Source: Candidatus Contendibacter sp. (GTDB lineage: Bacteria > Pseudomonadota > Gammaproteobacteria > Competibacterales > Competibacteraceae). From it: a DNA stretch of 40,072 bases. Where the stretch lies: NCBI GenBank assembly GCA_008933795.1, contig WBUJ01000015.1, forward strand, positions 1 to 40,072, read 5' to 3'. The position numbers were made by a program, and so were the translations under genes. Below are positions 1-40,072 of the stretch, piece after piece. The notes under the pieces are model-generated. The model was not told where the DNA came from. It worked only from the letters and a program-made list of their open reading frames with translations, and did no database searches. Numbering within the stretch: the first letter of the stretch is position 1; every line of letters begins with the position of its first letter.

Positions 1-92
1 TGAGGGTTCTCGCGGTGTGGAAACGACAGGGCGGCGCGCACCGGTGGTCTCGCCGTGCGTCTGGCCGAACCCAGGTAGAGTAATCGTAGCGG

Positions 93-106
93 TTGCTTGC
101 AAGCAA
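93..106. promoter_or_regulatory. Perfect 14-bp palindrome
   Basis: TTGCTTGCAAGCAA is a perfect inverted repeat of two 7-base arms. The same heptamer pair, CAAGCAA and TTGCTTG, flanks the putative vapBC promoter at 13530-13566, in the opposite arrangement and with a wide gap. It could be a binding site or part of a repeat. No gene starts close by, so its function is unknown. Confidence 0.3.
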
Positions 107-144
107 TCCATGCCCGCCCTGGCGCGGGGGAGGGATTGCGCGTT

Positions 145-345
145 GGCGGCAGGCAACAAAAACCTTGCCGGAGCGGCGTGGGGACCAAGCGGCGCGGCGG
201 TCTGGCTCCCGCGCCGAAGCGGGGGAGCCCGCCCCGGCCCGATGTGGCTACTTGGCGAACCGCTGGACTGCTACGATTCCGGACCCATCCCCGCGCCGGA
301 ACGCGGGAACGAGAACCGATCAAAACTTTTGCGTCAGCCCGCTAG
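145..345 (-). repeat. Degenerate MITE-like repeat, copy 1
   Basis: Read on the minus strand from 345, this stretch matches the left end of the complete copy at 17145-17341: CTAG, then GCTGACGCAAAAGTTTTG, then a GTTCTCGTTCCCG hairpin region. The other half matches more loosely, with a GGGAGCCAG block and GTTGCCTG. The second terminal inverted repeat is not recognisable, so the boundary near 145 is approximate. It fills most of the gene-free 1-504 stretch. I see no convincing gene there, only shadow reading frames. Confidence 0.6.
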
Positions 346-504
346 GCGTAATCGGTCGGCAGGTCGCGCCGCAACGCGGTCAACACCAGTTCGCCCGCCT
401 CGGGACTGGCCACGCCGAGCGATCAAACAGAAGTTTAGTCTTGGGTCAGTAGCTTGGCACGATGCTTGATTGGGACTGGGAAAGCACAGAGAAGAGGATG
501 CACG

Positions 505-2274
505 ATGAAACCGAACCGCCAGGCAAGCGAACATACTTTTCGAAGCTGGGATGGCGCCGAATTGTTCTACCGGGCATGGCTGCCCGAACCGGGCGTTACC
601 CAAGCAGTCATCCTGTTCCATCGCGGCCACGAGCATTCCGGCCGCTGGCGGGAGGTGGTGGATCAACTCGATCTGCCCGATTTCGCCCTGTTCGCCTGGG
701 ATGCCCGTGGTCACGGTCGCAGCCCCGGCGAGCGCGGCTACGCGGAGCATCTTGGGGTGCTGACGCGGGACGTGGATACGTTTGTCGGCCACGTTTCCCG
801 CCATTACGGCATCCCGATGGAGAACATCGCCGTGCTCGCGCATAGCGTCGGCAGCGTGCTGGTTTCGACTTGGGTCCACGACTACGCGCCGAAAATCCGC
901 GCCCTGGTGCTCGGCAGCCCGGCATTGCGGGTTCGGCTGTACGTTCCCTTTGCGATTCCGGGCCTGCGCCTGTTGCTGAGGTTCAAGCCGAAAGCCTTCG
1001 TCAACAGCTACGTCAAGGCGAAATTGCTGACTCACGATCCCGCCAAAATCGAAAGCTACGACGCCGATCCGCTGATTACCCGTTGCATCGCGGTCAATCT
1101 GCTGGTGGATTTGTTCGACGCGGGCCGCAAGCTGGTGGAGGACGCGGCGGCGATTACCGCGCCGACCCTGGTGCTGACCTCCGGCGCGGATTGGGTGGTG
1201 GATCAGGACATCCAGCGTCAGTTCTTTGAGCGGCTGGGTTCGCCGGTGAAGGAAATGCATGTTTATCCCGGCTTTTTCCACGACACCTTCAACGAGAAGG
1301 ACAATCATTTGCCGCTGAGCGCCGCGCGCCGCTTCATTCTGGAAGCCTTCGCCCAGCCCCGCCGGGAACCGTCCTTGCTGGAGGCCGACCGTAACAGCCC
1401 GACCCAGCGCGAGTACGAAACCCTGGCCAATCCGCTGTTGCCCTTTTCGTTCAAGGGCATCCAGTACGCCTTGACGCGCTGGATGATGAGAACCCTCGGC
1501 GCCCGGTTGAGCCAGGGCCTGAAGCTCGGCGTGGAGACCGGCTTCGATTCGGGCGCGACCCTGGATTACGTCTATCGCAACCAGGCCGAGGGGTTGACCG
1601 CGCTGGGCCGGCTGATCGACCGGAATTATCTGAACGCCATCGGCTGGCGGGGCATTCGCCTGCGCAAGGCGCACCTGGAAAAACTGCTGCGCCGGGCCAT
1701 GACCGAGCTGCGCGCGGCGGGTCAGCCGGTTCACATCGTGGATATCGCCGCCGGCCACGGCCGTTACGTGCTGGATGCCGTGCGGGAGCATTCCGCAATT
1801 CCCGCAACCGGCCTGTTGCGGGATTTCAGCGATGCCAACGTGGAAGCAGGGCGGCGACTCATCGCCGAATACGGTCTCAACGACCGTTTCGCCTTTGATC
1901 GGGGGGATGCTTTTGATCGGACCAGCCTCGCCGCGCTGCCCCGAATCGCCACCATCGGCATCGTCTCCGGTCTGTATGAACTATTCCCCGCGAATGCCCC
2001 GGTGCGCGCGTCCCTGGCGGGTCTGGCCGAAGCAGTCGCTCCTGGCGGCTATCTGCTTTACACCGGCCAACCCTGGCACCCGCAGATCGAATTCATCGCC
2101 CGGACGCTGACCAGCCATCGGAACGGTGCGCCGTGGGTGATGCGGCGTCGGACCCAGCAGGAAATGGATCAACTGGTCGCCGAGGCCGGTTTCGAGAAAA
2201 TCGCGCAAGAAGCCGACCCGTGGGGGATTTTCACCGTATCGCTGGCCCGACGGCGGGCGAGGGCAGCGTCATGA
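505..2274 (+). CDS. ynbC: Bifunctional alpha/beta hydrolase / SAM-dependent methyltransferase (YnbC-like)
   Basis: A 589-residue fusion protein. Residues 1 to about 300 are an alpha/beta hydrolase of the monoglyceride lipase or lysophospholipase type. The nucleophile is Ser114 in AHSVGS, with a late Asp candidate in SGADWVVD and His in GFFHDTF. Residues about 400-580 form a class I methyltransferase with the SAM-binding motif VDIAAGHGRY near residue 412. The start at 505 is preferred over 454 because an AGAGGA sits just upstream and the hydrolase homology begins at once. The stop overlaps the next start (ATGA). The same fusion accompanies CDP-alcohol phosphatidyltransferase and CdsA paralogues in the uncharacterised E. 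coli ynbABCD operon. Its substrate is unknown, and a lipid is inferred from the neighbours. Confidence 0.85.
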   Translation: MKPNRQASEHTFRSWDGAELFYRAWLPEPGVTQAVILFHRGHEHSGRWREVVDQLDLPDFALFAWDARGHGRSPGERGYAEHLGVLTRDVDTFVGHVSRHYGIPMENIAVLAHSVGSVLVSTWVHDYAPKIRALVLGSPALRVRLYVPFAIPGLRLLLRFKPKAFVNSYVKAKLLTHDPAKIESYDADPLITRCIAVNLLVDLFDAGRKLVEDAAAITAPTLVLTSGADWVVDQDIQRQFFERLGSPVKEMHVYPGFFHDTFNEKDNHLPLSAARRFILEAFAQPRREPSLLEADRNSPTQREYETLANPLLPFSFKGIQYALTRWMMRTLGARLSQGLKLGVETGFDSGATLDYVYRNQAEGLTALGRLIDRNYLNAIGWRGIRLRKAHLEKLLRRAMTELRAAGQPVHIVDIAAGHGRYVLDAVREHSAIPATGLLRDFSDANVEAGRRLIAEYGLNDRFAFDRGDAFDRTSLAALPRIATIGIVSGLYELFPANAPVRASLAGLAEAVAPGGYLLYTGQPWHPQIEFIARTLTSHRNGAPWVMRRRTQQEMDQLVAEAGFEKIAQEADPWGIFTVSLARRRARAAS

Positions 2275-2882
2275 TCAGTCTGTACGCGCTCAAACCAGGA
2301 TTCCAGAACCTGCTGCGGCCGGTCGCGCGCTGGCTGCACGGTCGCGGCGTCAGCGCCAATCAGGTCACGGTCGCCGCGCTGGTGCTGGCGGTCGCCGTGG
2401 CCGGGGTCATTGCGCTGTGGCCAACGCCGGCGACGCTGTTGCTATTGCCGCCGGTGTTGTTCCTGCGCATGGCGTTGAACGCCCTCGACGGAATGCTGGC
2501 CCGCGAGTTTCAGCAACCGACTTCGTTGGGAGCGGTGCTGAACGAACTGGGCGACGTGCTGGCGGATGCCGCGCTGTATCTGCCGCTGGTGCTGATGCCC
2601 GGCGTATCGGCTACGCTGGTCGTGGCGCTGGTGCTGCTGGCGCTGCTCAGCGAATTCTGCGGCGTGGCGGCGGTGCAAATCGGCGCCCGTCGCCGCTATG
2701 ACGGACCGATGGGCAAAAGCGACCGCGCCCTGCTGCTCGGCGGGATCGCGGTGTTGCTGGGTTGCGGCGTACCGGCCGGTTTCTGGTTGACGGTTACGCT
2801 GTGGGTTGCCAACGGCTTGTTGATTCTGACCTGTTTCAACCGATTGCGGGCCGCGCTGCGGGAGGTAACGCCATGTCCATAA
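2271..2882 (+). CDS. ynbA: CDP-alcohol phosphatidyltransferase family protein (YnbA-like)
   Basis: A 203-residue integral membrane protein with several hydrophobic helices. It carries the CDP-alcohol phosphatidyltransferase signature in variant form, NALDGMLARE then GAVLNELGD. In the usual pattern D-x2-DG-x2-AR-x8-G-x3-D-x3-D, the first and third aspartates are Asn here, while the second and fourth Asp remain. From memory, E. coli YnbA has the same substitutions, so this is probably a family trait rather than decay. Members transfer a phosphatidyl group from CDP-diacylglycerol to an alcohol. The acceptor is unknown. The start overlaps the ynbC stop and the 3' end overlaps the cytidylyltransferase start by 10 bases, implying coupled translation. 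Confidence 0.85.
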   Translation: MISLYALKPGFQNLLRPVARWLHGRGVSANQVTVAALVLAVAVAGVIALWPTPATLLLLPPVLFLRMALNALDGMLAREFQQPTSLGAVLNELGDVLADAALYLPLVLMPGVSATLVVALVLLALLSEFCGVAAVQIGARRRYDGPMGKSDRALLLGGIAVLLGCGVPAGFWLTVTLWVANGLLILTCFNRLRAALREVTPCP

Positions 2883-3799
2883 CTCTGGCATCGCCGGTGC
2901 TGGCAATCCTGGGCGGGGTGTGGGCGCTGCTGGCGCTGGCGACCGCCGTGGTGTGGTGGCTGGCGCCGGCGCCCGACAGCGAATTGCGCCAGCGGGTTCG
3001 CAGTTGGTGGCTGATCGTGGCGCTGTGTTCGCTGGCGCTGATGTTCAGCCGCGCCGCCGCTCTGGTGTTTTTCGGCGTGATCAGCTTCCTGGCGCTCAAG
3101 GAATACCTGACCCTGATTCCCACCCGCCAAACCGACCGCCGGGTACTGTTCTGGGCCTATCTGAGCATCCCGATGCAGTACTTCTGGATCGGGATCGAAT
3201 GGTACGGGATGTTCATCATTTTCATCCCGGTTTACCTGTTCCTGCTGCTACCGGTGGCGATGGTGCTGACCGGGGAAACGCAGGGCTATTTGCGCGCCGC
3301 CGGCACGCTGCATTGGGGCTTGATGAGCATGGTGTTCAGCCTGAGTCACCTGGCCTATCTGCTGGTGCTGCCGCAAGGGGAATATGCCCATGTCAACGGT
3401 CCGGGCTTGGCGCTGTTCCTGCTGGTGCTGACCGAGTTGAATGACGTAGCGCAATACTGCTGGGGCAAGCTGTTGGGCAGGCACAAAATTTCGCCTGCGG
3501 TCAGCCCGAACAAGACGGTGGAGGGCTTTGTCGGTGGGGTGTTGACCACTGTACTGCTGGCGGCGCTGCTGGCGCCGTGGCTGACGCCGTTCTCCGTCCT
3601 CGATGCGCTGCTGGCCGGTGCGCTGATCGCGGTGGCCGGCTTCTTCGGCGACTTGAGCCTGTCGGCGCTGAAGCGCGATCTCGGCATCAAGGATAGCGGC
3701 AATCTGTTGCCGGGCCACGGCGGCATTCTCGACCGGGTGGACAGCCTGACCTACACCGCGCCGCTGTTCTTTCACTTCACCCGCTACTTCTATTTTTGA
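2873..3799 (+). CDS. ynbB: Phosphatidate cytidylyltransferase (CdsA family, YnbB-like)
   Basis: A 308-residue polytopic membrane protein that should make CDP-diacylglycerol from phosphatidate and CTP. The CDS-family signature is complete near the C-terminus: SALKRDLGIKDSG followed by LPGHGGILDRVD. The start at 2873 follows GGGAGG at good spacing and lies inside the end of the preceding transferase gene. Its place between a phosphatidyltransferase and an acyltransferase suggests a dedicated supply of CDP-diacylglycerol to this operon rather than the housekeeping cdsA, which is normally near uppS and dxr. Confidence 0.9.
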   Translation: MSITLASPVLAILGGVWALLALATAVVWWLAPAPDSELRQRVRSWWLIVALCSLALMFSRAAALVFFGVISFLALKEYLTLIPTRQTDRRVLFWAYLSIPMQYFWIGIEWYGMFIIFIPVYLFLLLPVAMVLTGETQGYLRAAGTLHWGLMSMVFSLSHLAYLLVLPQGEYAHVNGPGLALFLLVLTELNDVAQYCWGKLLGRHKISPAVSPNKTVEGFVGGVLTTVLLAALLAPWLTPFSVLDALLAGALIAVAGFFGDLSLSALKRDLGIKDSGNLLPGHGGILDRVDSLTYTAPLFFHFTRYFYF

Positions 3800-4419
3800 A
3801 CGCCACCATGGGCTACGCCGCGCTGCGCTGGTTATTTTTCCTGCTGATCGTCAAGCCGTTTCTGCTGCTGGCGGTCGGGGTCAACGTGCGCCACCGCGAC
3901 CGCCTGCCCGCCGCCGGTCCCGCCCTGATCGTCGCCAACCACAACAGCCACCTCGATGCGCTGGTGTTGATGGCGATGTTACCAGTGTGGTTGTTATCCC
4001 GCGCGCGGCCGGTGGCCTCGGCGGAGTACTTTCTGAGCAATCGCTGGCGGGCTTGGTTCGCCACCCGCGTGATCGGAATCATTCCAGTGGCGACCAGCGG
4101 CGTCCGGTCGCACGCCGACGTGCTGGGGCCGGTGCGGGATGCGCTGGCGGCGGGCGACATCGTGATCTTTTTCCCGGAAGGCACTCGCGGCGAACCGGAA
4201 CGGTTGGGCAAACTCAAGACTGGCATCGTCTGGCTGGCCCAGCAGTTGCCGACCATGCTCATTTATCCGGTTCGTCTGCACGGGCTGGGCAAGGTGTTGC
4301 CCAAGGGCGACTGGTTGCCGGTGCCGTTCTTCTGCGACGCCTGGGTGGGCGAGCCGCTGCATTGGAGCGGTGACCGACGCCAGTTCCTGGCCGCGTTGTC
4401 GGCAAGCCTGGGAGGTTAG
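3796..4419 (+). CDS. 1-acyl-sn-glycerol-3-phosphate acyltransferase (PlsC family)
   Basis: A 207-residue protein with an N-terminal hydrophobic segment. The acyltransferase HX4D motif is NHNSHLD at residues 48-54, and the glycerophosphate-binding motif FPEGTRGEP begins near residue 126. The family acylates lysophosphatidate, or related lysolipids, to make phosphatidate, the substrate of the CdsA-type enzyme encoded just upstream. The TTG at 3796 overlaps the previous stop (TTGA). ATG at 3808 is an equally possible start four codons in. It closes the lipid operon, and hsdR begins only three bases after its stop, so the two blocks may share a transcript. Confidence 0.88.
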   Translation: MNATMGYAALRWLFFLLIVKPFLLLAVGVNVRHRDRLPAAGPALIVANHNSHLDALVLMAMLPVWLLSRARPVASAEYFLSNRWRAWFATRVIGIIPVATSGVRSHADVLGPVRDALAAGDIVIFFPEGTRGEPERLGKLKTGIVWLAQQLPTMLIYPVRLHGLGKVLPKGDWLPVPFFCDAWVGEPLHWSGDRRQFLAALSASLGG

Positions 4420-4422
4420 GGG

Positions 4423-6831
4423 ATGGAACCGTCGGTTATGGCCATTTCGGTTGAGCGTCTGGACTTGTCCCTCAGCGAAGCCGACACCCGCGCCAAGCTC
4501 ATTGACCCCGCGCTGCGGGCGCGGGGCTGGACCGAGGACCTGATCCGGCGCGAGGAAACCGCCGGGACCATCGAGATCATCGGCGGCAAGGCGCGGCGGC
4601 GGGCGCGCGGTCAGGTGGATTACACCCTGCGGCTCAAAATCGCCGTCGCGGCCCAACCGGTGGCGGTGGCGCTGATCGAGGCCAAGAAGGAAAGCTTGCC
4701 GCCGGGTCACGGTCTCGATCAGGCCAAGGCTTACGCGCACAGCAAGCGGCTTAACGTGCCTTTCGTCTTTGCTTCCAACGGCCATCAATTCGTCGAATAC
4801 GACCGTTTCACCGGCCTGACCCAGCCGCCGCGTCCGCTGAATGAGTTTCCCACGCCGGAAGAACTGCGCCGGCGTTACGAACAGGGCATGGGTTTCAGTC
4901 TGGACGACGAGGCTGCGAAACCGTTGTTGACGCCCTATCCGGGTGGCGAGGGCGGGCGACGGTATTACCAGGACGCGGCGATTCGGGCGGTGCTGGAGAA
5001 GATCGCCCGTTGCCAGTGCGGTGACGAGCCTCGGCGCGCGCTGCTGGCGCTGGCTACCGGCGCGGGCAAGACCTTCATCGCGGTGAATCTGCTCAAGCGC
5101 ATCGCCGATGCCGGCCAGTTGCGGCGGGCGCTGTTCGTCTGTGACCGCGACGAGTTGCGCGCGCAGGCGCTGGGCGCGTTCCAGAACGTGTTCGGGGCCG
5201 ACGCCGCCGAGGTGTTCAAAACCCCGGACGGCGGCAACAACGCCAAAAATGCCCGCGTTCACATCGCCACCTATCAGACCCTCGGCGTGGAAGGGGAGGG
5301 CAATGATGCCAGCTTTCTGACCACCTGTTACCCGGAAGACTCTTTCAGCCATGTGGTGATTGATGAGTGTCACCGTTCGGCCTGGGGCAAATGGTCGCAG
5401 GTGCTCACGCGCAACCCGAACGCGGTGCAAATCGGCCTGACCGCCACCCCACGCCGGATCAGGATCGGCAAGCGCACCCGGGAAGCCGAGCAGGACGCGC
5501 GGATCGCCGCCGACAATCTGAAATATTTTGGGGAGCCGGTCTACGAGTACGACATGGCCCAGGCCATGGAAGATGGCTATCTGGCGGTATGCGAGATCGT
5601 GAAGGGGCGGGTGAATCTGGATCATACCGGCATCACCTTGGAGGAGATCATGGCCCGCTTCCCGCGAGACGCGGTGACCGGTCGGCTCATTAGCAGGGAC
5701 GAGTTGAAGGAGCGGTACGAGAAAACCCAGTACGAGGACCAGATTCTGTTGCCCGACCGGGTGTTGGCGATGTGCCAGGATTTGTTCGACTCTTTGCTGG
5801 CCACCGGCGGCCCGGAACAGAAGACCATCATTTTTTGCACCCGCGACCGCCATGCCGATGATGTGGCGGCGGTGATGAATAATCTCTACGCCCGCTGGTG
5901 CAAGGCTAATGGCCGGGAACGGCTGGACTGTTATGCTTTCAAATGCACCGCCGCTGCCAGCGGCAACGACCAGTTGCCGGATTTTCGCGGCGCGGCGCGA
6001 CACCACTTCATCGCTACGACCGTGGATTTGCTGACTACCGGCGTGGACGTGCCCGCCGTGGGCAACATCGTGTTTTTCAAATACGTGCGCTCTCCCATCA
6101 GCTTTTACCAGATGATCGGTCGCGGGACCCGTATTGATCTGGCCACCGGCAAGCTGATGTTCCGGGTTTACGACTACACCGGCGCCACCGATCTATTCGG
6201 CTTGGAGTTCGTGACGCCGCCGCCCTCGTCCGGTGGCGCGGGCGAAAATCCGCCGCCACCTTACGCCACCGTGATCGTGGACGGGTTTGATGTGCGGGTG
6301 AGCGAGGCCGGGCGCTTCGTGATCGTTCAGGAGGATGGTCAGGCCAGGCCGATTGCGGTGGAGGAGTACAAATCCCGGTTGGCGACCCGCTTGATCGCCG
6401 AAGCGCCGACGCTGGAGGAATTCCGGCGGCGCTGGACCCAGCCGGAGGAGCGGCGGGCGCTGCTGGATCGGCTGGTGCATTCCGGCTATGCGCCCAGCGT
6501 GTTGCAAATGCTGGAAGAGATGAACGATTACGATTTATACGACGTGCTGGCGGATTTGGGGTTTGGGCTGTCGCCGCGCACCCGCAGTGATCGGGCGCTG
6601 GCGTTCGGCTACAAGCACGAGGATTGGTTGCGGGGTTTGCCGGAGCCGACCACCGCCGCGATTCGCGCCATTGTCAGCCAGTTCGAGAAAGGCGGCACCG
6701 ACGGGCTGGAAAATCCTAAAATCTTCCAGACGCCGGAAGTCAAAAAGGCGGGTGGTCTCGCGGCCCTGCAAGCGGGCGGCAAACCGGCGGATTTGCTGAC
6801 GGAGACCAAGATCAGGATGTTTTCGGCGTGA
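4423..6831 (+). CDS. hsdR: Type I restriction enzyme, R subunit (EcoEI-like)
   Basis: An 802-residue motor and nuclease subunit of a type I restriction-modification complex. The N-terminal HSDR_N nuclease has GQVDY and then IEAKKE near residues 65-90, the D...ExK pattern. The superfamily 2 helicase core has Walker A ATGAGKT at residues 210-216 and motif II DECH near 312. A helicase C domain follows with TTVDLLTTGVDVPAVGN and QMIGRGTR, then an EcoEI-type C-terminal region. The start at 4423 follows GGAGG at 4411-4415. ATG 4438 is an alternative. Length is normal for the EcoEI subgroup. The gene looks intact and has no promoter gap of its own behind the lipid operon. Confidence 0.95.
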   Translation: MEPSVMAISVERLDLSLSEADTRAKLIDPALRARGWTEDLIRREETAGTIEIIGGKARRRARGQVDYTLRLKIAVAAQPVAVALIEAKKESLPPGHGLDQAKAYAHSKRLNVPFVFASNGHQFVEYDRFTGLTQPPRPLNEFPTPEELRRRYEQGMGFSLDDEAAKPLLTPYPGGEGGRRYYQDAAIRAVLEKIARCQCGDEPRRALLALATGAGKTFIAVNLLKRIADAGQLRRALFVCDRDELRAQALGAFQNVFGADAAEVFKTPDGGNNAKNARVHIATYQTLGVEGEGNDASFLTTCYPEDSFSHVVIDECHRSAWGKWSQVLTRNPNAVQIGLTATPRRIRIGKRTREAEQDARIAADNLKYFGEPVYEYDMAQAMEDGYLAVCEIVKGRVNLDHTGITLEEIMARFPRDAVTGRLISRDELKERYEKTQYEDQILLPDRVLAMCQDLFDSLLATGGPEQKTIIFCTRDRHADDVAAVMNNLYARWCKANGRERLDCYAFKCTAAASGNDQLPDFRGAARHHFIATTVDLLTTGVDVPAVGNIVFFKYVRSPISFYQMIGRGTRIDLATGKLMFRVYDYTGATDLFGLEFVTPPPSSGGAGENPPPPYATVIVDGFDVRVSEAGRFVIVQEDGQARPIAVEEYKSRLATRLIAEAPTLEEFRRRWTQPEERRALLDRLVHSGYAPSVLQMLEEMNDYDLYDVLADLGFGLSPRTRSDRALAFGYKHEDWLRGLPEPTTAAIRAIVSQFEKGGTDGLENPKIFQTPEVKKAGGLAALQAGGKPADLLTETKIRMFSA

Positions 6832-6839
6832 GGACCGAA

Positions 6840-7091
6840 ATGATGACTGCAATGAAGATGACAAATGCGATTCTAGAAAGAGAAGAGGATTCGGCGTTTA
6901 TCGCTGAGTTGGAGAAAAAGTTAATACAGACTGACGACACAACCGCCCGCGCCCATCTCGATGCGGGATTTCCGATCTACTATATGGAAGAAAATACCCC
7001 TGAAAATTTGATCGTCAAGGAGTATCCAAATGGTCGGCGGCAATGGATATGCTTGGTTAATGACCAAGAACAAGTTGTTAAGGAACTATGA
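6840..7091 (+). CDS. Small protein upstream of zeta-like toxin, putative antitoxin
   Basis: An 83-residue acidic protein that I do not recognise by sequence. It is placed as an antitoxin only because it sits immediately before, and overlaps by ATGA, a zeta-type kinase gene. That is the usual layout of antitoxin then toxin. It has a charged N-terminal helix (EREEDSAFIAELEKKLIQ) and a more beta-rich second half ending NDQEQVVKEL. The start at 6840 is preferred because GAGGA lies five bases upstream. GTG 6828, overlapping the hsdR stop, is possible. Base composition is more AT-rich than hsdR, suggesting separate origin. Confidence 0.6.
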   Translation: MMTAMKMTNAILEREEDSAFIAELEKKLIQTDDTTARAHLDAGFPIYYMEENTPENLIVKEYPNGRRQWICLVNDQEQVVKEL

Positions 7092-7678
7092 TCCGGCCAC
7101 AGTTATGGATTATCGCTGGCCCCAATGGGGCAGGGAAAAGTACGTTTGTAGATAAGATCAACATCGCGCACCGTATTCCGCTTGTGAATCCTGACAGCAT
7201 AGCCCGTGCGCTGAGCGATAGAACTCATGCAAGTATTGAGGCCGGTCGGCAAGCTGTCGAAATGCGCCGGATATATCTTGCAAATAACACGAGTTTTGCC
7301 TTGGAAACCACATTGACCGGACACAGTGAACTGATGCTGATGGGCCAAGCAAAAGCAGCCGGTTACAAGGTGAATCTGGTTTACATTGGCTTGCCGAACG
7401 CCAGCTTGTCTCGACTCCGGGTCGCGGAACGGGTACGTCAAGGCGGTCACGATGTACCGCTAGCCGATATTTTTCGACGCTACAGCCGTAGCTTGCAAAA
7501 TCTTGCTCCGGCATTGGCACTGGCGGATCGTGCCTATGTGCTGGATAACGCCTATAAAGGCTGCCGTTTGTTGTTTTCCCTGGAAGCGGGGCGTATCAAA
7601 CATCGTTCGCTTAAAATGCCAGAATGGGCTAACCGAGCAATACCTGATTATTACCTAAATTTTGGTTCCGCAGGATGA
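7088..7678 (+). CDS. Zeta toxin family protein (COG4185-type P-loop kinase)
   Basis: A 196-residue P-loop protein with Walker A GPNGAGKST at residues 11-19, VNPDSIAR soon after, and the diagnostic RVRQGGHDVP followed by IFRRYSRSLQNL. These motifs mark the zeta-like family whose studied members phosphorylate UDP-N-acetylglucosamine or other small substrates. The substrate here cannot be read from sequence. It is translationally coupled to the small gene before it, and hsdS starts four bases after its stop. The pair therefore sits inside the type I R-M operon. It may stabilise the locus or act when restriction fails, but that is inference. Confidence 0.85.
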   Translation: MIRPQLWIIAGPNGAGKSTFVDKINIAHRIPLVNPDSIARALSDRTHASIEAGRQAVEMRRIYLANNTSFALETTLTGHSELMLMGQAKAAGYKVNLVYIGLPNASLSRLRVAERVRQGGHDVPLADIFRRYSRSLQNLAPALALADRAYVLDNAYKGCRLLFSLEAGRIKHRSLKMPEWANRAIPDYYLNFGSAG

Positions 7679-7682
7679 GGCC

Positions 7683-8831
7683 ATGAAGGAATTGAAAGAA
7701 TTACCGGCAGGGTGGCGGTGGGTTTGCATTGGGGAAATCTGCGAGTTTCAATATGGTAAATCACTACCAGAATCAAATAGAGCGTCGGGTAACGTGGCAG
7801 TTTACGGCTCGAATGGAATTGTCGGCTTTCATGAGATTGCTTTGACTACAGGACCGACAATTATAATTGGAAGAAAAGGCTCAATAGGTCAAATTCACTT
7901 TTCACCTGATCCCTGTTTCCCTATTGATACAACTTATTTTGTTGATCGATTGAGGAAAGATGTTGATCTCCAATGGTTTATTTATGCACTGCACATAGCT
8001 TCTCTAGACAAACTTAATAAAGCTAGCGGTGTTCCTGGTCTGAATCGTGAAGATGCTTATAAAGTATCTATTCCTCTCCTGCCTCTCCCCGAACAACGCC
8101 GCATCGCTGCTCTTCTCACCGAACAACTCGCCGCCGTGGAGCAGGCGCGTAAGGCCACTGAAGCGCAGCTTGAAGCGGTTTGCGCTTTACCTGCTACCTA
8201 TTTGCGGGAAGTATTCGAGAGTGAGGAGGCGAAGAAGTGGCCTCTACATAGAATTAGTGATTTCGCAGAAACTTGTAGCGGTACAACTCCTTCTCGTAGT
8301 CGTGCAGATTACTTTAGAGGAAATATACCTTGGATTAAAACTACAGAACTTAAAGATGGAGAGATTACACAAGCTGAAGAATATATTAATGACTTGGCAA
8401 TTAAGGAAACTTCTCTAAAGATACTTCCGAAAGGAACTTTATTGATTGCGATGTATGGACAGGGAAAAACACGAGGGCGTACTGGCCTCCTAAATATTGA
8501 GGCAACTATTAATCAAGCCTGCTTTGCAATTCTTGCAAAATCAGATGTATTTGATTCTCGTTTTTTGCAAATGTGGTTTATCCGTAATTATAAGAGGTTA
8601 AGAGATGAATCAGAATTTCGAGGAGGGAATCAACCAAATCTTAATGGTGAAATACTTAGAAATCAACAGGTCTGTTTGCCATCTATTCAAAAACAAAAGT
8701 CGTTAGTTATCGCTTATAATGATCGAATTACATTTCTAAAACAATTAAGCTCGGCAGTTGAAAACGAGGCTAAATTAGTGAACGATTTACCCTCTGCTCT
8801 ATTTCGACAGGCATTTTCAGGAGCCATCTAA
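7683..8831 (+). CDS. hsdS: Type I restriction-modification specificity subunit S
   Basis: A 382-residue DNA-recognition subunit that sets the target sequence for both methylation and restriction. It has two target-recognition domains, about residues 1-130 and 185-330, each followed by a conserved helical spacer. The central spacer is plain as LPLPEQRRIAALLTEQLAAV. The start at 7683 follows GGATGAGG. The spacer DNA (about 8080-8220) is GC-rich like the rest of the window, while both recognition domains are strikingly AT-rich. That is expected if recognition domains were swapped in from a foreign source. Both halves are present, so the subunit is probably functional and recognises a bipartite site. 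Confidence 0.93.
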   Translation: MKELKELPAGWRWVCIGEICEFQYGKSLPESNRASGNVAVYGSNGIVGFHEIALTTGPTIIIGRKGSIGQIHFSPDPCFPIDTTYFVDRLRKDVDLQWFIYALHIASLDKLNKASGVPGLNREDAYKVSIPLLPLPEQRRIAALLTEQLAAVEQARKATEAQLEAVCALPATYLREVFESEEAKKWPLHRISDFAETCSGTTPSRSRADYFRGNIPWIKTTELKDGEITQAEEYINDLAIKETSLKILPKGTLLIAMYGQGKTRGRTGLLNIEATINQACFAILAKSDVFDSRFLQMWFIRNYKRLRDESEFRGGNQPNLNGEILRNQQVCLPSIQKQKSLVIAYNDRITFLKQLSSAVENEAKLVNDLPSALFRQAFSGAI

Positions 8832-8833
8832 TC

Positions 8834-10606
8834 ATGCCGCGCGGTAATCTAAAAACCACCAGCGGCAAACCCCGCGCCACCCGCCAATCCGTCGATCAGG
8901 CCATCAAATCCATCTGCGACATCATGCGCCGGGGCAACATGGCCGGCGCGATGCAATATGTCCCGGAACTCACCTGGATTTTGTTCCTGCGCATCCTCGA
9001 CGAAATTGAAACCCAGGAGCAGGACGAAGCGGAAGCCCTGGGCATCGCTTTCACCCCCTCGCTGGCCGCGCCCTACCGCTGGCGGGACTGGGCCGCGCCG
9101 GCCGGAACCCAGCGCAAGGCTCTGGAAGACGGTAGGTCAGGCGGTTTTTTCGCCTTCGTCAACGGCCAGTTGCTCCCCCATCTCAAGCATCTGGAACGCC
9201 GGCCCGGCGCCACCGTGCGGCAAAAGATGATCAGCGAGATCATGAGCAGCGTGGAGCGGGTGCGCATCGACACCGAACGCAATTTCCGCGACGTGCTCGA
9301 CCGGGTTCACGACCTCAGCCAGCAGACGATTGACCCGACCCACGTTTTCACCCTCTCCCAGGTCTACGAAGGGCTGTTGCTCAAAATGGGAGAGAAAAAC
9401 AACGACGGCGGCCAGTTCTTCACCCCCCGCGAAGTGATCCGCGCCATGGTGCGGGTGATCGCCCCGCAAATCGGCGAGACGGTCTACGATCCCGGTTGCG
9501 GCACCGGCGGCTTTCTCGCCCAAAGCTACGAACACCTCAAACAGGCGCTCGACCGGGCCAGCGCACCAGCGGAACACTACACCACGCTCAAGGAACGCAC
9601 CTTCTACGGCCGGGAAAAGGAAAACCTGATTTATCCCATCGCCCTGGCCAATCTGGTGCTGCACGGCATCGACCATCCGCACCTCTGGCACGGCAACACC
9701 CTGACCGGACAGGAAAGCTACGGCGGGCTGTTCGAGGGCGCCCCCGCGCTGTTCGATGTCATCCTCACCAACCCGCCGTTCGGCGGCAAGGAAGGTCAGG
9801 ACGCTCAAACCCGCTTTGACTACAAAACCGGCGCGACTCAGGTACTGTTCCTGCAACACGTCCTCAAAAGCCTCAAACCCGGCGGGCGCTGCGGCATCGT
9901 GGTAGACGAAGGGCTGCTGTTTCGCACCAACGAAGACGCTTTTGTGAAGACCAAGCGCAAGCTGCTGGACGAATGCGAGCTCTGGTGCATCGTCAGCCTG
10001 CCGGCAGGCGTGTTCACCCAGGCCGGCGCGGGCGTCAAAACCAACCTGCTGTTCTTCACTCAGGGCCAGCCGACCCGGCGCATCTGGTATTACGACCTGT
10101 CCGAAGTGAAAGTTGCCAAGAAAAAGCCGTTCACCCTGGCGCATTTCGATGAGTTTTTCCATCTGCTGCCCGAACGCGGCGACAGCGCGCAAAGCTGGAC
10201 CGTGGACTTCACCACTCGCAAGCGCCGCGCCGCCGAGGAGGCGACGCCGTTGCACGAGCAGGCCCGGCAAAAGCGCCAGGAAGCCGCCCGGTGCAAGGAA
10301 CGCCTCGAAGTGCTGCGCATCCCGGATCGCCAGGACCGGGACTGGGCCGCCATCGAGCAGGCCGAACGCCAGATGCAGAGTCTTGCCAGGGAAGCCCGCG
10401 AACTGGCCAGCAAAGCCGAAGCTATCGAAAACGCCGTCTATGACCTCAAAGCGGTCAATCCCCATAAAACCCTGGAAACCGATGCTCGCACGCCCGCCGA
10501 ACTGCTCGATCTGATCGAGGCGAAAGGCCGGGAAATCGCCGAGGCGTTGGCGGTGTTGCGTTCCCTTACCCCCAACCCCTTTCCCAAAGAGAGAGGGTTA
10601 GGGTGA
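8834..10606 (+). CDS. hsdM: Type I restriction-modification DNA methyltransferase, M subunit
   Basis: A 590-residue N6-adenine methyltransferase subunit. The N-terminal HsdM_N helical domain covers about residues 15-170. SAM-binding motif I is DPGCGTGGFL from residue 219, and catalytic motif IV is NPPF from residue 313. A charged coiled-coil-like region (about residues 475-550) follows and probably contacts HsdS. The last 14 or so codons (SLTPNPFPKERGLG and stop) are encoded by a dispersed GC-rich repeat at 10563-10604, so the natural C-terminus may have been replaced. The gene starts two bases after the hsdS stop. Confidence 0.95.
   Translation: MPRGNLKTTSGKPRATRQSVDQAIKSICDIMRRGNMAGAMQYVPELTWILFLRILDEIETQEQDEAEALGIAFTPSLAAPYRWRDWAAPAGTQRKALEDGRSGGFFAFVNGQLLPHLKHLERRPGATVRQKMISEIMSSVERVRIDTERNFRDVLDRVHDLSQQTIDPTHVFTLSQVYEGLLLKMGEKNNDGGQFFTPREVIRAMVRVIAPQIGETVYDPGCGTGGFLAQSYEHLKQALDRASAPAEHYTTLKERTFYGREKENLIYPIALANLVLHGIDHPHLWHGNTLTGQESYGGLFEGAPALFDVILTNPPFGGKEGQDAQTRFDYKTGATQVLFLQHVLKSLKPGGRCGIVVDEGLLFRTNEDAFVKTKRKLLDECELWCIVSLPAGVFTQAGAGVKTNLLFFTQGQPTRRIWYYDLSEVKVAKKKPFTLAHFDEFFHLLPERGDSAQSWTVDFTTRKRRAAEEATPLHEQARQKRQEAARCKERLEVLRIPDRQDRDWAAIEQAERQMQSLAREARELASKAEAIENAVYDLKAVNPHKTLETDARTPAELLDLIEAKGREIAEALAVLRSLTPNPFPKERGLG
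10563..10604. repeat. Short dispersed C-run/G-run repeat, copy A, supplying the hsdM stop
   Basis: The pattern is ACCCCCAACCCCTTTCCC, a short linker, then GAGAGGGTTAGGG. It is shared with 16408-16441, 25046-25078 and 25117-25150. The arms are partly complementary and could form a hairpin in RNA. This copy overlaps the 3' end of hsdM and encodes its last residues and stop. Confidence 0.6.
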
Positions 10607-10655
10607 TGGAACCGTCTTCGGTAGAATGCCGGGGCTTCAACCAGGAGAGATGAAG

Positions 10656-11045
10656 ATGATGGCCAGTTTTCCGTTGCTTGCGATAGTCGTTGCCGCCTAC
10701 ACCCTGTTGGCCCTGGCCGCGCCGGGTTGGCTGGATTCGGTGTTGTTTGGTTTGCCGCTGCTGTCCGGGGCGGTGCTGCCGTTCCAGGGCGGCGACCTGT
10801 TGCTGGTGATCGGCCTGTTTTTGTTGTGCGTCGAGATTTACCGCGCCACCAGCAGTTCCACCGGCGCGATTCTCAACCATGTCCTGTCGCTGGTGGTGTT
10901 CATCATCGCCCTGATCGAGTTGCTGGTCATGCCGCGCATGGCCAACATGACCTTTTTCCTGATCGTGCTGATGACCGTGAGCGACGTGATCGCCGGCTTC
11001 ACCGTGACCATTTCCACCGCCCGGCGCGACATGCAGCATCCCTGA
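10656..11045 (+). CDS. Small hydrophobic membrane protein, unknown function
   Basis: A 129-residue protein with about four predicted membrane helices: FPLLAIVVAAYTLLALA, a second in the GDLLLVIGLFLLCVEIY region, VLSLVVFIIALIELLV, and FFLIVLMTVSDVIAGF. I do not recognise a family with a known role. The start at 10656 is chosen because AGGAGA at 10643-10648 lies seven bases upstream. ATG 10650 would be too close to it. A TAGAAT (-10-like) at 10622-10627 suggests its own promoter, separating it from the restriction locus. thiL begins 40 bases after its stop, so the two may be cotranscribed. Confidence 0.8.
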   Translation: MMASFPLLAIVVAAYTLLALAAPGWLDSVLFGLPLLSGAVLPFQGGDLLLVIGLFLLCVEIYRATSSSTGAILNHVLSLVVFIIALIELLVMPRMANMTFFLIVLMTVSDVIAGFTVTISTARRDMQHP

Positions 11046-11085
11046 GCGCGAATCCGACGACGCCAGCGAGTTTCATGCCTTTCTC

Positions 11086-12057
11086 ATGTCTGCCTCCGAA
11101 TTTTCCCTGATCGACCGCTATTTCGCCGCCCATGACCTGCATCGACCCGATGTGGCGCTGGGCATCGGCGACGACTGCGCGCTACTGGTTCCGCCCGCCG
11201 GCCAACAGTTGGTGGTGACGATGGATACCCTGGTGGCGGACGTGCATTTCTTCGCCGCCGCCGACCCGGAAGGGCTCGGCCATAAGGCGCTGGCGGTGAA
11301 TCTGAGCGATCTGGCGTCCATGGGCGCGACGCCGGCCTGGGCGACGCTGGCGCTGACCCTGCCCAAGGCGAACGAGGATTGGCTGGAACGATTCTGCCGG
11401 GGCCTGTTCGCGCTGGCGGATCGTTACGACGTGCAACTGGTGGGTGGCGACACCACCCACGGCCCGGTGACCACCCTCACGATTCAGGCGCACGGCTTTG
11501 TCCCGCCGGGTTCGGCGCTGCGCCGCGACGGCGCGCAACCGGGCGATGGCGTCTACGTCACCGGCACGCCGGGCGACGCCGGGTTGGCGCTGGCGGCGGC
11601 GTATGGCAAGGCGTTGGTCGTCCCCGAAGGTCGGGTTTATGCCCAGCAACGGTTGGAGCGTCCGGAACCGCGTCTGGCCGAAGGCGTGGCCTTGCGCGGC
11701 GTCGCCAGCGCCGCCATCGACATCTCCGACGGGCTGGCGCAAGACCTCGGCCACATTCTGGAGCGGAGTGGCGTTGGCGCACGGCTGGAGGTGGAACGCC
11801 TGCCGCTGTCGCCGGCCTTGGCCGCCAGCCTCGATTGGGACGCCGCCATCGTGACCGCCCTGGCCAGCGGCGATGACTACGAGTTGTGCTTTACCGTCCC
11901 GCCGGAACGGGTGGCATGGCTGGAAAGCGTGGCGAGAGGTTGGGAGTGTCGCTGCACCCGGATCGGCGTCATCACGGCGGAACCGGGTTTGCGCTTGGTT
12001 CGCGCCGATGGTTCCGCCTTTCGCTTGGAGCGGCTGGGTTATGACCACTTCGGCTGA
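11086..12057 (+). CDS. thiL: Thiamine-monophosphate kinase
   Basis: A 323-residue enzyme that phosphorylates thiamine monophosphate to thiamine diphosphate, the last step of coenzyme synthesis. It is an AIR-synthase-related protein: GIGDDCALL near residue 25, the Mg-binding MDTLVADVHF and NLSDLASMGA, and GGDTTHGP. The C-terminal domain includes ISDGLAQDLGHIL and ASGDDYELCF. Length is normal. No strong ribosome-binding site is seen before ATG 11086, but the family-conserved N-terminus (EFSLIDRYF) supports this start. The usual nusB/ribE neighbours are absent. The ThiXYZ-like transporter seven kilobases on is a functional relative. Confidence 0.95.
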   Translation: MSASEFSLIDRYFAAHDLHRPDVALGIGDDCALLVPPAGQQLVVTMDTLVADVHFFAAADPEGLGHKALAVNLSDLASMGATPAWATLALTLPKANEDWLERFCRGLFALADRYDVQLVGGDTTHGPVTTLTIQAHGFVPPGSALRRDGAQPGDGVYVTGTPGDAGLALAAAYGKALVVPEGRVYAQQRLERPEPRLAEGVALRGVASAAIDISDGLAQDLGHILERSGVGARLEVERLPLSPALAASLDWDAAIVTALASGDDYELCFTVPPERVAWLESVARGWECRCTRIGVITAEPGLRLVRADGSAFRLERLGYDHFG

Positions 12058-12064
12058 ATGATTG

Positions 12065-13342
12065 ATGACCATGCCTTCCGACACTCCCCGGCGCTCTGGC
12101 CGGGACATTCTGCGGATTTTTGTCAGCGGCCGGATGCTGACTGCCCTGCTGATGGGCTTTTCCTCCGGCCTGCCGCTGCTGCTGGCCACCGGATCGGTGT
12201 TGCAAGCTTGGCTGAAAGAGTCGGGCGTCGATCTGGGCACCATCGGCCTGTTCGCGCTGGTCGGGCTGCCATACACGTTGAAATTTCTATGGGCGCCGCT
12301 GCTGGACCGCTTCACTCCCATCGCCGCGCTGGGCCGGCGGCGCGGCTGGCTGCTGCTGATCCAACTCACGCTGATCCTGGCGATTGCGGGATTGGGCCTG
12401 ACCGACCCCGCGCTGAGTCTGCCGGGAGTCACGCTAGCGGCGTTTCTGGTGGCGTTCTTCTCCGCCTCGCAGGACATCGTCATCGACGCCTACCGGCGCG
12501 AATCGCTGGCCGACGACGAGCAGGGCCTGGGTGCTTCGCTGTACGTCAACGGCTACCGGATCGGACTGCTGCTGTCCTCCGGCGGCGGACTGATCCTGGC
12601 CGATTTCATCCCATTTCAGGCGGTCTACTGGGTCATGGCGGCGGCAATGTTGCCCGGTTTGATCACCACCCTGTTCTGCGTCGAACCGGTGGTGCCAATG
12701 GGGACGCCCCGCACTCTGCGCGATGCAGTGGTGCAGCCGTTCGTGGAATATTTCTCGCGCCATGACGCCGTGCTGATCCTGTTGTTCGTGTTGCTGTACA
12801 AGGTCGGCGAGATGATGGCCAGCCAGATGACCACGCCGTTCTATCTGGACCTCGGTTTCAGCAAAACTGAAATCGGCACCATCGTCAAACTGTTTGGCTT
12901 CTGGGCGACGGTGATCGGCGGACTGCTCGGCGGGGTGCTGATGCTGCGGCTGGGCATGTACCGCGCGCTGTGGCTGTTTGGCGTGTTGCAGGCGATTGGG
13001 CTGATCGGCTTCGTCATTCTGGCCCGGCTCGGCCACAGCCTGCCCGGTCTGGCGCTGGCCATCACCAGCGAGAACCTGTTCAGCGGCATGGCGACCACGG
13101 CTTACGTGGCGTTCATGGCCACCCTCACCAACAAGAAATTCACCGCCACGCAATACGCCTTGCTCAGCAGCCTAATGGGTATTCCCCGAGTGATCGTCAA
13201 CACGCCGACCGGCTATCTGGCCGAGTGGCTGGGTTGGGAAGGTTTCTTCCTGTTCTGCATGTTGTCCACCGTGCCGGGCCTGTGGCTGCTGACCCGGTTC
13301 CGGGCGTGGATGGAGGCGGAACAATCCACGCAGCCCGTTTGA
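12065..13342 (+). CDS. ampG: AmpG-like MFS permease (muropeptide transporter family)
   Basis: A 425-residue major facilitator superfamily protein with about 12 hydrophobic segments. It has AmpG-family landmarks: SGLPLLLATGSVLQAWL, FLWAPLLDRF, GRRRGWLLL, and FFSASQDIVIDAYRRESL. AmpG imports anhydro-muropeptides from the periplasm for cell-wall recycling, so a peptidoglycan-fragment substrate is likely but not proved. ATG 12065 or 12071 may be the start, eight or more bases after the thiL stop. Its last three codons and stop lie in the left copy of a 45-bp repeat shared with the end of the convergent pat gene. Confidence 0.85.
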   Translation: MTMPSDTPRRSGRDILRIFVSGRMLTALLMGFSSGLPLLLATGSVLQAWLKESGVDLGTIGLFALVGLPYTLKFLWAPLLDRFTPIAALGRRRGWLLLIQLTLILAIAGLGLTDPALSLPGVTLAAFLVAFFSASQDIVIDAYRRESLADDEQGLGASLYVNGYRIGLLLSSGGGLILADFIPFQAVYWVMAAAMLPGLITTLFCVEPVVPMGTPRTLRDAVVQPFVEYFSRHDAVLILLFVLLYKVGEMMASQMTTPFYLDLGFSKTEIGTIVKLFGFWATVIGGLLGGVLMLRLGMYRALWLFGVLQAIGLIGFVILARLGHSLPGLALAITSENLFSGMATTAYVAFMATLTNKKFTATQYALLSSLMGIPRVIVNTPTGYLAEWLGWEGFFLFCMLSTVPGLWLLTRFRAWMEAEQSTQPV

Positions 13343-13377
13343 TTCAGGTCAGCCGCAGCGTGGCGATCATCACCCCG
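13333..13377. repeat. 45-bp direct repeat, left copy
   Basis: Identical over 45 bases to 14599-14643. This copy contains the end of ampG, including its stop, followed by a non-functional duplicate of the last codons of pat (minus strand, ATLRLT and stop). Weaker similarity extends about 26 bases to the left (from 13307, compared with 14573). Together the copies bracket the VapBC insert. Confidence 0.9.
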
Positions 13378-13530
13378 GTTCTCATTCCCACGTTCCCACG
13401 TGGGAATGCGTCCAAACTGCTCCCGCAGCCCGCAAGGTTGTAATACCGGGATGGGGCTCCCACGCTGGAGCATGGGAGCCAGACCGGGTACCCGTCGCTA
13501 CCTGTCAAAACTTTTGCGGCAGCCCACTAC
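13377..13530 (+). repeat. MITE-like repeat, copy 2, left end missing
   Basis: Matches the complete copy at 17145-17341 in the same orientation: GGTTCTCATTCCCACG on the left, a GGGCTCCCACGCTGGAGC hairpin, and the right terminal repeat CTGTCAAAACTTTTGCGG ending at CACTAC. The left terminal repeat, about 26 bases, is absent. The match starts exactly where the 45-bp direct repeat ends. Confidence 0.7.
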
Positions 13531-13566
13531 AAGCAAAGTGCTATAATTTTACCAGCATATTGCTTG
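13530..13566 (+). promoter_or_regulatory. Putative vapBC promoter with surrounding operator palindrome
   Basis: An extended -10 element TGCTATAAT (TATAAT at 13542-13547) lies inside a gapped inverted repeat. The left arm is CAAGCAAAGTGCT (13530-13542) and the right arm AGCATATTGCTTG (13554-13566), 11 of 13 positions complementary. No good -35 is seen, which an extended -10 tolerates. This is the expected layout for autoregulation by a ribbon-helix-helix antitoxin. It begins exactly at the end of the MITE copy. Confidence 0.6.
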
Positions 13567-13579
13567 AGAATCTGAAGCC

Positions 13580-13957
13580 ATGCCCAGCCTGGTGATCAAA
13601 GACTTTCCCGAATCCCTGCACGGTCGGTTGCGGGCCGAAGCGGCGCAGCATCATCGCTCGCTGACCCGGCAGGTCATTTATTTACTGGAAACGGTTTGCG
13701 GGCAACCCAATCCAGCCGCAAACACTGCGGAAACTCACTATGCCGTACCGGCAGAAGTCCAGGCGCTATTTGACGCCGCTTTTCACGACCAGGATGGCAA
13801 TGCCCTGCTGGCCCGCCTGATGCGCGAAGCCGCCGAGCAGGAACTCCAACGCCAACGGCGCCGCGCCGCTGTCGCCGCCATCAAGCAGGCGCGGGCGGAA
13901 ACGACGCCGCAATCCGCTGAGGCCATTCAAACGGCCCTGGCGGAGTTGCGCCGATGA
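13580..13957 (+). CDS. FitA/VapB-type antitoxin (ribbon-helix-helix)
   Basis: A 125-residue protein. Residues 1-45 (SLVIKDFPESLHGRLRAEAA, then HRSLTRQVIYLLE) fit the FitA-like ribbon-helix-helix DNA-binding fold: a short beta strand, then two helices. The C-terminal part is charged and would wrap the toxin. It is longer than typical antitoxins of about 80 residues, with an extra Gln/Arg/Ala-rich helix at residues 85-125. It overlaps the PIN toxin gene by ATGA. Expression is probably self-repressed through the palindrome at 13530-13566. Confidence 0.8.
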   Translation: MPSLVIKDFPESLHGRLRAEAAQHHRSLTRQVIYLLETVCGQPNPAANTAETHYAVPAEVQALFDAAFHDQDGNALLARLMREAAEQELQRQRRRAAVAAIKQARAETTPQSAEAIQTALAELRR

Positions 13958-14412
13958 ACACTGCGGCTTCGGCCATCCCGACGTGCGTGGTGGACGCCAG
14001 CGTCGCTGTGAAGTGGTTTGTGCCCCAGAATCCGGCGGAAGCAGATAGCGAGATCGCGCTGGCGCTGCTGGACGCCTACGCCGACGGGCGGATTCGGCTG
14101 ATGGAACCGCCGATCTGGCGGGCGGAAGTGGCGGCGGTGCTGGTCCGGCTGCTGCCTGACCCACTGGAATCGCAACTGGCCCGGTTATGGGCGCTCGACT
14201 ATCACAACGCCGACAGCGAAGCCGTGCTGATTGCGGCGGGGCGGCTGGCGGTGACGCTCAATCATCATCTGTTCGACACGCTTTATCATGCCACGGCTTT
14301 GAGTCAGCCCCATGCGGTGTTGGTCACCGCTGACGAACGCTACTTCAGCAAGGCCGCCACCCTGGGCCAGATCATACGGTTGCGCGACTGGTCCGTGTCG
14401 TGCAGCGCCTGA
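13954..14412 (+). CDS. VapC-type PIN-domain toxin ribonuclease
   Basis: A 152-residue PIN-domain protein. The first acidic residue is in VVDASVAVKWF (Asp at about residue 14). A Glu follows in PPIWRAEVAAVL. Asp is seen in HHLFDTLYHATAL, and the last acidic motif is VTADERYF. These four form the metal-binding site of PIN endonucleases. VapC toxins usually cut tRNA or rRNA, and the target here is unknown. It is coupled to the antitoxin by a four-base overlap. The module lies between the 45-bp repeats and so looks acquired. Confidence 0.85.
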   Translation: MNTAASAIPTCVVDASVAVKWFVPQNPAEADSEIALALLDAYADGRIRLMEPPIWRAEVAAVLVRLLPDPLESQLARLWALDYHNADSEAVLIAAGRLAVTLNHHLFDTLYHATALSQPHAVLVTADERYFSKAATLGQIIRLRDWSVSCSA

Positions 14413-14466
14413 CCTGGTTCCGGGTTAAGGTTTATCCACGGCACAGAAGGCACGGGAGAGTAGTAG

Positions 14467-14483
14467 GGTGGGCATTGCCCACC
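14467..14483. repeat. Short hairpin downstream of the vapC-like gene
   Basis: GGTGGGCATTGCCCACC is a perfect inverted repeat around a single central base. It is preceded by AGTAGTAGGG, which also begins the larger palindrome at 14535-14579, so the two are related repeat units. It may act as a terminator, but no U-run follows. Confidence 0.5.
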
Positions 14484-14534
14484 AACACGCCCGCGCCATA
14501 CCTCCTCGTACTGTAGACGTCGTCCACCCTGCAA

Positions 14535-14579
14535 CTATCCAGTAGTAGGGTACGCAATGCGTATCCTACTACTGGATAG
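14535..14579. repeat. 45-bp near-perfect palindrome
   Basis: The outer arms CTATCCAGTAGTAGG and CCTACTACTGGATAG are perfectly complementary. The inner arms TACGCA and TGCGTA close on a one-base loop. The RNA would form a very long stem. It lies between convergent vapC and pat and could work as a bidirectional terminator or be a short mobile repeat. Its right arm overlaps the degenerate leftward extension of the 45-bp direct repeat. Confidence 0.7.
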
Positions 14580-14598
14580 AGGCGAAGCAGGGAGCGCT

Positions 14599-14643
14599 GC
14601 CCGTTTGATTCAGGTCAGCCGCAGCGTGGCGATCATCACCCCG
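14599..14643. repeat. 45-bp direct repeat, right copy
   Basis: Identical to 13333-13377. This copy contains the genuine last codons and stop of pat on the minus strand, plus a non-functional copy of the end of ampG. In a presumed ancestral state the two convergent genes would have ended one or two bases apart in a single copy. Confidence 0.9.
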
Positions 14644-17078
14644 CGATCCTCCGGGCAGGCCTTGAGGGTGAAGCCCATCGCCCGGCACAGCGCCAGCATC
14701 GGTTGGTTTTCGCACAGGATTTCCCCGAACAACTCGCGGATGCCCTGATCGCGGGCGTAACCCATCAGCCGCCGTAGCAACAGGCTGCTCAGTCCCATGC
14801 CGACGGCGTCCCGCATCAGGATGATGGCGAATTCGGCGCGCTCCCGGTCGGTGTCGCTGACGATCCGCGCCACGCCACAGTTTTCCGGCGGTTGCCCCGG
14901 CCGCTGCCGCAATACCCCTAGCGCCATTTCCCGGTCGTAGTCGATCTGGGTGAGCCGCGCCGCGTCGGCGTGAGTTAATTCCTTAAGCCCGTGCATGAAG
15001 CGCATCCGAATCTCTTCCGGCGACAGTTGGGTGAAACCGGCGATGAAGGCCGGTTCATCTTCCGGGCGCACCGGGCGAATCAGTAAAGTGGCGCCGTCCG
15101 GCAGCGTCAAGGTCTCCTCCAATTCGCGCGGATAGGGTCGGATTGCCAGCCGCCGGTGGGCCGGGCCGGCGAACGCGGCGACACCGATCCGCGCGCCGCC
15201 GACCACCATCCCATCGGCCCTGGTGAACGCGAGCGCCAACTCCAGCTCCGCCACTTCGCCCAGATCGGCCACCAGTTGCGCGACCTTGACCAGCGTCAGC
15301 GCGAAATCGTCCAGCCAGCCAGCGAGGTGAATCGCCGCGTTTTGCAGTTGCCGGCCGGCCAGCGTGTGGACGACGGCCTCCCGCGCCAGCACCGGGTTGA
15401 GCGGCGGCAGGGCGGCGGCGAATTCGTCGGCGAACACTGCTGCTGGGCCGCCTGGCCCGAACAGCAGCACGGGACCGAAGGCTGGATCGTGAACCATGCG
15501 AATGGTCAACGCCAGCGACCCGGTGGGTGAAGGGGACGCGGGAACCTCGCCGTCTGAGGCCAGCGCGATGCCGTAGGCGGTCAACAGGCCGCGATGTTCC
15601 GCCACGGTCAACTCACGGCGGCCGGCGGCCAACGCGGTTTGAATCAGTTGCCGCGCGGTGGCGAGATCGGCGCCGAACAGTTCCGGCCGATCCGGCGGCG
15701 TTTCCATCAGCCCGATCTGGTTGCACTGATGACGCCAGCGCTGTATGAAGGCGCGGATCGCATCGTTGGGGGTGTCGTAGCTCGGAATGCTCCGGGCCAG
15801 GAACCGTTGCCGGGCCTCGCGGGCGCTGTCCGCGCCCAGCCAGCAGGCCAGGACGCCGGGGCGCGCGCCCGCGCGGGAACGCCCGACGGTTTCGATCACC
15901 GCGATGGCGGCATCGGTGGCCGAGGTCAGCGCGTTGGGCGCGTGCAGCGCCAACACGCCATCGATCTCCGGTTCCCGCAACAGAATGGCCAGGGCGGCGG
16001 CGAAGCGAGCGGGATCGGCGTCCATGCCCAGATCGAGCGGATTGGCGGGCGCGGCGCCGGGCGGCAGGAGTTCCGCCAGGGCCGCCCGGGTCGCGAGGCT
16101 CCACTGGGCCAGTCGTCCCCCTTCGGCAAACAGCGTATCGGCGGCCAGCAAACCCAGTTCCCGGCTGTTGCCGAGGATCGCCAGCCGGTCGCCGCGCACC
16201 GGCAGGTCGAGCGCCAGGGTTTCCGCGGCCCAGAACAGTTCCCGCAGCGATTGGACCCGCAACATCCCGGCCCGACGGAAAGCGGCGTCGTAAATGGCGT
16301 CGGTCTGGCGGGTGAACGCATCGCCGCCCCGGCCAGCGCGCACGACCAGTACTGGCTTGACTCGCGCTGCCGCCCGCGCCGCCGACAGGAACGTGCGGGC
16401 GGTTGCCATCCCCAACCCCTCTCCCGGCAAGGGCGAGGGGAGCGTTTCCAGAACCAGCAGGATGGCCCGGGTATCGGGATCGTGGCTCAACCCCTCCAGC
16501 AACTCGCTGGTATCGATATCGCTCCCGTCGCCCAGCGCGACGACGCTGGAGAAGCCGATGCCCTGGGCGGTCGCCCATTCCAGGATCGGCGCCAGCACCG
16601 ACCCTTCGGGCGCGACTAGGGCCAGATGGCCCGGGCGGGGGAAAACATGGCTGAGCGAGGCGTTCAGGCCCCAGCGCGGCGCAATGACGCCGAAACTGCC
16701 CGGACCCAGCAGTCGCAAGCCATACGAACGGGCGGCCTCGCGCCAAGTTCGCGCCTCGCCGTGGGAAACGGCGGCGGTGGCGATTAGGGCGATTCGGGTT
16801 CCCCGCTGACCCAGTTCGGCCAGCAGGTTGGGAAGAGTGGCGGGCGGAGTGGCGATGATCGCCAGTTCCGGGGCGCGCGGCAGATCGGCCAGGCGCTGGC
16901 AGGCCGGCATGTTCTGGACGCGCGGGTGGCGGCGGCTGACCAGAAACAGGTCGCCCTTGAAGCCGCCGGCTAACAGATTGCGGGTGAACGCCGCGCCGAT
17001 GGAACCGGGCCGCTCGCTGGCGCCGATCAGTGCGATGGAAGCAGGGTTGAACAGATACCGCGAATAGGGGGTAGGCAT
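14610..17078 (-). CDS. Pat-like protein acetyltransferase: acyl-CoA synthetase (ADP-forming)-like domain fused to GNAT
   Basis: An 822-residue fusion. Residues 1 to about 650 resemble NDP-forming acyl-CoA synthetases: a CoA-binding Rossmann domain (SIALIGASERPGSIG), a ligase domain, and an ATP-grasp remnant. The C-terminal part, about 155 residues from RPVRPEDEPAF, is a GNAT acetyltransferase with the acetyl-CoA loop VGMGLSS. The expected SHTG-type catalytic His region reads FTRQTDAIYDAAF, with no His. As in PatZ/YfiQ, the synthetase part is therefore probably regulatory and the protein acetylates lysines, classically of acetyl-CoA synthetase. ATG 17078 follows AGGAG at good spacing. An in-frame dispersed repeat at 16408-16441 encodes SPLPGEGLGM. 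Confidence 0.85.
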   Translation of the reverse strand: MPTPYSRYLFNPASIALIGASERPGSIGAAFTRNLLAGGFKGDLFLVSRRHPRVQNMPACQRLADLPRAPELAIIATPPATLPNLLAELGQRGTRIALIATAAVSHGEARTWREAARSYGLRLLGPGSFGVIAPRWGLNASLSHVFPRPGHLALVAPEGSVLAPILEWATAQGIGFSSVVALGDGSDIDTSELLEGLSHDPDTRAILLVLETLPSPLPGEGLGMATARTFLSAARAAARVKPVLVVRAGRGGDAFTRQTDAIYDAAFRRAGMLRVQSLRELFWAAETLALDLPVRGDRLAILGNSRELGLLAADTLFAEGGRLAQWSLATRAALAELLPPGAAPANPLDLGMDADPARFAAALAILLREPEIDGVLALHAPNALTSATDAAIAVIETVGRSRAGARPGVLACWLGADSAREARQRFLARSIPSYDTPNDAIRAFIQRWRHQCNQIGLMETPPDRPELFGADLATARQLIQTALAAGRRELTVAEHRGLLTAYGIALASDGEVPASPSPTGSLALTIRMVHDPAFGPVLLFGPGGPAAVFADEFAAALPPLNPVLAREAVVHTLAGRQLQNAAIHLAGWLDDFALTLVKVAQLVADLGEVAELELALAFTRADGMVVGGARIGVAAFAGPAHRRLAIRPYPRELEETLTLPDGATLLIRPVRPEDEPAFIAGFTQLSPEEIRMRFMHGLKELTHADAARLTQIDYDREMALGVLRQRPGQPPENCGVARIVSDTDRERAEFAIILMRDAVGMGLSSLLLRRLMGYARDQGIRELFGEILCENQPMLALCRAMGFTLKACPEDRGVMIATLRLT
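16408..16441. repeat. Dispersed C-run/G-run repeat, copy B, inside pat
   Basis: CCCCAACCCCTCTCCC, a short linker and GGGCGAGGGG. It belongs to the same family as copies A, C and D, but lies wholly inside the pat coding sequence and keeps the frame. The arms are nearly complementary. It encodes about 11 residues in what should be a loop of the ligase domain. Confidence 0.65.
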
Positions 17079-17144
17079 CGCCGTCACTCCTGACCGGAAC
17101 AAGTCAGGATATACGGCGCGGCGGTGGGGAATGCAATCGGCGGC

Positions 17145-17341
17145 CTAGTGGGCTGTTGCAAAAGTCTCGACAGGTTCTCGTTCCCACGCTCCGGCGTGGG
17201 AATGCCGACAAGCCACTCCAGCAGACCGAATTATCCCAATAAAAGCGCGACCTTGGAGCGTCTGGACGTGTTCCCGCGCCGGAGCATGGGAGCCAGGTGC
17301 GCCAAGCGTTGCCTGTCAGAATTCATGCGTCAATCCACTAG
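17145..17341 (+). mobile_element. MITE-like element, complete copy with CTAG at both ends
   Basis: About 197 bp with imperfect terminal inverted repeats: left TGGGCTGTTGCAAAAGTCTC, and right, read on the minus strand, TGGATTGACGCATGAATTCT. Both then continue to GACAGG. CTAG at 17145-17148 and 17338-17341 would be a 4-bp target duplication. Inside are hairpin-prone blocks (TTCCCACGCTCCGGCGTGGG) and no plausible gene. CTAG targets are known for IS5-type transposases, so mobilisation in trans by such an enzyme is an inference. Related copies lie at 145-345 and 13377-13530. The cysH stop TAG falls in the right CTAG. Confidence 0.7.
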
Positions 17342-18081
17342 ACGTGCTCGTGCAGGCCGCACTCGCGCTTGAGGCCGAAGAAGCGGGTGTCTTCCTCGGT
17401 CATGCCGTCGGCCAGTCGGCGGGTGGTATGCACGTCGCCGATGGAAACGTAGCCCTGTTCCCACAGCGGGTGATAGGGCAGGTTGTGCCGGGTCAGGTAG
17501 CGAAATACGTCGCGGTCGGTCCAGTCGATCAGCGGATGCACCTTGCAGCGGCCGTTGCGCCACAGCAGCACGTCGAGGTTCTGGCGGCTTTTCGCCTGTT
17601 GCCGCCGCAGTCCGGAAATCCAAGCCGCCGCGCCCAAGTCCCGCAGCGCCCGCTGCATCGGCTCGACCTTGTTGAGCCAGTTGTAGCGCTCGATGCCCTC
17701 CAGGCCCTGCTCCCAAAGCTTGCCGTAGCGGGCTTCCTGCCAGGCCGCGCTGTGCTCGGCCCGATAGATGTGGAGGTTCAGGGCCAGCCGTTCGGACATC
17801 TCGTCGATGAACTGGTAGGTTTCCGGGAACAGATAGCCAGTATCCACCAGCACCACCGGGATATCGGGTTGCTGGACGGTGACCAAGTGCAGGCAAACGG
17901 CGGATTGCGCGCCGAAACTGGAGGTCAGCACGACGCGGCCGGGAAACTTCTCCAGCGCCCACGCGACGCGTTGCTCGGCGCTCAGCTTGTCCATCTCGTG
18001 GTTCGTTTCCGCTAGATCGAACCACGGCCAGACGGCGTTTCCCTGAAAATGAGCATCCGCTGGTGCGTTCGCCTGAGTCAT
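17338..18081 (-). CDS. cysH: Phosphoadenosine phosphosulfate reductase
   Basis: A 247-residue cytoplasmic enzyme that reduces PAPS to sulfite with thioredoxin in assimilatory sulfate reduction. It shows the PAPS-reductase fold: [48 protein letters not shown], and the C-terminal KRECGLHE with the catalytic Cys. The paired cysteines that bind the Fe-S cluster in APS reductases are absent, so it is the PAPS-specific type. ATG 18081 follows GAGGGAG. The stop codon TAG coincides with the CTAG at the end of the adjacent MITE. No other cys genes are in the window. Confidence 0.95.
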
Positions 18082-18144
18082 GGTGGATCTCCCTCGTCGT
18101 GCTGGCCGGTTTTGATGGGACGTTTTTGCAAGGATTCGGAAATC

Positions 18145-18232
18145 GTTTTCACTAATCTAGCGATGAATTGATAAATCCAGAAGGAATTAGTATCTATATA
18201 TTTATGTCTTTATGTTATTAATCCATCCTGAA
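18145..18232. promoter_or_regulatory. AT-rich divergent control region between cysH and the ABC transporter
   Basis: The sharpest AT-rich patch in a GC-rich neighbourhood, with runs such as TATCTATATATTTATG and TTATGTTATTAATCC. It lies between divergent genes and must hold promoters for one or both. I could not fix a -35/-10 pair or a CysB site. No TPP riboswitch signature (CTGAGA box) was found ahead of the transporter. Confidence 0.35.
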
Positions 18233-18321
18233 CTAGGCGTGGTCCACGCCGATCATTACAATCATCCACCCCGCCGGGCCGTGTCGGATGCCGGCCCTGT
18301 CGCCTCCGCGCTGCTTTCGAC

Positions 18322-19086
18322 ATGCTCCCATCGTCCGCCGCTATCCCCTTTTCCGCGCCCGCTGCGCCGCTGGCGGTCAGTTTGCGCGCCGCGCGACTGG
18401 TTTACGGTGGTCTGGCCCTGTTCGACGGACTGGATTTGGAATTGGCCGGCGGCTGTTTTACCTGCCTGCTCGGCCCCAGCGGCATCGGCAAAACCAGCCT
18501 GCTACGCTTGCTGGCAGGGCTGACCGCTATCGGGATCAGCGGCGAGTTGCACGGCGACGACGGGCTGCCGTTGACCGGTCGGGTCGCTTACATGGCGCAA
18601 CAGGATTTGCTGCTGCCGTGGTTGAGCGTGCTGGACAACGTCACCCTGGGCAGCCGGCTGCGCGGCGAGCGGCCAGACCGCGAGCGGGCGTTGCGTTTGT
18701 TGGCGCGGGTCGGGCTGGCAGACTGCGCGCTGGCGCGACCGGACACGCTATCCGGCGGGATGCGGCAGCGGGCGGCGCTGGCTCGAACTTTGATGGAAGA
18801 CCGGCCGGTGGTGTTGATGGACGAGCCATTCTCCGGGCTGGACGCGCTGACCCGATTGCGGTTGCAGGCGTTGGCCGCCGAGTTGCTGGCGGGGCGCACG
18901 GTGTTGCTGGTCACCCACGACCCGCTGGAAGCCTTGCGCCTGGGCGATCGCGTCCTGGTGATGAACGGGCGACCGGCGACCCTGTCCCCGTTGCCCGATC
19001 TGCCCGGCGTTCCACCGCGCGATCCCGGCGCCCCGGCGGTCCAGACCGCTTACCGCGCGATTCTGCGCTTGCTGGGGGCGGCATGA
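18322..19086 (+). CDS. thiZ: ABC transporter ATP-binding protein (ThiZ-like)
   Basis: A 254-residue ATPase with Walker A GPSGIGKTS near residue 50, the Q-loop in MAQQDLLLPWLSV, signature LSGGMRQRAALARTL, Walker B VVLMDEPFSGLD, and the switch His in LLVTHDPLEAL. It belongs to the nitrate/taurine/pyrimidine-precursor subgroup. With the permease and THI5-type binding protein that follow, it probably imports a thiamine pyrimidine precursor. Taurine or sulfonate would be the alternative, with cysH next door, but the binding protein argues against it. It overlaps the permease start by ATGA. Confidence 0.85.
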   Translation: MLPSSAAIPFSAPAAPLAVSLRAARLVYGGLALFDGLDLELAGGCFTCLLGPSGIGKTSLLRLLAGLTAIGISGELHGDDGLPLTGRVAYMAQQDLLLPWLSVLDNVTLGSRLRGERPDRERALRLLARVGLADCALARPDTLSGGMRQRAALARTLMEDRPVVLMDEPFSGLDALTRLRLQALAAELLAGRTVLLVTHDPLEALRLGDRVLVMNGRPATLSPLPDLPGVPPRDPGAPAVQTAYRAILRLLGAA

Positions 19087-19853
19087 GGGGGGTGGGGCGC
19101 GGTCTTCTGATGCTGGCCGGCCTGTTGCTGGTCTGGCAGAGCGCGGTGACGCTGGGCGAACTGCCGCCGTATATCCTGCCCGACCCGGCGGCGGTCGCGG
19201 CCAGCCTGTGGCGGAATGCCGGTTCGCTGCTCGGCCACGCCGGCGTTACCGCCGCGGAAATCGTGCTGGGAATGCTGCTGGGTACGCTGCTGGGCGGCGG
19301 CAGCGCGCTGGCGCTGGGCTATTCGCGGCGGGCGCGGCGCTGGCTGCTGCCGGTGCTGATCGCTTCCCAGGCCATCCCGGTGTTCGCTATCGCCCCGCTG
19401 CTAGTATTGTGGTTGGGCTACGGCCTGGGTTCCAAGATCGCCATGGCGACGCTGATCATCTATTTTCCGGTGACCGCGAATTTCTACGATGGCCTGCGCC
19501 ACACCCCGCGCGGCTGGCTGGACTTGGCGCGGGTGATGTTGCCCGAGCCGCGGCGCTGGGCGGTGTTGCGCCATATCGCTATTCCCGCCGCGCTGCCGGC
19601 GCTGGGTTCCGGTCTGCGGGTCGCCGCCGCGGTCGCGCCCATCGGCGCGGTGCTGGGCGAATGGGTGGGGTCCAGCGCCGGGCTGGGTTATCTCATGTTG
19701 CACGCCAACAGCCGGATGCAGGTGGACCTGATGTTTGCCGCCTTGCTGGTGCTGGCCACGCTGGCGGTCGGCCTGTACTTTACCGTGGATGCCGGGCTCA
19801 AATGGTTGCTGCCTTGGCATCCCGCCACCCCAGAAACCGCTGAAACCGATTGA
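19083..19853 (+). CDS. thiX: ABC transporter permease (ThiX-like)
   Basis: A 256-residue inner-membrane permease with about six hydrophobic segments. The EAA-like loop reads LDLARVMLPEPRRWAVLRHIAIPAALP, split here as LDLARVML and HIAIPAALPALGSGLRVA. The start ATG 19083 overlaps the ATPase stop. A longer open frame upstream is only a shadow of the ATPase gene. It belongs to the BPD_transp_1 family, which partners periplasmic binding proteins for nitrate, taurine or aminopyrimidine. The binding protein gene follows directly. Confidence 0.87.
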   Translation: MRGVGRGLLMLAGLLLVWQSAVTLGELPPYILPDPAAVAASLWRNAGSLLGHAGVTAAEIVLGMLLGTLLGGGSALALGYSRRARRWLLPVLIASQAIPVFAIAPLLVLWLGYGLGSKIAMATLIIYFPVTANFYDGLRHTPRGWLDLARVMLPEPRRWAVLRHIAIPAALPALGSGLRVAAAVAPIGAVLGEWVGSSAGLGYLMLHANSRMQVDLMFAALLVLATLAVGLYFTVDAGLKWLLPWHPATPETAETD

Positions 19854-20840
19854 ATGGATGGGAAAATCATGCTGAACCTGTTCCGCGCTGTCCTGCTGTT
19901 GCTGAGCTTGACCGTGCCGGCGTCGGGCGTCTGGGCCGACGATAAGCCGGCTAACGCCGGGAAACTCACCGTCATGCTCGACTGGTTCGTGAATCCCGAT
20001 CACGCCGTGCTGGTCGTGGCCCGGGAAAAGGGCTTTTTCGCCGCCCAGGGTCTGGAAGTCGAGTTGCAAACGCCCGCCGATCCCAACGATCCGCCCAAGC
20101 TGGTCGCCGCCGGCAAGGTGAATCTGGCGATCACTTACCAACCCCAGTTGCACATCCACGTCAACGCCGGTTTGCCGATCAAGCGTATCGCTACGCTGAT
20201 CGCGACGCCGCTGAATTCGCTGGTCGTGCTGGAAGAGGGTCCAGTCAAGACCCTGGCCGATCTCAAGGGCCGCAAAATCGGCTATTCGGTCGGCGGGTTC
20301 GAGGAAGCCCTGCTCAAGTCGCTGCTGGCTAAGGCCGGACTGAAGATGGAGGACGTGACGCTGGTGAACGTCAATTTCTCGCTATCTCCATCCCTGCTGT
20401 CGAAACAGGTGGACGCGGTCATCGGCGCTTTTCGCAATTTTGAGCTGAATCAGCTCGATCTGGCCAGGAAGCCGGGACGGGCGTTCTATCCGGAGGAAGA
20501 GGGGATACCGCCCTACGACGAACTGGTGCTGGTGGCGAATCGCGACCAGATCAACGATCCCCGGCTGGGACGGTTCCTGATCGCGCTGGAACAGGCGACG
20601 CTATACCTTCTCAACCATCCCGACGAGGCTTGGAAGGCGTTTATCGCCCAGCACAAGGATTTGAACGACGAGTTGAACCGCCGCGCCTGGCGCGACACTC
20701 TGCCGCGCTTGGCCCGCCGGCCAGCGGCGCTGGACGAGGCCCGCTACAAGCGTTTCTCGCAGTTTTTGGCCAAGCAGGGCGTGATCACCGTGGCGCTGCC
20801 AATATCCAACTACGCGGTGCAATTGCCGCTGCCGGATTGA
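19854..20840 (+). CDS. thiY: ABC transporter substrate-binding protein, NMT1/THI5-like (ThiY-like)
   Basis: A 328-residue periplasmic protein. The signal peptide is plain ([19 protein letters not shown], cleaved near VWAD). The mature part has THI5/NMT1 features: [32 protein letters not shown], the [13 protein letters not shown] region, then [15 protein letters not shown]. The family binds formyl-aminopyrimidine or hydroxymethylpyrimidine for thiamine salvage. The start is 19854 or the in-frame ATG 19869, which begins nearer the signal peptide. It lies directly after the permease and one base before mnmG, which may be read from the same transcript. Confidence 0.85.
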
Positions 20841-20841
20841 T

Positions 20842-22728
20842 ATGCGCTATCCCGAACCTTTCGATGTCATCGTGATCGGCGGCGGCCACGCCGGCACCGA
20901 AGCCTGCATGGCTGCGGCGCGACTGGGGCTGCGCACCCTGCTGTTGACCCATACCATTGAGACCGTGGGGGCGATGAGTTGCAACCCGGCGATTGGCGGC
21001 ATCGGCAAGGGCCATTTGGTCAAGGAGATCGACGCGCTCGGCGGGGTCATGGCGCGGGCCGCCGACCGGGCCGGCATCCAGTTCCGCGTTCTCAACAGTC
21101 GCAAGGGGCCGGCGGTGCGCGCCACCCGCTGCCAAGCCGACCGGGCGCTGTACAAGGCGGCGGTGCGGTTGTTGATCGAGAATCAGCCCAACTTGCAGGT
21201 GTTTCAGCAGGCCGCCGACGATTTGCGGGTCGAGGGCGACCGGGTGACGGGGGTGGTGACCCAAAGCGGCATCCAGTTTTCCGCCGGGGCGGTGGTGCTG
21301 ACCGCCGGCACCTTCCTGGCCGGACGGATTCACGTGGGGATGGTCAACCATGAAGGCGGGCGGGCGGGCGATCCCCCGGCGAACGCTCTGGCGGCGCGGT
21401 TGCGGGAATTGCCGCTGCGGGTCGGGCGGTTGAAGACCGGCACGCCGCCGCGCCTGGATGGGCGGAGCATCGACTTCGCGCAACTGACCGAACAGCCCGG
21501 CGACGAGCCGTGTCCGGTGTTTTCCTATCTGGGTTCGGCGACGGAGCATCCCCGCCAAGTCTCCTGCTGGATCACCCACACCAACGAGCAGACCCACGAT
21601 CTCATTCGCGGCGGTTTGGACCGTTCGCCGCTGTTCGCCGGGGTCATTCAAGGTGTCGGGCCGCGCTACTGCCCGTCCATCGAGGACAAGATTCACCGTT
21701 TCGCCGACAAGAATTCGCACCAAATCTTTCTGGAACCGGAAGGGTTGGGGACACACGAGTTCTACCCGAACGGCATTTCTACCAGCCTGCCGTTCGACAT
21801 CCAGTACGCACTGGTGCGTTCGATCAGGGGCCTTGAAAACGCCCACATTACCCGGCCCGGCTACGCTATCGAGTACGATTTCTTCGATCCACGCGATTTG
21901 GATTACTCGCTGCAAACCCGGCCGATTCGGGGCCTGTTCTTCGCCGGCCAGATCAACGGTACCACCGGCTACGAGGAAGCGGCGGCGCAGGGTCTGCTGG
22001 CCGGCCTTAACGCCGGGCGGTTCGTCCGGGGCGAAGAACCGTGGTGGCCGAACCGCGATGAAGCCTATCTCGGCGTGCTGGTCGACGATCTCGTCACTCG
22101 GGGAACCAGCGAACCCTACCGGATGTTCACCAGCCGGGCCGAACATCGTCTGTTGCTGCGCGAGGACAACGCCGACCTGCGGTTGACTGAAATCGGTCGC
22201 CGGCTGGGACTGGTGGATGAGGCCCGCTGGGCGGCGTTCGAGACCAAGCGCGAGGCGATTGAACGGGAAACCCAGCGGCTGCGCGAGGTCTGGGTGCGCC
22301 CGGCCCAGATCAGTGAAGCTGACCTGCAACGGGTTTTACAAGGCCCGCTGGCGCGGGAAAGCCGGGCCGTCGAACTGCTGCGCCGGCCCGAAGTCACCTA
22401 CGCCGGACTCATCAGCCTGCCCGGCGTCGGCCCCGGCGAACCCGATCCCCAGGTCGCCGAGCAGGTGGAAATCCAGGCCAAGTACGCCGGCTACATCGAA
22501 CGCCAGCGCGAGGAGATCGAACGCCAGCGTCGCCACGAGCAACTGACGTTGTCGCCGGATCTCGATTATGCCGAGGTTCACGGTCTGTCGCGGGAAGTCC
22601 GGGAGAAGTTGATTCGCCATCGCCCCCGCACGCTGGGCCAGGCGGGCCGCATTCCAGGCATGACCCCCGCAGCCGTCTCCCTGCTGCTCGTCTATCTCAA
22701 GCGTCGCCGGGGACGGCAGGCGGAATAA
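20842..22728 (+). CDS. mnmG: tRNA uridine-5-carboxymethylaminomethyl modification enzyme
   Basis: A 628-residue FAD protein (GidA). With MnmE it installs the carboxymethylaminomethyl group at U34 of certain tRNAs. It has the FAD-binding GGGHAGTEA near residue 13, [40 protein letters not shown], and [18 protein letters not shown]. The C-terminal helical domain that binds MnmE is present, ending [11 protein letters not shown]. It is full length. It begins one base after the transporter operon, without the usual rsmG/parA neighbours. Confidence 0.97.
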
Positions 22729-22769
22729 GGCCGTTCTGGTCCAGGATGGGCGTGGGCAAGGTGGCCGAA

Positions 22770-23474
22770 CTACGGTCGAATCTCAACCGGTGTGCCGTCG
22801 GGGACAGCGCGCCAGATTTCCTCGATCTCGGCGTTGGTGACCGCGATGCAGCCCGCCGTCCAGTCCCGCAGCCGATGCAGCGGTCCCAGCGCGCCCATGC
22901 CGTTGGGAAGACCGTGAATCATGATATTGCCGCCGGCGGATTTTTTTTGTCTGGCGGCGAACGCGACATCCTTGGTGCTGGGGTAGGAGATGTGCAGGGC
23001 GCGATGGAAGCTGCTGTTCTTCTTGCGCGCATCGATCACGTAGCGACCCTCGGGGGTTTTGTTGTCGCCCTCAAACTGTTTGTGGCCTTCCGGTTGGCGG
23101 CCCAGGGCAATCGCGTAGGTCTTGACCGGTTTGTTGTTGCGAAACAGGGTCAGCCGGCGGGCCTTTTTCTCTACCAGTATCCGGTTGACGATGCTGTTGG
23201 CGGGCAGCGGCGGAGTTGGAATGGGAATTTTGGCGACCGGCGGCGCGGGGGTTTCTAGCAGGGCAACCTGGTCGGCGGCGCTGCCGGGCGGCGGCGTTTC
23301 TGGTGTTTCCGCCGTTTCCGGCGTTTTGGGTGGCTCGGGCGCGGTTTTTTCCACGGGCTTCCGGTCGGCGACGGTTTTAGCGGGCGGCGGTTGTGGCTGC
23401 CAGCGATAAATCGCAATGCCGCCGCCGATGGCTATCAACAACAAAGTCGCGGATAAGACAGTTCGGAATTTCAT
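22770..23474 (-). CDS. L,D-transpeptidase (YkuD domain), membrane anchored
   Basis: A 234-residue envelope protein. An N-terminal hydrophobic anchor (VLSATLLLIAIGGGIAIY) is followed by a Pro/Glu/Thr-rich linker to about residue 95 and a YkuD catalytic domain. Catalytic motifs are IMIHGLPNG and DWTAGCIAVTN, with the Cys nucleophile in TAGC, where most family members have S-x-GC. Such enzymes form 3-3 peptidoglycan crosslinks or attach proteins to it. It lies 49 bases downstream of cobQ on the same strand and is convergent with mnmG. A cell-wall role fits AmpG and UppP elsewhere in the window, but no operon joins them. Confidence 0.88.
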   Translation of the reverse strand: MKFRTVLSATLLLIAIGGGIAIYRWQPQPPPAKTVADRKPVEKTAPEPPKTPETAETPETPPPGSAADQVALLETPAPPVAKIPIPTPPLPANSIVNRILVEKKARRLTLFRNNKPVKTYAIALGRQPEGHKQFEGDNKTPEGRYVIDARKKNSSFHRALHISYPSTKDVAFAARQKKSAGGNIMIHGLPNGMGALGPLHRLRDWTAGCIAVTNAEIEEIWRAVPDGTPVEIRP

Positions 23475-23523
23475 GGCCGATTGCGTAATCGATCACAAAA
23501 GACATGCTTGAGTTTGCTTCATT

Positions 23524-24984
23524 TTAGCTGGCCAGCAACTGTTCCAGCAATCGCAAATCCAGATGCGCTTCAAGCGCATCCGCCAGCCGGTCAATCCCCT
23601 CTTCGCGTAACTGCCGGTAATCGGGCGTTTCCCGCACCGCCAGTCCCGCCCAGCGCAACAGCGCATCGCGGGCCGGCGCGGCGTCGAACAACCCGTGCAG
23701 GTACGTGCCGAGCAGTTGGCCGTCGTCCGACAGCGCGCCGTCCAGGCGACCATCCTTCAGGCAAACGGCGGGATGGTTCAGCGCCGGGCCAGTGCTGACG
23801 CCGGCATGAATTTCATAGCCGGCCACGCAGGCATCGTCGAGCAACAGGCGACCCTCGACCCGATGCAGTTGTTTTTCCGGCTCCAGCATGGTCTCGAAGT
23901 CCAGGAAGCCGAGGCCCGGACTGCTGCCCGGCTCGCCTTCCAGACCGGCGGGATCGTGGACCCAGCGCCCCAGCATTTGAAAGCCGCCGCAAATGCCGAT
24001 CAGTTTGCCGCCATAGCGCAGATGGCGATGAATGGCCGCGTCCCAGCCTTGCTCGCACAGCCGGCGCAAGTCGCCGCGCGTGCTCTTGCTGCCGGGCAGG
24101 ACGATGAGATCGGCGGGCAGAATGGCATCGCCCGCTCGCACCCAGCACACCTCGACCTGCGGATGCAGGCGCAAGGGGTCGAGGTCGGTGTGGTTGCTGA
24201 TCCGCGCCAGTACCGGCACCGCGACCCGCAACCGTTCGGCGTCCTTGGTCATGCCGGATTCGCGCGGCAGGGCGTCTTCGGCTTCCAGATGCAAGCCTTG
24301 CAGGTAGGGCAGCACGCCCAGCACCGGCTTGCCGGTTTTCCGGGTCAGCCAGTCCAGCCCCGGCGTCAGCAGGCTGACATCGCCCCGGAAGCGGTTGATG
24401 ATCAGGCCCGTCACCCGCGCCCGTTCGCTCGGCGACAATAGCGCCAACGTGCCGTAGAGATGGGCGAACACGCCGCCCCGGTCGATGTCGCCGACCAGCC
24501 ACACCGGACAATCGACCGTCTCGGCGAAACCCATGTTGGCGATGTCTTTGTCGCGTAGGTTGATTTCCGCCGGGCTGCCCGCGCCTTCGACCAGCACCAC
24601 CTCATAGGCCGCGAGCAGCCGCTCGTAGGATTCCAGCACCGCCCGCATCGCCACCGGCTTGTAATCGTGATAGCGGCGGGCGTCCATGTTGGCCAGAGCC
24701 TTACCGTGGATGATGACTTGGGCACCGATATCGGTGTTGGGTTTGAGCAGCACCGGGTTCATGTCGGTGCGCGGCTCCAGGAAAGCCGCTTGGGCCTGCA
24801 CCGCTTGGGCGCGGCCGATTTCGCCGCCGTCCACCGTGACCGCGCTGTTGAGGGCCATGTTTTGCGGCTTGAACGGAACGACTTTCACGCCGCGCCGCGC
24901 CAGCAGCCGGCACAGGCCGGCAACCATGATGCTTTTGCCGGCATCGGAAGTCGTGCCCTGAATCATGAGGGTTTTCGTGTTCAT
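23524..24984 (-). CDS. cobQ: Cobyric acid synthase
   Basis: A 486-residue glutamine amidotransferase that amidates four carboxylates of adenosylcobyrinic diamide. The N-terminal P-loop-like domain starts [12 protein letters not shown] and continues [24 protein letters not shown] and [10 protein letters not shown]. The C-terminal GATase has the nucleophile Cys in ICGGFQMLG and the His in TYLHGLFD. It is full length and divergent from cbiB, with about 170 bases between them that hold two repeat copies. No cobalamin riboswitch could be recognised in that gap. Confidence 0.97.
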
Positions 24985-25045
24985 GGCGGGATTTTGCCGG
25001 AGAGGCTCGGTTTTTGGCTACACTAGCGCCACCGAAACAACTCTT

Positions 25046-25078
25046 GCCCCCGGTCCCTCCGCCAAAGGGCGAGGGGGA
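25046..25078. repeat. Dispersed C-run/G-run repeat, copy C
   Basis: GCCCCCGGTCCCTCCGCC, then AAAGGGCGAGGGGG. It has the same layout and orientation as copy D about 70 bases on, and is related to copies A and B. It lies in the cobQ-cbiB divergent region. Confidence 0.65.
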
Positions 25079-25116
25079 TTATCTTGAATAGCGCGAAGCC
25101 ATTGAAAAGTAACCTT

Positions 25117-25150
25117 CACCCCCGATCCCTCTGTCAAAGGGCGAGGGGGG
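25117..25150. repeat. Dispersed C-run/G-run repeat, copy D, next to the cbiB start
   Basis: CACCCCCGATCCCTCTGTC, then AAAGGGCGAGGGGGG. The final G-rich arm ends four bases before the cbiB ATG (25155), so it is also the best candidate for that gene's Shine-Dalgarno sequence. Confidence 0.65.
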
Positions 25151-25154
25151 CTTT

Positions 25155-26076
25155 ATGTTGACGGCCCTGCTTTGCTTCGGCGCGGTGCTGCTCGACCGCT
25201 GGCGGGGCGAGCCGCGCCGCTGGCATCCGCTGGTGGGTTTCGGCGAACTGGCGCGGCGGGTGGAATCGCTCGGCCATGGTCTGCCGGAACTGGGCGCCGA
25301 GGCGCGGCGGACGCGCGGCGTCGGCGCGGTCATCGTGCTGCTGGTTCCCTTTACTGTCGCCGCTTGGCTGCTGGCGGCCATTCCGCTGCTCGGGCTGGCG
25401 GTGGCGCTGGGCCTGCTGTATCTGGCCATCGGCGCGCGCAGCTTGGCGGAGCACGCCGAGGCGGTGGCGGCGGCGTTGCAAGCCGGCGATTTGCCGCTGG
25501 CGCGGGAAAAAGTGGCGATGATCGTCAGCCGCGACACCGCCGATCTGGACGAGGAGCAGATCAGCCGGGCCGCGGTGGAATCGGTGCTGGAAAACGGCTG
25601 CGACGCGATTTTTGGCGCGCTGTTCTGGTTCGTGCTGGGAGGGGCGGCGGGCGCGGTATTGTACCGACTGGCTAATACGCTGGATGCGATGTGGGGCTAT
25701 CGCACCCCACGCTACCGCGACTTCGGCTGGGCGGCGGCGCGGCTGGACGATGCGCTGAACTGGCTGCCGGCGCGGCTGACCGCGTTGAGTTATATGGCGG
25801 TGGGAACCAAGCCAGCCTTGGCTTGGCGCTGCTGGCGGGAACAGGCGCCGGGCTGGAAAAGTTCCAACGCCGGGTCGGTGATGGCGGCGGGCGCCGGCGC
25901 GCTGGGGCTGGCGCTGGGCGGACCGGCCCGCTATCACGGCGAATGGCAACCACGCCCCCCGTTGGGCGAGGGCCTGGCCCCGCGCGCCGAGGACATCGGC
26001 CGGGCGGTGGCGCTGGTGCGGCGGGCGTTGACTGTGGCTGGGCGCGATCGCGCTGGGGGGACTGATCCTTGCTTGA
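25155..26076 (+). CDS. cbiB: Adenosylcobinamide-phosphate synthase, apparent frameshift near the C-terminus
   Basis: A membrane protein (CbiB/CobD) that links the aminopropanol arm to cobyric acid. Family landmarks: DRWRGEPRRWHPLVGFG, SRDTADLDEEQISRAAVESV, ENGCDAIFGALFWF, YRLANTLDAMWGY, PARLTALSY. The first 293 or so codons are in one frame. Near 26031-26037 it should read on as WLGAIALGGLILA and stop at 26074-26076, which needs a shift of one base. Unshifted, the frame runs on with nonsense residues to 26345 across the next gene. Either a real late frameshift or a sequence error. The catalytic body is intact, so activity may survive. Confidence 0.85.
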
Positions 26077-27064
26077 GCATGGCGGCGGCTTGCGGGCGGC
26101 GGCCGAGCGTTACGGCATTCCGCCGGGCGACTGGCTGGATTTGTCCACCGGCATCAATCCCCAGGGCTGGCCGGTTCCGCCGATTCCGGCGACCGTCTGG
26201 CAACGTCTGCCAGAAGCGGACGACGGTCTGGAAGCGGCGGCGGCGGCCTGTTACGACGCGGAGTCGTTACTGCCGGTGGCCGGTTCGCAGACGGCGATTC
26301 AGGCGTTGCCGCTGTTGCGCGAACCGGGCCGGGTCGGGGTGTTGAGTCCCAGCTACGCCGAACACGCCCACGCTTGGCGGCGGGTCGGACATCGGGTCGA
26401 GTTGTTGCCCGCCGAGAGTTTGGATGCGGCGGTGGATCGGTTGGACGCCCTGGTTCTGGTTCATCCCAACAATCCCACCGGCGTTCGCTTCCCGCCGGAG
26501 TTGCTGCTGAACTGGCGGGCGCGACTGGCGGAACGGGGCGGCTGGCTGGTGGTGGACGAGGCGTTCATGGACGCCACGCCGGATGGGAGCGTGGCGAATC
26601 ACGTTGGCCTGCCGGGGTTGATCGTGTTGCGCTCGCTGGGCAAGTTCTTCGGTCTGGCCGGCGCGCGGGTCGGATTCGTGTTGGCGGAGCCGGCAGTGCT
26701 GGAACGCTTGCACGAAACACTGGGGCCATGGACGGTTGCGGGTCCCAGCCGGTGGGTGGCGACGTGGGCCTTGAGCGACCGCGCCTGGCAGACGGAGACG
26801 CGGATTCGTCTCGACCGAGTGGGGAACCGGCTGGCGGATTTGCTGAAGCGACAAGGCTTGCCAGCAGCCGGCGGCGCCAAGCTGTTTCAGTGGATGCCGT
26901 TGCCGGATGCGGCGTTCTGGCAGGACGCCTTGGCGCGGCGCGGCATTCTGGTCCGGCGCTTTACCGATCCGCCGGGACTGCGGTTCGGGCTGCCGGGCGA
27001 GGAACCGGCTTGGCGGCGGCTGGAACTGGCGCTGGCCGGGGTACGCGCCGAGCGGTTGCGTTAA
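26069..27064 (+). CDS. cobC: Threonine-phosphate decarboxylase / cobalamin aminotransferase-fold enzyme
   Basis: A 331-residue PLP enzyme (CobC in Pseudomonas naming, CobD in Salmonella naming) that makes aminopropanol phosphate for the nucleotide loop. The start is TTG 26069, giving the typical LEHGG opening, then DWLDLSTGINP. VLVHPNNPTG and VVDEAFMD follow, with the PLP lysine in RSLGKFFGLAGARVGF. The start overlaps the expected cbiB stop by eight bases, which supports that stop as the ancestral one. The last stretch is a normal aminotransferase small domain. Confidence 0.93.
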   Translation: MLEHGGGLRAAAERYGIPPGDWLDLSTGINPQGWPVPPIPATVWQRLPEADDGLEAAAAACYDAESLLPVAGSQTAIQALPLLREPGRVGVLSPSYAEHAHAWRRVGHRVELLPAESLDAAVDRLDALVLVHPNNPTGVRFPPELLLNWRARLAERGGWLVVDEAFMDATPDGSVANHVGLPGLIVLRSLGKFFGLAGARVGFVLAEPAVLERLHETLGPWTVAGPSRWVATWALSDRAWQTETRIRLDRVGNRLADLLKRQGLPAAGGAKLFQWMPLPDAAFWQDALARRGILVRRFTDPPGLRFGLPGEEPAWRRLELALAGVRAERLR

Positions 27065-27115
27065 CCTGAACGCTTTCCTGATTCATTTCAATCTATTCTC
27101 GATGACGGACCCAAC

Positions 27116-27895
27116 ATGATGGCGAATTCAGAGCCGGCGCGACCGCCGGTGGGCGAGGTGTATCTGGTGGGGGCCGGTCCCGGCGATCCCGAATTGCTGA
27201 CGCTGAAAGCGCTGCGGCTGATGCGGCAGGCCGACGTCGCGGTGTATGACCGCTTGGTCGGCGCGGAGATTCTGGAACTGCTGGAGTTGCGGGTCGAACG
27301 CATTTTCGTCGGCAAGGAGCCGGATCACCACACCTTGCCGCAGAACGACATCAACCGGCTGCTGGTCGATCTGGCCTTGCGAGGCAAGCGGGTGTTGCGG
27401 CTCAAGGGTGGCGATCCGTTTATCTTCGGGCGCGGCGGCGAGGAGATCGAAACGCTGATGGCGGCGGGCATTCCCTTTCAGGTAGTGCCCGGCGTGACCG
27501 CCGCCGCCGGCTGCGCGGCCTACGCCGGCATTCCGCTGACCCACCGTGATTACGCCCAAGCCTGCGTGTTCGTGACCGGCCATCTCAAGGATGGCGAGCT
27601 GGATCTGAACTGGCCGATGCTGGCGCAACCGCATCAGACGGTGGTGTTCTACATGGGGCTGAAGAGCGTCCGCCACATCTGCGACCAGTTGCGCGGGCAT
27701 GGCTTGGCCGATGAAATGCCGGTGGCGCTGGTGGAACAGGGCACTACGCCCCGGCAGCGGGTGTATTGCGCCACGCTGGCCACGCTGCCGGCGGTGATGG
27801 CCGGTGCCGGCATCCGTTCGCCGGCGTTGCTGATCGTCGGTGAAGTGGTGAAGCTGCATCTGCAACTGTCCTGGTTCCAGCCGGCTCCCACATAA
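27116..27895 (+). CDS. cobA: Uroporphyrinogen-III C-methyltransferase
   Basis: A 259-residue SAM-dependent enzyme that methylates uroporphyrinogen III at C2 and C7 to give precorrin-2, the entry to cobalamin, siroheme and heme d1. Motifs: [44 protein letters not shown], and [19 protein letters not shown]. It is the stand-alone form, without the CysG oxidase/ferrochelatase domain. It lies 51 bases after cobC with only a weak ribosome-binding site. The siroheme branch would also serve the sulfite reductase needed after CysH. That is inference. Confidence 0.96.
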
Positions 27896-27898
27896 GTC

Positions 27899-27922
27899 CA
27901 ATACCCATTGGGAAATGGTATT
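27899..27922 (+). terminator. Possible terminator hairpin after cobA
   Basis: AATACCCATT and AAATGGTATT form a short imperfect stem four bases after the cobA stop. No clear U-run follows. The remaining bases to 28041 show no other feature. Confidence 0.3.
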
Positions 27923-28041
27923 GCGGTCCCTCACCGGCCAAGAAAAGCATCCTTCTGGGCTGGGGCGATGCGGGCCGGCGCGAGAATGGCTGGGGCAGGG
28001 CTTCGAAAAGCGGTCGCATCTTCGCTCGCGAGAGGAATCTG

Positions 28042-28797
28042 ATGACTTTCCTGGATCATTTGGACCTGTTCCGCGCCGCGATCCCTGGGTTGGACTGGTT
28101 CGCGCTCGCGTGGTTCGCGGTCTGCTGGATTGGATATACCCTCTACGCCGATCACCAAGGGCAGGCGGGCCGCAATCTGCTGCGCGGCACGGATCGGATG
28201 CGGACAGTGTGGATGGAGCGTCTGCTCGAACGCGAAATCCGCATCGTGGATTCGGCCCTGCTGGGTAACTTGATGCACAGCGTTTCGTTCTTTGCTTCGA
28301 CCACGATGGTGATCATCGGTGGCCTGATCGCCACGCTGGGCGCGGTCGACCATGCGATGCAGTGGGTGGCGAATCTTGGCCTCCTGGCTCCTGCGGGTCG
28401 CGAAGCGTGGACGCTCAAACTGATGGCGCTGATCGTCGTGTTTATCTACGCCTTCTTCAAACTGACCTGGTCGATTCGTCAGTTCAACCGCTGCGCGATT
28501 CTGATCGGGGCTGCGCCGCCGCACGATCAACTCGACGACTCTCGGCGTCGCGCCTGGGCGCGGCGCTTGGGGCGGTTGAGCGCGCTGGCCGGGCACGATT
28601 TTAATCGGGGCCTGCGGGCCTACTATTTCGGGTTGGCGCTGCTCGCCTGGTTCGTCCATCCGTGGGCGTTCGCCGGCGCTTCGGTCTGGGTGGTCGTGGT
28701 CCTGTATCGGCGTGAATTCGCGTCCGAGCCGGTGGCGCTGCTCTGCGAGGACGACAGCGAGGAGGGGGACGGCGGGAAGCAGGGAGACAGGGAATAG
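28042..28797 (+). CDS. DUF599 family membrane protein
   Basis: A 251-residue protein with about four membrane helices, matching the DUF599 family, whose function is not established. Visible features: WFALAWFAVCWIGYTLYAD near the N-terminus, the polar NLMHSVSFFASTTMVIIGGL segment, ALIVVFIYAFFKLTWSIRQF, and GLRAYYFGLALLAWFVHPW. ATG 28042 follows AGAGGA. The acidic tail (CEDDSEEGDGGKQGDRE) runs into purine-rich low-complexity DNA that continues past the stop, so the last residues may be recent. It stands alone between cobA and a MITE. Confidence 0.85.
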   Translation: MTFLDHLDLFRAAIPGLDWFALAWFAVCWIGYTLYADHQGQAGRNLLRGTDRMRTVWMERLLEREIRIVDSALLGNLMHSVSFFASTTMVIIGGLIATLGAVDHAMQWVANLGLLAPAGREAWTLKLMALIVVFIYAFFKLTWSIRQFNRCAILIGAAPPHDQLDDSRRRAWARRLGRLSALAGHDFNRGLRAYYFGLALLAWFVHPWAFAGASVWVVVVLYRREFASEPVALLCEDDSEEGDGGKQGDRE

Positions 28798-28798
28798 G

Positions 28799-28894
28799 GA
28801 GATAGTGTCTGACCGGAAACCCTGAAATCAAGTAGGTTGGGCTTCGCAAGCTCAGCCCAACCTACATCTCAGGTTTCCGTTCAGACACGAGATA
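28799..28894. mobile_element. Small MITE-like palindromic element with a 6-bp target duplication
   Basis: Termini GTGTCTGACCGGAAACC (from 28805) and GGTTTCCGTTCAGACAC (to 28888) are inverted repeats with one or two mismatches. Inside is a hairpin, GTAGGTTGGGCT and AGCCCAACCTAC. The direct repeat GAGATA flanks it at 28799-28804 and 28889-28894. At about 84 bp without the flanks it is too small to code. It lies between the DUF599 gene and ybdD, which are convergent. Purine-rich GGGAATAGGGA tracts on both sides weaken the target-duplication reading a little. Confidence 0.65.
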
Positions 28895-28925
28895 GGGAGG
28901 TTGATTCCCTATTCCCTATTCCCTC

Positions 28926-29114
28926 TCAGCAGCAGCGCGGGCTGGCCTTGGAGTAGCGCCGGTCCATGGCAAAGCGGAAGAACTCCTTCTCGCTCATCGG
29001 CGGAACCTCGGGATGGATTTGCCGGTGCCGCGCCAGATAGGTTTCATAATCCGGCGCCCCGATGATCCGCTTGACGGCCTGACTGAAGAAGGCGAAGCGC
29101 TCCCCAAAGGTCAT
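28926..29114 (-). CDS. ybdD: YbdD/YjiX family small protein (DUF466)
   Basis: A 62-residue protein of the family that accompanies CstA and BtsT transporters. The family core is clear: IIGAPDYETYLARHRQIHP, MSEKEFFRFAMDRRYS, and the C-terminal CC dipeptide. ATG 29114 gives the normal length of about 65 residues. ATG 29183 would add 23 residues, including CGCGEP, and overlap the cstA stop. E. coli homologues are linked to pyruvate-transporter activity. It is the second gene of the cstA-ybdD unit. Confidence 0.88.
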   Translation of the reverse strand: MTFGERFAFFSQAVKRIIGAPDYETYLARHRQIHPEVPPMSEKEFFRFAMDRRYSKASPRCC

Positions 29115-29166
29115 CCCGCGCCCAGCGGGTTCGCCGCACCCGCACGCCGTTGGAACCGTGGGCGAA

Positions 29167-31245
29167 TCAGTGGACAGCGGCATAGTCCACTCCCGGTTGC
29201 GTGGCCTGGTACGGGCTTTCCTTGACGGTGGGTTTCGGGTTCCGGATCGCTTGCAGCGACATCCGAATGGCGAACACCGCCATCGCCGCCACCAGCAAGA
29301 CGAACAGCGCGGTAATGCTGCCGCACAGGTAGTTGTTAAACGCCACCCGCTCCATTTCCGCAATCGTCTTGGCCGGGGCCAGCACGGTACCCGCCGCTGC
29401 CGCGTCGCTGTACTTCTGGGCAATGGCGAAGAAGCCGACCGGCAGAGGGTAGAAAATTTTCTGCCAGCCGGCGGTCAGGGTGCAGACCAGCAGCCAGGCG
29501 GTGGGAACCATCGTGACCCAGATATAGCGCTCACGTTTCATCTTGATCAGCACCGTGGTGCAGAGCAACAGGGCGATACCCGCCAGCATCTGGTTGCCGA
29601 TGCCAAACAGCGGCCAGATGGTGTTGACCCCGCCGAGCGGATCAACCGTGCCCTGATAGACGAAATAACCCCACATGGATACGCATAGCACGGTAGCGAT
29701 GACGTTCGCCGATACCGAGCTGGTGCGACCCAGCGGCGCGTAGATATTGCCGAGCAGGTCCTGAATCATGAAGCGACCGGCGCGAGTACCGGCGTCCACG
29801 GCGGTCAGGATGAACAGCGCCTCGAACAGAATGGCGAAGTGATACCAGAACGCCTGTAGCGCCTGACCGCCAACCGCTGCCGACATGATCTGCGCCATGC
29901 CGACCGCCAGGGTCGGAGCGCCGCCAGCCCGGTTCAGAATAGTGTTCTCCCCGATATCCTTGGCGGTCTGGGTGATCATCTCCGGGGTGATGGCCCAACC
30001 CCAGTTGGTGATGACTTCAGAGGCTTTCTCTGCGGTATTGCCGATGATTGCCGCCGGGCTGTTCATGGCGAAATAGATGCCGGGGTCGAGCACGCAGGCC
30101 GCCGTCAAGGCCATGATCGCCACGAAGGATTCAGTCAACATCCCGCCGTAGCCGATAAAGCGGGCGTGCGACTCCCGCTCGATCATCTTCGGCGTGGTGC
30201 CGGAGGAGATCAGCGCATGGAAACCGGACACCGCGCCGCAGGCGATGGTGATGAACAGGAACGGGAACAGAGTGCCGGAAAACACCGGGCCGCTGCCGTC
30301 AATGAAGCGGGTGACCGCTGGCATCCTGAGATCGGGCGCGACGACGTAAATACCCAGGGCCAGCGCTACCACCACGCCGATCTTGAGGAAGGTGGACAAA
30401 TAATCGCGCGGGGCCAGTAGCAGCCACACCGGCAGCATGGACGCGATCGCGCCGTAGAAGATGAGCGCCCAGGCCAGTTGCGGGGCCGTGAAGGTAAACC
30501 ACGCACCCAGGGTGGGGTCTTCGGCGACGTGTTGACCGTACCAGATGGCCACCAGTAGCATGATCACGCCGAACGCAGAGGCTTCGCCGATCTTGCCAGG
30601 CCGGATGTAGCGCATGTAAATGCCCATGACCATCGCCAGCGGGATAGTCATCGCCACGGTGAAGGTACCCCACGGGCTCTCGCCGAGGGCCTTGACCACG
30701 ATCAGACCGAGCGCGGCCAGGATGATGATCATGATGGCCAGCGTGCCGACCAGAGCGATGCCGCCCGCCACCGGTCCCATTTCCATTTTGACCATCTCGC
30801 CGAGCGAGCGGCCGTCGCGGCGCATGGAGCAGAACAGCACCATGAAGTCCTGCACCGCACCGGCGATGATCACCCCCGCCAGAATCCAGATCGTGCTGGG
30901 CAGATAGCCCATCTGCGCGGCCAGCACCGGCCCGACCAGCGGCCCACCGCCAGCGATGGCGGCGAAGTGGTGGCCGTACAGCACCCATTTATTGGTCGGG
31001 ACGTAATCCAGACCATCGTTGCGTTGCACTGCCGGGGTCATGCGCCCATCGTCCAGTTGCAACACGCGCTCGGCGATAAACTTGCTGTAGAAGCGGTAGC
31101 CGATGAAGTAAACGCACAGCGAGGCGGTGACCAGCCAGACCGCGCTGACCGTCTCGCCACGGTTGAGCGCGACCGCGCCCAGGGCAAATGCGCCCAGCAC
31201 GGCCACCAGCAGCCAGCCGATGTAGGCTAAAGTTTTGTTATTCAT
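29167..31245 (-). CDS. cstA: Carbon starvation protein CstA (pyruvate/peptide transporter family)
   Basis: A 692-residue polytopic protein with many hydrophobic segments. CstA landmarks: YVPTNKWVLYGHHFAAIAGGGPLVGPVLAAQMGY (seen in two parts, NKWVLYGHHF and GPLVGPVLAAQMGY), SGFHALISSGTTPKMI, and DAGTRAGRFMIQDLLG. Family members import pyruvate, and peptide uptake has also been proposed. The start at 31245 gives the typical MNNK opening. The AGGAG upstream is unusually far, about 12 bases, and a longer frame to 31449 has no family match. The gene is followed by ybdD, as in E. coli. Confidence 0.95.
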   Translation of the reverse strand: MNNKTLAYIGWLLVAVLGAFALGAVALNRGETVSAVWLVTASLCVYFIGYRFYSKFIAERVLQLDDGRMTPAVQRNDGLDYVPTNKWVLYGHHFAAIAGGGPLVGPVLAAQMGYLPSTIWILAGVIIAGAVQDFMVLFCSMRRDGRSLGEMVKMEMGPVAGGIALVGTLAIMIIILAALGLIVVKALGESPWGTFTVAMTIPLAMVMGIYMRYIRPGKIGEASAFGVIMLLVAIWYGQHVAEDPTLGAWFTFTAPQLAWALIFYGAIASMLPVWLLLAPRDYLSTFLKIGVVVALALGIYVVAPDLRMPAVTRFIDGSGPVFSGTLFPFLFITIACGAVSGFHALISSGTTPKMIERESHARFIGYGGMLTESFVAIMALTAACVLDPGIYFAMNSPAAIIGNTAEKASEVITNWGWAITPEMITQTAKDIGENTILNRAGGAPTLAVGMAQIMSAAVGGQALQAFWYHFAILFEALFILTAVDAGTRAGRFMIQDLLGNIYAPLGRTSSVSANVIATVLCVSMWGYFVYQGTVDPLGGVNTIWPLFGIGNQMLAGIALLLCTTVLIKMKRERYIWVTMVPTAWLLVCTLTAGWQKIFYPLPVGFFAIAQKYSDAAAAGTVLAPAKTIAEMERVAFNNYLCGSITALFVLLVAAMAVFAIRMSLQAIRNPKPTVKESPYQATQPGVDYAAVH

Positions 31246-31366
31246 GAGATGGATGATCTCCTCGGGCTTCCATCGTGGAATCGGGATGATGAATGCCTCA
31301 AGCGATCCGGGGTCGGGGCATCGGACTGGCTCTGGCCGGGGAGCGCTGGAACGCTGGATCCGGGCT

Positions 31367-31397
31367 GGGCGGCGCGAAGGAACAACCTGCGCCGCCC
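31367..31397 (-). promoter_or_regulatory. Stable hairpin in the cstA leader
   Basis: GGGCGGCGC (31367-31375) and GCGCCGCCC (31389-31397) form a perfect nine-base-pair stem with a 13-base loop, about 120 bases ahead of the cstA start. A TATACT (-10-like, minus strand, 31413-31418) lies just upstream of it, so the hairpin would be near the 5' end of the transcript. It may affect stability or attenuation. No -35 was found. Confidence 0.4.
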
Positions 31398-31517
31398 GCC
31401 GAACCTGGATTGAGTATAACTGTAAATCCGTATTGAACGGCCAGGACATTGGGACGACATCCTGGAAGCGCCGCGCCGGGTACTGCGCGAAGAATTACGC
31501 GGTGTGGCGTAACGGTG

Positions 31518-32174
31518 CTACCGTCCGCGAGAGAAATCCCTCGGGGCTGGAGCGACCCCGGCGGGTTTGGGAGAGAGAGGAGGTGCGGGTTTAATCAATG
31601 GCCCTGGGCGCGACGGCGCGGGCGGCGGCTGGCGGCACGCCGGCCACGGCTCGCATGGCCAGGGATGGGGGGGATAGGGTTTGGGTGGATAGAGGGGACG
31701 CGGCCGAGGATACGGTCCCGGATAGGGATAAGGGTAGGGATGGGGATAGGGTGAGGGATAGGAATAGGGTGAGGGATAGCCGAGAATAACCTGGTTGCTC
31801 TGGTCGTTGTCCTGTCGTTGTTGTTGCAACTGCTGGTTCAGCAGATCGTTCTGTAATTGCTGGTTCGCCTGTTCCAGATTGCGGATCGCCTGTTCCCGCC
31901 GCGCCTGTTCGGCCGCCTCCCGCTCGCGGGCCATCTGTTCGGACAGCGCGTTGATGCGGGCGACTTCGGTGGCCGAGTCGGTGGCGGCGGACGCGGCGGG
32001 CGGCGGCGGGGCGATGTCGAGGGTTTGCACCGGGGTCGCATCGTCCGGTTTCTTCTGGCCGTAGTGGACTTGGCCGCTGGCGTCGGTCCATTTGTAAACC
32101 TGCCCCGTAGCGATGCCGGCGCTGGTCAGGAACAGCAGGGCGATAATCGCAAAGGGTGGCCGCGGGCGGTTCAT
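31518..32174 (-). CDS. DUF4124 domain protein with Gln-rich and Pro/Tyr-rich tail
   Basis: A 218-residue exported protein. A signal peptide (IIALLFLTSAGIATGQ) is followed by a DUF4124 domain, VYKWTDASGQVHYGQ. Then come a charged coiled-coil stretch (residues about 70-120), a Gln/Asn-rich segment (QQLQQQRQDNDQ), and a low-complexity region of repeated YPSPY/YPHPYPYPYP units. DUF4124 occurs in many gammaproteobacterial periplasmic proteins without known function. ATG 32174 follows GAGGAG. The Pro-Tyr tract is encoded by short tandem repeats at about 31690-31785. It is divergent from uppP. Confidence 0.75.
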   Translation of the reverse strand: MNRPRPPFAIIALLFLTSAGIATGQVYKWTDASGQVHYGQKKPDDATPVQTLDIAPPPPAASAATDSATEVARINALSEQMAREREAAEQARREQAIRNLEQANQQLQNDLLNQQLQQQRQDNDQSNQVILGYPSPYSYPSPYPHPYPYPYPGPYPRPRPLYPPKPYPPHPWPCEPWPACRQPPPAPSRPGPLIKPAPPLSPKPAGVAPAPRDFSRGR

Positions 32175-32350
32175 GGTCGGCTCCTCGGGTGGAATCTGAA
32201 TGAATTCGAGCATTAAAACCCTATCGGGTTCAATCGGTTGATCGAGTCAGCCGGGATGCTGGGCCGGTGGCCGCAAGGCGCGGCATGGTGAGTCCGAACC
32301 GCAGTCGCTAGAATGCCCCCCTTTGCCGACCGCGATTACAAGGAGCACCC

Positions 32351-33169
32351 TTGGACACTCTATTGATTCTCAAGGCGCTGATACTCGGCTTGGTGGAAGC
32401 CGCCTCGGAATTCCTGCCCATTTCCAGCACGGGGCACCTGATCATTGTAGGGGATTTCCTGGCGTTCACCGGGCCGCGCGCCGAGACCTTCGAGATTTTC
32501 ATTCAATTGGGCGCCATTCTCGCCGTGGTCTGGATTTACCGGACGCGGATACGTCGGACTGTCTTACACGCGGGCCACGATTCCCAGGCGCGGCGGATGC
32601 TGGTGAATCTGGCGATTGCCTTTACGCCGGCGGCGGTGCTGGGGTTTCTGCTACACGGATACATTACTCGGTACCTGTTCAACCCGGTCAGCGTGGCTGT
32701 GGCGCTGGTGCTCGGCGGCGTCGCCATTTTGCTGATCGAGCGCTTCGCTCGGGCCAGTCGGGTGCTGGCGGTGGACGATATGAGCTGGAAGGATGCACTG
32801 TGGGTCGGCATCGCTCAAAGCGTGGCGCTGTTTCCTGGGGTGTCGCGGTCGGGCGCGACCATCATGGGCGGGATGCTGGGCGGGATGTCGCGGTTCGCGG
32901 CCACTGAGTTTTCATTTTTTCTGGCGATTCCGACCATGTTTGCCGCGACCTTTTACAGCCTTTATAAGGAATGGCATAACCTGACCCTGGCGGACGTGCC
33001 GATGTTCGCGGTGGGGTTCGTGGCGGCGTTCCTGGGCGGGCTGGCGGTGGTGCGGTTTCTTCTGGCCTACGTCGGCCAGAACAGCTTTGCGCCGTTCGCC
33101 TGGTATCGGATCGTGTTTGGCGGCCTGCTGCTGATTTATTTTCACGATCATCCCTGGGTGGCGGGGTGA
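32351..33169 (+). CDS. uppP: Undecaprenyl-diphosphatase
   Basis: A 272-residue inner-membrane enzyme (BacA family) that dephosphorylates undecaprenyl pyrophosphate to recycle the carrier of peptidoglycan precursors. The two signature motifs are present: EFLPISSTGHLIIVGD near residue 20 and PGVSRSGATIMGGMLGG near residue 160. The start is TTG 32351, five bases after AGGAG. No ATG gives the conserved N-terminus. TAGAAT at 32309-32314 is a possible -10. The stop overlaps the following gene by GTGA. Confidence 0.95.
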   Translation: MDTLLILKALILGLVEAASEFLPISSTGHLIIVGDFLAFTGPRAETFEIFIQLGAILAVVWIYRTRIRRTVLHAGHDSQARRMLVNLAIAFTPAAVLGFLLHGYITRYLFNPVSVAVALVLGGVAILLIERFARASRVLAVDDMSWKDALWVGIAQSVALFPGVSRSGATIMGGMLGGMSRFAATEFSFFLAIPTMFAATFYSLYKEWHNLTLADVPMFAVGFVAAFLGGLAVVRFLLAYVGQNSFAPFAWYRIVFGGLLLIYFHDHPWVAG

Positions 33170-33609
33170 AGATCGCCTGGCAGGTTTATGGCGATGAGGG
33201 CGAACCGATGACCGAGGTATTTTCCGAGGCGTGGATGCGCGAGTACGCGCGGTTGTGGAACGCGGAACAGGCCATGGTCCGGGAACTGACCCGGCAGCGA
33301 TTCAACGCGGCGGTCGGGTATGGTTTTCTGGACCAGCCCACGCCGCGCGGTTTGTTGTTGGTGGTGCGCGGCGTCGCCGAACAGGCGGGTGATTACGATG
33401 GTCGGGAACTGGACTGGGATTTGCGCGCCAGCTCGGCGGACTGGATCGAATGGTTGGGGCAGGGCTTCGACCTGTCGCGCCTCCTGGTCGCAGTCGGGAC
33501 TCAGCGCCTGCAAATCTGGAAGGGCGACCACAAACGCATTCTGCGCAAGCCGCCGCTGGTCGGCGCCCTGCTGCGGGCGTTCGCGCTGATGCCCGAGGTG
33601 CGGGTATAG
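33166..33609 (+). CDS. Conserved-looking protein of unknown function, coupled to uppP
   Basis: A 147-residue soluble protein that I do not recognise with confidence. The start is GTG 33166, overlapping the uppP stop. Visible pattern: an alpha/beta region (GYGFLDQPTPRGLLLVVRG), then DWDLRASSADWIEWLGQG and LLVAVGTQRLQIWKGDHKRI. This faintly recalls SCP-2-type lipid-binding proteins, which would suit a neighbour of a lipid-carrier enzyme, but the likeness is weak. Codon use matches its neighbours. It is convergent with modC. Confidence 0.7.
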   Translation: MKIAWQVYGDEGEPMTEVFSEAWMREYARLWNAEQAMVRELTRQRFNAAVGYGFLDQPTPRGLLLVVRGVAEQAGDYDGRELDWDLRASSADWIEWLGQGFDLSRLLVAVGTQRLQIWKGDHKRILRKPPLVGALLRAFALMPEVRV

Positions 33610-33640
33610 GCCGGGTTGGCGCCCAACCAACAACATTCAA

Positions 33641-34744
33641 TCAATCCATCAGCGCCACGCTCTTAACCTGCGCATATACCTCCACGCCGGGCGCGATCCC
33701 CAGGTGCGCAACCGAGCGCCGGGTGACGCGGGCCAGCAGGATAGCGCCCTCGCCCAGATCGAGTCGCACCAGCGCCTGCGCCGGGTCGCGATCGCCCCGC
33801 ACGTCCAGAACGCGGGCCGGCAGCATGTTCTGGATGCTTGACCGTTCCGGCGGTTGCAGGGCGAGGCTCACGTCGCGGGCGTGAATGCGTACCCGGGTCC
33901 ATGCGCCGACGGGCAGCGCACTGTGGGACACCGCCAGCCGGCCGCCCGGAATGCTCACCTCGGTCAGATGATAAACCTCGTCGTGACCGGCCACGCGAGC
34001 ATCGAGCACGGCCGCCGCCTCGTCCAGATGAACCAGCGGCAAATCCGGCCGGGTGAGGATTTCGTTCAACGGTCCCACGGCGCGCGCCCGACCGGCTTCC
34101 AGGTACACCACATGGTCGGCCAACCGCGCGACCTCGTCGGGCGAGTGGCTGACGTAAAGCACCGGAATATCGAGTTCGCCGTGCAACCGCTCCAGATAGG
34201 GCAGGATTTCGCCCTTGCGCTCGAGGTCCAGCGCCGCCAGCGGTTCGTCCATCAGCAGCAGGCGCGGGCTGGCGGCCAGGGCGCGGGCGATAGCCACCCG
34301 CTGGCGCTCGCCGCCGGAGAGCCGTTCCGGTCGGCGGTCGAGCAAATGGCCGATGCCCAGCAGGGCGATGGTTTGTTCCAACCCCACCTGATGCTCGGCG
34401 ACGGGCGTCCGCTTCAGACCAAATTCCAGGTTGCGGCGCACGGAAAGGTGGGAAAACAGGCTGGCTTCCTGGAACACGTAGCCGATGGGCCGCCGGTGGG
34501 TCGGCGTGAACGCGCGGCGCGCATCGTCCTGCCAGACCTGCCCGTTCACCGCGAGATAGCCGCTGGTTGCCCGTTCCAGCCCGGCCACGCAGCGCAGGAT
34601 GCTGGTCTTGCCCGAACCGGAGGGTCCGAACAACGCGGTGACGCCGCGCCCCGGCAGTTGCAGGTCTACGTCGAGGGTGAATCCGGGCCAGACGACTTGG
34701 AACCGGGCGATGATGGTGGACGGGGTGGAGGCGCTGGCAGTCAC
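33641..34744 (-). CDS. modC: Molybdate ABC transporter ATP-binding protein
   Basis: A 367-residue ATPase. Walker A GPSGSGKT is at residues 40-47, signature LSGGERQRVAIARAL, Walker B LLLMDEPLAALD, and the switch His in YVSHSPDEVARLAD. The C-terminal molybdate-binding (MOP) domain ends IAPGVEVYAQVKSVAL and probably inhibits transport when molybdate is plentiful. It is the last gene of modABC, four bases after modB. Molybdate would supply enzymes such as nitrate reductase, which are not in this window. Confidence 0.96.
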   Translation of the reverse strand: MTASASTPSTIIARFQVVWPGFTLDVDLQLPGRGVTALFGPSGSGKTSILRCVAGLERATSGYLAVNGQVWQDDARRAFTPTHRRPIGYVFQEASLFSHLSVRRNLEFGLKRTPVAEHQVGLEQTIALLGIGHLLDRRPERLSGGERQRVAIARALAASPRLLLMDEPLAALDLERKGEILPYLERLHGELDIPVLYVSHSPDEVARLADHVVYLEAGRARAVGPLNEILTRPDLPLVHLDEAAAVLDARVAGHDEVYHLTEVSIPGGRLAVSHSALPVGAWTRVRIHARDVSLALQPPERSSIQNMLPARVLDVRGDRDPAQALVRLDLGEGAILLARVTRRSVAHLGIAPGVEVYAQVKSVALMD

Positions 34745-34748
34745 GCGG

Positions 34749-35429
34749 TCAGGCTTTGGGCGGGCGAGCGTTCAGGGTGTAAAGGGCGAACAAAGCGAGG
34801 AAGCTGAACAGCAGCATCCCGCCAGCCAGGAGATGGGCCTGGGCGTATTCCAGCGCCTCGACGTGATCGTAGATTTGCACCGAGACCACTCGGGTCTGCC
34901 CCGGAATGTTGCCACCGATCATCAACACCACGCCGAATTCGCCCACGGTGTGAGCGAAGCCGAGAATCGCGGCAGTGATGAAGCCGGGGCGGGCCAGCGG
35001 CAGCGCCACGCTGAAGAAGGCATCCCAGGGACTCGCGCGCAGGGTGGCCGCGACTTCCAGCGGACGCGCGCCAATGGCTTCGAACGCCTGCTGCAAGGGC
35101 TGGACCACAAAGGGCAGGGAATAGAACACTGAGGCGACGACCAAGCCGGGGAAGGTGAACGGCAGCACGCCCAGTCCCAGCGCCTGCGTGATCTGGCCCA
35201 CCGGCCCATGCGGTCCCAGGGCGATCAGCAGGTAAAAGCCGAGCACGGTGGGCGGCAGCACCAGCGGCAGCGCCACCACCGCGCCGACCAGTCCCTTGAA
35301 ACCGGAACGGGTGCGGGCCAGCCACCAGGCGATGGGCGTGCCGATCACCATCAGAATCGCCGTGGTCGTGCTGGCCAGCTTGAGGGTCAGCCAGACGGCG
35401 GCCCAGTCGTCGCTGATCAAGGTCAACAT
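34749..35429 (-). CDS. modB: Molybdate ABC transporter permease
   Basis: A 226-residue permease with about five membrane helices. Typical ModB sequence: [20 protein letters not shown] near the N-terminus, [15 protein letters not shown], and the EAA loop [19 protein letters not shown], which contacts Mod[20 protein letters not shown] is also diagnostic. It lies between modA, seven bases upstream, and modC. Confidence 0.97.
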
Positions 35430-35436
35430 AGGCTAA

Positions 35437-36213
35437 TCACTGGGCGGCGTTTTCGTCAGGCAGCGCAAAACCGTAGCGGATCATGATGGCGCGAGACTCC
35501 TGACTACTGATGAAGTCGGCGAAGGCGCTGGCCAGGGGATTATTTCCAGCCCGTTTCGTGATGATGAAACCCTGTTCGAGCGGTTCGTGAAGCTTGTCAT
35601 CGATCAGGTGGTAGCCGCCAGCCGCCGCGAGAACCGGATTTAGCGCCAGCGACAGCGCGATGATGCCCACTTCAGCGTTGCCGGTCTGCACGAACTGTGC
35701 GGTCTGGGCGATATTTTCCCCTTGTACGAGCTTGGCTTGCAGCCGTTCCCACAATCCGGCCGAGCGCAGGGCTTCCTCGGCGCGCTTGCCATAGGGCGCG
35801 TGATGGGGGTTGGCGATGGCGATCTTGCGAATGGCCGGATCGGCCAGATCGGCGAGCGTCATCTGGCTTGCATCGCGTACATTGCTCCACAGCACGATGC
35901 GTCCGACCGCATAGGACCGGGTTGGACCCACCGAGAATCCCTGCTGTTCCAACTTGCGTGGGAAAGCAATGTCCGCCGAGAAGTAGAGATCGAAGGGAGC
36001 GCCCTGCTGAATCTGGGCGTGAAATTTGCCCGAAGAGCCATAGATCACATCAATTTTGTCGTCTGGATAGATCTTGCGAAAGGCTTCGACGATTTCATCC
36101 ATGGCGAACTTGAGGTCGGCAGCAGCGGCGACCTGAAGCTCAGCGGCGTGGACTACCCAACTCGAAACGGCGAAAACAAGGCCCGCCAGCAGATAGGACA
36201 GCAGTGATTTCAT
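35437..36213 (-). CDS. modA: Molybdate ABC transporter substrate-binding protein
   Basis: A 258-residue periplasmic protein. A signal peptide, SLLSYLLAGLVFAVSSWVVHA, precedes the mature start AELQVAAAADLKFAMDEI. The family features include YGSSGKFHAQIQQGAPFDLY, SADIAFPRKL and VQTGNAEVGIIALS. It binds molybdate or tungstate. It heads the modABC operon and is divergent from amt. I could not identify a ModE palindrome with confidence in the 291-base gap, although ATACA (36354-36358) and TGTAT (36371-36375) form a gapped inverted repeat there. Confidence 0.95.
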   Translation of the reverse strand: MKSLLSYLLAGLVFAVSSWVVHAAELQVAAAADLKFAMDEIVEAFRKIYPDDKIDVIYGSSGKFHAQIQQGAPFDLYFSADIAFPRKLEQQGFSVGPTRSYAVGRIVLWSNVRDASQMTLADLADPAIRKIAIANPHHAPYGKRAEEALRSAGLWERLQAKLVQGENIAQTAQFVQTGNAEVGIIALSLALNPVLAAAGGYHLIDDKLHEPLEQGFIITKRAGNNPLASAFADFISSQESRAIMIRYGFALPDENAAQ

Positions 36214-36301
36214 CCGATGAATTCAACGACGATCCGCCACGCCCGTCAACTGGAAACTGGAGCGATCCAGGAACAGCGGCAAATTCCTGCGCTATTCCAG
36301 T

Positions 36302-36315
36302 GCAGTCATGACTGC
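36302..36315. promoter_or_regulatory. Perfect 14-bp palindrome between modA and amt
   Basis: GCAGTCATGACTGC is a perfect inverted repeat about 90 bases ahead of the sigma-54-like promoter and about 90 bases ahead of modA. Followed by TTGGTGCGAACCAT at 36327-36340, it could be an activator or repressor site. Neither matches the NtrC consensus fully. Confidence 0.4.
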
Positions 36316-36397
36316 GATGCGCGTGATTGGTGCGAACCATGGAGCAGCGATGGATACATGAAAATTTAATTGTATGATTTTATAAGTTTTTATGGAA

Positions 36398-36413
36398 TGG
36401 CTTTGGATTTGCT
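36398..36413 (+). promoter_or_regulatory. Sigma-54 promoter of amt
   Basis: TGGCTTTGGATTTGCT matches the sigma-54 pattern TGGC-N7-TTGC, with GG and GC exactly ten bases apart. It lies about 90 bases ahead of the amt start at 36505. Ammonium transporters are commonly transcribed from NtrC-activated sigma-54 promoters. The element also argues against any amt start upstream of it. Confidence 0.65.
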
Positions 36414-36504
36414 TGTCCGTCACGGTTTTCAATCCGCCAGCGAACGGATGATGACCCGGAATAGGGCGCACGGCCCTGACAACGCGAATTCAGAGACAAT
36501 CCTC

Positions 36505-37821
36505 ATGAACCAGAACCATAAACGGACCTTGAAAATTCTCTTCCCCAGCCTGGCCGCAATGCTGGCGCCCGCGGCGGTGTGGGCGCAGGACGCCACGCCG
36601 CTCAGCCCCGGCAACACCGCCTGGATTCTCACCGCGACGGCGCTGGTGCTGTTCATGACCCTGCCGGGCCTGTCGCTGTTCTACGGCGGGCTGGTGCGAA
36701 CCAAGAACGTGCTCTCCGTCCTCATGCAGTGCTTCGGCATCACCTGCCTGGTATCGTTGCTGTGGTTCGTCTATGCCTACAGCCTCGCTTTCGGGACCGG
36801 CAACGCCTGGATCGGCGGTTTCGGCAAGCTGTTCATGGCCGGAGTCGAGGAAAACTCCCTGACCGGCGACATCCCAGAAACTGCGTTCTCCATGTTTCAA
36901 CTGACCTTCGCCATCATCACCCCGGCGCTGGTGGTGGGCGCTTTCGCCGAGCGGATGAAGTTTTCCGCCATGCTGTTGTTCAGCGCCCTGTGGTTGACGC
37001 TGGTGTACGCGCCGGTGGCCCATTGGGTGTGGGGCGGCGGCTGGCTGGGCCAGATGGGCGTGCTCGACTTTGCGGGCGGGATCGTGGTGCATATCACCGC
37101 TGGCGTGGCCGCGTTGGTGGCGGCGTTGACCTTGGGCCAGCGCCATGGTTTTCCGACGACCGCTATGCCGCCTCACAATATGACGATGGTGGTGACCGGG
37201 GCCGGCATGTTGTGGGTGGGCTGGTTTGGGTTCAACGCCGGCAGCGCGCTGGCGGCCAACGGCAACGCTGGCATGGCGATGCTGGCGACGCATCTGTCCG
37301 CCGCCGCCGGATCGCTGGTGTGGATGACGATGGAATGGCTGCGGTTCGGCAAGCCGAGCGTGCTTGGCATCGTGACCGGCATGGTGGCGGGGCTGGGCAC
37401 CATCACCCCGGCTTCGGGCTACGTGGGGCCGGCGGGCGCGGTGGTCATTGGCGCGGTCGCGGGGTTTGCGTGTTTCAACGCCACCCAGTTCCTTAAGCGG
37501 GTGCTGAAGGTGGACGATTCCCTGGACGTGTTTCCGGTGCATGGCGTGGGCGGAATGCTGGGAACCCTGGCGGCGGGCGTGTTTGCGTCCACCGAACTCG
37601 GCGTGTTCAAGGGCCAGGGCTTCGCGGCGGGCATCACCAGCATGGGGCAACAACTGGGCGTGCAGTTGGTGGGGGTAGTCGCGACGGTGGCCTACACGGC
37701 GGTTGTGACCTTTGTCGTGCTCAAGCTGGTGGAGGCGCTGGTCGGTCTGCGGGTCGGTCGGGAAGACGAAATCGGCGGTCTGGACATCGCCCTGCACGAC
37801 GAGCGGGGCTACGACCTATAG
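36505..37821 (+). CDS. amt: Ammonium transporter
   Basis: A 438-residue Amt/MEP/Rh channel. A signal peptide (IFPSLAAMLAPAAVWAQD) precedes 11 membrane helices, as usual for Amt. Landmarks: FYGGLVRTKNVLSVLMQ, the first pore His in VAHWVWGGGWL, GFNAGSALAANG, and the second pore His in VFPVHGVGGMLGTL. The C-terminal tail, GREDEIGGLDIALHDERGYD, is the GlnK-responsive region. ATG 36505 is chosen over upstream starts because the signal peptide begins there and the sigma-54 promoter lies between. The usual partner glnK is not adjacent. Confidence 0.95.
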   Translation: MNQNHKRTLKILFPSLAAMLAPAAVWAQDATPLSPGNTAWILTATALVLFMTLPGLSLFYGGLVRTKNVLSVLMQCFGITCLVSLLWFVYAYSLAFGTGNAWIGGFGKLFMAGVEENSLTGDIPETAFSMFQLTFAIITPALVVGAFAERMKFSAMLLFSALWLTLVYAPVAHWVWGGGWLGQMGVLDFAGGIVVHITAGVAALVAALTLGQRHGFPTTAMPPHNMTMVVTGAGMLWVGWFGFNAGSALAANGNAGMAMLATHLSAAAGSLVWMTMEWLRFGKPSVLGIVTGMVAGLGTITPASGYVGPAGAVVIGAVAGFACFNATQFLKRVLKVDDSLDVFPVHGVGGMLGTLAAGVFASTELGVFKGQGFAAGITSMGQQLGVQLVGVVATVAYTAVVTFVVLKLVEALVGLRVGREDEIGGLDIALHDERGYDL

Positions 37822-37886
37822 CGGTTGCCAGCGTCCACGCCCGTTTGGAGAGCTTTTAACCCCCCTGGCCAGGGAGGGGTGTATTT

Positions 37887-39047
37887 TTACCGTTCTGCCA
37901 ACGCTGCCCGCATCCGCTCCAGCCCTTCCGCCAGCAGAGCGCGCGGACAGCCGAAGTTCAGCCGCGCGAAACCCGCGCCGCCCGGTCCAAAGGTCGCGCC
38001 ATCGTTCAGCGCTACCCCGGCATGGTTCAGAAAAAACTGGTGTGGATTGCCCGGCAGGCCCGCCTCCCGGCAATCCAGCCAAGCCAAATAAGTCGCTTCC
38101 GGGAGCGTGGCGCGAATGCCTGGCAGATAACGGGCGACATACTCGACCACGTAGTCCCGGTTGGCGGCCAGATAAACCAGTAATTCCCGCAGCCAGTCGC
38201 CGCCGTGCCGGTAGGCGGCCAACGCAGCGTTCAAACCCAGAATGTTCGCATCCGGGACGATGCCGCGCATCGCCTGTTTGAATTGCCGCCGCAGTTCGGG
38301 GTTTTGAATGATGGCGAAGCTGGCGCCGAGGCCGGCGATGTTGAAGGTCTTGCTTGGCGCCATCAGGGTGATGCAGCGCTGGGCGATTTCCGGCGCCAGG
38401 GTCGCCAGCGGGACATGCCGCCGCCCGTCCAGCAACAGATCGCAGTGAATCTCGTCCGAGCAGATCGTGAGGTCGTGACGCTCGCACATTGCCGCCAGCC
38501 GCTGTAATTCCTCGGTGTCGAACGTCCGCCCGACCGGATTGTGCGGGTGGCAGAGGATAAACAGCCGGGTGCGCGGGCTGATAGCCGCCGCAAACGCCGC
38601 ATCGTCGAAACGGTAGTACAGCCGCCCGTCGCGCGCTTCCGCGGTCAGTTCGGCGGCGATCAATCGCCGATCCTGATTCGTCGGCGCGGATAGAAAGGGC
38701 GGGTACACCGGGGTTTGCACCAGTACCGCATCGCCCGGTTCGCCGACCGCTCGGCAGGCCACGTTCAAGCCGCAGACCAGTCCCGGCAGATAAACGATCT
38801 GCTCCGGCGCGACCGTCCAGCCGTAGAGATCGACCAGCCGCGCGCCAATCGTCTCCGTCAATTCATCCGGCGGCGCGCCGTAGCCGAACACCCCGTGCGC
38901 GACCCGTTCGTGCAGCGCCGCCAGCACCGGTTCCGGCGAGACGAAATCCATGTCTGCCACCCACAGCGGCAGGGCCGCGCCATAACGTTGCCATTTCAAG
39001 CTATCCGTGTCGTGCCGGTTGGGCACCTGGTCAAAATCGTAAGGCAT
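37887..39047 (-). CDS. patB: PatB/MalY-type PLP-dependent C-S lyase or aminotransferase
   Basis: A 386-residue fold-type I PLP enzyme. It opens with the family's YDFDQVPNRHDTDSLKW and ALPLWVADMDFVSPEPV, has LCHPHNPVGRTF and CSDEIHCDLLL, and the PLP lysine in MAPSKTFNIAGLGASF. Members cleave cystathionine or cysteine conjugates, and some act as aminotransferases. ATG 39047 is the family start, and the longer frame upstream shadows the next gene. It sits 38 bases downstream of the serine hydrolase gene and is convergent with amt. Confidence 0.92.
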   Translation of the reverse strand: MPYDFDQVPNRHDTDSLKWQRYGAALPLWVADMDFVSPEPVLAALHERVAHGVFGYGAPPDELTETIGARLVDLYGWTVAPEQIVYLPGLVCGLNVACRAVGEPGDAVLVQTPVYPPFLSAPTNQDRRLIAAELTAEARDGRLYYRFDDAAFAAAISPRTRLFILCHPHNPVGRTFDTEELQRLAAMCERHDLTICSDEIHCDLLLDGRRHVPLATLAPEIAQRCITLMAPSKTFNIAGLGASFAIIQNPELRRQFKQAMRGIVPDANILGLNAALAAYRHGGDWLRELLVYLAANRDYVVEYVARYLPGIRATLPEATYLAWLDCREAGLPGNPHQFFLNHAGVALNDGATFGPGGAGFARLNFGCPRALLAEGLERMRAALAER

Positions 39048-39085
39048 GGAACGAAGCGTCCTCGGAACGGTAGGCGAAAGTCGGA

Positions 39086-40072
39086 TTAAACCAGATCGTA
39101 TGTTTGCCGCAGATGACCGTACACGATGTTGGAGACTTCCCGGATGACGTCGCCGCGCGCCTTTTGCCAAGCTCCATAGTTTCGGGTCGGCCGGGCCTTT
39201 TCGATGATGCCGATGAAAGTGTAGGGATAGTTGCGGCCGTCGCGACCCCGGGCGACCAGAATGCCCATGTCGCCGCACAGCCGGGCGGTAGTGCCGGTTT
39301 TGTCGATCACCGCGGTCCCGCGCGGCACCCCCACCGCGCCGGTGTAGACCCGGTCGCGGTTCGGCAGGTACATCAAACGCCGGAGTTCGGCGGAGTAGGG
39401 CAGTTGGTCGTACCAGAGCGCTTGCAGGAAGCGGTGATAGTCGAGGGCGGACGCCCGGTTGCGGTAGGTGCGGCCACTGCCGGGGATGTATTCAACGATC
39501 CGGGTTTGCCGGAACACGCCGGGATGACGCCGCTTGAGGGTATGTTCCGCCTCGGAGGGACCGGAGCGGCTGCTGGTCCGGTTCAACAGTTCGATGAAAT
39601 AGTTGGTGGCGCGATTGTCACTGTGCTGGATCATCGCCTCCATCCGTTGCTGATGGAAGGACGTGTAGTCGAGTTGGCCTTCCTGGACCTTGTGGAAGAA
39701 CGCCAAGGCGATGAACGGTTTGATCATGCTGGCGCTCTGGTAGGGCAGACCCGCGTTGATGGTGACCAGGAAACGCCGGCCGGTGAAGTCGTAGACCAAC
39801 CAGGCAGTGCGTTCGTTGGCCGCCATCCGACCGGTTTGGCGCAGGTGCGTCACGTAGCGTTCGACCTTGGCGTTGAGGTCGGTTGTGGTCCAGGGTTGCA
39901 CCCAGGGTTGGGTCGGCGGCTGGTTCCAGGATCGAGCGGGCGGCTGATCCCAGTATCGGGTCGGCGGCTGGCTCCCGTAGCGGGTCGGCGGCTGGCTCCA
40001 ATACCGGATCGGCGGGCGGTTCCAGGATTGGGGAGCGCGCGTCGGCCACTTGGGGCGGGTCGCTGGGGGAGG
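39086..40072 (-). CDS. Serine hydrolase of the class A beta-lactamase family, with N-terminal octapeptide repeats (5' end outside window)
   Basis: The frame stays open to the right edge, so at least 328 residues are visible and the start is outside. GTG 39901 is a possible internal start but lies after coding repeats. The hydrolase domain has SASMIK (S-x-x-K), HSDNRATNYF (SDN) and IDKTGTTA (KTG), the active-site triad of beta-lactamase and penicillin-binding folds. I do not see the omega-loop Glu needed for deacylation in true class A enzymes, so a cell-wall hydrolase or a non-lactamase role is likelier. The N-terminal part is five 8-residue repeats, W-x-Q-P-P-x-R-Y, after another Pro/Arg-rich stretch. 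Confidence 0.82.
   Translation of the reverse strand, partial: PPPATRPKWPTRAPQSWNRPPIRYWSQPPTRYGSQPPTRYWDQPPARSWNQPPTQPWVQPWTTTDLNAKVERYVTHLRQTGRMAANERTAWLVYDFTGRRFLVTINAGLPYQSASMIKPFIALAFFHKVQEGQLDYTSFHQQRMEAMIQHSDNRATNYFIELLNRTSSRSGPSEAEHTLKRRHPGVFRQTRIVEYIPGSGRTYRNRASALDYHRFLQALWYDQLPYSAELRRLMYLPNRDRVYTGAVGVPRGTAVIDKTGTTARLCGDMGILVARGRDGRNYPYTFIGIIEKARPTRNYGAWQKARGDVIREVSNIVYGHLRQTYDLV
39905..40024 (-). repeat. Five 24-bp tandem repeats in the serine hydrolase gene
   Basis: Reading the minus strand, units encode WNRPPIRY, WSQPPTRY, GSQPPTRY, WDQPPARS and WNQPPTQP, each 24 bases. The frame is kept through all five units. The repeats are similar but not identical at DNA level, consistent with selection on the protein. 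Confidence 0.85.

Follow-up and report, generated by a model that had tools for sequence, protein, structure and literature searches.

We analysed a window of 40,072 nucleotides, which is an entire contig (C250) of a 4.38-Mb genome available as a draft assembly of 334 contigs with a completeness rated at 99.97%; the view upstream ends at base 1. Four open reading frames are confirmed on the plus strand between positions 505 and 4419, and the frames and Pfam matches bear out an earlier description of the region as encoding an acyltransferase, a CDP-diacylglycerol (CDP-DAG) synthase, a CDP-alcohol transferase, and a hydrolase-methyltransferase. The features are as follows.

505 to 2274, plus strand: ynbC orthologue with Hydrolase_4 and Methyltransf_20 domains, 51% identical to E. 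coli YnbC
2255 to 2270, no strand: ynbD deletion scar, where close relatives carry a ynbD of about 1.35 kb between ynbC and ynbA
2271 to 2882, plus strand: ynbA orthologue, putative CDP-alcohol phosphotransferase with a variant signature (PF01066), 49% identical to E. coli YnbA
2873 to 3799, plus strand: ynbB orthologue, CdsA-like CDP-DAG synthase (PF01148), 48% identical to E. coli YnbB
3796 to 4419, plus strand: PlsC-like 1-acylglycerol-3-phosphate acyltransferase (PF01553) with the motifs HNSHLD and FPEGTR

The overlapping gene ends described earlier stand for ynbC and ynbA (4 bp, ATGA, 2271 to 2274) and for ynbA and ynbB (10 bp, 2873 to 2882), but an overlap of ynbB and plsC depends on a plsC start at TTG 3796, the alternative start at ATG 3808 leaving a gap of 8 bp after ynbB. 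The ATG appears to be as likely as the TTG, because the ATG of a relative (locus L018) lies two codons before the MGYAALRW motif. All four genes are kept in other genomes of the genus with 86 to 94% amino-acid identity, and catalytic motifs are conserved over 78 to 86 loci, so the frames are real genes and not chance open reading frames. The gene at 4423 was rejected as an operon member, being the HsdR of an inserted restriction island.

The link to the ynb genes drawn in the earlier note is confirmed by blastp matches of YnbA, YnbB, and YnbC to their E. coli counterparts over the full length. The three orthologues are adjacent at 505 to 3799, tightly packed on a single strand as in E. coli K-12. 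The gene order, which the earlier note had taken to match, differs: E. coli K-12 has A-B-C-D, including ynbD and lacking plsC, whereas the order here is C-A-B-plsC without ynbD. Order is not a defining property, since it varies widely in the family. At least seven shuffled orders occur among Proteobacteria, Verrucomicrobia, and others, including A-C-D-P-B, A-B-P-C-D, C-D-A-B-P, and A-B-C-D (where P is plsC), and another arrangement has C-D on one strand and P-B-A on the other. Joint conservation across genomes had been chosen beforehand as the point on which the proposal could fail, and the ynb genes are found together in most of the loci examined. The class sample contains YnbA in 9 of 10 genomes with YnbC, compared with 19 of 369 overall, and in the phylum sample YnbC lies at most about 240 bp from YnbA in 14 of the 14 checked genomes having both. 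Conservation of the set across phyla despite the shuffled orders indicates that the functional coupling of the ynb genes is real.

The set is modular, with a ynbA-ynbB-plsC core that often stands alone (without ynbC and ynbD in nine sampled genomes) and an accessory pair, ynbC-ynbD, which is found without a nearby ynbA in two relatives; one linear pathway is therefore not required. The plsC gene had been regarded as an addition to the E. coli set, but neither this nor a recent acquisition can be maintained, as PlsC is encoded nearby in 78 of the 86 loci having ynbC and the ynbA-ynbB-PlsC trio is found also without ynbC. It is a normal member of the set, and E. coli is the exception in having none.

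The loss of ynbD from this operon was overlooked in the first reading of the sequence. Other Competibacteraceae with the genes ynbC-ynbD-ynbA-ynbB-plsC (G004, G007, and L023) share the order seen here apart from ynbD, and in G004 and G007, whose genes are 86 to 94% identical to those described here, ynbD is present, whereas here it is cleanly absent. Positions 2255/2260 and 2270 nearly abut, yet they match positions 8763 and 10124 of L018 and, on the reverse strand, 9186 and 10552 of L017. No YnbD was found in the 40-kb window or in the whole source genome (G000) with a query that finds YnbD in G004, G007, G014, G010, and G167, so a relocation of ynbD within the genome was rejected, and the set is ynbABC instead of the full ynbABCD, whose YnbD phosphatase is part of the set in E. 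coli and in most relatives. We consider it unlikely that the absence is an assembly error concealing the usual five genes. The assembly is a draft, and ynbD is present in 3 of 3 other Competibacteraceae loci with ynbA, ynbB, and plsC, but the junction is clean, with the ynbC stop and the ynbA start preserved in the ATGA overlap, YnbD is encoded nowhere in a genome of this completeness, and ynbD is likewise missing beside ynbC at three other loci (L099, L133, and L136). YnbD has PAP2_3 and dual-specificity phosphatase domains, and four other PAP2 proteins are encoded in the source genome. The E. coli YnbD was tested and replaced neither the PGP nor the C55-PP phosphatase, its function being unassigned (PMC7413402).

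The N-terminal half of YnbC matches Hydrolase_4 (Pfam ID PF12146; residues 33 to 266, E 2e-67) and, by sequence, monoacylglycerol lipases (6eic, 7p0y; E 2e-31). Its triad of Ser114, Asp229, and His259 is conserved in 85, 86, and 86 of 86 loci, respectively, and we classify this half as a putative monoacylglycerol-lipase-like alpha/beta hydrolase. The C-terminal half matches Methyltransf_20 (Pfam ID PF12147; residues 275 to 583, E 5e-139), carries the SAM-binding motif I (DIAAGHGRY) conserved in nearly all of the 86 loci, and is predicted to fold into a Rossmann-like structure (pLDDT 92.3), the best fold match being 3ocj (Z 22.9, 254 residues, rmsd 3.4). Motif and predicted fold together indicate a class I SAM-dependent methyltransferase. 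YnbC differs from both groups of relatives in the fusion of the two domains to each other. The methyltransferase fold match carries no information on the substrate; structural matches to natural-product methyltransferases reflect a common fold and were not used for function.

YnbB matches CTP_transf_1 (Pfam ID PF01148; E 9e-70) and contains the C-terminal CDS signature, searched in a slightly relaxed form of PROSITE PS01315 and found in 77 of 79 loci. It shares both features with CdsA, the synthase of bulk CDP-DAG, but is a clustered paralogue; the E. coli protein synthesises CDP-DAG in vitro but is no substitute for CdsA in the supply of bulk lipids (PMC6362211, PMC7018664). It supported MPIase synthesis but not bulk lipid synthesis in E. 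coli, in a backup role only (PMC6362211). With ynbABCD named in E. coli, the CDP-DAG and MPIase activity of YnbB published, and YnbD tested, the phrase "undescribed system" in the earlier note was too strong. The acyltransferase domain of the PlsC-like protein (Pfam ID PF01553; E 9e-21) belongs to a family in which HX4D is present in 77 and FPEG in 78 of 78 loci. The source genome encodes a second, separate CdsA-type gene (contig C84) and four other CDP-alcohol transferases, all with the canonical signature, so the ynb set is an extra to the housekeeping pathway and not its replacement.

YnbA matches CDP-OH_P_transf (Pfam ID PF01066) with an E value of 6e-8, and its nearest solved relatives are the mycobacterial and Renibacterium phosphatidylinositol phosphate (PIP) synthases (E 6e-15). 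The canonical signature of class I CDP-alcohol phosphotransferases, D1xxD2G1xxAR...G2xxxD3xxxD4, contains four aspartates, whereas YnbA reads N70-xx-D73-G-xx-A-R...G87-xxx-N91-xxx-D95, with N70 and N91 standing at D1 and D3. The metal site was assessed by alignment to solved PIP synthases (6h53), a single-sequence AlphaFold model having a mean pLDDT of 51. Both asparagines are present in 81 of 81 YnbA homologues and in all further full-length ones examined (about 100 in total), and this seemingly never-varying pair is new in this analysis. Since N70 and N91 replace D1 and D3 while D2, G1, G2, and D4 are kept, YnbA can be classified on sequence grounds as a variant branch of the superfamily. 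Mycobacterial PIP synthase (PgsA1; 6h53, 6h59) is alike in fold family as judged by sequence, in D2 and D4, and in the acceptor-phosphate arginines, but differs at D1 and D3. Arg152 and Arg191 of YnbA are invariant in 29 diverse homologues and align with R155 and R195 of PIP synthase, which contact the acceptor phosphate (PMC6506517, PMC4634129). A former EcoCyc annotation of YnbA as a cholinephosphotransferase was later withdrawn (PMC3781023).

On balance, we incline to the view that the operon is dedicated to a minor glycerophospholipid, which a variant transferase acting on a phosphorylated acceptor would make alongside the housekeeping lipids. PlsC would acylate lysophosphatidate to phosphatidate, which YnbB would convert to CDP-DAG and pass on locally, and YnbA, with asparagine at D1 and D3, would move the phosphatidyl group onto a phosphorylated small acceptor. 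Where encoded, YnbD would remove one phosphate from the product. The methyltransferase domain of YnbC may methylate the lipid or its head group, and the lipase-like domain may remove or remodel an acyl chain. In the source genome, the phosphate may stay, one of the four other PAP2 proteins may remove it, or the pathway may be shortened. We infer the phosphorylated acceptor, the order of steps, and the roles of both YnbC domains.

YnbA could also be inactive, because the solved relatives bind metal through D1 and D3. A dead or weak YnbA might bind CDP-DAG and steer YnbB and PlsC, the set then remodelling or buffering phosphatidate and CDP-DAG with no new head group. The asparagines would fit, as all full-length homologues examined carry them at D1 and D3, half of the signature aspartates. 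However, D2, D4 (presumably the catalytic base), and the arginines that bind phosphate never vary, and some of these residues should have been lost over such a range of phyla if the enzyme were dead, making this improbable.

A bolder idea, which we hold to be a long shot, is that the permanent asparagines at D1 and D3 mark a distinct branch in which both the metal site and the reaction have changed. In its boldest form, YnbA would be the missing factor joining the CDP-DAG of YnbB to a sugar-1-phosphate such as GlcNAc-1-P, which displaces CMP to yield either GlcNAc-PP-DAG, the initial intermediate of MPIase, or a related pyrophosphate-linked glycolipid, later tailored or recycled by YnbC and YnbD. 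The preserved phosphate pocket beside an altered metal site and the position of YnbA next to YnbB in nearly all loci are consistent with this, as is the rise of MPIase upon YnbB overproduction; compound I requires GlcNAc-1-P and CTP, and an extra unknown factor was left possible by the authors (PMC6362211). However, compound I was formed by partially purified CdsA8 and the reaction assigned to CdsA, MPIase is essential while ynbB is not, and deleting ynbB did not clearly alter MPIase (PMC6362211); moreover, the methyltransferase-hydrolase YnbC fits nowhere obvious in such a scheme.

Least probable of all is a PIP-type pathway, in which phosphatidylinositol phosphate, or a closely similar polyol phosphate lipid, would be the product of YnbA and would then be dephosphorylated by YnbD. 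The closest solved relatives, the phosphatase domains of YnbD, and matches to the NCBIfam archaetidylinositol phosphate and PIP synthase models point that way, but the model scores fall far short (67 bits for a curated cut-off of 180, and 51 bits for one of 170), D1 and D3 differ, and Arg94 after D4, reported as conserved among inositol-phosphate users (PMC6506517), is Val96 here and is not Arg in the YnbA proper group, an Arg being found only in a divergent second clade of homologues.

The set described here is ordinary in kind and matches the widespread ynb gene set of E. coli, whose product is probably a rare membrane lipid. To our knowledge, no lipid product of the ynb set is known in any organism, and the genes are a long-standing puzzle of E. 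coli K-12, for which the two invariant changes in the YnbA metal site would offer a concrete test. The split into core and accessory genes, together with the Asn/Asn signature, reduces the ynb question to small tests, and the wide, shuffled, and persistent linkage indicates a shared pathway in many Proteobacteria.

The window, which is the entire contig C250 from a draft genome of 4.38 Mb, carries the ynb genes as follows:

505-4419, plus strand: four head-to-tail genes for a hydrolase-methyltransferase fusion (YnbC), a CDP-alcohol phosphotransferase (YnbA), a CdsA-like protein (YnbB) and a PlsC-like acyltransferase

YnbC, YnbA and YnbB match their E. coli counterparts end to end, with full-length identities of 51%, 49% and 48%, bearing out the ynb link claimed in the earlier note. 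The overlapping gene ends described there hold for the first two junctions (4 bp and 10 bp), and the third (4 bp) depends on the plsC start, for which TTG 3796 (overlapping ynbB) and ATG 3808 are equally likely. In the genome collection, those neighbours that bear a name belong to Competibacteraceae, with YnbC identities of 82% (L023, Competibacteraceae bacterium UBA6584) and 89% (locus L032). The region upstream of the operon differs in each of three genus members; within the side region 338-454, window 338-420 matches 5595-5677 of the genus locus L018 at 88%, and the ~1.28 kb of L018 between this match and the operon is absent from the window.

Gene linkage was surveyed at 86 YnbC loci, comprising 80 from a genome-contig scan and six more, from the window, E. 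coli and four relatives in the same genus or family. Nearby genes encode YnbA at 81 loci, YnbD at 81, YnbB at 79 and PlsC at 78, counts that are not rates in this Pseudomonas-heavy, similarity-ranked sample. The order ynbA-ynbC-ynbD-plsC-ynbB occurs at 60 loci, mostly Pseudomonas; ynbA-ynbB-plsC-ynbC-ynbD in Chitiniphilus, Jeongeupia, Andreprevotia, Chromobacterium and Verrucomicrobia; ynbC-ynbD-ynbA-ynbB-plsC in Competibacteraceae; and ynbA-ynbB-ynbC-ynbD in E. coli, while Kiloniellales have ynbC-ynbD with plsC-ynbB-ynbA on the opposite strand, and other orders exist besides. The neighbourhood proposed for a cross-genome search was found: the ynb genes lie together in many genomes, in varying orders. 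Because the linkage persists through reshuffled orders, there is strong evidence that these genes share a function. An even class sample (369 genomes) yielded YnbC in 10 genomes, YnbA (E <1e-40) in 19 and both in 9, against a chance expectation of ~0.5. YnbA (E <1e-50) was present in 25/299 genomes of an even phylum sample, and 14 of the 22 YnbA genomes checked there have YnbC, always within ~240 bp of YnbA. The set thus has a wide but patchy distribution. A different genus of the family shows decay of ynbC, with remnants at L007 and L022 (genome G018) in which only ~70-95 N-terminal residues match and an internal stop is found.

Nine sampled Gammaproteobacteria (L118-L126) have ynbA-ynbB-plsC without ynbC or ynbD, and two family members (G014 and G010) have ynbC-ynbD without a nearby ynbA, which in G010 lies on a separate contig. 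In our reading, ynbA-ynbB-plsC is the core, its product being a phosphatidyl compound that the accessory pair ynbC-ynbD tailors. A membrane protein of ~145 residues without a Pfam match, encoded 3' of ynbD (L034 13046-13486; equivalents at L028, L030, L031 and L084), seems to be the set's sixth member. It occurs in Pseudomonas, Reyranella, Rhodocyclaceae and Jeongeupia, in most cases flanked by ynbD and plsC, and none was seen in Competibacteraceae.

Two further genus genomes (G004 and G007; loci L017 and L018) show the order ynbC-ynbD-ynbA-ynbB-plsC. In the window, ~1.35 kb corresponding to ynbD is absent between 2255 and 2270, with flanking DNA aligning at 86-89% on both sides, and an ATGA is now common to the ynbC stop and the ynbA start. 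The L018 YnbD query has no match across the whole window genome, and it detects YnbD in G004, G007, G014, G010 and G167. The gene is also missing beside ynbC at L099, L133 and L136. An assembly error, a question separate from the mechanism, is conceivable in a draft genome but unlikely, as the clean junction and the completeness estimate of 99.97% speak for a real loss.

Immediately 3' of plsC, a type I restriction-modification island is inserted at 4414-10616:

4423-6831: HsdR
6828-7091: small ORF before the kinase gene
7088-7678: Zeta-toxin/AAA_33-like kinase, between HsdR and HsdS
7662-8831: HsdS
8834-10606: HsdM

A 20/21-bp direct repeat, GGTTAGGG(T)GATGGAACCGTC, flanks the island (4414-4433 and 10596-10616), and L018 is an empty site with a single copy at 12268-12288.

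In a profile alignment to the mycobacterial phosphatidylinositol-phosphate (PIP) synthase (PDB ID 6h53, E 6e-15), N70, D73, N91 and D95 of the window YnbA fall on D68, D71, D89 and D93, placing Asn at the first and third signature aspartates (D1 and D3). In PIP synthase these residues bind two metals, with D93 the presumed catalytic base (PMC6506517), and D93N almost abolishes activity (PMC4634129). The Asn/Asn signature is present in 81/81 YnbA homologues, Verrucomicrobia included, and in homologues of the stand-alone core trio (the truncated L126 shows the second position only). A second, divergent clade keeps it too; most of its members are likewise linked to genes for CdsA-like and PlsC proteins. 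Asp occupies both positions in the window genome's other four CDP-alcohol transferases. The second clade (L128, L129, L130, L131, L132, L045, L092 and L097) begins with NRRPI or SRRPI, has an Arg after D4, as in PIP synthase, and in Verrucomicrobia is accompanied by ynbC-ynbD. Two arginines of YnbA, R152 and R191, are invariant; their aligned counterparts in PIP synthase, R155 and R195, hold the acceptor phosphate, and mutating them cripples that enzyme (PMC4634129). R94, described as conserved among inositol-phosphate users (PMC6506517), is Val in the window and non-Arg throughout the YnbA proper group. Since R152 and R191 are kept but R94 is replaced, the YnbA acceptor is probably phosphorylated and probably other than inositol phosphate. 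A non-catalytic YnbA, with Asn at D1 and D3 but R152 and R191 invariant, seems unlikely.

The CDS signature is found in YnbB at 77/79 loci under a slightly relaxed pattern. E. coli YnbB synthesises CDP-DAG, cannot replace CdsA for bulk lipids and supports synthesis of the glycolipid MPIase (PMC6362211, PMC7018664). A product resembling MPIase, a sugar lipid joined through pyrophosphate, is improbable. PlsC retains HX4D and FPEGTR. The YnbC hydrolase half is nearest to monoacylglycerol lipases (E 2e-31), with an invariant triad. Its methyltransferase half has a confident predicted fold (pLDDT 92.3), with the top structural match being 3ocj (Z 22.9, 254 residues, rmsd 3.4), an entry whose title names no function. 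YnbD, missing in the window, has both a PAP2 region and a dual-specificity phosphatase domain, and the E. coli protein does not substitute for PGP or C55-PP phosphatases (PMC7413402).

We lean towards the ynb set being a dedicated pathway to a minor glycerophospholipid, in which PlsC would act first, YnbB second and YnbA, using a phosphorylated acceptor, third; YnbD and YnbC would do the tailoring. A phosphatidylinositol-phosphate pathway is improbable given the Val at the R94 position.

An undescribed system, for which the earlier note took this operon as its best candidate, is not revealed, as the window set belongs to the already known, unsolved ynb kind, its local variation being the loss of ynbD. 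The universal Asn/Asn signature of YnbA, of which no mention was found in the open-licence papers covered by broader searches, and the two-module structure may be new. The long-standing ynb question is now open to direct testing.
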